64,000 nt of DNA. It comes from Porphyra umbilicalis (lineage: Eukaryota > Rhodophyta > Bangiophyceae > Bangiales > Bangiaceae). The DNA is taken from contig KV919062.1 in the NCBI GenBank assembly GCA_002049455.2, positions 32,280-96,279 of the forward strand, given 5' to 3'. The position numbers and the translations under genes were made by a program. Shown here one piece after another: positions 1 to 64,000 of this stretch; the first letter of the stretch is position 1, and each line of letters starts with the position of its first letter. Under the pieces are notes generated by a model. The model was not told the origin of the DNA. It saw only the letters and a program-made list of their open reading frames with translations, and did no database searches.

Positions 1-3000
1 CGGGGAGGACCACAGGAGATAGAGTTCGTCGGTACTACGATGGCACAAAGAAGGCACGTCGCACATACGCGGCATGGCGGCTCGGTAGTGGCCAGCTGAG
101 AACGAGTATCACAAGGACAGTTGCATCGCGAGTAATTCACGCCTCTTCGTGGCGCGAAGCGTTCCCGGAAGACGACTGAGAACTGTTTTGTGAAAGTATG
201 AGCCATGGGGTAAAGGTTTTGAGGTTTTTGACGGACTGGTTTCATATTGTGCACGCAACTCTATTGAGTGCACACTACCACGAGAATGTGTGCTCAACTA
301 TGCTGACACGCCTTTGAGATTAAATGTACTTGGCGGACCCCATTGCCTGTGTCCGCCACGTGGTGCTCACGTGCACAACGTGGACTTCACGGAGCGCCAC
401 GTGGACTTCACGGGCACTGACGGGTGATCACATCTGGAAGGCCCAGCCCGAGGTGCAACGGTCAGCAGACCAAATCATCAAATCCTATATAGTTAAACTA
501 CAGCCAAAGGACTCTGGAATACTTTACTTCATTGCGTCGCTTAAGACGCTGTCCTCTTAACCCGTGTAGTATGTCAATCAGAATCGACCCCCGATGATTT
601 TCAGAGATTAAACCTCTAAAATAGATCGTGGGGGCTGTTTCCAACGTCTGAGAGGGGGTAGAGTTGTAAATGATTTAGATCCAACTCCCCTCTCCAGACG
701 CCATTGCGATGGGGCCACTTTCCGCGCCTTGTGCTGCTCATGTTCAATTTATCACCCGATTTGAAGCCATTGTACCCTCTCAATTGCTCGGGGGGACCTC
801 GCATTCACGCGATAAAACGGCCACGCATGCCATGTGGCGGGGCGGGGGGCAGTCAACGGCGGCGCCTATACTGGGTGCCGGCTGCCGGTCTACCGCCGCC
901 GGCGTGCCCATGAGCGGCCGCACCGCCGGCGCCGGCCCGCCGGCAGCCCAGGCGGCCGGCGTGGTGGCCGCGGCTGCGCGCGCCGCGGCCGAAAGGCACG
1001 GGGACATGGCGCCGTCGGCGGCCATTCCGACAGCCGAGCGGGCGGGGAGCGCCTGCGCCGCCGCCGCCACCACCACCACCGCCGCCGGCTGCCAAGCCGC
1101 GTTGTGCGGCGCGGTGCCGGGGGGGGCCGCCCCGTCGTTTGTGGCGGGGGGGAGCGACGTAGCGTCGGCACCCCCCCCGCCAGCACCAGATGGCCACCGG
1201 CACAGGGCACCGGGGCCAGTAGTGCGCGGCGCAGCGGTGGCGGAGTGGAGTGAGGCAGCGTATGTGTGCCACGCCGTGGCACCCCCTCCCCCACCAGCAA
1301 GGGCCGCCACGCGGTCGCCGTCGGCGGCGGCGGCTGCCAGATAGGCGGAGATCGCGACGGCCGCTGCCGCTACCTCCCCGGCCACCGACCACCGCGCCGC
1401 GCGCTGCGCCGTGCCGCAGAGGAGAGATGATCGGCAGGTAGTGACGGGGCTGGACGGCGCAGCGTCACTAGCACCGCCCCCGCAGGTGGCCCCCGCAGGT
1501 GGCAGCATGGTGGTCGCCCCGGTTGCGGGCGCCGCGGCCATACCCGCCTCCACCGAGGCCGGGGACGGCCACGCCACCGGCGCCTCCGTGCTGGAGCTCG
1601 CGGGCACTGGCGCAGCAGCGGCGGCTTTTTCCGCGTCTGAAAGTGGGTGAGAATAAGCCTCGCGGCCGTCGGCGGCAGTGGCGGCGGCCCTGTCTACGGG
1701 GATTGCTGCACCGCCGCAGCCCCCACCGCGGTACCAAGCACGGAACAAAAACGCCTGGCGCACTTCTGGGGGTGGCCGCCCAGCCGGCTGACACCGGCCA
1801 GGGTGACCCAGGGGCGGCCGTCGCCGCTCCGCAAAACTCCCGCTAAGGTGCTGCGTTCTCGAGCAGCGCTGGGGCCGGTGATGGGGCGGCAGCGAAAGGT
1901 ACGAGCCCTAACGCCTCCCGCGCATCCGCCCCCACCGGTGCCGTGATGCTGACAGCAGCGGTGGCGGCCGGACGCGGGACCGCTCGCTGCACCGCGGCCA
2001 CCGACGCCGCGTGCAGAGGCGCATGTCGCCGCGCCGGGGCTGCCGCCCCGCCGTCGGCCGCAGTTGCCAGCAGGGCAACGGGCGGCTGTGATGGAAGCAG
2101 CAGCGGGCATCGCAGCCACGCCGCGGCAGCGGTTCTCACGCAATGCTCGCATGTGCGGAAAGGCACTGTTGCGGAGACATATCGGTGCAAAACAGCATGT
2201 TAATGTGGGTTTCAGTTCATTCTGACTGTATAGGCGTGATCAGGGACGTCACTTTACCCAGAGGAAACGATGAAGTCAAGTGCCGCACGACTTTTGTTTT
2301 TGGTACCCCACTGTCCCAAGACGTGTTGCCCTTCCCCACTCGGCATGTCCATGGCATCCTCCAAGTTTTAGCAGACGTCCGACCCAAAAAGAACACCACG
2401 TCACAATCGACCGGAGAGCTCCAGTAGCATAGAGGACAATTCCTGGTCACGTTGGTGTGCTCAGAATAGTACAACAAGAGCTCCTTCTTGCTCATATGAC
2501 TCCCTACCTGCTGCCCTTCACGGGTGCCCCGCGACCGATGTGAGCTTGAAACGAAGTTGGTCCAAGTGAATCTTGTAGAATATTCTAATCAGGTCCAGTG
2601 GCAAAACATTTCTATTCAATGTCGAGACGATGTGCAGCCTGAGTACAGCACGACACAACCGCAGCTCCTTGCATAAAACTACCATTTACAGGCCTCAGAA
2701 CGCTTGACGCCTGACCGACACGGCTCCCAAGGCAGTGATCGTGCCACGAGACTTCAGTAAGATACATCGAGTGAAAGCTGTCATCTGGACAGTATCTGAC
2801 TGTCTGTTGATGGTCGCTTTTCGGCCGATTAGCTACAACCTCTGGCGCAGGGTCTTTCCATGGGCCCCGTGAATTCGAGACGAGGGTCACTACCCGCACG
2901 CCGCCATGGTCTCACAGCCCCCCCCTCCCGATCCTCGTATACGAGCAAGTGATAGTTCATACGTTTGCACAATGGGGGAAGGACCTAGGTGGGGTACACA

Positions 3001-3900
3001 CGTGAGTGGAAGTAGCATGAGGTCGCCATCGTCGTGCCCGCCGTTGTGGCGGTAGCCAGCCATGGGAGATGTATTTGGCCACCTGTTGTGGGATGCTCCG
3101 GTGGACCGGACCACCGCTGTGCGCGAGGCAGTGAGAATGAATAAGGAGCTCATTGCTGGAGTGTCCCAGATTGTACGTCAAAGCACTGCCAACACTGGCC
3201 AGTCCAATGGATCACATGCATTTTTCTGGCACTGGCCCATCTTGTGAATACCGTATGTACCTTCTGTTCCTGCCTATAGCGATTTCCATTGCTTTTGGTT
3301 GGAAAGAGCACTACAGCCGGTCTCCCATACTGTTCTCTGTTCTTTCTGACCAGCTGGAAACAATACGGGAATTCTATGATCGCGCGTCTCTTCTTGTCTA
3401 GCAGGACCTCCTTGGCAGATGACACGTCGGCCGCGGCCGGGTGGGCCGCCAGGCAGGAAAACACACAAAACGAGAAACACTTGTAGTGACGACGGGCTGT
3501 CAGTGGGGAGAAGGGCAGCCACGGCCGCGGTAGCCGAGGAGTGGGGCGCGGTGCGGCACCGACACAGCACTGAAGGGGCGGTGGCATCGGCCACGTCAGG
3601 TCCTCGGCACGTTGTCAGGCCAGTGTGCGTCGAAATTGACGACCCGCCCGCAATGCCAATTTGCGCCCCCGAGCCCCCCCAGCACGCCGCTCAGCTCCCC
3701 CGACCCCCCACCAAACCAACCCCAAACCCCGCCCCCAACCCCCTCCCCAACCCCCCCCCAGCACCCCCCCAGCACCCCCCAAATCCCTCGAATCCCCCCC
3801 CCCCCCCCCCCACCCCCCCAGAGAGCCCCCACGATCTCTTGTAGCCCCACACAGGATCTCTTGTAGCCCACTGATCGTTGTGGGTCGTTTTTTTCGAGAT
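1..3900. other. No confident gene; GC-rich and low-complexity DNA
   Basis: I see no recognisable protein domain here. Positions 800-2150 are very GC-rich and open in several frames on both strands. The longest are a 327-codon alanine-rich frame on - (780-1763) and a 211-codon frame on + (709-1344). Such openness is expected from composition alone, so neither is called. Minor structure: a short direct repeat (ACGTGGACTTCACGG) around 388-416, a TATATAG-like box near 486, a C-rich stretch at 3665-3830 with long C runs, and a ~21-bp direct repeat around 3829-3870 (GATCTCTTGTAGCCC twice). The remainder shows nothing I can name. Confidence 0.5.
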
Positions 3901-3920
3901 ACTAGGCCTCTTAACCTGCA

Positions 3921-6254
3921 TCAAGACCGTCGAGCTCGTGTGTTCCACCCGTTTCTGGCAAAATCCCGCGATCCAGAGCCGCACAGCCGAACATTAATTG
4001 AAAATAATCGCGTTTGTTGCCTGCTTGTTCGGTAACGCGCGCCGGAATAGAATTGCGTTCTGTTGAGGCTGCCCCGTGCAGCGACGATCACACCGCCGCC
4101 GCCTCCTCGGGCGGTGGCTCGTGCCGCCGCCGCTTCCGCCGCGGCGGCCGCCGCCCCCCCCCCCTGCCTGCCCCCCCCTGTCTGGACCACGTGCATCCCC
4201 GTGCGCTGCCGGCGCGCCGCCACCCCCGCCGCCACCCCCGCTGCGATTGAGAGCGCCGCATAGCACGCGGCCGTCCCCGCCGCCACCCATACCACCAGCC
4301 CCGGCCGAAAGCCCGTGCGGGCAACGACAAACGTCGTCTCAGACCGGACGATGAGGAGGCCCGTCAGGGTTCGGTCCTGCACCGCCGCATGACGGGCGTC
4401 ATTGACCGCGGTGGGCACCTCCACCGCCACCTGGTCCCGCACTGTCCCCGCCCGCCAGGCGGCGCCCCTCACCTCCTCCACCGCCTGGTACACAATGCCC
4501 GCCATCGAGATCGCGCCCGTGGCAAAAACCAGCACCAACACCGCGGCGGCGCGACGGTTCCACCGGCGGGGCTCCACCGCCAGGACCGCCACCCCCAGCG
4601 CCTCAGGGAGGATGACAATGACCGCGAGGAGGATGGCGGCGGTGGAGCTGGGTGCCCCGGGGGGGTCCACCCCAAACGCCTCCACGACGTACTCCTGCGC
4701 CAGCTCCCGCGCCACAGCGTCTACCTCCCCAAAGTCCTGTGGGGGGGTGCCCACGGAGTAGAGCCGCGCCTGCGCCTGGAACTTGCCAGCTCCGTCAGCA
4801 ATCGTCGAGAGACACGAGCCGCCGAGGCTGCGGCCGAGCGCCACCTCATCTGAGGAGGCGGGGTTGATCTCCCGGGAGGTGGCGCCGGCCAGCCACGCCG
4901 GCCGCAGCGCCTCGAACGAGTGACCGATGTCGCCGCAGTCTTCCAACGTGACGTTCCCGTAAGGGTCCACGTCCCACCGAAAAACCAGCCGCCGCGGCAG
5001 CGCTGGTGACTCCGGCGCCCGACGCCCATTGATTTTCCACGGCGAGGTGGGCACCACGCCCGGCAGCACGTTGGAGCGCTGATCTTCGATGATGCCTTCC
5101 AGCGGGGGGGTGCCCCCCACCGGGGGCACCCCACTGCACATCCGGCCGGGGTTGGTCAGGAAGGACCGTGTCGGCGACTGACACAATATGTAGGCGAGTG
5201 ACTGCAACCACATGGACGGGTCTTCATTGTCCTTATCGGCCGTGTGGTTTCCCCCGAAGGCGTAGTGCCGGCTGGTGAGCGCACCCGGTATTGCCTCAGT
5301 GGAGGACCGCGGACGGAAGAGGATCAGCAAGCCGGAGAGGGGCCACGCGTGGACCCCCCCGTCAGCCGGGGGGCGTGAGAGCCACCCGCGGTCCACCATG
5401 GCTCGGTACCCCAGGGAGAGTACCGCCGAGTCCATCATGGACACGGTCGCGCGGCTGCCGCTTTTGGCGGTCGGCATAGTCAGCAGCACCACCTTGTGTG
5501 CGTCATCCTCCTCATACTTCCCGGGGCGGCCCCAGTTGGACACTCCGCCACCCACCGTATCCACCGCTGCCGTGTGCGTGCAACCAGGATCCATGCACAC
5601 CCCCAGCGTCAGGCGACTCACCGCCAGCACGTCGTACAACCGTGTGACCCGGTAAACAGACCCAGCGTAGGAGTTGCGCTGGAGGGCAAGGGTGCGCCCG
5701 AGGGCGGCCTCGTACACCAGCCCGTGACGGGTGCTGGGGAAGAGGGCGTCGGTGGGGCCACCCCCGTCGCGGGCTTGCGGGAAGTACTGGGTGTCCTGCA
5801 CGTAGCGGCCCCGCACCAGGTCCGCCGTCCTCAGCGTGGCAGTGCGGTCTTTGCGCACGACCTCTGACCCCACCGTGATGTTGCCGTCCCGCTGCCTGAC
5901 GAGGCTGCCATTGATGGCGGAGAGGTCCCCCAACGGCACCGCGCAAGTGTGGGCCCCTAGAACAATGTGCCGGGTGACGTGCCGAGCGCCTGGGCCGGCG
6001 GACTTGTAGTCCAGCCCGCGGCTGCCATTGACCATCCGAGGGTAGTGCTCCTCACAATGGAAGATGGGAAGGGTGTGAAGATTGCCCCAGGAGGTAGTCG
6101 GCTTGGGGAACTCGGGGACCACGGCGTGGCAAAGGAGGAGCTCGGCCCAGGTGGCGGCCCAGATCAGCAGCAAGAAACGCAACCACCGAACGAGGCGAAC
6201 GTGGCCCCCAGCATTGCAGCCGCTAGGCCGAGGGCAGCGTCGGCGAGACACCAT
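3921..6254 (-). CDS. Predicted membrane glycoprotein of unknown function
   Basis: This is a 777-codon frame starting at an ATG on the minus strand. Residues ~23-45 form a basic then strongly hydrophobic segment ending before a Cys, read as a signal peptide or signal anchor. About 480 residues follow with several N-glycosylation sequons (NGS, NIT, NVT, NHT) and scattered Cys, as expected of an extracellular or lumenal region. Three hydrophobic segments lie near residues 530-552, 563-585 and 655-683. The tail from ~685 is Gly/Ala-rich, and the last ~55 residues (DNA 3921-4092) belong to a dispersed repeat also present at 54488-54645, so the native C-terminus may be different. Balanced composition over the first 550 residues, unlike the shadow frames, argues for a real gene. 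I recognise no family. A 78-bp palindrome lies ~240 bp upstream of the start. Confidence 0.6.
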   Translation of the reverse strand: MVSRRRCPRPSGCNAGGHVRLVRWLRFLLLIWAATWAELLLCHAVVPEFPKPTTSWGNLHTLPIFHCEEHYPRMVNGSRGLDYKSAGPGARHVTRHIVLGAHTCAVPLGDLSAINGSLVRQRDGNITVGSEVVRKDRTATLRTADLVRGRYVQDTQYFPQARDGGGPTDALFPSTRHGLVYEAALGRTLALQRNSYAGSVYRVTRLYDVLAVSRLTLGVCMDPGCTHTAAVDTVGGGVSNWGRPGKYEEDDAHKVVLLTMPTAKSGSRATVSMMDSAVLSLGYRAMVDRGWLSRPPADGGVHAWPLSGLLILFRPRSSTEAIPGALTSRHYAFGGNHTADKDNEDPSMWLQSLAYILCQSPTRSFLTNPGRMCSGVPPVGGTPPLEGIIEDQRSNVLPGVVPTSPWKINGRRAPESPALPRRLVFRWDVDPYGNVTLEDCGDIGHSFEALRPAWLAGATSREINPASSDEVALGRSLGGSCLSTIADGAGKFQAQARLYSVGTPPQDFGEVDAVARELAQEYVVEAFGVDPPGAPSSTAAILLAVIVILPEALGVAVLAVEPRRWNRRAAAVLVLVFATGAISMAGIVYQAVEEVRGAAWRAGTVRDQVAVEVPTAVNDARHAAVQDRTLTGLLIVRSETTFVVARTGFRPGLVVWVAAGTAACYAALSIAAGVAAGVAARRQRTGMHVVQTGGGRQGGGAAAAAAEAAAARATARGGGGGVIVAARGSLNRTQFYSGARYRTSRQQTRLFSINVRLCGSGSRDFARNGWNTRARRS
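3925..4092 (-). repeat. Dispersed repeat copy A (forms the 3' end of the membrane-protein ORF)
   Basis: Read on the minus strand, this stretch aligns over ~150 bp with 54488-54645 on the plus strand. Shared blocks include AACAAACGCGATT and CTGGATCGCG. The conserved frame even gives similar peptides (GSGSRDFARNG here, GPGSRDFERNG there). The downstream repeat has no membrane-protein sequence attached, so the repeat is an independent unit that fused to, or inserted at, the end of the 3921-6254 frame. Confidence 0.65.
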
Positions 6255-6496
6255 GACAACATCCGCTGTGACCGACTTGCGCAGGTGGTGACGCTGTCAG
6301 GCTGCACACAGACCATGTCCGCCCGCGTCGATCCCCTGGGGCTGCGGTCTGCACGCCTTTGACTTCTTTGTGTAGGCGCCCGCTGGGGGCCGGCAAGCGC
6401 CACTGCGGACTATGACATTCCCTGGCACATCCCGCGCGTTGGTGGGTACAGGTCACCCAACGCGACGGGTCCTTCCTACCCCCCTGGCAGGGCCCC

Positions 6497-6574
6497 CACG
6501 GCTGGCGTGGTCACACAAGCTGTGTGTTCGTACACGTGTACGCACACACAGCTTGTGTGACCACGCCAGCCGTG
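6497..6574. repeat. 78-bp near-perfect palindrome
   Basis: Two 39-bp arms meet at 6535/6536 with a single mismatched pair (T6528/C6543) and no loop. The centre is TACAC|GTGTA. The arms contain GGCTGGCGTGGTCACACAAG and its complement. A second 14-bp palindrome, GCTGTGTACACAGC, starts within the last bases. It could extrude as a cruciform, encode a hairpin RNA, or be a fold-back transposon relic. The nearest gene is the minus-strand membrane protein starting at 6254. Confidence 0.9.
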
Positions 6575-6579
6575 CTGTG

Positions 6580-7060
6580 TACACAGCGGGGGCGCAAACG
6601 GATCAATACAATCAGTATCCGCTTTTATGGAACCGTTGGGCACTTTGTAGCCTACCCTCGGATTCACGAATGCTGCTTCCTCTTATTCAGATTGTGACCA
6701 ATGAGGTGTCTTCCTGCCGTGCGACCCCTGTTTGCTGTGCTCTCGTGCGTCCGAGGCAATCGCGATCGTCCCAGTAATATGGCAGGGTGCCAGGTATCCT
6801 AACTGGGACGCAGGATATTGACTGTATGGGGCTGGCCATGCAGTGCTGCTGTACACGCTGCCAAGCTGGATGGGCTGGCTCGAGGGAGCGCATGGACAAG
6901 CTGATTCGCCTCCTGCTGGCCACGTCGATCAACCAATGATCTTCTCTTGCAGACGTGTATTTTGAAACGGGAACACACAGCATACTGTACACTTTAGGTA
7001 TGCTGTTGCTGCTCTGGATCCGGCGTGGCGCCGCCCTGAGGCCGGTTCAACCCCTGTCGT
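6580..7060. other. Non-coding stretch, nothing recognised
   Basis: GC content is more moderate here than in the neighbouring islands. No frame with protein-like composition, no tRNA-like fold and no long repeat was seen between the palindrome and the duplicated promoter block. Confidence 0.4.
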
Positions 7061-7071
7061 ATACGGTTGAG

Positions 7072-7307
7072 CGATTCTCAACTGCAAGGGCCCCGCCACA
7101 GGGGCGAGTCAGCCTCGCGCGCCGCCTTTGCCAACGGCGCAGCGGCCGCTGGTTTGCGGTGGCATTGTCCCGTGGGGGCGCCCCCTCCCCCGCCGGTAGG
7201 GATGGGTTCGACCGATGGTGCCATGAGTTGTCGAATAAGAATGGCAGCCTGTGGGTGTCCCCCGTGGAGAAGGTCGTCGTGGGGGAGTGCATTGTTGCAC
7301 GATTCTC
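7072..7307 (+). repeat. Promoter-block repeat, copy 1 (degenerate TATA)
   Basis: About 235 bp repeated imperfectly by 7308-7534. Matching landmarks are GATTCTCAAC, CAGGGG.GAGTCAGCC, TTGCCAACGGCGCAGC, CGGTAGGGATGGG and GTGTCCCCC. Where copy 2 has TATAAAAGGGCAGC, this copy reads AATAAGAATGGCAGC, so its TATA box is lost. Confidence 0.75.
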
Positions 7308-7534
7308 AACGGCACGGGCCCCTCGACAGGGGTGAGTCAGCCTTGCGCGCCGCCCTTGCCAACGGCGCAGCAGTCGGTAGTGCGGTGGCGTTGCCCAGCG
7401 GCGGCACCCGCATGCTATCCCCCCCTCCCGGTAGGGATGGGCTCGGCCGATGGTGCGACGAGATGTCGAGTATAAAAGGGCAGCATAGGTGTCCCCCGGC
7501 GCAGAGGGTCGTCGTGGCGGAGTGCCGGGGGAGG
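7308..7534 (+). repeat. Promoter-block repeat, copy 2 (with TATA box)
   Basis: Second, tandem copy of the 7072-7307 block. It carries the intact TATA box at 7471-7478 and lies directly upstream of the signal-peptide ORF at 7672. The tandem duplication therefore doubled a core promoter and its upstream region. Confidence 0.75.
7471..7478 (+). promoter_or_regulatory. TATA box (TATAAAAG)
   Basis: A canonical TATAAAAG followed by GGCAGC. A start site ~30 bp downstream would give a ~170-nt 5' leader before the ATG at 7672. It is the strongest TATA box seen in the window. Confidence 0.7.
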
Positions 7535-7671
7535 AGAGGAGAAGCGCCCACAAGCCACTGGAGCAGCTGCCGCCGCCGACGCTGAGAGCCACAGAGAGTC
7601 GGGGTTGGCCAGGGCCAAGGCAAGTGCGCGCCGTTGCTCCACCGGCGGCCGCCCGCTCTACCCCAGACGAC

Positions 7672-7986
7672 ATGCATTGGCGGCTCGTCGTGTCTCGCCG
7701 GTGGCTGCTCGCCGCCGTCGCCGCGGCCGCTTTCGCCGCCGCCGCTGCCTCTTGCACGGGGGTTCTGGCGACCGTCTCGTACCCTGAAAATGTCCCCGTC
7801 GGCGCTATGCGCCAGACACGCCCCACCATCACCATGGTTGGCGGCCAACTGCTGCTGAATGGGGAGCCGTTTACCATTCGGGGCGTCAATTGGAACCCAG
7901 TGCCCGGAGTCCCATTTGTTGTCAGAAAACAAACAAGACCTACATGCATACATCTGGAGAAAAAGGCACTCTTGGACCTGCTGTAG
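7672..7986 (+). CDS. Secreted glycosidase-like N-terminus (first exon or truncated gene)
   Basis: The ATG follows the TATA box by ~200 bp. Residues 1-30 form a textbook signal peptide: basic start, long Ala/Leu/Val core, then a small-residue/Cys cleavage region. Residues ~57-78 read GGQLLLNGEPFTIRGVNWNP. That pattern resembles the start of the TIM-barrel domain in several glycoside hydrolase families (GH5/GH2-like), where 'L-x-L-N-G-x-P-F-x-I-R-G-V-N' precedes the catalytic domain. After ~residue 82 the sequence loses protein character and stops at 104 codons. No barrel with catalytic Glu residues follows in the next kilobases. Either this is exon 1 with an unseen donor near 7895-7910, or the gene was cut off. 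The assignment rests on one motif. Confidence 0.5.
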   Translation: MHWRLVVSRRWLLAAVAAAAFAAAAASCTGVLATVSYPENVPVGAMRQTRPTITMVGGQLLLNGEPFTIRGVNWNPVPGVPFVVRKQTRPTCIHLEKKALLDLL

Positions 7987-8579
7987 GCCGTCTTCTGGGC
8001 ACTGGTACGCAGTATATTCCCGCTGTGCGTTTATCCAGGTCACGGAATCGGCGCGCACGACCCCGTGGGGAGGTCTCGAGTCTGGTCAACATTTCCGGCG
8101 GTGGTCAACATTTGACACAGCACTGCTATGGCGTGGGTGGTCAGCTGGGTCGCACCCCCGTCTGGTGAGGCGACGCTCAACTTTGGAAAAGAGGGCCATC
8201 CGCCGCAACTTTCAGCCGCTGGCCATGATTTTGTCGCTGACACTTGCACCGCCAACCGTCTTGGCCGTGCGCCGGCCCGTCGGGCGGCGCTTCCCCCCGA
8301 GCGGGTCTGCCGACGCCGTCCCGCCTGTGTGGGCGGTGCGTGCCCCCACCTCGTCCCCCCCCACCCCACAACCTCCCCCAACTCACTCCCCCCCACCCCG
8401 CAACCCTCCCCACCCTTTTTATGTCCCATTCCCGGCTGCGTGCGCTCCCGACTGGGCACAGCCACGGGTCTGCGCACGCTTTCCCACCCCGCCGCGGCCG
8501 CGGCGCGCGCACAGAGCCGCCTCTTCTCCGCCACGTGACGCCCCTCGCCCTCCCGCCCCCTTCTCTCTCTTCTGTCCCT

Positions 8580-8730
8580 CCCCCCCCCGCTTCCCCTCCC
8601 CCCCCCGCTTCCCCTCCCCCCCCCGCTTCCCCTCGACCCCCCGCTTCCCCTCCCCCCCCCGCTGCGCCGCTCCCCCCCGCTCTCTCCGCCCCCCCACGCC
8701 CCCCCCCCCCCCTCCCACCCCCGCCGCCCC
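8580..8730 (+). repeat. Polypyrimidine 18-bp tandem repeat
   Basis: About five copies of a unit close to CCCGCTTCCCCTCCCCCC, followed by long C runs. The strand is almost free of purines for over 100 bp, a composition prone to triplex (H-DNA) formation and to assembly or sequencing slippage. The N at 8943 lies shortly downstream. Confidence 0.8.
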
Positions 8731-10039
8731 CATGGACACGGGCACCACCGCCGTCCTTGCCGCCACCGCCGCCGCCGTCACCGTCGCCGCCGTCGCCACC
8801 TCCCGCTCCGCGTCGCGCACCGTGTCGGCGGGCGTGCGCGCGGCGGTGGCGGCCGCGTCGGCGGCGGCGCTGCTCCTCCCCGCCCTCCTCCCAGTCGACG
8901 TGGCCGTCACGGTTGCGGAGCGGTGTGTGGCGGCCGAGGCAGNCGCGCCATTGAGGACGGGGCAATAATCTCGGATGGGGGGGGGGGGTGTCGCCGTTGG
9001 CCTGCGGCTGGTTCCGCTGCGGGGGGGGCCCCGGGATGCGGCCCCCCGCGCGCCCGTTGCGCGGAGCGTGTGGGTGGCGCGCGTTGGGCCATTGTCAATC
9101 TCGCTCGCCCGTGGGGGGGCTCTGCTGCATGCAGACGGAGCGTGCCCACGCGCTCCCCGTCGTGTACGTGCAAACGTAGCGTCGGTGCAAGCCGGGGCGT
9201 GCCGCCGCGGGCCGCCGCGGCCGCCCTCCGGCCGCCGCCCGTGAAGGTGCTACGGACGTCATGTGCGGACGACGGACGCCGACGCGGTGGAGCTCCGCGC
9301 CTGACGGTGGCGGCGGCGGCGGCGGCGGTGCCCTCGGTCTGCGGGCCGCCCGCGTGCGACGCAACGCGTGGAACCAAATGGTAGCAGGCATACACGTCCA
9401 AAGGAACACAAAGAGGACACGGAGTGTTGAACAGGAGCAAAGCACACGCTGGAGAGAGAAGCATGTCAAAATGTCCGTGGTCACACCGGTCCTCTAGAGA
9501 AAAAATGTCACATCACGTGCGGACAAAAGGACGGAAACGCCGCGGTGCCATGGTCGTGCAACAAGAAGTATTCGGCGCAAGTGGAGGGGGGTGGGGGCGG
9601 GTGCAGGAGGAAGGCACATGACTGTAGGGAGGATGCATGAGAGCGTGGAGCGGGAGATACAGAACGTACGATAGGAGGAGGAAAAGCACCACCAGAGACG
9701 ACGCATCCACAAAGCAAGTGGGATGACAAGGTCTGGCCGATGAGCAACGGGGGAGAGGGGGAGGGGAAGAGGGGGGGAGGGGAGGAGGGGGAGAGAGGGG
9801 GAGGCGGGGAGAGGGGCAGCGTGTAGCGAGAAGGGTGGCCATGGCATCCGTCCGACATGAAGCCGGCAACTAGGTCGCACATGCGGTGTGGGTGGCTGCG
9901 ACCGTGCGGTGGAAGGCTTGGTGTCGCGCTGAGGTCCCGCCGGAGATAGGAACTGAAAGCGCGTACGCGAAAACACCCTGGCCTGGAGTTGTGCTGTGAT
10001 CGAAGACAATCTATACGAGTAAGTTCTGGAGCATTATTT

Positions 10040-10246
10040 ATGGCGCGTCGCCAAAGAATGATCGGATCTGAGAAACGCTCACAGCAAGTCACAGCAGTTC
10101 ACAGCAGCTCACAGCACAGAATTTAAAATGGCTGTGATCGTCCTTGTCTCCCACAGAGAGGGTGTAACTGCACGTCCCCGTGCGCTCCAAGCAAACTCAT
10201 GCTCGTCCAATGGCATGCGCGCGTGCTCAGGCGGCCGAGCGGCCGC
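10040..10246 (-). repeat. Dispersed ~200-bp repeat, copy 1
   Basis: Read on the minus strand it aligns with 34407-34612 on the plus strand. Shared landmarks in order: GGCCGCT..., GCCATTGGA, CATGAGTTTGCTTGG, GGGGACGTGCA.TTAC, a run of CACAG units, TTGCTGTG, GATCCGA.CATTCTTTGGCG, ACGCGCC. No coding function is apparent. It may be a short interspersed element or part of a larger transposon. Confidence 0.75.
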
Positions 10247-10404
10247 TGGATCGCGCTCGGCCACGCCCTGGCCGATCGTTCAAATTGACAATCAGGATCC
10301 AGGACCCCTGCGCTCGTCCGCCGCTGTCGATCTGACCGGATGCGCAGCACCCCAGAGCGTCGTATTCGGCACCATCGCCGCGTCCCCGTTGTGCCCCAGC
10401 TCAC

Positions 10405-10492
10405 GGCGGCGCTTCCGGCGCCCCCACGGGGGCCCTGGGTGGGCCACTGGGGGCCGGTGCGGGCGCCGGTTTTTGGCGCTGGCTCGCACCTA
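10405..10492 (+). repeat. Isolated partial copy of the 168-bp satellite unit
   Basis: Contains GGCGCTTCCGGCGCCCCCAC, GGGGGCCCTGGGTGGGCC and GCGGGCGCCGGTTTTTGGCG. These match the central part of the units that are tandem at 14570-15340, over 4 kb away. Confidence 0.75.
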
Positions 10493-10512
10493 GGGAAGGC
10501 ATATGTCCAGCC

Positions 10513-10605
10513 ACGTAGTGACATTTCCAGGACATTTCCGTGTCGTTCCTCACGGCCTCATTTCCCGCATGTCCGGAAATGGAAATGTCCCGGACATGTC
10601 CCCAC
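10513..10605. repeat. Imperfect inverted repeat of GGACATTTCC-like units
   Basis: ACATTTCCAGGACATTTCCG (10521-10540) is mirrored by GGAAATGGAAATGTCCCGGA (10574-10593), with further matching CACGT flanks. Arms are ~28 bp with several mismatches around a ~35-bp spacer. It lies ~260 bp upstream of the hAT transposase frame. Confidence 0.55.
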
Positions 10606-10861
10606 GTGTCATGCGCCCCCCTCGATCCTGTGCCTAAAACATGGTCCATAAAACACGACCAAGGGAAGGCTCTCTGGGCCTGTTGGCGATCAGCGCCGAA
10701 GTGCCCAGCAGGGGATCAGCCGCACAGTGTGTGCTCAGTGTTGAGACCTCTGCAGGCAGATGCAGGCACGCGCTGCCCGTCAAGGTCTCGACGGCGGCGG
10801 CCTTCACCGCGACTCGTGGTAGCTCTGCTTCCTGTCCCCACTCCGTCATACCATTGTACGC

Positions 10862-13143
10862 GTGTGCTCCCTGCTCCTCCCCCCTAACTCCACCCCGCCA
10901 GCACGACTCCCCTTTCCCCCACCCCCCGTTCGGATTTCTCGGGATGGCGCCCCCCCCAATGTCAAGCTGGACCCTGACAAGGCGCGGAAGTACGTGACGA
11001 CGGACGGCAACAGGATGAGTTGTGGGGCACCAGATTGCCACCTCAGCAGGTACAAGAACATTACGCGGCTCGCTGTACACCTGTACACGTGCCCTAAGGC
11101 GCGTGCATGGAAGCCAGCCATCCTGTCTGATATCGTCGTCGCGGGCGGGACCGGTGCCGCCGGTGGGGGGCCACCAGCCGTACAACAAGCAACCCCCCAA
11201 GAGTGCCTCAACTTTGCTATATCAATGTTCCGTTCGTGCATGCCGTTCGACCAGTTTGACACCCCCCATTGGCGAAAGTCACTGGCGGGCATTTCGGGCG
11301 GGCGGTTTGCGGGGCCTGGGCATCGTCGGCGAGTTGGCGGGGCGCTTTTGCTGCAATCTGTGGCGGTCGTAGATGCAGCTGTGGGTGCTATCTTGGGCGG
11401 CGCGTCCACCGTGAGCTGCTCCATCGACGGGTTGGTGGACGCGACGGGAAAAGTCGTGTACAACGTAGTTTTCTACCTCCCCGAACCCTACTTTGTGGCG
11501 TCTTTTCGCCTAGGAGCTGAGGCGGCGACCGCAGAGAACCTACGCTCTCACCTGCTGGCGGCGTTGGCCACCCCTCTCGCCGCGCGCGTGTCGCGGTTTG
11601 ACTTGTTTCCGGGCGCGGCGCGCCCCAGCCGCGAGGTGTACCTGGCAAGCCGCCAGCTGCTGGCCTTTTTCTCGGACAACCCGACGGTTATGCAGTCACT
11701 GCGGCGGTTGGTAGTTGACAGCGACATGGCGCTGTTTGCGTACGGGTGCGCGGCGCACGCCGCCAACCTCGTGGGTAAGGACTTAGCGGCGATTGAGCCG
11801 TTTCGCGCCGCCCGCATCAACGCGGTAATCATCATCGTCTTCTTCACGCGGAGCACGCGTGCAATGGACATGCTGTCGGCCAACGTGCAGCAGCTGCGGA
11901 CGGCGGGCGAGCGCGTGCCGTACCTGCAGACGTACAGCAGGACGCGCTGGGTCGGAGAGACGGCATCGATTGCGTCTGTGGTAGGCAGCATTGGCGCCTT
12001 GCGGAGAACGCTGTCGGATAACATTCACATCCGACCAAGGGTCGCTATCCCTGCAGCCGTGACGGCGGCAGTGAACGAACCGGGCCCGCTCGCGGAGATG
12101 GGGCGGGCCCTTCCTTTTTTGAAGATGCTATCCAAGTGCGTTGCTACTATTGAGGCGGACAGTGCCCCTCTGTCAACTGTTGCCGGTGTGTTTTGTGGTT
12201 TGCGCTTGTGCCTTTCCTCCTGCTTTTCTGACCTGTCAGTGGCAACTCGAACTGCCATACAGGCGTCGATTGCCGCTCGGTACAGTTTGATTCACGACCC
12301 GATGCTGGCGCTGGCTTTTTATTTGGATCCTTTTTGGGTGGGGTGCGCATGCGGGGTGCTGCTTTGGAATGGAGTGGCAAGACGTTTATTTTTTTGCGGG
12401 AGGCGGGTTTGGATTGCTGGGCAGGAGACGATGTCGAATATCGGGCCCGGCTGTCGGCTGACCTCGCCTCCTTTTTGGCGCACGTTGAGTCCCTGCCATT
12501 CGGGTCTGATGGGGTGGGGGGGCATCCATGCCACTGGTGGCGCCTGCACGGCGAGGCCTTCTCCACCCTGCGACCGCTCGCCATGCGCATCCTGCTGTTG
12601 CCTCCGTCGGCGGCGGGCGGGGAGCGGTCGTTTAAGGTCTTTAACCGGGCTTTAACGCGGCTGCGCAACCGCCTGTCGCCCACCAAGGCGGACATGCAGA
12701 CCCGCATTGCGTTCAACTCGGCGCAGATGGACCGCGCGGACGTTGTGCGCGCGTACCGGCGCACTCACCTGGAGCTTGACTTGTTGGTTAAGCTGGGGCT
12801 GACGCCTGTTGGTGCTGCCGCGGGCGAGGCGGCCGCTGCCGGCGGCGTGGCCGCCGCTGCGGGGGCCCTGGCGGGGGAGGCTGAGGTGGACGGCGGAGGT
12901 GCGGCGGCGGGGGACGGCGGGGCAGTCGTGGAGGGGGGGGGCGATGGTGAGAATGAGGGGATTACCTTGGGGATGCAGGCGGACGCGGAAACCCCGGCTG
13001 AGGAGGAAGAGCCGCCTGTTGTTGAAGGGGATGGAGCGATCGAGAATCTGGGCACAGAGGAGTTTGACACCGTTGTGCACAATGTGCTCGAGGGCTTGGA
13101 GAACGAGGGCGGGGTAGTTGGCGGGGTGGTGGGGGGAGCCTAG
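10862..13143 (+). pseudogene. hAT-superfamily transposase, one frameshift
   Basis: The protein would catalyse cut-and-paste transposition. Frame 1 (10862 to ~12330) contains a BED-type zinc finger (CGAPDC...H...C, residues ~53-77), a DUF659-like block (SCSIDGLVDATGK...PEPYF, ~190), a CAAHAANL motif (~302) and DPMLALAFYLDP (~479). The frame then changes by -1 at the T5/G tract 12331-12344. The second frame (12334-13143) carries the hAT C-terminal dimerisation domain (WWRLHGE...LRPLAMRILLLPPSAAGGERSF...LTRLRNRLS) and an acidic, Ala/Gly-rich tail. The domain order matches hAT transposases exactly. No in-frame ATG precedes the zinc finger (GTG at 10862, next ATG 11023), so an upstream exon may exist. 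The frameshift is not at a canonical slippery heptamer. I could not find convincing 8-bp target duplications or terminal repeats. Confidence 0.85.
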
Positions 13144-13149
13144 CGTCGT

Positions 13150-14280
13150 CGGTGTAGCATTGCATCTGGCTTGACTGCTACATGCCTCTTCTTTTTTTTT
13201 TGATAATCTTGTTCCTTCTCCCAGGAACGAGCCACACCACACACCGAGCAGTCGAGCGGCGGCTGGGCCTCGCGCCCGCACCCGCCTCCTCCCCCCCCCC
13301 GTCCTGCACCCACCTCCCCACATAGGCTCCCTCGTCGTTCATCATCCAGTTCGTCGCGTCCTGCCCCGGCAGCCGTGCATGTGGTGTAGTATTTTTCCGC
13401 TTGCCTGATGGAGAAGTCGTCGCCGAGTTGTGGTGCCCGCTTGCATTTCCCTGGTGGCGGACCGATTGCAGCCAAGGAAAAAAACCGACACGTAGTGCCT
13501 CTGTTGTCGTAAAAGAGGGACGAAAGAAAGAAGGAACAACAAAGAGTGTCACACACATGTGGGAGAGGAAGAAAGAGGAGATTGCAGCCCATCGAAAACA
13601 ACGCGAGTTGACAGGATGACAGTGCACCGAACGAAGCCGCAGACACTAATCTCACTTAGCACAACAAGAGCGGGCGGGGCGAGTAAGGGGGGGGGGAGGG
13701 GTGGTGGAAGCCACTCACACACACGCACAAAGCAGCATAGGCAGATACGCAAGACAAAAGAGCACAAAGACGGCAAGAAGAGGACGCAATGAAGGACCCG
13801 GCACCTGGAACAGAAAAGCACCGAAAGAAAACCAGAGCACCCGGTGCGACGACCACATGAGAGAGAAGGGCATGAACAAAACACAAACAAAACGAGAAGT
13901 GCTGGGGGATGGCAGCATAAGGGAGGCGGGGAGGGGGGAGGACAGGTGCGTCGACGGTGGAACACAGGCATGTGGCAGCCACAAAAAGGTGCAGAGCGAG
14001 ACGAAGAGCAGAAGAGAATCAGACCAACATATTGTCATATAGCCTAAACGATGGTAGTGTGGCTGCAGAGCCGGCGCAGAATATCGAGAAGAATGGAAGA
14101 GAGACGCTCTACCTCAAGGTCCCCTCGTGGTGGCGGTAACGCACGCGGACACATCACCACGGTGGCGGGCCGGGGGGGGAGGGAGGGGGTAGGCGGCGGA
14201 GTCACCAATGGCAGCGGGCACGACAATGGCGACGGTCCCGGTTTGTGGCACGGTGGGGGCGCGACGACAGGTGCCATAGC
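13150..14280. other. 3' flank of the hAT gene; no gene recognised
   Basis: Purine-rich on the plus strand from ~13500 to 14120, with open but unconvincing frames on both strands (for example 13549-13971 on -, rich in Cys, Phe, Leu and Ser, which mirrors the A/G-rich complement). Nothing domain-like was seen. Confidence 0.4.
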
Positions 14281-14284
14281 GTGG

Positions 14285-14347
14285 GTCGGGTGACCCGACC
14301 GAGGTCACGGTCGGGTTACCCGACGGTCGGGTTACCCGACCGTGACC
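14285..14347. repeat. Three 15-bp palindromes GTCGGGTNACCCGAC, two within a 45-bp hairpin
   Basis: Identical palindromes except for the centre base lie at 14285-14299 (centre G), 14310-14324 (T) and 14326-14340 (T). The last two belong to a larger inverted repeat, 14303-14324 and 14326-14347, with 21 of 22 positions matching around one base. It looks like a multi-site protein-binding array or the end of a fold-back element. The 168-bp satellite starts ~220 bp downstream. Confidence 0.85.
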
Positions 14348-14569
14348 TGACTCCACATCACAGGGCGCGCGCTCTCGTCGAGGCCCGACGCTCAGAACGC
14401 GTCGAACTGCTGTCCTGTTGCCGACGGAAAGGTAGCCCCAGTTTTCCGTGGAGTCCGACATTTGACACGACACGACCGGCTGGACAGTGTCGGCTCGAAA
14501 TCATGCCTTCTCTACTCGCACCGCGTGGGGGGAGGGGCTCGGGGGCGGCCTGGGGAGGGGGGTGCAGGC

Positions 14570-15345
14570 GCGCTTTTTGGCGCCGCCGCCGCTGGGCGGC
14601 GCTTCCAGCGCCCCCACCGGGGGCCCTGGGTGGGCCGCTGCGGGCCGCTGCGGGCTGCTGCGGGCGCCGGTTTTTGGCCCTGGCGCGCGCCGCGTGCGGG
14701 GGGGGCTCGGGCGCGGCCTGGTGGGGGGGCTGCTAGCGCGCGTTTTGGAGCCGCCGCCGCTGGGCGGCGCTTCCGGCGCACCCACCGGGGGCCCTGGGTG
14801 GGCCGCTGCGGGCCGCTGCGGGCTGCTGCGGGCGCCGGTTTTTGGCCCTGGCGCGCGCCGCGTGCGGGGGGGGCTCGGGGGCGGCCTGGTGGGGGGGCTG
14901 CGGGCGCGCTTTTTGGAGCCGCCGCCGCTGGGCGGCACTTCCAGCGCCCCCACCGGGGGCCCTGGGTGGGCCGCTGCGGGCCGCTGCGGGCTGCTGCGGG
15001 CGCCGGTTTTTGGCCCTGGCGCGCGCCGCGTGCGGGGGGGAGCTCGGGGGCGGCCTGGTGGGGGGGCTGCGGGCGCGCTTTTTGGCGCCGCCGCCGCTGG
15101 GCGGCGCTTCCAGCGCCCCCACCGGGGGCCCTGGGTGGGCCGCTGCGGGCCGCTGCGGGCTGCTGCGGGCGCCGGTTTTCGGCCCTGGCGCGCGCCGCGT
15201 GCGGGGGGGGGCTCGGGGGCGGCCTGGCGGGCGCGCTGCGGGCGCGCGTTTTGGCGCCGCCGCCGCTGGGCGGCGCTTCCGGGGGCCCTGGGTGGGCCGC
15301 TGCGGGCTGCTGCGGGCGCCGGTTTTTGGCGCTGGTGCGCGCCGC
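14570..15345 (+). repeat. 168-bp GC-rich tandem repeat, about five units
   Basis: The marker GCGCCGGTTTT recurs at 14664, 14832, 15000, 15169 and 15316. Spacing is 168, 168, 169 and 147 bp, so the last unit is shortened. Each unit contains GCCGCCGCCGCTGGGCGGC, GGGGGCCCTGGGTGGGCCGC and GCGCGCCGCGTGCGGGGGG. Since 168 is divisible by three, all three frames stay open on both strands and create spurious long ORFs. Confidence 0.9.
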
Positions 15346-15816
15346 GTGGGGGGGGGGCTTCGGGGGCGGCCTGGGGGGGGGGGTTGTGGGCTCAATTTTG
15401 GGCGCGCCTTTTGGTGCCGTGGCGGCCGCCATGCGGTTGGGCGATCACGCGCGCCCCCTGGCCGTTTCGTGCCGCACGGGGTGCTATTGTGTTCCTGTTG
15501 TGGTGCTCTTCGTCGATGGTTGGAACCTGCTGCTCGCAGTGGATGCGGCGTCGGCGCTGCATGCTTTCTTGCGGGCACCCGCATCAATGGCGGCTGGCGT
15601 TCGCCGTTGAGGCGGCCCCTATTTAGGGCCCCTCGAGCCTGCCTACCGGAGCCACCACTTCGGCAACCAGCACCTGACACATTGCCCTGAGCCTTTCCCT
15701 TTGTCGGCCCCTCCTCCACTCCCTCTCCGCCTTTGCCTCGGTTTTCTTTCTCCTCTCTGACCCCTCTCCGCCCTCTTCCGTAACACCTGTTGTCGACGCC
15801 CCCCTTGCCCTCGATA

Positions 15817-18774
15817 ATGGGTCCGGCGGAAGCACCTACCAACGGCTCTCGGCGCCCAGGCGCTCCCGCCGTACGTGTCGTCTCCCCGGCGGTGCCCGCC
15901 GCCGTCGCTGCCCCCCGCCTCGCTCCACGCCCTACTACCCCCGTCGTTCGTGTCGTCGCCCCGGCGGTACCCGCCGCCGTCGCTCCCCCCTGCCTCGCTC
16001 CACGCCCTACCACCCCTGTCGTTCGTGTCGTCGCCCCGGCCGTGCCCGCCGCCGTCGCTCCCCCCCGCCTCGCTCCTCGCCCTGCCACCCCCGTGGTTCG
16101 TATCGTCGCCCCGGCCGTGCCCGCCGCCGTCGCTCCCCCCCGCCTCGCTCCTCGCCCTACCACCCCCGTCGTTCGTGTCGTTGCCCCGGAGGTGGCCTCG
16201 ACCGTCGCGCCTCCCCGCCCCGCTGCTCGCCCTGCAGTCCCCGTCGTCGCTGCGGTTGCCCCGGCAGTGCCCTCCGCCGTCGCTCCCCTCCGCTTCGCTG
16301 CTCGCCCTGCCGCGCCCGTCGTCAATGCGGGAGCCCCGGTGGTGTCCATGCCCGTCGCGCCTCCCCGCCCCGCTGCTCGCCCTGCAGTCCCGGTCGTCGC
16401 TGCGGTTGCCCCGGCGGTGCTGGCCGCCGTGGCTGCCCCCCTCCTCGCTCCTCGCCCTGCCGCGCCCGTCATCGGGGCGGTTGCCCCGGTGGTGGCCACG
16501 ACCATCGCGCCTCCCCGCCCCGCTGCTCGTCCTGCTGTCCCCGTCGTCGCTGCGGTTTCCCCGGCTGTGACGGCCGCCGTGGCTGCCCCCCTCGTCGCTC
16601 CTCGCCCTGCCGCGCCCGTTATCGGGGCGGTTGCCCCGGTGGTGGCCACGACCATCGCGCATCCCCGCCCCGCTGCTCGCCCTGCTGTCCCCGTCGTCGC
16701 TGCGGTTTCCCCGGCGGTGCTGGCCGCCGTGGCTGCCCCCCTCGTCGCTCCTCGCCCTGCCGCGCCCATTATCGGGGCGGTTGCCCCGGTGGTGGCCACG
16801 ACCATCGCGCATCCCCGCCCCGCTGCTCGCCCTGCTGTCCCCGTCGTCGCTGCGGTTTCCCCGGCTGTGACGGCCGCCGTGGCTGCCCCCCTCGTCGCTC
16901 CTCGCCCTGCCGCGCCCGTCGTCGGGGCGGTTGACACGGTGGTGGCCACGACCATCGCGCCTCCCCGCCCCGCTGCCCGCCCTGCAGTCCCCGTCGTCGG
17001 TGCAGGCGCTACCGATGGCGCTGTGCGAGCCCCAATGCCTGCCGCACCGGTGACGATGGCGACGACAGCGGCCGCCTCGGGTGGCTCGGCGCCTGCCTCA
17101 ATGGCTACCGTGCCTGTCACGCCGGTGATGCCGGCCACCGCTGCCCCAGCTACGCCGGCGGATCGCGGGGCGGCGTTCGTGCACGACGTGTCGGAGGACC
17201 CGCCTCTGGGTGCGCGCTTCAGCCTCGCCGACCACGCTCGATCCCGCGCCCGGTCGCGTGCGGCGCGGGGCAGCCAGAATCCTGCGCTTCACAGGCTGTC
17301 CCGCTATGTGGCGGCCGTCAAGGGGGTTGGGCGGGTGGATGACTCCACGCTGCAGGCGACGGCGGCGATGGTGTCGGCGGCCAGCACTATCGAGAAGATC
17401 AACCCCGAGGTGCGACTGCTTGTCCACATGTCTGGGGTAGACCCGGCTGGCAGCGTCGCTTGGGCAAACATCTACGGCGCCGGGCGGGCGGTTGACTCGG
17501 ACGTGCTACGCGTCATGTCGCAAGTGCACCAATTCATCCAGGGACGAGACAGCCTGCGCGGCATCACGTTGCCGATCGGCGGCGAGCCTGCCCGCCTGGT
17601 GGACGACGACTCGATTATCGACGGGGTGCTGCCGGAGGGCATGACGACGAAGGACTACCTGGACATCATGACCTCAGCGGTGGATGCTGACCTTCCGCCG
17701 CCGCTGAGTATCCAGCGCATGGCGCGCCGCATGTCGCGCACCGCGGCGGGCTTGTCAATCGACAAGCTGAACTCGGAGAGCGACTCGTCCGGCTCTGAGG
17801 ACTGGGTCCGGCTGCCCTTCACCCTCGAGTCGGCGGACCCCCCACCGCCGTACCAGCCCTCCGAGAAGGCGTGCAGCTTCATGGAGACGCTGATGGTCGC
17901 CAACCACACGACGGCGCTGCTCGTCCGCCTCACTCTCTGGGCGGCCGTCGCCCACCTTACGGGGCGGGTGCAGACGCTTCCTCGCTACGTGACCGAGTGC
18001 ACCGCACGATGGTGGCCGCACAAGCTGCCAGCAGCCGTCGTCCACAACGATGAGCTCCCGGGGGAGCGGTGGCCAATTGGCGTGCTCGTCGACCGCCGGC
18101 TGCTGTCGGTGACGGCGCGGTCGCGGGACTACGGCGCGACGGGCGCTAAGCTGGTCACCCTGTTTGGGATCCCTGCCAACAAGGCGACCTGTACGCAAGA
18201 CGAGGCGGTCGCGGCGATGCTCCTTTTGTGGGACAAGGAGCCGTCGGTGCACGCAACGATGCGTCAATGCCGCTTCCGAGCGGAAGTCGTGCAGCTGGGT
18301 CAAGACAACCTGGCGCAGGAGGAGGCGGCCGCTGCTGTGCAAAGGGCGTCGGCCGCCCTCGACGCCGCCGAGGCTGTCGAGCCCACAACTGTAAGTGCTG
18401 CCCCAACAGCGGTGAGTGTCCCCTCTGCTGCGTCGGTGGGAGCGCCCGTCTCCGAAGTGCCTCCCTTGGAAGCGGCCATCACGATTGCGCCTCGGCCCGC
18501 CGTTACGGCGTCTGCGTCGCCGGCGCCGGCGGCAGCAAGCAGCGGCGTTGCGTCGGCTGGGGTACTAGCAGCTCTCAGCGCACGCGCTGCATCTCGCGCC
18601 GCCGCCGCTGATGCGGCTGCCAAGGCCCCGCGCGCCACCCGTGGGAGGAGCAAGCGGGCGGCGGCTCCGTCCACTGCGACCGGCCCTGTCAAGCGCACTC
18701 GTTGCACTCCGACCGGGGCCGGCCTCAACGCCGCTGTGCAGCCGGGGGCCGCTAGGCTACCTCCTCGTAGGTGA
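15817..18774 (+). CDS. Unknown 985-residue protein with fifteen 25-residue repeats
   Basis: Starts at ATG 15817 and ends at TAG/TGA-bounded 18774. Residues ~17-392 are fifteen tandem 25-residue units of the pattern VVRVVAPAVPAAVAPP-x-LAPRP-x-x-P. The central and C-terminal parts have normal composition (for example NPEVRLLVHMSGVDPAGSVAW and LVRLTLWAAVAHLTGRVQTL), with an acidic serine patch (SESDSSGSED). The last ~60 residues contain two basic clusters (RGRSKR, KRTR) like a nuclear localisation signal. I recognise no domain. A transposon-associated ORF is possible because the next gene on the same strand is a KDZ-like transposase, but 3.4 kb separates them. The complementary strand is also open for 801 codons across the repeat, which is a shadow of base composition. 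Confidence 0.6.
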   Translation: MGPAEAPTNGSRRPGAPAVRVVSPAVPAAVAAPRLAPRPTTPVVRVVAPAVPAAVAPPCLAPRPTTPVVRVVAPAVPAAVAPPRLAPRPATPVVRIVAPAVPAAVAPPRLAPRPTTPVVRVVAPEVASTVAPPRPAARPAVPVVAAVAPAVPSAVAPLRFAARPAAPVVNAGAPVVSMPVAPPRPAARPAVPVVAAVAPAVLAAVAAPLLAPRPAAPVIGAVAPVVATTIAPPRPAARPAVPVVAAVSPAVTAAVAAPLVAPRPAAPVIGAVAPVVATTIAHPRPAARPAVPVVAAVSPAVLAAVAAPLVAPRPAAPIIGAVAPVVATTIAHPRPAARPAVPVVAAVSPAVTAAVAAPLVAPRPAAPVVGAVDTVVATTIAPPRPAARPAVPVVGAGATDGAVRAPMPAAPVTMATTAAASGGSAPASMATVPVTPVMPATAAPATPADRGAAFVHDVSEDPPLGARFSLADHARSRARSRAARGSQNPALHRLSRYVAAVKGVGRVDDSTLQATAAMVSAASTIEKINPEVRLLVHMSGVDPAGSVAWANIYGAGRAVDSDVLRVMSQVHQFIQGRDSLRGITLPIGGEPARLVDDDSIIDGVLPEGMTTKDYLDIMTSAVDADLPPPLSIQRMARRMSRTAAGLSIDKLNSESDSSGSEDWVRLPFTLESADPPPPYQPSEKACSFMETLMVANHTTALLVRLTLWAAVAHLTGRVQTLPRYVTECTARWWPHKLPAAVVHNDELPGERWPIGVLVDRRLLSVTARSRDYGATGAKLVTLFGIPANKATCTQDEAVAAMLLLWDKEPSVHATMRQCRFRAEVVQLGQDNLAQEEAAAAVQRASAALDAAEAVEPTTVSAAPTAVSVPSAASVGAPVSEVPPLEAAITIAPRPAVTASASPAPAAASSGVASAGVLAALSARAASRAAAADAAAKAPRATRGRSKRAAAPSTATGPVKRTRCTPTGAGLNAAVQPGAARLPPRR
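15865..16990 (+). repeat. 75-bp coding minisatellite (15 units), partly a 150-bp higher-order repeat
   Basis: Fifteen 75-bp units. The first four are near-identical. From unit 8 onward two unit types alternate (VVAAVSPAV-type and VIGAVAPVVATTIA-type), making a 150-bp higher-order repeat that has been amplified recently, since units 9-15 differ at only a few codons. Confidence 0.9.
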
Positions 18775-18779
18775 GAACA

Positions 18780-21700
18780 CGTGCTGGTGTATGCTTTTCT
18801 CGCTGTTGATAGTGGCCTTACGTGTGCGGCCGAGCCTCTGGGCGAGTGCCACAGGGACTGTTGTATGCCTCGCGTGTTTCTCCTTCGCTTTGTGCCTTTC
18901 TGTATTCGTAGTCCTCGGCATACTAGTTAGTACGTTGTCGCGTATGTATGTCTAGTGAACCGTTTGTCCTACCTTCTGCGTTTCCAAGCCCAAACCGCGG
19001 CGCTGTGTGGCGCATTTCTTGTTGCGTCGGAAGGGGAGGGTCGTGGGCGTTGTGGACGGCGAGTCGGGGGTCGCTCACACTGTTTCCGCCCCGCTAGTCG
19101 TCGCGCTTGCTGCCGCCGCCGCCATCGCCGGCGACATGGCGGGTGGCGGCGGCGTCGGCGGCTACAAGGAGACGGTCTTCAGGGAGGCGCTGACCTCCTG
19201 GACAAGGCTGTTGGCCGGGTTGTGGGCGGGGCTCCTGGCCGAGGTCATCGACAGTGGGAGTCACTAAATCCATGCAGGTGTGGGTGCGTGGATGAGGGGG
19301 GGGGGATGACCCGGCGGGCGGCGCGGGCGGTGCGGTTTTGGGTCCTGAGTAGGCAGAGTCGTCGGCTAGGTGACAGGTAGTGGCTAGCAATGAGAAAGGC
19401 ACACGATGAGCGCTGCTTGGCACGTGAAACTGAGGGTACAAGTATCTGCATCTGCAGCCTCATACTCTTGAGGCCAAAGTTTCGGAGGGCGAGTCACCAT
19501 ACCGTACCACGGAAACGATGCAGATGCACTGAGACATAAGCAAAGGGAAAAACACTACCGATGGCGGCTGGCTGCGGCCACGGCCATTTCTCCCAGCTGC
19601 CCACGACCAGCCCTGGCAGGGTAACACTCAAAGCCCCATCGCGCCGCCCATACCTGGAAACGTGGGGTAATGCCGCCCCCACATGCGCTCGCGTGCAGCG
19701 CGCGGGTTGACGGCCAGAGGGCTCCGGTTAGTGGGGCGCAGTGGGCGGGAACTGCACTGCGGGTGGCGAAACCGCCCGCGAGCGTGCCCGACTAGGCGGG
19801 GCCATGGGCAGAGTGCCGTGGGCGGTGAGGACAGGTGGCATGGGCCGGGTGTGTGCGCGTCCTGTGCGCAGAATGGCAGGGCAGGCGAGGCAGGAGTGGT
19901 GGATTGACTGGGGAGAGCGGCGAGGTCGGGTGGAGCGCACGGCTCGTGTGCAGGGCGCGCGCGCGCTTTCGTCGCCAAGCCGTTAGGCGAGTCTCGTGAC
20001 GTTCTTGCCGCTTGTCCGAACCGCTCCAAATGCATTGATTTGGGGGCCGGCTGTCGGGACAGCTGAAAGCCCGGCAGCATGCGGAATGGACAAATGGTCA
20101 CGTGACATGGTGGCGGATGAGCCTGAGTCCTTCAGATCAGTGGGTGGCGGATGAGCCTTAATCCTTCAGATCAAAGGCTGTTAGTCAGTGGCGTACCATC
20201 CAGCGGAATTTCATTGGACAGCACATCGAATCGGCGCGACGATACGATGCTGCTCGTGATTGTCATTGTCATCCCCCCGACGACTGCAGCGAGCGGCAGC
20301 GCACGCGCCCCCCCCTGTCGCATCGCCACGCAAGGGTGGCGCACGAACGCGCAGCACGAGTAGCGGCCCCGGCGCGCCGCGCCTCGCCCGACGACCAGCG
20401 CCCCCTACCAACAACTCGTCTGGTAGACGGCAACACAGCCGTGGCGTGGGCGCAGCCCCCCGGTGATTCTGGAGCACAAGCGTTGCGTGCATCACAGGTC
20501 CGAGATCCCGTGTGCGTGCGCTGCCGTCACAAAGATTCCCCGACGGGATACTGGTGGCGCCGACCATCCCGGTCGTGCCCGCCGTCGATACAGGACCACA
20601 GACAGGCTTCTGGTCGGCCTGCATCCTGCTGTGCTGCTCTCTGCCCCCCAGACATCCGATATCTGGGGTACGATAGCAGGCAGTCACCCACCGCTGTGCA
20701 TGCGTCGGATGCGGCGGCTGACTCCTAGCGGTATTGGACAGGTGGGTTCTTCATGTCCCCGTGAGCGCAACGTCCAATACCAAGTGTGTGCGGGAGCATC
20801 TTGCTTGTGGTGCCGTGCTGTACAAAAAGTGTACTCACCACGTCATCAGGGATGAAGTAGGCTTTTGCTTACTTTCAACTGTATCGCGAACAGTATCCCT
20901 TGTGCAGATTGATAAACGTACACGTCCTCGGCCGCTTCGTCCTAGCATTGCTCGTGATGATGAGCACATACGGTGGCTGAAATATGACGCCGTAGGTCAC
21001 ACTCCTATAAAACTCTACTCGGATGCCTTGTTTGGCGTCGTCGGAATCTAGGCACAAAAGGGACAAGTGCCCTGTTCTTCACATCAATGAGCTGATACGA
21101 TAGAAGAGAGCCACCACCTTAGAGCCCATCGCATTCATGACGAAGCCTGCCACACAAAAGATTTTGTACTCAGTAGAAGTGTCTGTCTGAGTTCTGCTCC
21201 ACTGGGATGGCCACCAGCAATGCGCACATGGTGCAGACTGGGTAACATGAACCTACCGTCCCATGCCACAACTGGCGTCTGTCGCATCACCTTCGAGGGC
21301 TGCTCACTCTAGGGTGATTCCCACGTGAATGTCACGTCATACCAACCTTCGCGCATCAGGTTAAAACCCAGCCCGGCAACGGCGCGGTGCCTCCCATGCC
21401 ACCAAACTGACATACTCTTCGGCACATGTGCATGGCATCGTATCAAGAGTCCAACTTTGTGTGCCTTACCAAACCCTACGTGTCAGCGGTGGCGCGCTTT
21501 CAGCTCTATCACCCAGTACGCTGTGTTGACTCTTCATCAATGAAGGCTAGCTTGAACCGGTCCGGTAGCAGGGCGGTTGGGACTCTACTTTTCAACGACC
21601 ACCTGTGTGGAGTGATTACACTGCCCCGCGCCAGTGCCCATGGCGCGTGCTCCCTACGGCACTGTTTCCATCGTTTCACGCAGCAGGCGGCGCTGTTGTA

Positions 21701-22200
21701 CTTCGGCTACTACGACCACTACTGTAGTCATCGTACTACAGGCGGCCCGTCAGACTTAAGAAACCTGATACAGTGGATATGACCGGCCCGGAGATTACGG
21801 GAGATGCTCAAGAGAACGTATTTGTTAGCTGTCATCGGCCGCATTCCAATCTCAACGAGGTCCAGTGGACGACGATCAGGGCCGTTTCTGACCCACGCAG
21901 GGGCCAACGATCTGGTGGTTTCCCGCCCACGTTCCACCCACTGTCACTCGCCGTCGGCCCCCTCGACGCTGTGCGCGGCCGACGCATCCCTGTCCCCCAC
22001 GCCCCGTGCTTCCCGTCGTTGATGCGACTCTGCGCGCTTGTCTTCGTGCTTGAGCCAACCCTGCTTCTGCTGTCTGTAGGTCGGACTCGACGTGCTTTCA
22101 TTTCTGGGTCCCTCCCCCTCCCTTGCACCAGTTTTTGAGCCCCCCTCCCACCCACGTTTTCTTGGCGGATACCCGCTCCCCCTCCCCTGCAACATGCGTT
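18780..22200. other. Long intergenic stretch, no gene recognised
   Basis: No frame here has a recognisable domain. A ~28-bp direct repeat, TGGCGGATGAGCCT...CCTTCAGATCA, occurs twice in tandem at ~20111-20172. A weak candidate frame at 19007-19267 (86 codons) has a hydrophobic middle but little else to support it. The last ~200 bases lead into the KDZ-like gene. Confidence 0.4.
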
Positions 22201-22214
22201 ACTGATTGAGCGCC

Positions 22215-23870
22215 ATGGACGGGGATGAGGATGATGCCGCAAGTCCCTTTGGCGGAGGAGCACCGCCCGGGGCCGGCGGGGACCCACATGTACCCCATTT
22301 GGCTTTGCGTCGGGTCGCCCTGGCCACCCCCTATATCGTGCCGCCCGGCCTACAAGCCGCCCTGCTGGAGGTGCCGCTGCCGCCAGCGAGGGCCGCCCGA
22401 CCCTCAAGGGAGCGTCGCCGGCGTGTGCGCCCACGCCCCAACCTCCCTGCGGCGGGCGCTCCGGCAGTGCCTCGCCGCCGAGTACCCGGCACTCGTGCCG
22501 CGGCGGACGGGTCGTCGAGCTCTCCGCCTCCCCCTTCCGCTCCTGTTGACGCTTTCGGCACGGCCGATGGTGGGTCGTCGTCAGCCGAGTCGGACGCGGA
22601 CACGCGTGACATGAGCGCTCGGGTCCTCGGCCTCATCGACCTTTACAAGGACCGCATGGTGCGGGAGCTCGCAGCGGTATTGACCGGCGAGACGAGGACG
22701 ATGCTGGACGGGGGCACGCTGCTCCGCGTTGCGTGCGTCGCCGGGGGTGCGGCGGTCGCGTTGTCGGAGGGGGAGCGGGCCTACGTGACATGGTGCACTA
22801 GTGTGCATGGCGCCGTGATCTACCTCTGCACCTGCGGGGGCCACGGCGGCGCCGAGTCGATCGAGGTGCGGTCGTTTGTAGGCACCTCCTCGACGTGCAG
22901 CCACGCTCGGGCGCTGAAGGCGTCATTCGACGAGCTTGCGCTCGCGGTCGGTGTAGCCGACGACTTGGGGCTGATCGACGCGTACCCGGTGCTCAACAAC
23001 GCCGCTGTGGAGCCGTCGACCGAGTGTGCGGTCTACTTGGCGACCAAGACGGCGACCAAGATGGCCGTCTTTGCCGTACTGGACCAGGGGGCGTGGGCGG
23101 CCGTGCCTGTGCGGCGGCGGCTCGGCAAGAAGAGCAGAAGCAACAAGCGGACGCAGCTGCGCGCCGCCTGCACGCAGGTGAGCTGCGCCAAGCACCATTG
23201 GTGGTGCCCGCACGCGTCTGCTGCTTCCAGGTGGAGCACCGAGCTGCGCCTCGCCGCGGCATTGGCCGATGGGATGGGGGGCAACCCGCTACCTGACGGG
23301 CTCCATGACGTCCGCCTACCCGCCAGCGCGCCGTCAATGGCGCCCCTGTCGCCCAGTCAGCAAGGGGCTGCCGACGCCGCCTTCTCCGACGAGACGCGAT
23401 GGCGCAACTCTCGCAACTTGCTCCCGTGTGAGGGGGAGGTGGATGACTGTTTGCTGTTTGACAAGGTGGCGGCGGCCGGCCGGTCTGGCGGCAGCCCGTC
23501 GTTCCTACCCGAGGTGCTTTGCGAGGCGCATTGCTTCGCCTGCGGTGCCTCGTACAATGGTGTGGGCGTCAAGAACACCGGCGCGGTTTTGCACACGCCC
23601 CGCGGCCGGATCTCCGTCTCTCTGCGTCAGTGGGTCTGCTCGTGCGGCAAGGAGGTCCCGTACGACGGGGCGCACGAGGCGCTCTTCGCGTCGACGTCCA
23701 AGACGGTCTTCACGCGCACGTTCATGGACGTCATGTCGCAGATGGTCTTCGCCGGACACAGTACGCTCTCGTCGGCCGCCTCGGTGCTCTGTTTTCTTTT
23801 GGAGGCCACCGACTCGCTCTCCGGCGCACCCTCTGGCTTGGCCCGCCAGACGCTCATCGCGGCGGCTCAT
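22215..23870 (+). pseudogene. KDZ-like transposase, 5' half (split by copia element 1)
   Basis: First 552 codons, from ATG 22215 to the 5-bp target duplication. Residues 205-230 hold a SWIM-like zinc site, C-x-C-x20-C-x-H. A second Cys/His cluster (SCAKHHWWCPH) lies near residue 328. A third (CEAHCFACG...WVCSCG...YDGAHEALF) lies at ~437-493 and resembles the cysteine clusters found with Kyakuja-Dileera-Zisupton transposases. The reading frame ends inside CAT (His), where copia element 1 begins. The second half resumes in frame at 29839. Joined, the gene would encode ~1576 residues with no stop, so the insertion is the only obvious lesion. Confidence 0.7.
23866..23870 (+). repeat. Target-site duplication, left (CTCAT)
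   Basis: CTCAT immediately precedes the TGTTG of the left LTR and is repeated at 29834-29838 after the right LTR. Confidence 0.95.
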
Positions 23871-24243
23871 TGTTGAGCATGGCTCAGCAATTCCATTTGT
23901 CTATACTTACCCGGTTGAGCATTGGGACTCAGTTTTGGGTATTTACCTATGCACTTGTTGTATGGTTTGTACTTGTGCGTACTTGCTTTTTTGGTCTCGT
24001 AGTGGGCACTCTCTGCTGGGGTGAGCTCGGGGGGGGGGACTTGTGTGGGGAGGTGCATGCCCCGTTCTGGGAGGTGCGCCGCGGCCCGCGCGCACTGAGA
24101 ACTGAGGCACGTGGGTGTGCTCCGAGAGCGGGCTGCCCGACGACCTGTCCTGGGGCCGCCTGGGGTACATTAGGTGGCTGGACACGGCCCAGGACCTCTG
24201 CCATAGTAAAACAACGCACCCACTTGACCACACCGACTTCACA
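23871..24243 (+). repeat. Left LTR of copia element 1
   Basis: Begins TGTTGAGCATGGCTCAGCAA, itself a short inverted repeat (TTGAGC...GCTCA-like), and ends ACTTCACA. The final ~45 bases (TAGTAAAA, ACGCACCCACT, ACTTCACA) are shared with the otherwise different LTR of element 2. Confidence 0.95.
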
Positions 24244-24259
24244 GGTTATGGGCCCAGTG
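24244..24259 (+). promoter_or_regulatory. Primer-binding site complementary to internal initiator tRNA-Met
   Basis: GGTTATGGGCCCAGTG follows the LTR directly. Its complement (CUGGGCCCAUAACC) is the anticodon stem-loop of eukaryotic initiator tRNA-Met, including the CAU anticodon, not the tRNA 3' end. Drosophila copia is known to prime from a 5' half of this tRNA at the same sequence. Confidence 0.85.
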
Positions 24260-24399
24260 TCGCTGGTGGTCATCGTCGTCTTCCGTGCCGTTGTTGGCGG
24301 GACGACCTTGGTTGGGTTGCCGTGTGTTCCGGCGTCGGGCAGGTGGGTATAGCCTCCCACGTCGTCAGTGCCGCGCCTGCTGGCTTGGTTGTCATCGTC

Positions 24400-27300
24400 A
24401 TGTCGGAGTACGGCCGCTACGCTGGCCCTCGCTTCGCGCAGCTGGACGACGACTACAAGGTCTGGGCTGTGTACTGCCGTGCACAGATGATCAAGGAGAA
24501 GGTTTGAGCTGCGGTTGTGACGGACCGGCCCGCGTCTGGGAGCGGTGCCAAGAGCGACGTTGCAGCTGAGGCGTGGGACCTCATGAACGAGTCGGCCCTG
24601 GCGACTATCCAGATGTCGGTCAAGCCGGTTCATCTTTATTCGGTGACGGCGGTCAGTACGGCCAAGGAGGCGTGGGATGCGCTCAAGGACATCTTTGAGG
24701 CGCGGGACAACGCACGCCTGCTGCAGCTCATGCATGAGCTGAGCAACCTCAAGAAGGGCAGCGACGAGAACATCATCAAGTACACGTCGCGCGCCAAGGG
24801 CATCCGTCAAGAGCTCTCCATGCTGGGAAATCAGGTGGACGAGAACACGCTTGTCCTGCAGATCCTGTCGGGCCTTCCGGCCGAGTATGACATGATCAAG
24901 ACCGTTCTGGAGAACATGGACGGGAAGCGCAACCTCGCTGACGTGAGCGCCAAGCTGCTCACTGTGAAGCAGCGGGGGAGCCATGGGCGGTCGTCCTCGG
25001 CGACCGGCGTCAAGTCGCAAGCGTTTGCGGCAACGGCTTCTAAGAAGCCGTGGGACAAGCGCGCGGTCGTGTGCTACTACTGCGACAAGAAGGGGCACAT
25101 GAAGCGCGACTGTCTCAAGAAGAAGGCCGACGACGCCAAGGGCAACAAGAAGCCAAATGGCGGGCGTCGTGAGGGTGGCGGTGGAGGTGGTGCACCTCCC
25201 CGCGCCGCATTGGCCTACGCTGCGTCGGCAGGCCAGGCCGGGAAGCTCAACGCTTCCGGGAGCACCAGCGGGTCCTCGACCTGGGTGTTGGACTCGGGTG
25301 CGACCAACCATATGGCCGCCCAGGACGCGGGTTTCACCGTCAAGACGACGGGGAGCGGGGCCAAGGTCACTCTCGCTGACGGCCACAAGGTGCCCATCAA
25401 GGGGCACGGATACGCGTCCATGGACGTGGGGAAGGGAATCACCACGGCTCGCATGGTCCTCGATGAGGCCATGCTTGTGCCGGATCTGACAGACAACCTT
25501 CTGTCGGTCCGAGCGGTCGACCGCTGTGGCGGTGCCGTGGTGTTCGTTGGGGACGCCTGCTATATCCTCAGTGATGGGGAAGCGGTGCTCGCGAGCGGAG
25601 TTTTGAGCAACGCGTCTGTCGTCGGCTCGGTCAACGAGTCGGAGAACTACGTGCTCAAGGTGACTCCGGTCACGGCATCGGCCAGAGCCGCCTCCACGCA
25701 AATGGACGGCGAGGCAGAGCTGTGGCACCGCCGGTTCAACCACTTGGGTTTCGAGAACCTCAAGCGTGTGGTTGGGATGGTCGATGGGATTCCATCGACG
25801 GTAGCCGACGCCAAGTGCGTTCCTGGTACGGTATGCGTGCCTCGTGTCGACGGGAAGATGGCGTGTTCTCCGCATCATCGCTCGACAACGACCACCACCA
25901 AGTGCGAGTTGGTTCACACGGACGTTGATGGGCCGTTGACGGCGTCGCTGGGCGGCTCTGTCTACTTCGTGACTCTGATGGAAGACTCCACTGGGTTCAT
26001 CACGGCGACGCCCATCAAGTCCAAGGGCATGGTTCCGGATGTCCTCAAGGCCCGCATCAAGCAGCTAGAGACCCTCACTGGGCTTGAGGTGAAGCAGGTT
26101 CGTCACGATGGCGCCAAGGAGTACGTGAGCCGCGACCTCCAAGCCTGGTATGAAGACAAAGGCATTACGTCTGAGAAGACGGCGCCGTACTCTTCGCAGC
26201 AGAACGGGAAGGCAGAGCGCGCCAACCGGTACATCATGGAGCGCGTCCGTGCGGCTCTTCTGGATGCAGGAGCGGAAGAGGAGCTGTGGGCGGAGGCTTT
26301 GTCATCCGTCATCCACGTGCTCAACCGATCCCCCAAGGCGGGTCAAGATGTGACCCCGCTGGAAGCCCTCACGGGGAGACGCCCCGACGTGAAGGGATTT
26401 CGGGTCTGGGGGAGCCGGGCATGGGCTCTGAAGCCCAAGCAGCAGCAGCGAAAGCTGGAACCCAGGACCGACGTCGGCCGTTTTGTCGGCTACACTGTTG
26501 GTGGCAAGGCCTACCACATCCTAGAGGATGGCTCAAACAAGGTTTTTGAGCGCCGAGATGTGCTCATGGAGGAGACCTCAAGCAAAGCCATCAAGATGAC
26601 CTCTGTCCCTGGCCCTGCTTCCACCCCTTTCCTGACCAGTCAGACGGATGGTGACAAGGAGGACGGCGCCATGGACATGCTGGAAGCGAAAGCCGCAAGC
26701 GGGGACGAGTATGCCTCGCAGCAGTCGTCAGAGAGCGACGTTGAGCCGGACGAGGCTTCCGGAATCGACGCAGAAGACGGAGATGACAATGACGCCGGCG
26801 AGGACGCGGCGGATCATGATGGACACGACGTGCTGTCTGGATCCACCACAGAGAGTGGTGACGACGGGGTGCAAGCACTCCGGCGGTAGAAGCGCAAGCC
26901 GGCACCCAAGGTTACCTGGTGGGAGCGTAACCCAAAGGCATACGCTGCAGAAGGACCCAAGGGCGGAGATCCGTCGGGATGGGACCTGACCAAGGCGCCA
27001 GCCAATGCGAAGGAGGCGCGTGCGCGATCGGACTGGCCGCGTTAGAAGGCGGCTGAGAAAGAAGAGTACCTCGCACACAAGAAGCTTGGTACCTGGTCCA
27101 ATACCAGGAGCAGCAACAAGCGTAAGGCTGTCAAAACGCGGTACGTGTACGACATCAAGCACGATGCTGAGGGCAACATGACTCGGTACAAGGCGCGACT
27201 GGTGGCGCAGGGCTTCAACCAAGTGCCGGGGCGCGACTTTGATGAGACATGGGCACCAGTGCCGAGCTCGGCCACGACACGCGCGCTCTTCGCGGTGGCG

Positions 27301-28584
27301 GCGGCCAAGGACTGGGAAGTTCACCACGTGGATGTGAAGACGGCCTTCCTCAACGCAAAGATGGACAAGGAGATGTACATCAAGCTTCCGGTCGGAGCCG
27401 AGCCGGGGGAGGAAGGTGATGTCCGCCGTCTGAACCTGGCTCTCTATGGGACCAAACAGGCGGGACGATTGTGGGGCATCAAGCTTACCAAAGAGCTCAA
27501 TGCCATCGGAGCGGTCCGGTCCAAGGTGGACCCGTGCCTCTACACGTGGAGCCACCCTGTGCACGGGCTTGTCTACATCCTCGTCTACGTGAACGATCTC
27601 ATTGTGGCTGGAAAAAGCCTCGAAGGGGTCCAGATGGTCAAGGCCTCGGTTTCGGCGTCTTTCGACGTGCGCGACATGGGTGAGGTCAAGGACTTCATTG
27701 GCATGAAGGTCATGCGAGATCGGGCTGCCAAGGTGATCACCCTGAGCAATCCGGGGCATGTCAGTTCCCTGCTTGAGGCTTTCCAGATGGACAAGTCTGC
27801 GCCTAACAAGACGCCCATGGTGTCAGGTGCCAAGCTTTGCAGGACGGGGGAGAATCTACTGCCCGAGGGCAACCGGTACGCCGAGCTTGTTGGCTCGTTG
27901 CTGTACCTCTCCACGACGACGAGGCCGGACATTGCCTTTGCCGTGGGCGTGCTCTCCCGCTACATGTCATGCCCCGAGGAGGACCACATGCGCGCGGCCA
28001 AGGGGGTGCTCCGATATCTTCGCGGGGCTACGCGACTAGGGGTCGTGTACGGCGACGACAAGCCTCTCCAAGGGTACGTTGACGCAGACTGGGCAGGCGA
28101 TATTGACGCTCGTCGGTCGACGACGGGCTTTGTCTTCACCCTCAATGGCGGGCCGATATCGTGGACGAGCAAGCGCCAGTCGACCGTGGCGACGTCAACG
28201 GCCGAGGCCGAGTACGTCGCCGCCGCTATGGCGACCAAGGAGGCGCTGTGGCTGCGCAAACTTCTGTCGGAGCTGGGCGTCGACGGGGACGCCGTGCCCA
28301 TGGGGGAGGACAACCAGGCGTGCCTCGCTTTGGTCAACAATCCCGAAGCCACCGGGCGTACCAAGCACGTAGACGTTGCCTACCACATGGTGCGCGACTA
28401 CGTCGCGCGTGGGGAGGTTGCCTTCTACTTTCTTCCCAGCGCCGACATGCCCGCAGATGGCATGACGAAGCCACTGCCGGCCCCGGCGTTCACCACATTC
28501 CGGGGCGTCATCGGCGTTGGCTCGGATCTGGGCACTTCGGGGAGTAGCGGCACGCGGGCCCTACGTCCTGCGCCGCAGTGCTGA
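24400..28584 (+). pseudogene. Copia gag-pol polyprotein, element 1 (three nonsense codons)
   Basis: One frame, 1394 codons from ATG 24400. Order: gag, CCHC knuckle (CYYCDKKGHMKRDC), protease (WVLDSGATNH), integrase (zinc site, then DDE core ending QQNGKAERANR), RT (VDVKTAFLNAKMDKEMYI), RNase H ([11 protein letters not shown]). Compared with element 2, lesions are TGA at 24505-24507 (Trp lost), TAG at 26887-26889 (Ser lost) and TAG at 27043-27045 (Trp lost). The RT active site reads YVND instead of YVDD (AAC at 27592-27594). The integrase zinc site has lost its last Cys (CGT at 25843-25845, giving CVPR instead of CVPC). The order protease-integrase-RT-RNase H is diagnostic of Ty1/copia. Confidence 0.95.
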
Positions 28585-28684
28585 ACCCCCTCGGGGGGGG
28601 CGGCGGTTGGCGGCGGAGTGGCGGTGTCGGCGGCCCGGAACGGCTTCGGGTCGATTGGGCGGTTTACGGCGAAGTCGGGGGCTG

Positions 28685-29357
28685 GGCTGTATCAGTACAG
28701 CCCTCCTCGGAATCGGGATCCGATTGTCGGCGGGCTGTACTGATACAGCCCGAGTCGGATTCGTGCCGAAATTCGTCGATCAAGTCGACGTTTCGCCGAT
28801 CGAGTCGGGGGCGGCCGGTCGAATCGATGTGTACCGAACGTTTCGTCGGACGATCCGATCAACATTGGACGACCGCGTCGATTCGATTTTCGGCTGGGCG
28901 GTAGCCGTTACGGCTGTACTGATACAGCTCCAGGCCCTTGCATCGCTACGAAGGCAGCGGCTTGCGTCGCCTTTACGCCGACTGGGTGGCCTGCGGCGGT
29001 CGGGCGGTCGGCTAAGGGCTTCTCCGATGCTGTCCGCGTCGACCGAGGCGGACTTGGCGGACATCGTTTTTTTTTGTTTTAAGTGGCGGGGGGAGGGCTG
29101 TACTGATACAGCCCAGCTTCATGCGTCTCTACCAAGTCGGCGGTTTGCGTCGCCTTTGCGGCGGTTGGGCGGCTTGCGGCGGCCTGGCGGTCGACTGGCG
29201 GGTGCTCTGATGCTGTCTGAGTCGGCGGTTGTCGACTTGGCGGTGGGCGGTTTTTTGGCCCACATCGCGTTTTGCGGCCAAGTCGGGGAGGGGGGTTCTG
29301 TATCAGTACAGCCCAAAACTGATATGGCTTCCCGAGGAGGGCTGTACTGCTACAGCC
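28685..29357 (+). repeat. Six palindromes GGCTGTACTGATACAGCC in ~190-bp direct repeats
   Basis: Copies at 28685-28702, 28733-28750, 28912-28929, 29096-29113, 29296-29313 and 29340-29357. The orientation of the loop varies (CTGA or TCAG; one copy CTGC). Between copies 3, 4 and 5 lies a repeated unit of ~184-200 bp (GCGTCGCCTTT, GGTGGC/GGCGGC-rich, GATGCTGTC). All are in the non-coding stretch between the gag-pol stop and the right LTR of element 1. Confidence 0.85.
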
Positions 29358-29461
29358 CGGGCCCGAGCAGCGGCGATCGGGAAGCCAAATCAAGCTGTAA
29401 GCCGCAAGCTGGGCTAAATTGCATCCGGACTCCGGAACCGTCACAATGTAATTGGGGGGAG

Positions 29462-29833
29462 TGTTGAGCATGGCTCAGCAATTCCATTTGTCTATACTTA
29501 CCCGGTTGAGCATTGGGACTCAGTTTTGGGTATTTACCTATGCACTTGTTGTATGTTTTGTACTTGTGTGTACTTGATTTGTTGGTCTCGTAGTGGGCAC
29601 TCTCTGCTGGGGTGAGCTCGGGGGGGGGACTTGTGTGGGGAGGTGCATGCCCCGTTCTGGGAGGTGCGCCGCGGCCCGCGCGCACTGAGAACTGAGGCAC
29701 GTGGGTGTGCTCCGAGAGCGGGCTGCCCGACGACCTGTCCTGGGGCCGCCTGGGGTACATTTGGTGGCTGGACACGGCCCGGGACCTCTGCCATAGTAAA
29801 ACAACGCACCCACTTGACCATACTGACTTCACA
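29462..29833 (+). repeat. Right LTR of copia element 1
   Basis: 372 bp, preceded by the polypurine tract GGGGGGAG (29454-29461). Eight substitutions and one missing G relative to the left LTR, about 2.2 percent divergence. Confidence 0.95.
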
Positions 29834-29838
29834 CTCAT
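29834..29838 (+). repeat. Target-site duplication, right (CTCAT)
   Basis: Second copy of CTCAT. Removing the element and one copy restores the KDZ-like reading frame exactly. Confidence 0.95.
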
Positions 29839-32800
29839 CGGTACGCGCGTACCCTCATCGTGCCGGCAGTCCTCTTCCGCTGCGACAAGTGCAAGGTGCT
29901 CGGCGACTGGCCGTATATCGCCATCGTTGCTGACGGGAAGGTGCTTTCTATCCTTCGCAATCAGTCGCAGCCGCTCATCCGCGTGACGGAGGACGTGCGT
30001 GTTGTTCCGATGGACACCAACCACGGGTCGTGTGTGCCGGTTGCTGCCATCCGGGGGGCTGTTCGCAAGCGCTTGTCGGCAGACCGCGGTGCTGTGGTGC
30101 GGCTCACCAAGGATGAGCACGCCGCGTTGTCGAGACTGGGGGAGGAGCTGCTCTCAGTTCCAGTGGCGCACGCGGTTGAGGAGCAGCACAGCTCCCCGCG
30201 CGCCGTCATGTGGGCAGCAGCCTTCCTCTTCTTTTCTTTCTACACAAACGATCAGGCGCACGAGTTGCCGGTGGTGGCAGGGGCCGCGGCGGGTGCAGAC
30301 GACAACGCCGAGGCGGCAGGCACAGACCAAGGTGCCAATGGTGTGCCGGCTGTTGGCGCACATGCCGGTGGTGTCAACCCTGGTGGCGGCGACGTGCCCA
30401 TGGCCAACGCTGCAGCAGGAGGTGTCGCTGACGGTGTCCAAGGTGGTGAGGCTGCGGTAGCTGGTGGTGCTGCTGCTGGCGCCGCCGCCGCCGACGGCCC
30501 CATGGTCTGTTTCAGCCGGGAGGTGACCGATGCGTTCGGCGGCATGGCCGACAAGGGGCGGCTGGCAGATCAGTGGCGCGTCGTGCGGCGCTTCTTGACG
30601 ACCTTTTTCGCGGAGCCGGTGCTCGGCGCCTTTGCCGGCCTGCGCAAGAAGCGCATCCAGCGGCTCGCCAAACAGCTTGTGCTTGGCAAGTCGGTCGCGG
30701 AGTGGCGCCCCAACGCCAAGGCCGTCGAGTCCGTAGGGGTCGTGTGGCCTTTTCTCCGGCTGATTGGAGAGGCCGATGCGGTCGACCCGCTGACGACCCG
30801 GGCGATAGGGGAGCTGCTGCTCTTCACGTGCGGCGTCGACGCCTACTGGGAGACGCTCTGGTGGCGGCAAGCGTCCGACGGCGCCAAGGCGTTTGAGGCG
30901 CAGTGGAAGGTGACGTCGCCCGACAAGTACAAGGCGTGGCTCGCCTCTCGCCCCGACATCGTGCCGTCCAATCCGTTGCTGGCGTCCAGCGTGCACTGTC
31001 GCGCCCGCGCCGTCGCACAAGCCATGGAGGTGCGCAGCGGCCACGTGTGGCCCGACTTGGAGCCTGTCCGCCCGTTTATCACCGACGGCAAGGCGGACGC
31101 CGTCAACGCGGCGCGAGCGGCCAAGGCCAGCGCCGACCGGGAGACACTGCAGGCGTTGCTGAGCAAGGAGCTCGGCGCGGACGATTGCCGACACAGCTTC
31201 CTCAACTCGGAGACGTTCATGCCGGGTATCGAGAACTTCCTTTGTCCCTGCGGCCTGCTCATTGGGTACGATTTCCTCGACCGCGCTGAGAGCCCGGCGC
31301 ACGTGCTGGCATCGATCGCCCAGCGCTTCACCCTTCTACCGTCGGTCATCTACTTTGATACAGCTTGTCAACTGGCTCGCAATGCGTCGCGGCGCGTGCC
31401 ATGGCTCGTCAACCGGTCGGATGCGGCTTGCAGTGTGGATCGGGCGCACCACCAGAAGAAGCAGCACAAGTGCTCCACGGTGTTTGACGCCGACGCCTAC
31501 CCGTCGCGGTCGGTGCGGCATCGGACCGCATGCGCCGAAAGTCGACACTCACTCAACAAGGCTTTCAAGACGCACTTGGCGCATCTACGTCAAGATCACT
31601 TCATCGTGCAAATGCGGCTCCTGGGCGCAATGATCAACCTGCGCGTCAAGATGCGCAAGTCGCTGGGCAAAGAAACAAACCACCGGCGTATGTGCGCCTT
31701 CTTCCACGAGCACGTCCAGTCGTACTGCGACCGCCGTAGCTGCACCTGCACTCACGGCCGACAACAAGAAGCTGACGCCGCCGCTACTGTCGTGTCTGAT
31801 GCAGCTGCCAACGACGCAACTAATACAAACAATGACGACGGCGCCGCCGCCGCCAACGGAGCGGCCGCAGGTGTTGGCGTTGCAGCAGGAGGTGCTGCCG
31901 CTGCCGATAACGCCCATGACTTTGCGGCTGGACAAGCTGGTGCTCCTGCAGTGGGTCACGGCGCCCTCAACGCTGTGCAAGATATGGTCGCCGATGCTGT
32001 CGTTGGAGCGGCGTCGCCGGTTGTTGAGGAGGTTGTTTTGGCCACCATTGCACCCATTGGTTATTCTGTTGGTCTTGCAGTGGGCCAAGCCGTCGGACAA
32101 GCAGCAGTCGAGCGCGCGTTTATGGCCGCTGGTGAAGCCGCTGTTCAAGTCGGCGCCATCGGTGCCCGCCGTGCGGTCGAGACGGCTGCTGGCAGCTCTG
32201 CCGCGTGCGCTGACGTTCAACGCCCCGTGCACGCAGCGGTTCAAGCCGCCGTTGTTGCGTCCCTCCAAGATGCCGCTCGTAGCGCCGGGAACGCCGCTGC
32301 TGTGGCCGCGTGCCAACAAGCCGGTGTCGCTGCACGACTCGCTGCTGCTGTTGCGCTCGCAAGAAATGCCCAGCCCATGGCTGCGGGCGACGGCGGTGGC
32401 GCCGCGGCAGGTCAGGTTGGCGCCGCCGCCGCCCGCCAGGGCAGTGGTGCCGCAGATGTTCAAGTTGCCGTCGCCGCTGCTGGCCAAGGCGGTGGTGTCG
32501 CCGGGGATCAAGGCGGTCTTGGCAACGATGCTGCAAGGGTTGTCTTTGGCCAAGCCTCTGTACAAGCGGCTCTACGCGTCGCACTGCAAGCGCAACGTGA
32601 TGATGGAGATGACGGCCGCCAAGACACGATTGGCATTGGGGCAAGCGTCGGTGGGGGAGATGCCGGCGATGGTGGTGACATGGCCGATGATGAGGGGCCT
32701 CGTTTCGTCGACGGCGTTGACTCGGGTGTGAGCCCGAATGAGGGGGTGGACGTAGACAGGGGCGTGGGCACGGACGCAGGGGTGCCTGCTGATGAGGTGA

Positions 32801-32913
32801 GAGTTGACACGGGCAAGGAAGAAGCAGCGTTGTCTTCCAGCGAGGACTTCTCGAGCTCCAGCGAGGAGGAGCACGTGACAGCCATGGAGACACCTAGGAC
32901 TGGTCAAGAGTGA
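29839..32913 (+). pseudogene. KDZ-like transposase, 3' half
   Basis: 1024 residues continuing the frame of 22215-23870. Landmarks: a C-x2-C pair just after the junction (RCDKCKV), Ala/Gly/Asp-rich spacer, then a long normal-composition core. The core contains IYFDTAC (Asp 1059 of the joined protein), SVDRAHHQKKQHKC (Asp 1086) and ACAESRHSLN (Glu 1119), a D..D..E arrangement with H..H..C as in KDZ superfamily transposases. A small Cys cluster (CDRRSCTCTH) follows. The last ~330 residues are Ala/Gly-rich, then acidic with serine runs (SSSEDFSSSSEEE). The family call rests on motif pattern, not a database search; the DDE residues are my inference. An AATAAA lies ~100 bp after the stop. Confidence 0.7.
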
Positions 32914-33016
32914 TGCATGTCTTGTTCTCTCTCGCATGTTTTCTGTACTTTGCATGGCGTTGTTTGTTTGCCCTTTTCTTGTGGTTTCTGCGTAGGCTCG
33001 GTCCCGTTCACTACGT

Positions 33017-33022
33017 AATAAA
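33017..33022 (+). terminator. Putative polyadenylation signal AATAAA
   Basis: AATAAA ~104 bp after the stop codon of the KDZ-like gene, in a T-rich stretch typical of a 3' UTR. Confidence 0.5.
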
Positions 33023-33499
33023 GGTACATGTTTTCCTGCCTTTGTCACCGCCCTCGTCTGTGCCATCGATAGTCTTTACGATATGGCCGTTGTCTAGTTA
33101 CAGCGCTGTGTCTCTGCACGTTTGGAACAAAGTGCGGGGAAGCCGATGGTACCATTGACTTAGTAAAGAGCGGCCACATTGACTTTTACAAGTCAAGCTA
33201 CTATCGTGAGTCGAGCGGGAATGCATCCGCCACGGGCGAGAACTCGCGGGCTAAAGGCCAACCCGCCGCTGTAGCTAGTGGCCGGGAGCGGCTGCCGGTG
33301 GGTGCAGCATGCGCGGCAGGCGTGGTGGGGCAGTGCGCTGCGGGAATGTGTGGGCAGGGTCGAGGCACGCACAGTCACGGCGGTGCTGAAGCGGGGACAG
33401 CGGCAGCCGGCGGGTGCGGCCAAGGCAGCCCCAGGCGCGGGCAGCGGCGACAACGGCAGATGGTGTGCGCGGGCGCTGTGGCAGTAGGCCGCGCGAGGG

Positions 33500-34080
33500 G
33501 TGGTAGGCCTCGTGGGAAGGCGCGGCGGGGGCAGCGAGGGCGGGAGGGGCGGGAGCGGGCGGGGCGGGGGCGGTGGGGGCAGGCGTGGCCGGAGCGGGCG
33601 GGGCGGCCGCGGGCGCGCGGCCAGGGCGGGCGGGGCGGGCACGGGCGCGGGCGCGGCCGGGGAGGGCGGGGCAGGGGCGAAAGCGGCCGGAGCGGGGGGG
33701 GCGGGGGCGGGCGCGGCCAGGGCGGGCGCGGCGGGGGCGGGCGCGGCCAGGGCGGGCGCGGCGGGGGCGGGCGCGGCCGGGGCGGGCGCGGCCGGGGCGG
33801 GCGCGGCGGGGGCGGGCGGGGCCGGGGCGGGCACGGCGGGGGCGGGCGCGGGCGCGGCCGTGGAGGGCGGGGCGGGGACGAACGCGGCCGGAGCGGGGGG
33901 GGCGGGTGCGGGCGAGGCCCGGGCGGGCGCGGCGGGGGCGGGCGCGGCCGGGGCGGGCGCGGCCGGGGCGGGCGCGGCGGGGGCGGGCGCGGCCGGGGCG
34001 GGCGCGGCGGGGGCGGGCGGGGCGGCGGCGGGCGCGGCCCGGGCGGGCGCGGCGTGGGCGGGCAGCACGGGGGGCGCGAT
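33500..34080 (+). repeat. G-rich minisatellite (GGGGCGGGCGCGGCC-type units)
   Basis: About 580 bp built of 15-bp GGCGGGGGCGGGCGC / GGCCGGGGCGGGCGC-like units. The plus strand has G runs every few bases throughout, giving high G-quadruplex potential. It is open in all frames and encodes only Gly/Ala/Arg repeats, so no protein is called. Confidence 0.85.
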
Positions 34081-34406
34081 TGACGGCGGCCAGCGCCCCC
34101 CCGTGGCCCTGCTATTCGGTGGCACCCAGGGTCCGCCAGTTCCACGTCACCTAGCATACGGTGGGGCCCCAGATGAGGCTCGGAAATGTGTGCTCGTGCT
34201 CGTACCCGTAAGAAGAAACATTGCGAGAACTGGCCACTTTGGCGGCGGGGGTACGACTCGGTCCTCGTCTGGTACTCCGCGCCGGAGCTGGAAGAAACGG
34301 ATGTCCTCCTTGCGGTCGACAGGTGTCCGTTCGTCGGTCATCGAACCGGTTTCGGTCGAGCAGCACGCGCCCGATCGACCATGATTTGACCCTGTCCGAT
34401 CGGTCG

Positions 34407-34612
34407 GGGCCGCTGTGCGAGGACGCGACGCCATTGGAAGATCATGAGTTTGCTTGGGCGGTGTGGGGACGTGCACTTACTCCATGCCCACAGAGCCATC
34501 CAGGAGCCCTCAGCATGCAATTTTATTTCGAAGCACAGTCACAGCACGGTCACAGCATGCTGCAACTTGCTGTGGAACTTGCTCGGATCCGACCATTCTT
34601 TGGCGACGCGCC
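34407..34612 (+). repeat. Dispersed ~200-bp repeat, copy 2
   Basis: Plus-strand copy of the unit at 10040-10246 (minus strand). Landmark order is the same. The CACAG-rich central part differs most between the copies. Confidence 0.75.
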
Positions 34613-35886
34613 GGAGACTTGAAGCATGCCGCGTCGCGCTTCACTTGGCACGTGGTTATATTTTTCATGCACTGCATTGGTTTTTATTTTTATGTCATTG
34701 CGGGCGTCCACGGGCAGGCGCGCGCGCCAGAGCCGTCCGCCCCGGAGCGCGCCGGCCCCCCACCCAGGCGATGCCGTGCTTGAGACAGTCCCAAGCCACG
34801 CACGGCTCGCCGACAGCCTCACCCCCCCAGCCCACCGGCCTCACACCCACGTCCGCCTCCGCCGCCGCTACCGCGCAGTCCACCCGCCCCCTGGGGCAAA
34901 CGCCACGCCACTCCCGCCCCCTCGTCCATGATGGCTAGGCTTGTTGCCAGTAGCAAGCCTATCGCAGCAGGGGGCGCGGGCGCAGGGTCCGCCGCCGCCG
35001 CCGTAGGGGCTGCCACCGGCTAGCCAGCGGCGTCTTCACCCCTCACCCCCTCCAGCCCCACGGCCCCTCAACCCCTCCACAGCCCCCCGAACGTACCCCC
35101 CTGTCCGTTCTTCTCCCCCCACGACGTACCGCGCGGTCAGTTGTGCGACATCCCGCACGGCCGGATCCGCCACCGCGACACCACCACCCCCTCGCACGGG
35201 CCACACGCACGACGCCGCCGTCTCCTCGTCACAGGTCCGCGCACAGAACCACGCGGGCAGCTGCGTCACGCCACTCGCGACTGCCCGCTTCAGTCGCTGC
35301 GCGCCACGGTCACACCACATTCCACGACTCTCGGCCGTCCCCGATCTTGGCCCTCTCCTGCGCGTTCAAAATTTTGAAGTACAAAAACACCGTCCAGAGC
35401 ATCTCAGGGGCATGTTTCACCAATTACGTCTTCAATTCCTCACCCGACGCGGTCATATGCAGCACGCATCCTCGCTTCCAGTTCGTCTGAAGCACAGACC
35501 CCCCGTTTCAAGCCATCTGAACGAGAAAAAAACTCTCTTTCTACATGGTTGGACCTCACGAACGCCCAACGTACGGCCATCGTGCAAAATACATGTACGG
35601 ATAGTGTGCAAGTTGACGCTTCTAACCATGTCGGACTCAACGTACGGCGACGTCCGCCCGAGCCGTACGAGGTCTCTCCGCGTGCATTCCGCTTTTTCGC
35701 AAGTAATCCCGCAACGTGCTCTAGCTCGGAAAAAAATTAGAATGGGGGCCACTATGCGCATGTTGGATAGTACCCTGTCTAAAGGCCAGGGGATGAACCA
35801 AAACAGGTATCTCATGAATATGTGTGAACCCTACCGCGTGATACCAAATTTCTGGGGGGGGGGGGTGGGGCGCGCTCCGCGCGCCT

Positions 35887-35948
35887 CGCCACCCCCCCCA
35901 CCCCCAGGGGCGCGCTCCGCGCGCCCCTGGGGGTGGGGGGGGGTGGCG
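35887..35948. repeat. GC-rich hairpin with ~29-bp arms
   Basis: CGCCACCCC...CCCCCAGGGGCGCGC is followed by TCC and then its complement through GGGTGGCG. The arms differ by one base in the C/G run. A related partial inverted unit (GGGGCGCGCTCCGCGCGCC) precedes it at ~35865-35885. Confidence 0.8.
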
Positions 35949-36699
35949 CGTGCCATTCGCCTGGCAGCACGTGCCGCGGTACTGCACCCGGCTGCGGCGG
36001 GGATTTCCACTCCGCCGCTGGCGGTACCTGCTCCGTTCATCACCGACGGTCTGTCATGATAAAGCGTTCCGCCGGAGATTGGGGCCCGGGACGGCGCTTC
36101 CGCCGTCCTTGCGCCCACCTCTTTTGCGCGCGCAGCTCCATTTGGCCGCCATGGCGTGGCGCTCGCGGGGTCCGCGCCCGCTTCCCCGCCCCCGCCCCCG
36201 CCCCCGCCCCCCCCTCGCCCCTGCCCCCGCTGCACTCACCCCCCCCACCCCCACTCGCACCGCCTTCTCCCCCTTCCCAGCCACCCCGCTGGTGTTACCA
36301 TCCGTCCGCTTCCGCCCGTCTGCTGCTCTTGTTCTCGCGCGTGCTCCATTTCTACCGTTGTCGTCCTGTTGCGGCGCCGCCCCCATTGTAGTACTACGGG
36401 GCCCCCTATGCGCCAGGGGGCGACCGCGAGGAAGTCGGCGGCGATGGGGGACGCGGTCCCCGACGTGAGGTGGCGACGCCAGCGGCGGTGGTGGCCGACG
36501 GGTCGGCGACGCGGGGGGCGGGGCGAGGAGGCGGCCCCGCTGCCCGGCTCGGGCACCCGGGGGAGCGTACCCGATCCGTCGCGCCCGGCACGCGGGCCCC
36601 GCGGGAGGCCGGATTGGCGCGCCCGAGAGGGCGCTGGCGCGCCCGAGAGGGCGCAGCAGGCGACGGCCGACCGGGCGCCATCGGCGGGTGCAGCGCGTT

Positions 36700-37194
36700 G
36701 CGCGCGGGACGGTTTCTCCCCCTCGTCTGTAATGATCGCCTCGGGGGACTTGACATGCATGGAGGAAATTATCTGCATTGGTTGGTGACGGCCCGGTCAA
36801 TTCCCATTGGGGGAAATTGGGCCCGGGCGACGGTCTCCGCCCTTTTAGGACGAAGGGCGACGACGGCGGGAGGCACCGTCGTCGCCGGCAAGTAAACCGT
36901 GTCTTGATGTCTTGGCGTTCCGATCGGCCCGACTTCCCGGACCTCGAGTCACATAGCGGGTGTCGCGCGAGCGGCTAAGACAGCCGTTACTTCCCTCCTT
37001 CTGAGGTAACCCCCTAGATTGTGGTACTACATTTGGCTCTCCGGGTGAGACTCGCGGTACGTGTGGTATTAATAACGTTAGTTCAATGACCAGTGTACTG
37101 AGACCGACCGTAGCCAAGCAATAAAGCGAGTTCTATCGCCGTCGCGGCGAGGAAGAAAGACCTTTTGTTGAAGGGCATCCGATGGGGAGCCGGG
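36700..37194 (+). repeat. Probable 5' LTR region of the Ty3-type element (boundaries uncertain)
   Basis: Three facts point to an LTR. It precedes gag by ~400-800 bp. It contains an AATAAA (37120-37125). Its 36713-36970 part recurs, ~80 percent similar, in reverse orientation at 61145-61400. A 12-bp stem (36856-36886, GGCGACGACGG...CCGTCGTCGCC) and an AATTCCC...GGGGAAATT inverted repeat are kept in both copies. The 3' LTR is absent because the element is truncated, so the ends could not be fixed by comparison. Confidence 0.5.
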
Positions 37195-37214
37195 TGGTGC
37201 CCACGACGGCGACC
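37195..37214 (+). promoter_or_regulatory. Candidate primer-binding site of the Ty3-type element
   Basis: TGGTGCCCACGACGGCGACC would pair with a tRNA 3' end ...GTGGGCACCA, the usual priming mode for Ty3 elements. The position between the LTR-like region and gag is right, but the LTR end is not independently defined. Confidence 0.35.
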
Positions 37215-37578
37215 CCGGACCCACGGTGGTTTAATACAAGCAACGGCACTGGTCGATCGACCATCCGATCAATCGATCGTAATGAGTGCCGGCAGACAGA
37301 TAAGACAGGCAAGCAAACAAGCAATAAAAAATAAACAATGCGGAAGTAACCCCCCAAAGGGCGTGCCACAAGCCGAGTCACACAAATCCGTGGATTCAGC
37401 CAGTCAAGGGGGCTACTCGTGGCTAATTGCCAATTGGGAGCAGAGGTGTGCGACAGTACGCACGCTGTGCGTGTCGTGGATCGACACCTCTTTCGGTACC
37501 AAGAGTCGGGGGACCCTCGTTGGTTGTATTGCGGTGCGGTGACAGAGGACATCCGATCGATAAGCGGGCCCCGCTTCC

Positions 37579-40353
37579 ATGGCTCGCCGATCTTCCTCAT
37601 CTTCCCCGCTTGACGGGGGCGCTTTTCCGTTTGATATGCCTGGCACTAGCCGGGTGACGGACGCGCCACCGGCGGGAGACCCCGGAACAACATCGGCCTT
37701 GGGCGCCGTGGCCCCTGTTGGGGGTGGAAGGGCGGTCCCGGTTGGCGGCGGCGGTACGGTGGCGGGTGAGTCGAACTCCCCGCCCGAGGACCCCGGCCGC
37801 ACGCCGACCATCGGGGCTCGTCCTCCTCCCGGCGCGGGACGGACGTCCACGCTGATGGAGCCCCAGGTAGGGGGTGCGGGGGTTCACCCTTCCCCCCTGG
37901 ACGGGCAGCGCCTGAAAGGGGCGCCGCCCTTTGGCCCTCCCTGAGTGGACGCGGTGGGCAGTTCATCGGGAACTTTAGTTGGCGGGACCCCCGCGGGCCG
38001 GGGGCCGCGTCGACCAATGGATGCGCTGTCGCTGGAGGAGGACGAGCGGCAGCGCCGGGAATTACAGCGAGCGTTCGGGGTCCCCCCGGAAGAGGTGGCC
38101 CGGGCCCGGTGGCAGAGGACCACCCGGGACCACTGGTCCCTGGACGCGCCGTCCGGGGCGGGCGGGTCGGGGCCCAGCCTGCAGGGGGTCGGCGGAGCCG
38201 CGGCCCCAGGACCACCTCGGTCGGTGGCCGACCCCGGGCACCTGCGCCACCTGGCTCAGGTGTTCCGCGACGCCGCGGAGGAAGCGTCGACCGCGGCATC
38301 GGACGGGACTCCGGTCCCGGGGCGAGGCGCCGCCGTTGCCCTGGCCCTGGCGGCGGCCCAGGGCCCTTCCCCTGGGACCGCGAGCGCGGGTGGACCGGCA
38401 CCCCCGGAACCCGGGTCAGGCACGTCCGGGGAGCGCCCCCGGACGGGGGGCGCTACCCGGACAGGGTCCGCCTTGACGGTGACTGCCTCGCCGGCCGCGC
38501 GCCCTGCGCGGCCGCGGTCCCGGAGGGGCGCCGAGCGTCAACACCTGAAGGCGGCTCCCTCGAAGGGCCACCGACGGCGTCGCCACGCCCGACGGGCGCC
38601 GTCACCCCTCTCGTCGGGGCCCCCCTCGTCGACCGAGAGTGACGAGAGTCCGTCGAGCTCGTCATCCGCCGCCAGTGGGGCGGCGTCGACGGATAGCAGC
38701 GACGGCTCGACCTCGTCCTCCGCCACCGGCAGTGACCCCGGGGCAACACGCCGCCGACGGCGGGCACGGGCGGCCGACAAGCGGCCACACCGGGCCCTAG
38801 TGCAAGAGGCGCTGCGCGCCTTCCGGCGGGAGCAGCGGGAGGACACGGTGGTCGACCCCCGCTTCAAGGGGCTCCTGTCGCCGGAACGGTACCGGCTTGC
38901 ACAGCGAGGGGGCCGCCTACACCTCCCGCGAGGCAATTCCATCCTCGGCATCCGCGCGGACGTCAAGGCCTTGATGCACACCTCGCGGCAGTTTGCGGGC
39001 GACACCCCGTTGGGGTTGGTGGCGTTCCTTGGGAACTTCCAGACGGCATGCGACGGCAGCGGGCTGAACGAGGGTACGGCAGAGACACTGCTGCAGTACT
39101 TCGTTACGAGCGAGGTGCTCGGCGTGCTCCAGCGCGCCAAGGACACCCACGCCTCGCGGCAGCTCACGTACAAGCGCGCGGTCCACGCCCTGCTCAACGA
39201 GTACCTCGACGGGGACGACCTGGTGGACCACCTTCAGTCCCTCATGCAAGCATCCCAAGAGAAGTGGGAAGACGAGCACGAGTTTGCGAACCGCATCCTC
39301 GATGCTAACCGTGCCTTGGGCTCGGTCCTACAAGAGGCCGAGCTGAAGAGTATCCTACTCAAGGGCGTTGGACGGGAAGTCCGGGCCCTGGGGCGGAACT
39401 TCAACACCCAGGGCCGGACCTTCCCCAAGCTGCGCAAGTTCCTTGCCAAGACGGGAGCAGCCACCCGGGAGGCCCGGGGGGTCAAGCTCCAGGCCAAGCC
39501 CAAGGGGAGCACCTCCCGGTCGGTCGGCGGCGAAGAACGGGAGACCCGTCGGGCCCGGCCGGCGGCATCCGTCGTTCTCCCGGTGGGAGCCGCCTCGGCC
39601 GCGGCTGCTCTGTCCGTCACGGACTACGGTACCGAGGCGGAGCGGGCCGAGTGGGCCGCGTTGTTGGCCGCGTCGGGGACGCCCGTTGAGAACGGGTCCC
39701 CGGGCGACGTCCCGATATTACCGGTGGACAGTCTGCCGCACGCGTCGGGCTGGCAACAGCAGCCCGCGTGGGCCGGGCGCCCGGAGTTGTACCCCGTTCA
39801 CACGGGGGCGGGGCGCGGGCGCGGTACCCTGGCGCCGGGCACCCCGGTGCCTCCACGGGTAGGAACCGTCTTCCCGCACTCGGATCGCCCCCCGCGGTTT
39901 CCCCGAGGCGGGGCGCCTCCACCGCGTGGCGGCGGATGGAGTGGGGCACCCGAGGCGGGGCCCCCGCCACGTCGGCGGGGGGCCTGCTCGTTCTGTGGCC
40001 ACCTGGGGCACTGGGTGTGGGAGTGCCCCGCCCAGTCTCCCGAGGTGCGGGCCCACGGGCGCGCGCTGCGCGAGGCAGTCGCGGCACACCGCAACGGGCG
40101 GGGACCAGCGCCGCCGGCACCCCTGCCCCTGGGCGCGGGACCGCCGGTTCCACCGGTACCGCCGACCGGCGCCAACCATGGGACCGTCCCGCCGGGCACG
40201 GCTGCCTTCGTCCACGCCGTGAAATCGGATGACCGGGCGTACCCGGACGTAGCAGGCGACGAGGGGGAGAGTTCCTCCGAGGAGTGGATCGCGGGCGCCG
40301 ACGGCGCGAGTCACGGGGACGGCCGCGCCCGCCAAGCCCAGGGAAACGAGTAA
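37579..40353 (+). pseudogene. Ty3-type gag (one in-frame TGA)
   Basis: Open from ATG 37579 with a single TGA at 37942-37944; an ATG at 38017 restarts in the same frame. The N-terminal third is Pro/Gly/Ser-rich. Residues encoded by ~38790-39470 form a helical gag-like core (ALLNEYLDGDDLVDHLQSLM, EFANRILDANRALGSVLQEA). A CCHC zinc knuckle, CSFCGHLGHWVWEC, lies at ~39990-40030. The frame ends 4 nt after a GGGAAAC heptamer. The TGA either makes this copy defective or means translation starts at 38017. It would package element RNA into virus-like particles. Confidence 0.8.
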
Positions 40354-40379
40354 GGGGCAGCCTCCTTAGTGGGCTGCCC
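40341..40379 (+). promoter_or_regulatory. -1 ribosomal frameshift signal at gag/pol junction
   Basis: Heptamer G GGA AAC (40341-40347) in the gag frame, 7-nt spacer GAGTAAG containing the gag stop, then an 8-bp perfect stem (40355-40362 with 40372-40379, GGGCAGCC/GGCTGCCC) with a 9-nt loop. Pol lies in the -1 frame and is open across the site. All three elements of a canonical -1 frameshift site are therefore present. GGGAAAC is a known retroviral slippery heptamer. Confidence 0.8.
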
Positions 40380-41820
40380 ACGGACGTCGTCCGTCTCAAG
40401 GCACACCGGCACTGCTACATCACGGCGACCCGCCTGCGCCAGGTACGCAAGCGGCGGGCCGCAGCGGGATTCCCGCCAGCGCCCGCCTTCTGCCCTCGCA
40501 TCCTTGCGCGGCCCGGGGGGGTCGGCCACGCGACGGCGGACGTGCCGGACCGCCGCCCCGTCCCAGCGACGCCGGTGGCCACCGAGGCCGTCCCTCCGTC
40601 TCCGCCGGTCGCCGCGTCAGTCCTGGCCCTGGGCCACTCCGACCCCCGGCCGTCGGGTGGCGGGGATGGCATCCCAGCGGACCTACCCGCCATCGGGGCG
40701 CGCACCGGGCAGGGGCTCCGGCGGCGCCTCGGGGGACGCGCTCGGCGCGAGCGTACCCGCTTTCGCCGCCACGCCGCCGCCGTCGCGGACACCACGCACG
40801 CGCCGGGCACCCCGCCCCGGGGCGGGGAAGTGCTGCTTTTCAGTCTGCACAACTACCGCATCGTGGCCTCGCTGGGGCTGGACACGCTGTCCCTCCGTGC
40901 GTTCGGCGTCGTCGTCGACACGTGGGCAGGCCCCAACTTGGTCCGCCGGAACGCCCTCGTTCCTGACTGGCTCCGCAAGGTGGTCACCTCCAAGGAGGAG
41001 GAACAGGTACGTCTACGAGACGCCAACAACGCACGGTTACGCACTAGCGGTACCGTCACGCTGTGGCTCCAGACGGGCGCACGGATCGTCCCGGTTCCCT
41101 TCCTCGTCGTCGACGACCTGTCGGTCCCAGTCATCTTGGGCTGCACGTTCATCGACGACAACGCCCACGCCATCCTGCCTTGGGATAGGTCCATCCGTTG
41201 GACGGACGGGTCCGTCACGGCGATCCTATGGGGGCCGTTGGACGATGGTGACCGCTCAATGGGCGTCTCCTGCGTTCTCCGCGCGACGCACAAGACGCGG
41301 CTTCCGCCGTCGGCGGCCACGGTCGTCTGGGTGCGGACTATGTGGGGGGGCCTGAGCCAGGTGTTCGGCGCTTCGCGCCTCTTCACAACGCATGGGGTCA
41401 CCATCGCCAACAGCGTGCACGATATCGTGCCGGGGCTATCTTTCCCGGTCATCGTGACCAACGTTGGCGCGCGCGAGGTTATCCTCCGGCCGAGGGCCAA
41501 CGTTGGCTACGTCGAGCTGCTGACGACGGGCGTCGTACAGGTGCCCCCCGGGGCACCCCCCTGTACACCGGCCGTCCCGGCCATCGCGCCGGCCACGGCC
41601 GCCGAGGGCGTTGTGGCGGCGGTGTCAAGCACCCGAGACGACCACGCGCCGGGGCGGAGCCTGGACCCGGCGACGGCCGCGGGCAGTGGGGCTGCGACCC
41701 CCGCGCGACCCCGGGTCCCGGGCGAAGAAGGCGCCGTGGCGGGCGCAGCGCTGCCCGCGTCCCCCCCGCAAGTGGAGGACGTGGACCTACCGGACGTCGA
41801 CCCGACGCTGCACACCCGGA

Positions 41821-41825
41821 TCCGC
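41821..41825 (+). repeat. Target-site duplication, left (TCCGC)
   Basis: TCCGC precedes the left LTR of copia element 2 and recurs at 47741-47745. Confidence 0.95.
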
Positions 41826-42192
41826 TGTGAAGTGTACTTCCGCAGTCCCCCAGGGACAATTGGCCCTTGCGTAAGTCGTAAGTCTTTGTATTTGTGTGGT
41901 GACACTGCATGTACTTGATTGTAGATCTTTCAGCGGGGAACCCATTAGGGGTTGAGCCCCGGGGGAGATTTGTGTGGGGAGCGGCGCCTGGAGTGTGAGG
42001 CTGTGGGCGCCCTCCGGAGGTGAGGGAGCTGCCCTGGGAGGTGCCGTGCGGGCCTTGTCGGCCGCGCCATTGGGGGTGCCTGGGAAGGCCCTGCGGCTGA
42101 GGCGGCCTGGGGGATATCAGGCACGCCTCCGCAGGCCTGGGAACGCAGTGCCTAGTAAAAGAACGCACCCACTCATCATCATCGACTTCACA
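41826..42192 (+). repeat. Left LTR of copia element 2
   Basis: 367 bp, begins TGTGAAGTGTACTTCCGCAG, ends GACTTCACA. A TGTGAAGT...ACTTCACA terminal inverted pair is evident. Confidence 0.95.
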
Positions 42193-42208
42193 GGTTATGG
42201 GCCCAGTG
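42193..42208 (+). promoter_or_regulatory. Primer-binding site complementary to internal initiator tRNA-Met
   Basis: GGTTATGGGCCCAGTG, identical to that of element 1 and likewise directly adjacent to the LTR. Conservation of this 16-mer while the LTR bodies differ supports function. Confidence 0.85.
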
Positions 42209-42348
42209 TCGCTGGTGGTGATCGTCGTCTTCCGCTATATCGTTTGCGGGACGGCGCTCGTTGGGCTGCTGTGTGTTCCGGCGTCGGGCGGGCGGGCTTA
42301 GCCTCCCACGTCGTCAGTGTCGCGCCTCGGGGCGCGGTGTTTGTCGTC

Positions 42349-45300
42349 ATGTCGGAGTACGGGCGCTACGGTGGCCCTCGCTTTGCGCAGCTGGACGACG
42401 ATTACAAGGTCTGGGCCGTGTACTGCCGTGCACAGCTTATCAAGGAGAAGGTCTGGTCGGCGGTCGTACCGGACCGCCCCGCGTCCGGGAGTGATTCCAA
42501 GGGCAACTTGGTGGCGGACGCGTGGGACATCATGAACGATTCGGCGTTGGCGACCATCAAGATGTCGGTCAAGCCGGTTCATCTCCATTCGGTGACGGCG
42601 GTCAGCACAGCCAAGGACGCGTTGGACGCGCTCAAGGACATCTTTGAGGCGCGTGACAACGCACGGCTGCTGCAGCTCATGCACGAGCTGAGCAACCTCA
42701 AGAAGGACGGCGACGAGAACATCATCAAGTACACGTCGCGCGCCAAGGGCCTCCGCCAAGAACTCGCAATGCTGGGCAACCAGGTGGAAGAGAACACACT
42801 CGTGCTGCAGATCCTGTCGGGTCTTCCAGCAGAGTACGACATGATCAAGACCGTTCTGGAGAACATGGACGGGAAGCGCAACCTCGCCGAAGTGAGCGCC
42901 AAGCTGCTCACGGTGGAGCAGCGCGCCAGCCGAGGGCGGTCGTCGTCGTCGACTGGCGTCAAGTCGCAAGCGTTTGCGGCATCGGCTACCAAGAAGCCGT
43001 GGGACAAGAAAGCGGTCGTGTGCTACTACTGCGACAAGAGAGGGCATATGAAGCGCGACTGCCTCAAGAAGAAGGCCGACGACGCCAAGGGCAACAAGAA
43101 GCCCAGCGGCGGGCGTCGGGATGGTGGCGGGGGCGGCGGTGCACCTCCCCGTGCCGCATCGGCCTACGCCGCGTCGGCAGGCCAGGAAGGGGAGAACAAG
43201 ACTCCCGAGAGCACCAGTGGGATGTCTACCTGGGTGCTGGACTCCGGCGCGACCAACCATATGGCCGCCGGGGACAAGGGCTTCACCGTCAAGACATCGG
43301 GAAGCGGGGCCAAGGTCACTCTGGCTGACGGTCACAAGGTGTCCATTAAGGGGCACGGATACGTCTCCATGGACGTGGGGGCGGACAACACGAAGGTACG
43401 AATGGTCCTCGGTGAGGCCATGCTCGTGCCAGACCTGTCGGACAACCTGTTGTCTGTGCGTGCGGTCGACCGCCGCGGCGGAGCGGTGGTGTTTGTCGGA
43501 GACGCCTGCTACATCCTCAGCGATGGAGAGGCGGTACTCTCAAGCGGGGTATTGAGCAACGCGTCTGTCATCGGTTCGGTCAACGAGTCCGAGAACTACG
43601 TGCTCAAGGTGACGCCGGTCAAGGCGTCGGCAAGCGCCGCCTCAACACGCATGGACGGCGAGGCGGAGCTGTGGCACCGCAGGTTCAACCACTTGGGCTT
43701 CGAGAACCTCAAGCGAGTGGTCGGGATGGTCGACGGGATTCCAGCTTCGGTGGCGGACGCCAAGCGCATCCTTGGCACGGTGTGTGTCCCGTGTGTTGAC
43801 GGCAAGATGGCGCGTTCCCCGCATCATCGCTCCACTACAACGAGCACCAAGTGCGAGTTGGTTCACACCGACGTCGATGGGCCCTTGACGGAGTCGTTGG
43901 GCGGTTCAGTGTACTTCATGACGCTGATGGAGGACTCTACTGGCTTCATCACGGCGACGCCCATCAAGACGAAGGGGATGGTACCGGACGTCATCAAGGC
44001 CCGCATTACGCAGCTTGAGACCCTCACCGGGCTCAAAGTGAAGCGGGTGCGCCACGATGGCGCAAAGGAGTACGTCAGCCACGACCTCAAGGCGTGGTAT
44101 GACAACAAGGGCATCACGTCAGAGAAGACGGCGCCGTATTCATCGCAGCAGAACGGCAAGGCGGAGCGTGCCAACCGCTACATCATGGAGCGCGTTCGCG
44201 CGGCACTGCTGGACGCCGGTGCGGAAGAGGAGCTGTGGGCTGAGGCGCTCTCCTCGGTCATCCACGTGCTAAACCGGTCCCCCAAGGCCGGGCAAATTCT
44301 GACGCCCCTTGAGGCGCTCACGGGGCGACGCCCCGACGTGAAGGGGTTTCGCGTCTGGGGGAGCCGGGCCTGGGCTCTCAAGCCCAAGCAGCAGCAGCGC
44401 AAGCTGGAACCAAGGACAGATGTTGGCCGTTTTGTTGGCTACACCGTTGGTGGAAAGGCCTACCGCATCCTCGAGGATGATTCAAACAAGATCTTCGAGC
44501 GCCGAGACGTGCTCATGGAGGAGATCCCAGGTAAGACCATGAACAAGACGTCTGTTTCTGGTTCAAGCGCCAGTCCTTGCCTGACGGCGTGGACGGATGG
44601 TGACAAGCAGGACGGTGCGATGAACATGCTGGACGCGGAAGTCCCCAGCGGGGACGAGTATGCTCCGCAGCAGTCTTCAGAGAGCGACGGCGCGCCGGAA
44701 AAGGAAGCCGTCCATGACGCGGAAGACGGCGATGACGATGACGACAACGAGGACGCGGCGGCTCAAGAAGGGCACCAAGTGCTGCCTGACTCCACAACGG
44801 AGAGTGATGACGACGGGGCGCAAGCACCCCGGCGGTCCAAGCGCAAGCCGGCACCAAAGGTTACCTGGTGGGAGAGCAACCCAAAGGCGTACGTGGCAGC
44901 GGGGCCATTGGGTGACGCTAAGTCTGCCTGGGACCTGAGCAAGCCGCCGACCAACGCGAAGGAGGCGCGTGCACGCTCGGACTGGCCGCTATGGAAGGCG
45001 GCAGAGAAGGAAGAGTACCTGGCGCACAAGAAGCTTGGTACCTGGTCCAAGACCAAGAACAACAACAAGCGCAAGGCCGTCAAGACTCGGTACGTGTACG
45101 ACATCAAGCGCGATTCGGAAGGCAACGTGAAGAGGTACAAGGCACGCCTGGTCGCGCAAGGATTCAACCAAGTGCCGGGGCGTGATTTTGACGAGACGTG
45201 GGCGCCAGTGCCCAGCTCGGCAACAACACGCGCACTCTTCGCGGTGGCCGCGGCCAAGGACTGGGAGGTTCACCACGTGGACGTCAAGACGGCCTTCCTC

Positions 45301-46521
45301 AACGCCAAGATGGACAAGGAGATGTACATCAACCATCCGGAAGGCACCGAGCCGGGGGAGGCACATGAGGTCTTCCGTCTCAACCTAGCTCTGTATGGGA
45401 CAAAGCAGGCGGGGCGTCTGTGGGGCATCAAGCTCGACAAAGAGCTCAAGGCTATGGGGGCAGACCGGTCCAAGGTGGACCCGTGCCTCTACACGTGGAG
45501 CCACCCGGTGCACGGGCTGGTTTACATCCTCGTCTACGTGGACGATCTCATCGTTGCGGGCAAGAGCCTCGACGGGGTTCAAGCGGTAAAGAACTCGGTG
45601 TCGGCGACGTTCGACGTGCGCGACATGGGGGAGGTCAAGGACTTCATCGGCATGAAGGTAATGCGAGACCGGGCGGCCAAGACGCTCACCCTGAGCAGCC
45701 CGGGGCATGTTATCGCACTCCTTGAGGCGTTTGGAATGTCCAACTCCACGCCCAACAAGACGCCAATGGTGTCGGGGGCCAAGCTGGCCAAGACGGGGGA
45801 GAACCTCTTGCCCGACGGCAACCGATATGCCGAACTTGTCGGCTCCCTGCTTTATCTCTCTACAACGACGAGGCCGGACATTGCCTTTGCCGTGGGCGTG
45901 CTGTCGCGCTACATGGCCTGCCCCGAGGAGGACCACATGCGCGCGGCCAAGGGGGTGCTTCGGTACCTTCGCGGGGCTACGCGCCTCGGGGTCGCGTACG
46001 GCACCTACAAGCCTCTCTAAGGGTACGTCGACGCCGACTGGGCGGGCGACGTCGACGCTCGTCGGTCGACGACGGGTTTCATCTTCACACTCAACGGCGG
46101 GCCGGTCTCGTGGGCGAGCAAGCGCCAGTCGACGGTGGCAACGTCGACGGCTGAGGCCGAGTACGTGGCCGCCGCGATGGCGACTAAGGAGGCCCTTTGG
46201 CTTCGCAAGCTCGTATCGGCGCTTGGCGTCGACGGCGGTGCCGTTCCCATGGGGGGAGACAACCAGGCGTGCCTGGCGCTCGTCAACAACCCCGAGGCAA
46301 CGGGGCGCACCAAGCACGTGGACGTCGCGTACCACATGGTGCGCGATTACGTGGCGCGCGGCGACGTGACCTTTTACTTCCTGCCGAGTGCTGAGATGCC
46401 CGCGGACGGGCTCACCAAGGCGCTGCCGGGGCCGGCGTTCAAGGCCTTCCGTGACGCAGCGGGTGTCGGGCCCGACTTGGGCGTGGCGGCGGGCGCGCTT
46501 GAGCCCGACCTGGCGTGCTAA
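42349..46521 (+). pseudogene. Copia gag-pol polyprotein, element 2 (one nonsense codon)
   Basis: Starts at ATG 42349 (MSEYGRYGGPRFAQLDDDYK); the frame is open further upstream through the LTR but without ATG support. Motifs by residue: CCHC knuckle 225-238, protease DSG with Asp 298, integrase zinc site His443/His448 and Cys479/Cys482, integrase Asp508, Asp570, Glu606 (D-61-D-35-E spacing), RT YVDD with Asp1065/1066, RNase H in the last ~170 residues ([23 protein letters not shown]). TAA at 46018-46020 replaces the CAA still present in element 1, just before the RNase H YVDADW motif. Everything else looks functional. A -1 or readthrough signal is not apparent at the TAA. Confidence 0.95.
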
Positions 46522-47373
46522 CGCACGTCGTCACACTGCCCGGCTTTGGGGCGCTAAAGGGCTTTAGCGCATCCGGCTGGGCGGGCCCGGGCGCCGATTT
46601 CAAGTATTCGGGCCCGGATGTCGCGGCCTGGAAGATCGTTCCGGGGCCGACACGTGGCGCAGTTGCAACACGTGGCGCTGTTGCAACACGTGGTGCCGTT
46701 GCAACACGTGGTGTCGGTGCAACACGTGGCGATGGGGCTAAAGTGCTTTGGGCCCTCTTCTGGTGGTGCCCGACGGGCCGGATGTGGTCGTACGGGCACC
46801 CGGACGGGTCGGGCGTGGTCAGGGCACCTGCCCGGTCCTTCCTGGGCCCTTTCCGAGGTCGGTTGAAAAACCGAGTTGTGGAAGGGGTCTAAAGGGCTTT
46901 AGCCCCGCCGTGAGAATGGTCACTGTGGGGGTGGTGCCCGATGGACCGGATGGGGTCCTACGGGCACCAGGGAGGCCCGGAGATGCCTTCGGCATCCTCG
47001 CGGGCCTGTTTTGGCCCCATCGGAGGTCGGTTGAAAAACCGACCTCTGGACATGAAGCTAAAGGGCTTTAGACCCCCGGCCAGAATGGTCACTGTGGGGG
47101 TGGTGCCCGATGGACCGGATGGGGTCCTACGGGCATCAGGGAGGCCCGGAGGTGCCTCTGGCATCCTCGCGGGTCTGCTTTGGCCCCATCGAAGGTCGGT
47201 TGAAAAACCGACCTCTGGACATGGGGCTAAAGGGCTTTAGACCCCTCTGCATGAAAGGGGTCTAAAGGGCTTTAGACCCCTCGGTCAGATGGTCCCCGGA
47301 GAGCCTTGCATGGACTTTCGATGACGGGAATTTGACCAGGTGGGAGGAATTATCCCAGGGGTACTGGGGGGAG
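46522..47373 (+). repeat. 3' non-coding repeats of copia element 2
   Basis: About four and a half 18-bp units of the GTTGCAACACGTGGCGCT type lie at 46653-46736. They are followed by a ~169-bp tandem repeat: AGAATGGTCACTGTGGGGGT at 46913 and 47082, with diverged copies before and a short one after. Each unit ends GGTTGAAAAACCGA...CTAAAGGGCTTTAG, and both of these boxes are small inverted repeats. A polypurine tract GGGGGGAG (47366-47373) abuts the right LTR. Confidence 0.85.
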
Positions 47374-47740
47374 TGTGAAGTGTACTTCCGCAGTCCCCCA
47401 GGGACAATTGGCCCTTGCGTAAGTCGTAAGTCTTTGTATTTGTGTGGTGACACTGCATGTACTTGATTGTAGATCTTTCAGCGGGGAACCCATTAGGGGT
47501 TGAGCCCCGGGGGAGATTTGTGTGGGGAGCGGCGCCTGGAGTGTGAGGCTGTGGGCGCCCTCCGGAGGTGCGGGAGCTGCCCTGGGAGGTGCCGTGCGGG
47601 CCTTGTCGGCCGCGCCATTGGGGGTGCCTGGGAAGGCCCTGCGGCTGAGGCGGCCTGGGGGATATCAGGCACGCCTCCGCAGGCCTGGGAACGCAGTGCC
47701 AAGTAAAAGAACGCACCCACTCAACATCATCGACTACACA
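47374..47740 (+). repeat. Right LTR of copia element 2
   Basis: 367 bp. Four substitutions relative to the left LTR, about 1.1 percent; two of them lie in the last 20 bases (TCAACATCAT, ACTACACA). Confidence 0.95.
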
Positions 47741-47745
47741 TCCGC
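47741..47745 (+). repeat. Target-site duplication, right (TCCGC)
   Basis: Exact copy of 41821-41825. Reading through it restores the Ty3-type pol frame. Confidence 0.95.
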
Positions 47746-48684
47746 CGCATGCTGGACCAGCACAAGGCAATGTGGACGGGCCAGGCGCTCGGCGTCATCA
47801 AAGCCACCCAGCACCGCATCGACCTCAACGCCGGCGCCCGGCCCGTCCGCTTCGCGCCGCGCCGCGCGGGGCACACGGCGCGGGAGGCCGAGACGGCCGA
47901 GGTCAAGCGGCAGCTGGAGGCGGACGTCATCGAACCGACGTCGTAGGAATGGGGCTTCCCAGTCGGGCTGGTCCCCAAGAAGGATGGCACCCTCCGCTTC
48001 TGCGTCGATTATCGACTGCTGAACGTCGTCACCAAGAAGGACTCGTACCCGCTGCCCCGGATGGACGAATGCATCGACAGCCGCGGTGAGGCGACCATCT
48101 TCTCGACGTTGGATTGCAACGCCGGCTACTGGCAGGTTGCCATCGCACCCGAAGATCGGGAGAAGACGGCTTTCGTGTGCGACGAGGGCGCGTACCAGTA
48201 CAAACGGATGCCGTTCGGCCTAACAAACGCCCCGGCGACGTTCCAGCGGGCGCTGGACATCATCCTCTCCGGGGTGAAGTGGCAAAGCTGCCTCATCTAC
48301 CTCGACGATGTCATCGTGTACTCCAAGACGGAGGAGGAACACGTCGGTCACGTCCACCGCGTTCTGCGCCTGCTTCGCGAAGCGGGAGTGACACTCCGCC
48401 TGCCCAAGTGTCGGTTCTCTCGGAAGACAGTGGAGTACCTCGGACACGAAATCAAACCGGGCCGGCTTGGCGTGATGGACGCGCACACTCGCGCCCTGCG
48501 CGAGGCGCGCTTCCCCACGACCCGCACGCAAGTACGGAGTTTTGTGGGGATGTGCAACGTCTTCCGCCGGTTCGTGCCGAACTTCGCAAGGATGACGGCG
48601 CCATTGACGGACCTCATGGGGTCCACGGCCCCTGTCATGGTGCCCCCCGCCACGCCGCTGGTTTGGTGGCGGCAGTGGCAATAA
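47746..48684 (+). pseudogene. Ty3-type pol, 3' part: reverse transcriptase (truncated, one TAG)
   Basis: Continues the 40341-41825 frame. It begins with the connector seen before Ty3 RTs (HRIDLNAGARPVRFAPRRAG), then the RT palm/fingers: VPKKDGTLRFCVDYRLLN, FSTLDCNAGYWQVAI, KRMPFGLTNAPATFQRALD, and the catalytic YLDDVIVYS. TAG at 47944-47946 interrupts just before EWGFPVGLVPKKDG. The thumb region reaches MCNVFRRFVPNF and LTDLMG, then homology ends near 48660, before the RNase H tether. RNase H, integrase and the 3' LTR are missing, so the element is 3'-truncated. Confidence 0.9.
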
Positions 48685-48689
48685 CCTGC

Positions 48690-50900
48690 GGGATGGCGTC
48701 ATCACTTAGCCTGGAAGAGGGGGCGGGGTGAGGTCAGGGAAAAAGGGAGGCATGCAAAGTGGAAAGGCAGGGTGACGTGAAGGAGAATGTCACGGGTGGG
48801 GGTGCTAAGCGGTGAAACGGACCCAGTCCAGTGCTTGTGACCATACTGAGTCAATCTACGCAAGACCGCAACGGATCAGCGGTGAAAACAATAACGCGCC
48901 ACGAGGGAACGGAGGGTGGGACGAGCACCGCGCGACAGTGTCAGATGTCTAATATCCCCACGGATCAGAACAACTCTCTTTAAGGAGGATACCAGAGACG
49001 CTAGCTGGGCAGGGACCACCGCAGGACCCACGCACCGCGGATTGCAACTCATGGCGTCCGGCAGGCTCGCCTCCCGAGCCGCCAATGGCACCAAAACACG
49101 AAAGGCAACGAACATCGTCCTGTTCACTGTCCCGTGAGGGATTCTCCATGAGCTGGTACCACGTTGGGCGACAGGACCGGGCGCGATGCCCTCGGCCAGT
49201 CCAGCAATCCGCTCCTGCATCTCCTGTCCTCTGTCGCGGGCGGTTCCGAGCGATCCCACTGAGCCTGCGGTGCGCAACCGAACTACGTTGGTACCGCCAA
49301 CTACCGCCAATTACTTGGCGACCGCGTAGTGGAGTCTGTCTCTAAGTAGAAGTATAGCACCGTCTGTGCTTCTTATACGCAATGTCGTTGGTGTGTGCCA
49401 TGATTCACTTTTCGAAGCATGTGACGAGTTGATCCGACAGACTGTTGAAATGCTGAAAACGACAGAAACTCCATGTATTGTTGACCTCCAAAAAATGGCG
49501 GTTGCAGAGTGGTTGCAATCATTTAACACGTACGTGGACCAATGGAAATGCTAGGAGCCATGTGAGCTCCTTACACAGTCTCCTCATGCAGCTCTGCGCA
49601 CTGGAAACGCACATCAGGATCTCAAGAAATCTGAAGAAATTTGTTGATCTCAAGAGAAATCACAAGTCTGGCCCAGAACAATCTCCATGCCCTCTTTAGG
49701 CCCAAGCAAGCGGCATGAAAATCTCAGGAAATCTCATTGTGGGTTGCAATGGCTCTGCGTGACTCCTGCAAGACACGTTGATTGGCTTGCAAGATTACTG
49801 GCGGCAACTCCCAGCCAATAGTTTGATCGTGGCTTATCGAACAGCCAATCCGACTTTATTTCTATGCTTTGTCGTCGGCTCTGCCTCCGTTCTCCCTGCA
49901 ACCGCCATATTTTGGAGGTTACCAATAACTGACACCCACGATCTCCGACCTTGGTGGAGCGACCAACTACCAGAGGGGTCCCACTCGTCCTGTTCCTCCC
50001 CACCCACAACCAAGAGACTATTCTACCGCTTAGTGGCATCAAATGATGCTTGGTGGTGCATCAATTGATGCACCCTCTCACAGGGCCAGACAACGACGGT
50101 TTAACCCCCCATTTTCTGGCGTCTGGAGCAGCCCCCGTTTGTACCCGAGATACAATGGCTCTGAGTTCCCCCAAGAGTATTGATGCATCTCTGAGTTCTT
50201 TTCTGTTGACAAAAGGAGCGTACGAGGCCGGAAAGCACGAAAAAGGAAGCGCAACAAAAGTGCATCAAATGATGCCCAGGGCATCAAACGATGCACTCGG
50301 TAGAATGGACACAAGCCTCTTCGTCGCCACATTTAGCGTGTCACCTACGTTCCACTACTGCCGCGTGCGCGGTGTAGAAAGCTGCTCTTGACGAGTGGCC
50401 CTGGACTGCCTCTGGTGCCGAAACGGACCTACAATGGGCCTCGTCCTTATGCCAGTGGGGTCCGGCTCTCGTGCCTACGACAACGTTCATGCATGGTGTT
50501 GTTTTACCGCTCTATATGCCACGTCAGGCCACTAGAAGTTGTCTGTGGTACGCCGGGCAGGTTGCCGCGTGGTAAGGCGCACCAGTGATCCGCCTTCTAG
50601 TCGCTTGGTGGCCACTTGCAAACTAACGCTGGCATGCAGACACCACCACCGTGACAGGCCGCTTCATGGCACCACGCTCCGCTTCATGGCACCACGGGTG
50701 CCCAGAATCTGGGTGTAGCGTGATTGACACGGCGCGAGGCCACTGTTGATTGTCTCGACCTATCCCCCTCACCCATTTTAGGGTTGCTGCCGCTACGCGA
50801 GCCGCTTTGGGTCTGAGGCTTTAAAAACATAAATCTCGTGCTCTGTGTGCCGTGCACGTGCCGCGGAGTGTCGTTAAGACAGTGTCAGCTGCGCCGCCAG
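48690..50900. other. AT-richer intergenic stretch without a recognised gene
   Basis: Follows the truncation of the Ty3-type element. Short frames only, none with domain features. It contains the GCATCAANTGATGC palindrome group (50036-50294). GC content is clearly lower than in the flanking transposons, so short random frames are less frequent. Confidence 0.45.
50036..50294. repeat. Four copies of 14-bp palindrome GCATCAANTGATGC-like
   Basis: Copies: 50036-50049 (GCATCAAATGATGC), 50058-50071 (GCATCAATTGATGC, within the 20-bp perfect palindrome GGTGCATCAATTGATGCACC at 50055-50074), 50262-50275 (GCATCAAATGATGC) and 50281-50294 (GCATCAAACGATGC). They form two close pairs ~200 bp apart, each pair spaced by 19-22 bp. 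Confidence 0.85.
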
Positions 50901-50917
50901 CTACCGCCAGTTGGTCA

Positions 50918-50923
50918 TATAAA
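50918..50923 (+). promoter_or_regulatory. TATA box (TATAAA) upstream of the 51092 gene
   Basis: CATATAAAGC at a suitable distance (~174 bp) from the ATG at 51092, with a pyrimidine-rich stretch between (50955-51080) as in many 5' leaders. Confidence 0.5.
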
Positions 50924-51474
50924 GCTGGTACGGTCACTCCTGGTGCATTCATTCTTTGCCACTCCTTCCCCTCTCTGCGCTGCCATCCAACCCTTGTCAT
51001 TTTGTTGTCCTCGTTCGAGCACACGCGCCCTCCCGTCCCCCCGCCCACTTTCTATTTACTCACGTGACCCTGTTGCCTGCCTCTTGCGGCGATGGGGCTC
51101 TCTGTCACTGGCAACGCCGACGACGGTTTCACGTCCCGCCCATGCCACGAGACTGAGGCGGAGCTAGATGTTCTTTACGTGGACGCGCTGGATCTTGACG
51201 GTGATGTCGCGACGTCAACCTACGGCGGTAATGCCAAGGCCCTGCGTGAGGCCAAAGTGCCTATTGACGTGGACGACCCGGCGTCGTGGGCGACAAATGC
51301 GCTTTCGTTCATTTCTGGCTCTGAGACTGCCGGACCGCCGCCGCAGCTGCTCAAGGTCGGTAGTGCACTGTGTGTTGTGCTGTTCGACCAGAAGAAGAAG
51401 GTACGGGAGGAGGAGGCCAAGGCCACTCACGGTTCGGCGCCGGCCGTGGCGGCAAAGCTCATTCACAAGGTGCC

Positions 51475-51690
51475 GTCTGTCGGCTAGGTGGCGTCTCTTG
51501 GCAGAGCGGCGTCGGGCGGCGAGTTGTTGTCTGTCGGCAAAGTGGCGTCTCTCGGCGGGGCGGCCTTGGGCGGCAAGGTATCGTCTGTCGACAATGTGGA
51601 GTCTCTCGGTGGGGCGGCATTGGGCGACGGATCCATGTCGGGTCGTGGGGTGGTGTCGAGCTGAGGGGCGAAGTCGCTCGGCGGGGCGGC
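51475..51690 (+). repeat. ~51-bp coding repeat, four units, two with stop codons
   Basis: Units share GTCTGTCGGC, GTGGCGTCTCT.GGC and GGGGCGGC. They encode VG-x-VASLGGAALGGK-like peptides. The first unit carries TAG and the last carries TGA, while the two middle ones are open. Confidence 0.7.
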
Positions 51691-53313
51691 TGTGCCGGTC
51701 GGCCGCCAGATGACAGTCGCGAAGGCCGCCAAAGGCGCTCGTCTGGAAGTGATGGCCCGCATGCAAGCGGCAGGCTGTGAAAGCCACGACATCGTTGCCT
51801 CAATTGTCGCTGCTCGCGAGGCGCAGCATCAGATACAGTGGTCGCCAGCAGCTGCAGCTGCTGTGTCAGTCCCTGGGAATGATCACAGGAAGACGATGGC
51901 ACCGGCCGCGTCGAATCTTGACACGGTCGCGGACCTATCCGGGAACGAGCGCTCCGAGACGCGGACGCCAATGGCACTCGGTGCTCCGGTCACGGTGGCA
52001 ATGCCGCCGCCCCAGCGCTCGCCGTTCCGCACGGACAAGTACCGGAGACTTCCTCGCGTCCACCCGCGTGGGTTCGTGCGCAAGGCGCCTGTCTTACAGG
52101 TAGCAGGCGCGAGTGCGAATCCTCGACGCCTCCGCGCACTTACCCGTCGGACAGTTCTGACACTGAGAATGTGACGATTGAGGAAGTCGTCCGCGACAGC
52201 GACTTTGACGGAGTCGATAGCGTCACTGCAGCAGACACATCTGAAGCCAATGTGGCCCATGAAATCGGTGATGCTGTCATCAGCGCAGTACCAGCGGCGG
52301 TTGCAAATACTGGCTCCCTGATCGCGCAAGAGGGCAATACGGCGGCAAGCAGTCCTACTTGTTTGCCGGCGGACGGCACCCAATAATCAGCGTCTGCCGC
52401 ACCGGACGGCGTCAAGCAGCAGGCGAAAAGCATCCTTGGCAAGCGTTCGAAGCCGCGGCAGCACGGTGGCGAGGAGGTGGCGTCCATGGCGACCCCGGCG
52501 GTACGCGTGTCGAGCGCGGCAGATGAGCTTGCTCAGCAGCTAGCCGCGCGTAGCCGCAATTCACGCTTGTGCCCCGCCGCCTTATGGTTTCCCGAAGCTC
52601 AGTCCGTTCTTGCTGCTTCGCAGCGCTCATCGGCGGACCGTGGTCCTCCGTCGGCGGCTCCGCCTCTCTGGCAGAATACTGGTCCTGGGCGCGTTACTGC
52701 GAGCTCTGGTGTGGTGCAGTCGCGCACCGCGACCCGCCCCCCGTCTCTGCCTCGTGGCTCCACTTCTGCTCAGCGGACTATTGACGCCTTTCATTTTTCA
52801 ACACGCGACGAAGACGAAAGCAGTAGCGACATGGACGACGATGCGCTCGTGGCGTCATATATCACGCCGCCGATTTCCCCGACGGCGTCGCCTGGAAGCA
52901 CCCACCCAGGCTCGGCGCGGCGCCATTGTTACAGCGCCACGCGCGCTTCGCGCGCAGCCGCTGCGGCTAAGACTCCGGCTTCTCAAGTGCAGCACGAGTT
53001 GGATGTGACTACAACTCGTGACATCCATCACGTCGTGCGCAACAGCTTTTCATCTGCGTGTCTAGAGCTGATGCGAACACGCGCAGAGCTCATAGTTGTT
53101 AAGTCCCAATCTGCTTCGACACTTCGGCGTACTGACGGTGTCGCCGCCGCCTCCAAAGGTTCCGGGTCACGTGACGGGGTCGTGGTAGAGCGCTTGACGC
53201 TGTTGCATAGTGCGCTTGCCGACCTCGGCGACCGTCTGTCGACGGCACGCACGGGGGACGGAGATGCTGGTCCTGCTGACACCAACTCGACAACCATCAT
53301 TCGCGATATCAAC

Positions 53314-53441
53314 GTATGTTCACTGTTGGTACGTGTGAGTGGGGACGGGAGCATTCGTGCTGTGGGGTATGACCCGCTCCCAGCATCTGACACGCCTCGG
53401 CACACTGTCGGCTGCCACGGCTCTGGCCTTTCTCTGAACAG
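53314..53441 (+). other. Spliceosomal intron (128 bp)
   Basis: Donor AAC|GTATGT, acceptor TTTCTCTGAACAG|GTG with a pyrimidine-rich run ahead. Removal keeps the frame in phase 0 and ends in a short exon with a stop at 53502-53504. Without splicing the frame runs into a cysteine/arginine-rich tail and stops at 53463. Confidence 0.65.
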
Positions 53442-53865
53442 GTGTTGCTGCTTGAGGCGCTAGTGGCCGAGATTCACGCGGCCTTTACCTCGGCCGAGGT
53501 TTAGTGGGGGGCTCAACTCCGTCGTCAGGTGGTTGCTGCCCAGAATGCGCGCATTGAGGTCGTGTGTGCTTTTGTTTTCCCTGTCTTACATGTTTGATGC
53601 CGGGTTTCTCTAGTGCGAGACTGTTTTGTTTGCATCTGGCTTCGCTGTCCGTCGTGCCCTCTATTGGCACTTCGAGAGCAGTGTTGCTGGTGCAGTCAGG
53701 GCAAGCTCGTAGAAGAGAACCGTGGCCATTTTTGTAGCGATGAAACGTGGCGCCACATGAGCTGGAGCGGTCAGGAGGATGCAATTCTCCAGGTCCGGGC
53801 TCAACAAAAATGTACTGGTTTTTCAATATGCTGTCCGAAGTAGGGTTGCTCAGAACGCCCGGGGC

Positions 53866-54192
53866 GTCGTTATGGGCGTCGTAAAGGGCGTCAACAGGGC
53901 GTCATTCGGGCGTCGTGCGCCCCGAGCGCCCCAACTCAAAAAGGCGTCAGCAAAGCGTCGTGAAGAGAAAGTTATCAGGGCGGGCTACATGATTCAGCAG
54001 GTTGCGGCTGTGCACCTGGGTTGGGGACAGGCACCCAGTCTTGACACAAAAACGACGTAAGAATGCAAAATATGGGTGCCACTTGACCCATATTGCGATT
54101 ATTAAGGGTGCTACTTGGGGCGTCGTGAGGGCGTTTTTGCTGCTTAATGGGGCGTCAGAATGGCATCTTATCCGTCGCGCCCCCGAAATAGG
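53866..54192 (+). repeat. Irregular array of GGGCGTC(G) heptamers
   Basis: Five GGGCGTC units fall within 53867-53915 at 9-12-bp spacing. More (AAAGCGTCGTGA, GGGGCGTCGTGAGGGCG, GGGGCGTCAGA, GGGGCGTCGTG) are scattered to 54192, and one is inverted as CGACGCCC at 54278-54285. It is not a simple tandem repeat. Confidence 0.6.
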
Positions 54193-54263
54193 GGCGTCGT
54201 GTGAAACCCTAGTGCAACGGTTATGATCGGCATTACATCTTACCAAGCGGCTACGCCAGAACC

Positions 54264-54294
54264 CCTAACCAAGGCTACGACGCCCTTGGTTAGG
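54264..54294. repeat. 11-bp stem hairpin
   Basis: CCTAACCAAGG and CCTTGGTTAGG around a 9-nt loop CTACGACGC. A T9 run follows ~40 bp later, so a small RNA or terminator role is conceivable but unsupported. Confidence 0.7.
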
Positions 54295-54487
54295 CCGTCA
54301 ACGGGGCTTGTCACGGCAGATCGGCCCGTTTTTTTTTTGTGAACTCGCGAGCGAGATCAGTGCACCTGTACCAGTGGAAAACAGAAGTCCCGTCCGTTGA
54401 AGGTCTGTTCGAAATGGACATTCGAACAGAAGGGCTGTCTGTTCAGACTGTTTGCTGTAGCGACGCTGCGGTCGGGGCCGTGCCGGT

Positions 54488-54645
54488 CTTCGTCGCTGAA
54501 GGAAACAGCCTCAACACACAGCCCTTCGGTTCAGGCGCTTGTTCCCGAACAAGCCCTCAACAAACGCGATTCTGTTCCAGTCCCGTTCGGACGCACGGAC
54601 CTGGATCGCGAGATTTCGAAAGAAACGGGCGGATCAGCAGAGGGA
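54488..54645 (+). repeat. Dispersed repeat copy B
   Basis: Plus-strand counterpart of 3925-4092. Sequence from CGTCGCTGAAGG through CAACAAACGCGATTCTGTTC to GAAACGGGCGG is shared. Confidence 0.65.
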
Positions 54646-56821
54646 AGCGGCCGCGACCGCCTTGATTAGCAGCCCAACCAAAAACGGCTTAGTCAGAAAG
54701 TATGCAGTCCCTGCATGAAAGTTCTCGCAGCCAGGTTTCAAATTACATGTGCTGATTCGCTGTCGTGCTGACCGTCGGACCAACAGAAAGCGCCTCCCCG
54801 TTGCATCCACACGAAAGAACAATATTCTTTTTATTGGGAGCTACCAACACACGCCTCAATGTGCCGACCCAAACTGAAGCAGACACATACGCGTCAAAAG
54901 TACCATATAGCGACACGTAGTGCCCAAGAGAAGTAAGGGCAATCCCAGCAACGTCGGCCCCATCTTCCATTTAACCCCATCTGGAGGTGCAACGTGTGGG
55001 TCCCTGAATGGAAAGACCATCCTGGGGGCCCCATATCCCAAACGTCGCGATGGACTTTGCTACATGGACCATCGAATGCCCTCTGGCCGATTGAACGATA
55101 GGGTCTACGTTGGTGGGTCCGACGAGGCCCCAATCTGACCTCGCTTCGTATTGCAGGGGACTAGCTAAACGACGATGGCTGATGTGTCCGAAACCGATTG
55201 TAGATCGTGCAGAGACAGTCATTAGATTCATTCGAAAATGGATTCGGGCATGCCACGCGACAAAGGATTGAAGCACAGCTTGCGAATGAGGCCCAATACG
55301 ACCAGAATCGGGCTCAACACGCAATAACATGGGGTGAATACGACGACACCTGGCAGTGCCACGGCTCCACGAGCAAGAATTTTCGATATCAACGCCTGAC
55401 ACAGGCGACGACCCGAGTTGCACGAGGCGCGACACCCGCGATCTGGGCTAGTCTGGTGGACAATTACCTGCGCGAGCGGATCAAGGCACTCTCCGCACCG
55501 CAGAGTGGTCCTGCCAAACAGCGTGCATCGCCCGTGTACCATCTCTCGGGAGTGCAAGCTTGTAGAATCGAATGCCCTGAGCCGCTCTCGGGTCAGACTC
55601 TCCGGTCAGCGGACGGAAGAGGCGCTCTTTGATTGCCTGTAAATGCAAAAATTCCAGGCCGTGCGCCGGCCTCAAAATGTCTTTCGCTCAGTCCAGGTAT
55701 TTTCAAAATGTTATGTCGCGATCTGGACGCGATCTGGGCGGGACTGGCTCCGCCATCAGTTTTGCAGTGAACGTGATTGGACGCCGCTCGTCTCAAACGG
55801 ATGGTGTGGCGGGCAGGTGTGACACTGGGTGAGAGATGAGTGAGCGTTGTGCAGCGATGAGTGGCTTCGCTTGACCGTCGCGTGATCGTGATTTGGGCCT
55901 CACACACACGTCTGTCGGCTGATTGCATTGCGTGGGCGGACACCGATGATGGCTGCAATGGCCCTGGCGTCCGTCCCCTCTTCGTGGGCGGTCCAATGAA
56001 CAGGCATTGTGAGCTCGGGCGCGCCAGCGAGGGTGTACCCCGCCTCGCCAGGCAACGCATGGGAGGACCCCCACCAGGTTCCCTGCACGTGTCCGGCGGG
56101 CGCAGCCTTTTTTTGTGGCTAGGGCGAGCCCGGGCGGGCCTGGTCACGCGCGTGCGCCACGCACCCGTTCGTCAGGCGCGCGCAGTGCCGACACGTGGGT
56201 CCTCAGATAAGCGCCTCCCAGCGTGAACAGTCCGACAGGGCCGACAGGCGGTCGCGTGCCGTGCGGGGCGACGTGTTGGGGGACCTGTCACGCTGTCCCC
56301 GCGCGCGGGCCCTACGCTCGACGCCTTTTGGCCTCGTGCCGGCGAGGACGGGCGGGGCCCACGCCGTCGCCCACCCACCCAGGCACGCAGAGGGGGCATG
56401 CTGTGGGGAGCCGCGCGTGGCCCCCACCCGACTCGTTTTCGCGCTGCGTGGACGGGCGCAGGCCTGCCGCCAACGGTCGCCCGCCGTCGCAGGCGCCCCC
56501 TTTGGGGGCGCTGTGGTGGCTCCCGCGCGCGGGTCCGCCGCGTGCCGTGTGTGTGCGCACCATCCACCGCCGACGCCGCGGCGCCCGCCTCCGTACCCCA
56601 CTCGCGCGGCTTCTTTAGCCCGCGCTGACCGTCTTGCCCGCCTTTGCGACGCCCGCGCTCCTGAGCATGACGCGCGGGAAGGGCGCCGACGACTCCCTGC
56701 GGCGGCGCACGCAGCGGAAGCGTAACGGTACCTGGTGCCCGCCTCCCCCTCCAAGTCCCTGCGAGGACGCTTGTGAGCACCCGCACATGCCCCCGCCCCC
56801 CCTCCCCCCCCTCCTCCGCCC

Positions 56822-57796
56822 ATGCGGCACGGGGCGCCGGGTGGGCATCGCCCGCCCCCCGGCTTTGGTGGTGCCCCAGAGGGCGGGCGACCCCGGCCTT
56901 TTAAGCGGCATCACTCCCCTCTCGGTCGCGGCCGCCGACATGGCGAGCGCGACGACTGTGAGCAGCAACGGCGGAACGTGCGCTACCGCGGCGATTGGGA
57001 CGACCGCGGTGCTGGCGGCGGCCCTCCTGGCCCTGTGCGTGCGGGTCCGCGTGGCGGTGGCGACAACGACGGCTGGCGACGACCGAGCCCCCCTCGGCCG
57101 CCCTTGGGCGCCCCTCCCCGGCCGACAAGGGGCCCGCCATTCTCCCACAACCACTTTGGTGGGAGCGCTCGGCGCCCGCCGGCTGGTGGTCCTCCCGGCC
57201 CGCCGCGGCCTCCGACGCGGGGTCCTCCCCTAAGCCCGCCAAGAGGTCCGCCCCATTTCTGGGGCGGCCGGGACAACTACCGCCCGCGCAGCCCGCCGCG
57301 TCAGCTGTGGGGCCCACCGCCTGGCCCGCCACAGGGCGACTGGCGCTCGCCAAGGGGCGACGGCTGGGACCGCCCGTGCACCCTACCCCGTCGTCCGGCG
57401 GGCCCCCCTCCGAGTTGGAGGTGGGCTCCCTCCTGCGAGGCGTGGGGCGACGACCAAGTCCCAACCTGGGAGGCTTCACGACCGGCGCCTCTTTGGCGCG
57501 TGCCTGATACCCCCTCGCCCTGGCGGGTCGACCAGTACGGAGATCTGGGCGACACGCAAGAGCTGCAGTGGGTGCTGACCCAGACGCCAACACGGAGCAC
57601 CTCCTCGCCGTGGATCTGGTGGCCCGCGCCGTCTCAGCCGTTGCGGCAGCCGACGTCGGCCGAGCCCCTGAGCCGTCCGGTGTACGTCTTGCAGGGGAAC
57701 CATCCCTCTGTCGACCCGACCTACCAGCTCGTCCCTGTACCTCGGCGGCCGCCCCAGCTGTTCCCTGCTTACCCGCCGCCTCCCTGCCGGCTGTGA
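56822..57796 (+). CDS. Pro/Arg/Trp-rich hypothetical ORF upstream of the Myb-like gene
   Basis: 324 codons from an ATG, rich in Pro, Gly, Arg, Asp and Trp (for example RGDWDDRGAGGG, FWGGRDNYRPRSPP). It overlaps the start of the Myb-like frame in another phase. The alternation of acidic, basic and aromatic residues is more protein-like than the competing frames, so it could be a disordered N-terminal exon of the Myb-like protein or a separate transposon ORF. GC bias alone could also keep it open. Confidence 0.3.
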   Translation: MRHGAPGGHRPPPGFGGAPEGGRPRPFKRHHSPLGRGRRHGERDDCEQQRRNVRYRGDWDDRGAGGGPPGPVRAGPRGGGDNDGWRRPSPPRPPLGAPPRPTRGPPFSHNHFGGSARRPPAGGPPGPPRPPTRGPPLSPPRGPPHFWGGRDNYRPRSPPRQLWGPPPGPPQGDWRSPRGDGWDRPCTLPRRPAGPPPSWRWAPSCEAWGDDQVPTWEASRPAPLWRVPDTPSPWRVDQYGDLGDTQELQWVLTQTPTRSTSSPWIWWPAPSQPLRQPTSAEPLSRPVYVLQGNHPSVDPTYQLVPVPRRPPQLFPAYPPPPCRL

Positions 57797-57816
57797 CGTA
57801 TTCGCTGCCCAAGAGG

Positions 57817-59019
57817 ATGGGGTCTGCTCTGGGGTGGACGGACGCCGACCGTGTGCCTCTCTGTGAGGCGTACCTGGAGGTGACGAGCGACGCGGTGAAG
57901 GGGACTGCCCGGACCAAGGACAACCTATGGGCGACGGTGCACAAGGTGTGGGGTGAGAAAGTGCGGACGAAGGGGCCGATGAGAGTGGAGCGCCTTCCAA
58001 GTGCGCTGGAGAAGCAGTTGAAGCGCATTCGGGCGGGTGTGAGCGCCTTCACGTCGCACTACCTGGCTGTTAAGGCCATGCCGACCACTGGCAACCCGAC
58101 GGAGGAGGACATTATCAGCGGCGCTGTGGCGCGCTTTTGCTCGCTGGACGTTTACGACGCGATCCGAGCGGACCGCAACCAGGACAAGGTCGACGACAAG
58201 ACATGCAAGCGCAAGGCCAAAGTCGCGCACTGCAAGTGGGTCGCGTGTTGGCGCGTCCTGCGGCAGAGCGACAAGTTTAGCGGCGCCGCCAACGGCGGCG
58301 ACGCCTCGGGCATGGACATTATGGGCGACACGTCGTCTGACGAGGAGAAGAGTGGCAGCGGCAGCGGTAGCGGCCGCAGCCGGCGCAACGGCGGCTTTCA
58401 GGGTCGCCCTGTCGGCATCAAGGCGGCCAAGATGCAGTGCCAAGAGGACGTGCAGATGGACGCTCAGGTCAAGGCCAGCACTGAAGCTCTCCACAAGCTC
58501 ACCGACGCGCAGCACGAGCGCACTGCCCTTTGCTTTTTTGATTCGCCGCTGATACGACACACCCCTGAGGCGGCTCGTTACCGTTTAGCCATTACGCAGA
58601 AGATGCTGGAGCGTGCGGGTGTGGCGAGCTCGTCTGCTATTGACGAGGGAGGGGGTGAGGGGACTGACGACTCTATCGGCGGTGTGGGCGACGGCGTCGC
58701 CGGTCTGGGTGTTGATAACTCGACGGGGACGGTGCGGGCGGCTGCCGGCCCTGCCGCCTGAGCGCGGGCGCCGCCGGGGCGAGGAGCGCTGGCGGCGCCT
58801 TTGGGTGTTGATGGTACATCAGCCTCTGCTCTGGCGGCGGCGGCGGCGGCCAAGGCTGCGCCGGCCCGCGTGCGTCAACACGCCAAGACTGGCGCTGGCC
58901 GTCGGTCGCTGGAGACCAAGCGGCAGGCAGCCGCGGCTCAGCTTGCGCGCAGCCGGAACACGACTCGCAACCTGGACGAGGACAGCGAGTCGCTGGACGA
59001 CAGCGATGATTCCGAGTAG
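57817..59019 (+). pseudogene. PIF/Harbinger-type Myb-like DNA-binding protein (one in-frame TGA)
   Basis: Conservative start ATG 57817; the frame is open back to 57568. Residues 1-130 form a Myb/SANT-like trihelical domain (GWTDADRVPLCEAYLEVTSDA, DNLWATVHKVWGEKV, LEKQLKRIRAGVSAF). A CKWVACWRVLRQSDKF segment, an acidic/serine linker (DTSSDEEKSGSGSGS), a GRPVGIKAAK box like that of plant NAM-associated and Harbinger ORF1 proteins, and a helical C-terminus follow. TGA at 58759-58761 splits off the last 85 codons, which continue in frame to an acidic end (LDEDSESLDDSDDSE). Such proteins bind the transposon ends and bring the nuclease to them. A transposase remnant lies convergently at 60678-61121. 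Confidence 0.7.
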
Positions 59020-59078
59020 AGGGACCTGTAGTTTGTTGCCTTTGTGTGCGACGTGTTGCGTGTGTATGTTGAGTATGA

Positions 59079-60581
59079 CAAAGGTTTTTTTTTCCCCGTT
59101 GGGCAGGGGGTTTTCTTCCTACACAAGTATCATTGCTTGCCCACGTGCGGCATGAAAAGGACCTAGCGCGCAGCGTTTGCCTATGACCCCCCGCACCCCC
59201 CGCACTCTTTTCCGGCCCGAGTCGCATCCTCCACACCAGCTAAACACGCGCCCCCCCCCCCGCGCGCGCGACATGCGCGCACATCTCCGTCGCAGCGGCC
59301 GACCAGGGCGCGGCGCGTGGGGTAACGCGCGGTGTGGACCTGCGCTGCCCCCCGGCGGCGCGCGATGCGCCCCGCCCCGCTGGAGCGCGATGCGCTGCCG
59401 CCGAGCCGCGTGCCGCTCCTCGGCTCCGCGCCGACGCACGACGCCGAGGGAGCGGCGGCTACACGCGCGCCCCGCCACTTGCCGCTCGACACCAATGTGA
59501 TGCAGGCGGCGCGTCAGGGCGGGGCGCCGCAGGCGCAACAGGCGCGGCAGCTCCTCGGTAAGGCGGCGGCCACCGCCGCGACCGCCGACACCTCTGCCGC
59601 CGCCGCCGGCGCCCCTGCCGCTGACGCCACCCCCGCTGTCGCCCACCCTCGCCTGCGGAGAGGGGCGGCGGCCGCGGCTGGCGGCAGGGACGGCGGCGCT
59701 GTGGCGCAGCAGGAGGGCGGCCGCGGCGGCTGTGGCCGCAGCGGCCTTCTCAGGACAGGGCCCCCGGGGGCCGTTTCCAGCGTTGCGAAGCCACCGCGAA
59801 GCCACCGCGGAGGACGGCCCCACCGACAACAGCGAAGGTGTTTCATCGAGAGTACGGCTGAAAAGCAAATATAGTATTCAGCTGTTTTGTGCTCATTGGT
59901 CGAACGCCGGCATTTCCGGCGTTTTGGATTGTGATTTCGTCTATACTAGGACAGATCCGACAGTAATTCCAAGCTTCAACAATATGTTTGTTAAAATTAG
60001 TGTCGTGCAGCCACTGAACACCCGTTCTCTTTGTAAAATCCCAAAGCGTCAGTGGCCTGCCGCCGAAGGTTTCCGTGTCTTTGTCGTAGACCACGCTGCT
60101 GTTGGCCCGTCTTTGCCAAGGCCAGCAGCTCGTCAGAGCAGGGCCCGCCGCCGCCCGCGAGCGGCTGCGTGTCGTCGTGCGCGCTGCCCCTGGCCGCGAG
60201 CGCCGGCGCGTCCTCCCAGGAGCCGGTGGCCCCAGCTGCCATCGGTGCGTCGTTGCCTCCTCGGGCACCGCCGACGGGGGCGCGGCGCTCTGCGCCTCTC
60301 CTCACGGTCGCAGCCGGCCCATCGCTGGCGACTGGCGGCGGCACGTGCGGGTCGGCTGGCACCACCAGCGCCGCCTGTTGGCGCCCCTCCCCGCGGCCGA
60401 CCGCTCCCGCGTGCGACCATTGCATCTCTGTGCACGCCGCCCGCGGGCGACTGCTTGTCCTGTTCCGTTTTTCCGGATCCGCGCGCGTGCGTTCCAACTG
60501 GCTCATACCTACCGGGACACACAATGGACTACCATGTCAAGGAAAAAAAAACCGTGCCCAACGGGGAAAAAAAAACCTTTG
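59079..60581. mobile_element. 1.5-kb segment bounded by a perfect 26-bp inverted repeat
   Basis: 59079-59104 (CAAAGG, nine T, CCCCGTTGGGC) is exactly complementary to 60556-60581. Weaker inverted similarity extends to both sides. The segment separates the Myb-like gene from the transposase remnant. It holds GC-rich DNA, then an AT-richer part (59870-60060) with a minus-strand frame reading VVYDKDTETFGGRPLTLWDF. Flanking bases (TGA/TGT) do not form a clear target duplication, so it may be a non-autonomous element or two related 3' UTR sequences facing each other. Confidence 0.5.
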
Positions 60582-60677
60582 TGTGCCCATACAGCTGCTC
60601 TAGAAAACATAGGGTGCCAGCAGCTCGCCGCGGTCGCTCCACACGTGCGCCGACAGGTCGGCACGGAGTTGCGCGTG

Positions 60678-61121
60678 TTAGGTGGGGTTGCGAGTCTCGC
60701 CCCAAGCATCAAAGACAGCAACCATGCCGCCCGCGGGCGGCTGCCCCACAGCGTTCAATGCGGGGGGCGGGTTAGCAGCATCGACAGCGTCAGCCGGGCC
60801 GGCGGCGCCGCCGCCGCCAGGCGCAGGTCCCCCGGCGGCAGCAGCGCCACCATCCTCCGCCCCACCGTCGTTCCCATCATGACCCCCCGCGGCGGCAGCA
60901 GCCGCGCCTGCAGGACCCTCACCCTCACCACCCGCACCCCCTCCCTCGTTAGTCCCCCCTGCCCCTCTGCGGCGGCTCAAAAAGCCGTCTCGACGGCTCT
61001 CCACGCACATGTTGTGCAAAATACAGACCGCCTTGTACGTGGTGATCAGCTGCTTCACGGAGCGGTACCGTCCTTGTAGCACAACCCCGTAGCCACGGGC
61101 CCGAAGAAGGAAGTATCCCAC
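60678..61121 (-). pseudogene. PIF/Harbinger transposase, C-terminal remnant
   Basis: The minus-strand frame begins abruptly with YFLLRARGYGVVLQGRYRSV, then KQLITTYKAVCILHNMCVES. The 'ILHNMC' ending after an RFR-like motif is the hallmark of the DDE_Tnp_4 (Harbinger) C-terminus. A long Gly/Ala/Asp-rich tail follows to the stop. The upstream catalytic part is absent: just beyond 61145 the DNA matches the Ty3-type LTR region in the same orientation. The nuclease was therefore cut by that insertion or rearrangement. It is convergent with the Myb-like gene, as in two-ORF Harbinger elements. Confidence 0.6.
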
Positions 61122-61144
61122 CGCTGCCGTCCCAAGAACGTGCC

Positions 61145-61400
61145 CACTATAGGATCACCCGATCCGGGAAGAGGAACCGCCATAGGTACAAGACAAAAGG
61201 CACGGTTTACTTGCCGGCGACGACGGTGCCTCCCACCGTCGTCGCCCTTCGTCCTAAAAAGGGCGGAAACCGTTGCGTGGGCCCAATTCCCCTAATGGGA
61301 ATTGGCCTGCGCCGCCGACCAACCAATACCACTAAGTACAATGCAAGACAAGTCCCCCAATGCGGTAAGTAGAGACGAGGGGGAATCGGGACCGGGCGCC
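61145..61400 (-). repeat. LTR-like fragment related to 36700-36970
   Basis: Read on the minus strand it matches the probable Ty3-type LTR region: CCCCCTCGTCT, GGGGGACTTG, ATTGGTTGGT, CAATTCCCATT, AGGACGAAGGGCGACGACGG, CAAGTAAACCGTG. The 12-bp stem at 61216-61246 is perfect here. The end of the LTR (poly(A) signal and primer site region) is missing, so it is a partial copy. Confidence 0.65.
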
Positions 61401-61879
61401 ACCGCCTGACGTGGCGGCCTCTGGCGTGGCCACGCGGCGGCGCGCGCGCGCCACATAACCGCCCCGCCCAGCGACGCCCTGGTGGCCGTTCGTGCGTGGC
61501 CCGGGTGCCCGCGCCCCCGACAGCTGCCCAGTCGGCGCCGGGGCGCCACCCGCGGGGGCGTGGCGGCCGTGCCGCCCGCCCCGCTGCTTGCCACGCGCAG
61601 GCCACGCCCGCCCGGCCCCCGCCGGGGGTTCCCAGCACCACCCCCATCCCAGTGGTGCTACATCACCCCCTGCCGAGCGACCGCCGTCCTCGGCGGTGAA
61701 TGGCGGGGTCCGTCCGACCCGCGGGACCCGTGACGCGGGCGACGACGGGGCGGCGCGCCCGAGCCACGATCGTGGCGCCGGCGGCATCGGCCGGCGCGGC
61801 CACCGGCGGGCTCCCAGTGCTGGGGGCTGCCGCGGCGGCGGTGGAGGCGGCAGGTGCAGGGGCCCGTCGGACGTCGACC

Positions 61880-64000
61880 ATGGCGGGGCCTTCCCCCCGC
61901 TCGACGACGGAGGAGGCGCCGTCGCTGTCGCGCTCGCCGTCACCCCCCCCCGTGCCGGGGGGCGCCGCGGCGGCTGAGGCGCCCGGCGGAGCGGCCGGCG
62001 GTGGGGCGTCGTCCGTGGCGGCGGCGGCCGCCGGACGTGGAGGCGGCCGGCCGCCGGCGCGGGGCCCCGCGACGGCGGGCCGGGCCGCGCCGGCCACGCC
62101 GTCGGCGACGTCCGGGGGTCGGTCGCGCTCGGCACATGCGGAGAACCTCCTTCGGACCGCGACATGGGCCCGGGTCCCCGACCGGGACCATCTGCGGCCG
62201 ACGCCGCGGCCGCCGCGGACGCTACCCCCGGGACTGCGGGACCCGGTCCCCACGGCGGTCGTGCTACCGCCGCCGGCGGCCCCGGCTCCGCTTCCCGTCG
62301 GGTTGCCGATCGAGGTCGCGGACGCCTGCGACGTCGACGGCGAGGGCCCTTGGCCGACGGTGCGGGTTGCGTCCGGGGGCGCCATGCCGGGGCCCTACGA
62401 CGCGGCGGCCATCGACACGGCGTGGACCCGCATACTCGCCGTCGGCGAGGCCGGCGGGTACCTGGCGGCGTCCGCGGCGCCGAACGTCTTGAAGTCGTTG
62501 GCCGCCGTCGACCACCCGCTCGCCGCCGACTACTTCCGCCGCCTTCTGCGGGTGAACGAGGTTGCCGTGATTCTGCCGGAGCCCATGCCGGACGTCACGG
62601 AGATGTTCTGCGTCGACGGCGCGGCGGGGTTCGCGTGGTTGGTGGCGCTGCAGCGCCAGCTGCCGAAGCTGCGGGCGACGCCGTGTGGGGACGTGAGCGT
62701 CGGGTTGGAGTTTTGGGTGGGGCGTGAGCCCCTCCTCACCTCCGTGCCGGTCCCCGGGGACGACTGGGCCAACGAGCGGGACGCCCGCATGATGGGGCGG
62801 CTCGCTCCGGTGGCCCGCGCGGGCCATGGCGCGATGCGCCTGCCGCTGCGCGAGTCCGCCGACCGCACGTTCCTCCTCCCCTCGGCCCCGTCCGACTGGG
62901 ACACCGTGTTCGCCGCGCCGCGGCTGCTCCCTTGGTTCCTGCCGCGGGTCTTCACCCATCTTGCGCACCGCCTCACGACGGCGACGAGGGACCCCCTCCT
63001 TGGCGTGGCGCGGCTCGCGGCAGCGTGCGCCATGGTGAGCGCTGTGCTCGCTGCCTACGAGCGGGACCGCCGCTTGTTCCGGCCCCCGCCTTTGGCGACG
63101 TGGGCGCTCACCCGCTTCGGGCCGGTGACCCTCGCTCAGGGGGACAACCGGCGGGCCACGACGCTGCGCCTCATCATGGCGGCGTGGCCGCATGTCCCGT
63201 GGCGTCTCGTGCGCCAGCGCCTCCCCTACTCGACGCCGGGGAAGGAACCCCCCACCATCCTCTACGCGCACCGGGGCACGATGATGAGCGCCGAGCGCCA
63301 CTGGGTGGGCGTGACGCCCTGCGCGTCCTCGTCCACCGGGTTGGGGTGTACGGAGGCTGCCCTCGAGGCGGACTTGCCCCCGCAGTTCCCCTACGTGGAT
63401 ATCGGCGGGGATGGGTACGGTGCCACGCACCCGGCAGCGTCCGCCAAACCCCTGAGGTGGACGGGGTCGGGTCGCCGCGGTCTCCTCGGTCGGAGCCCCA
63501 AGGGGGCAGTGCCGGCCAAGGGGGCAGCGCCGGTGGTCCGTCGGATGCGGGTGGCGCCGCGTCGCCCGGCGGTCGTGGCGGTGCCGACCAGGGCGGGGGC
63601 CGACGGTACCCCACCACTGCCGACGTGGCGGCGGGGTGGAGTCCACCAGCTCCCGCCGGGGACCCCGGGGGCCGCGACTACCCGGCCGGCGGCGGCGCGG
63701 GCGGTCACGGCGACCAAGGGGCCGGCGGCCAGCGCCCCGGCGGCGGTTGGCAACCGGGCGGCGGCGGCCGCGGTGGTTGGTCGTCGGGCGCCGGGGGCTA
63801 CCCCCGTGCGGATGCCGGATGGGGCCCGGCTCCCGCCGACCGCGGTGAGTGGACGTGCGGGGACCGCCGTACTGGCGGCCCGTCCGACGACCGGGGCTAC
63901 CACGGTCGGGACTACCACCGCAGTGGCGGGCATCGCGGCGGTGACGACCGCGGTGGCGATTACCGCGGCGAGTACGCGGCGGGACCGGCGCGGCCGCGGC
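61880..64000 (+). CDS. Unknown protein, open at the window edge
   Basis: ATG 61880 opens a frame that runs without stop to the last base (707 codons). Residues 1-150 are Pro/Ala/Arg-rich. Residues ~165-510 have balanced composition and conserved-looking stretches (LKSLAAVDHPLAADYFRRLL, VTEMFCVDGAAGFAWLVALQ, LYAHRGTMMSAERHWVGVTP). After ~63420 this frame degrades to Ala/Arg/Thr, while the neighbouring frame (from ~63421) becomes Gly/Arg/Asp/Tyr-rich (GYHGRDYHRSGGHRGGDDRG), an RGG-like tail. A single-base indel or an unseen intron near 63300-63470 is likely. I recognise no family. Transposon-borne gag-like function is possible given the RGG-like tail and neighbours. Confidence 0.5.
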   Translation, partial: MAGPSPRSTTEEAPSLSRSPSPPPVPGGAAAAEAPGGAAGGGASSVAAAAAGRGGGRPPARGPATAGRAAPATPSATSGGRSRSAHAENLLRTATWARVPDRDHLRPTPRPPRTLPPGLRDPVPTAVVLPPPAAPAPLPVGLPIEVADACDVDGEGPWPTVRVASGGAMPGPYDAAAIDTAWTRILAVGEAGGYLAASAAPNVLKSLAAVDHPLAADYFRRLLRVNEVAVILPEPMPDVTEMFCVDGAAGFAWLVALQRQLPKLRATPCGDVSVGLEFWVGREPLLTSVPVPGDDWANERDARMMGRLAPVARAGHGAMRLPLRESADRTFLLPSAPSDWDTVFAAPRLLPWFLPRVFTHLAHRLTTATRDPLLGVARLAAACAMVSAVLAAYERDRRLFRPPPLATWALTRFGPVTLAQGDNRRATTLRLIMAAWPHVPWRLVRQRLPYSTPGKEPPTILYAHRGTMMSAERHWVGVTPCASSSTGLGCTEAALEADLPPQFPYVDIGGDGYGATHPAASAKPLRWTGSGRRGLLGRSPKGAVPAKGAAPVVRRMRVAPRRPAVVAVPTRAGADGTPPLPTWRRGGVHQLPPGTPGAATTRPAAARAVTATKGPAASAPAAVGNRAAAAAVVGRRAPGATPVRMPDGARLPPTAVSGRAGTAVLAARPTTGATTVGTTTAVAGIAAVTTAVAITAASTRRDRRGRG

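Follow-up and report, generated by a model that had tools for sequence, protein, structure and literature searches.

Introduction

The yeast element Ty3 shifts +1, whereas in the element described here, from the red alga Porphyra umbilicalis, pol lies at −1 to gag. The two are alike in their enzymes: the closest solved reverse transcriptase (RT) is that of Ty3 (4ol8), and protease is directly followed by RT. The mechanism used by Ty3 has been called distinct, and pairing to a +1 codon has been discussed (PMC5009743, in part). In a 2003 survey of animal LTR elements, pol was found at −1 in 28 of 51, many with a classical heptanucleotide (PMC5009743, in part). The algal element resembles these in having pol at −1 and a classical heptanucleotide near the end of gag, and differs in its host; no algal element is among those compared in the sections of that paper drawn on here. 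In plants, two types of element keep gag and pol in separate frames; both have pol at +1, and one group has a conserved stem (PMC5009743, in part). Gag–pol recoding and the stem are points of likeness to the plant elements, and the direction of the shift is a point of difference.

The heptamer at this locus, G_GGA_AAC, belongs to the shiftiest on mammalian ribosomes. At many studied sites the spacer measures 5–9 nt, and simple stem-loops are one class of stimulator (PMC5009743, in part). Retroviral and other viral G_GGA_AAC sites share the heptamer, and the algal spacer of 7 nt falls within the usual range; they differ in that a simple stem-loop is present here, with no conserved pseudoknot found. 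Among the algae surveyed in PMC6317226 no non-chromovirus Ty3/gypsy elements were reported; its main text uses neither ‘red alga’ nor ‘Rhodophyt’ (cited in part). Copia-like elements are cited in Porphyra yezoensis (PMC2806351, in part). We found no earlier report, in the open-licence library searched, of −1 gag–pol recoding in red-algal Ty3-type elements.

The DNA analyzed here, ‘the window’, is a stretch of 64,000 nucleotides of P. umbilicalis (GCA_002049455.2, contig KV919062.1, positions 32,280 to 96,279). A first-pass annotation, made from the letters alone, had proposed that a Ty3-type retrotransposon carries a −1 frameshift cassette at 40341–40379. This is still the best reading, and two other lineages share the cassette. 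We consider it very probable that the cassette is a red-algal Ty3-type family's signal for −1 programmed ribosomal frameshifting from gag into pol; the copy in the window is itself dead. What the sequences show is the parts and their frames, the copies that share them, and conservation between lineages; slippage, how efficient it is, and stimulation by the stem we infer.

Sequences and scope

The genome searched was the 83.8-Mb assembly of 665 contigs. On contig C665 there are eight strong matches to phycobiliproteins and four to phycobilisome linkers, and other contigs add eight linker matches, a content that we read as that of a red alga with its plastid genome; glaucophytes have phycobilisomes as well. 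The DNA search scored 40 of 109 candidates, and the protease search 150 of 705, so the copy numbers given here are lower bounds. Eighty loci were fetched, of which 74 have a match across the junction and represent 58 distinct copies; 16 duplicate loci, paired by hand from their positions, were dropped, as were 6 without a junction match (L038, L046, L062, L068, L072 and L076). For L086, the fetched stretch misses the junction of its copy. Comparisons between lineages use one chosen copy of each: L002 (lineage A, the family of the window), L083 (A') and L081 (B).

The cassette

Table 1. Parts of the Ty3-type element, its frameshift cassette and its insertions, in window coordinates
Feature	Position	Strand	Evidence
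5' LTR of Ty3-type element	36387..37031	+	DNA search, 40 matches scored
Leader insertion, 394 bp	37062..37455	.	5-bp duplication GTACG at 37057-37061 and 37456-37460
gag, 778 codons from first ATG	38017..40353	+	ORF open from 37945
Gag CCHC zinc knuckle, C-X2-C-X4-H-X4-C	39985..40026	+	Read from translation
Slippery heptamer G_GGA_AAC	40341..40347	+	Sequence, gag ORF scan, copy alignment
Spacer GAGTAAG, 7 nt, containing gag stop TAA (40351-40353)	40348..40354	+	Sequence
Stem-loop (arms 40355-40363 / 40371-40379, loop 40364-40370)	40355..40379	+	Sequence, lineage comparison, folding
pol, first part, -1 to gag	40347..41825	+	Frames; protease piece 40833-41240
Protease motif DTWAG	40917-40931	+	Translation
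Nested Ty1/copia element	41826..47740	+	LTRs 41826-42192 and 47374-47740; target duplication TCCGC
pol, second part: reverse transcriptase	47746..48656	+	RVT_1 E = 2.8e-37

The gag frame ends CAG GGA AAC GAG TAA by direct reading, with the heptamer in frame as the first-pass annotation had it. That annotation set the heptamer 4 nt before the gag stop; 3 nt lie between them. Its other particulars are borne out: the 7-nt spacer, the perfect 8-bp stem-loop, an open pol in the −1 frame, and the standing of GGGAAAC as a known slippery site. The stem is formed by the arms GGGCAGCC and GGCTGCCC (40355–40362 with 40372–40379), and U40363 and G40371 could close it with a ninth, wobble pair; in most other copies the first base of this pair is C, giving C-G in place of U·G. 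The −1 frame is an open ORF, 40233–41918, that crosses the heptamer. True pol ends at 41825, the point of the copia insertion, despite the ORF running on.

The predicted structure is a stem of 8–9 bp, 7 nt 3' of the heptamer. Folding of 40348–40400 gives z = −2.9, a value that includes a second hairpin (40380–40394), which is absent from lineages A' and B when these are compared by eye. A pseudoknot between the loop (CCUU) and AAGG at 40398–40401 was considered and rejected, as the loops of A' and B, again by eye, do not offer the pairing. Rfam at gathering scores gave no match across the window.

Were the element functional, translation would mostly terminate at the TAA and yield Gag. With the stem-loop stalling them while GGA occupies the P site and AAC the A site, a minority of ribosomes would shift back to GGG AAA and continue reading ...GKRVRGS... 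into protease and RT, and this slippage would set the ratio of Gag to Gag-Pol. Among 22 public relatives of Gag, compared at the protein level, 6 end exactly at QGN plus E or A and 4 at near variants; another 2 extend a few residues beyond, and the other 10 finish at different points. A protein search with the pol piece returned 61 relatives.

How often would such a combination arise by chance? The gag ORF has a single in-frame canonical heptamer in 802 codons, the one at 40341, and codon shuffles give P = 0.012 for at least one within the last 40 gag codons. Such a stem occurs 4–10 nt downstream of 22 of the 1292 codon positions in the gag/pol stretch (exactly 7 nt downstream of 6); the product of 0.012 and the 4–10 nt frequency is about 2 in 10,000, if the two are independent. 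The window holds 146 canonical heptamers on both strands (68 + 78), and 3 of them precede a Watson–Crick stem of at least 8 bp that starts 4–10 nt downstream. The two others, at 36840 and 61263, are copies of one LTR hairpin. The junction pattern has no match in viral_contigs, and 2 in bacterial genomes that we take as chance.

The host element

The element is best read as a Ty3-type LTR retrotransposon (Table 1). Most of the 40 scored LTR matches cover 36387–37061 and seven stop at 37031–37032, from which the right edge was inferred; the repeat recurs elsewhere in the genome with the same end point. A 3' LTR is absent, the 3' end of this copy being lost. In other copies the flanks of the 394-bp leader insertion adjoin, with a 5-bp overlap. 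The insertion starts TG and finishes CA, and so is possibly a solo LTR from some other family. The stretch 36700–37445 has one further match, at C61:84782-85543 (88%).

Gag has a 778-aa relative, P0001, that is 96% identical over the part searched. Its zinc knuckle reaches only E = 0.048 with Pfam zf-CCHC_3, below the cut-off. The protease piece has no Pfam match and nothing useful among solved structures. At the D-T/S-G motif of protease, 28 of the 30 loci examined have DTGAG (27 DTGAGPN and 1 DTGAGPD); the motif is altered to DTWAG in the present copy and to DTRAG in one. RT is placed by its solved relatives: the best match is 4ol8 (E = 6.1e-56), followed by 7q5b, also from Ty3. In this copy the protease piece precedes RT, with no integrase between, and the 3' part is missing. 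The nested copia element has RVT_2 and copia gag domains, and its LTRs differ by 4 mismatches in 367 nt.

Judged by its sequence, this copy is dead: its protease motif is altered, pol is interrupted by the copia element, RT has an in-frame TAG (47944–47946), and RT is cut short, family similarity ending at 48656 in most matches. The cassette in this copy is a relic, and any function belongs to the family.

Sister copies

Alignment with the rest of the family, which the first-pass annotation had suggested as a check, upholds the cassette: GGGAAAC is exact in 45 of the 58 copies, and 52 have a stop at the end of gag. At least 8 of the 9 stem pairs are likewise kept in 52 of the 58. Copies at least 93% identical (n = 41) have the heptamer in 38, the stop in 39, and at least 8/9 pairs in all 41. 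The corresponding numbers for the 17 more diverged copies are 7, 13 and 11, lower retention that marks the older copies as decayed. L071 and L074 share a ~810-bp break in pol along with identical private changes, and are therefore probably one duplicated segment.

The first-pass annotation had also argued from conservation in a decaying element to recent function. The cassette is indeed conserved; the argument is weak by itself, because the flank just downstream accumulates changes at about the same rate. In 30 copies, changed cells number 15 of 1170 in the cassette (the sum of its parts), 1 of 210 in the heptamer, 49 of 3600 in the downstream flank, and 139 of 3600 in the upstream flank; extra constraint on the cassette within this young family is thus indistinguishable from that on the downstream flank. 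Retention of the cassette among sister copies mainly shows that the family is young.

Other lineages

Conservation between lineages is the stronger evidence. The protease search (150 of 705 candidates scored) returned A' at 59% (one place), most of B at 47–49%, C at about 41%, and others at 41–46%. The junction of A' reads GGGAAAC GAGTAAG GGGCAGCCC...GGGTTGCCC, and that of B, GGGAAAC GCCTAAG GGGCAGCCT...GGGCTGCCC. Heptamer, spacer length and stem are common to A, A' and B, whose proteases compare with that of A at 59% (A') and 48% (B). Over the 39-nt cassette, A and A' are identical at 35 positions, A and B at 33, and A' and B at 31. In the 60 nt upstream the same pairs agree at 34, 23 and 25 positions, and in the 60 nt downstream at 44, 28 and 26. 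Exact matches to GGGAAACNNNTAAGGGGCAGCC (heptamer, stop and 5' arm) number 54 genome-wide, and the GCC spacer of B occurs in 10; allowing up to 3 mismatches raises the count to 115 places, versus 32 for a reversed-pattern control. Decay is visible in further B-like copies: the stop is gone from L084 and L085, the latter also missing one base of the 5' arm, and the 3' arm is altered in both L087 and L088.

Lineage C presents a variant. In L082, L089 and L090, gag ends TCG AAA AAC GTC TAG, and protease lies in the −1 frame relative to gag. The heptamer, G_AAA_AAC, is not a perfect X_XXY_YYZ and not canonical. The spacer has the same length and leads to a 10-bp stem with a one-base bulge and a different 5' arm, its two outermost pairs assigned partly by eye. 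The predicted shifted product has E-K-R in place of the G-K-R of A, which would call for the Lys tRNA to pair anew with GAA. We infer by analogy that slippage at G_AAA_AAC is plausible, since natural slip sites also depart from X_XXY_YYZ, among them G_UU(A) of equine arteritis virus (PMC5009743, in part). At up to 3 mismatches a 24-nt signature of lineage C (e.g. L082) finds 247 places, versus none for its reversed control, many more junction matches than the family of the window has; 100 matches were listed, all exact. These 247 say only that lineage C is numerous and young.

Is the stem-loop a stimulator?

The slip site could be real and the stem-loop incidental, its arms conserved only as coding for conserved residues of Pol. 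We regard this as unlikely. The residues R-G-S and G-L-P are identical in A, A' and B, as it would require, and no two-sided compensatory change, of the kind that the first-pass annotation had thought worth seeking, was found among the family copies or in A' and B. The stems of L002 and A' differ once, CTG becoming TTG, a one-sided change that leaves Leu in place while G-C becomes G·U. Stable hairpins, moreover, are not rare in this GC-rich DNA, as shown by the folding-energy rank of the site among 30-nt windows: 36th among 1670 in the window, 14th among 3371 in lineage A (L002), 15th among 780 in A' and 5th among 781 in B. In C the corresponding stem ranks first, with the lowest energy of 781 in its locus. 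Against an incidental stem stand the third bases of codons whose residue is the same in A, A' and B: none of the 6 stem codons varies there, versus 20 of the 25 beyond (P = 0.0006), a test that is small because each lineage is represented by one copy. Each pair of lineages alone gives P = 0.005–0.008. Lineage C argues in the same direction: its stem lies equally far from the heptamer and has a 5' arm of its own.

Alternative routes to Pol

With the heptamer incidental, Pol might instead be made by termination and reinitiation, by internal entry, or from a spliced message. This is very improbable. The pol frame has no ATG from 40233 to 41258, the first, at 41259, lying past the protease motif, which argues against reinitiation. 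In A' the earliest ATG, the 135th codon past the site, coincides with the beginning of the protease piece, and there is none in the 94 codons after the site in B or in the 28 in C. The heptamer and its spacing are, besides, kept across lineages. Finally, that the change of frame is an artefact of decay or assembly, an indel having split a single gag–pol frame, is scarcely credible: the present copy is decayed, but independent copies (of 30, 10 have gag open as far as the fetched stretch reaches, 13 have pol so, and 5 have both, in different frames) and the other lineages have the same frames and cassette, which contradicts it. Gag and pol occupy separate frames elsewhere in the family; a single frame there would have counted against the first-pass reading.

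Other repeats in the window

Direct repeats at 23871–24243 and 29462–29833, 98% alike and 5.59 kb apart, probably belong to another copia-type element, a relative of the copy inserted in pol; 24204–24503 matches 42153–42452 at 86%. An inverted repeat pairs 36840–36905 with 61197–61262 (95% complementary), both carrying CCCTTTT followed by a hairpin of 11–13 bp. Since the first lies within the LTR of the Ty3-type element, the second is possibly a piece of LTR in reverse orientation. Tandem arrays occupy 33478–34121, 15773–17047 and 14517–15379, with units of ~15, 75 and 168 nt, respectively.

Significance

The signal is of a well-known kind, and what is known of the mechanism is unchanged. Frameshifting by −1 may be ancestral to a clade of Ty3-type elements in red algae, a suggestion that we offer tentatively and rate somewhat below even: the position of the slip site and the 7-nt spacing would have been held while proteases diverged to 41–48% identity, and the signal of C would have been rebuilt with the non-canonical G_AAA_AAC and a different, bulged 10-bp stem. 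The −1 programmed frameshift signal proposed here would place classical −1 gag–pol recoding in red-algal Ty3-type elements. With related cassettes at varied divergence in one genome, these elements would be useful for studying how slip site and stimulator change together.
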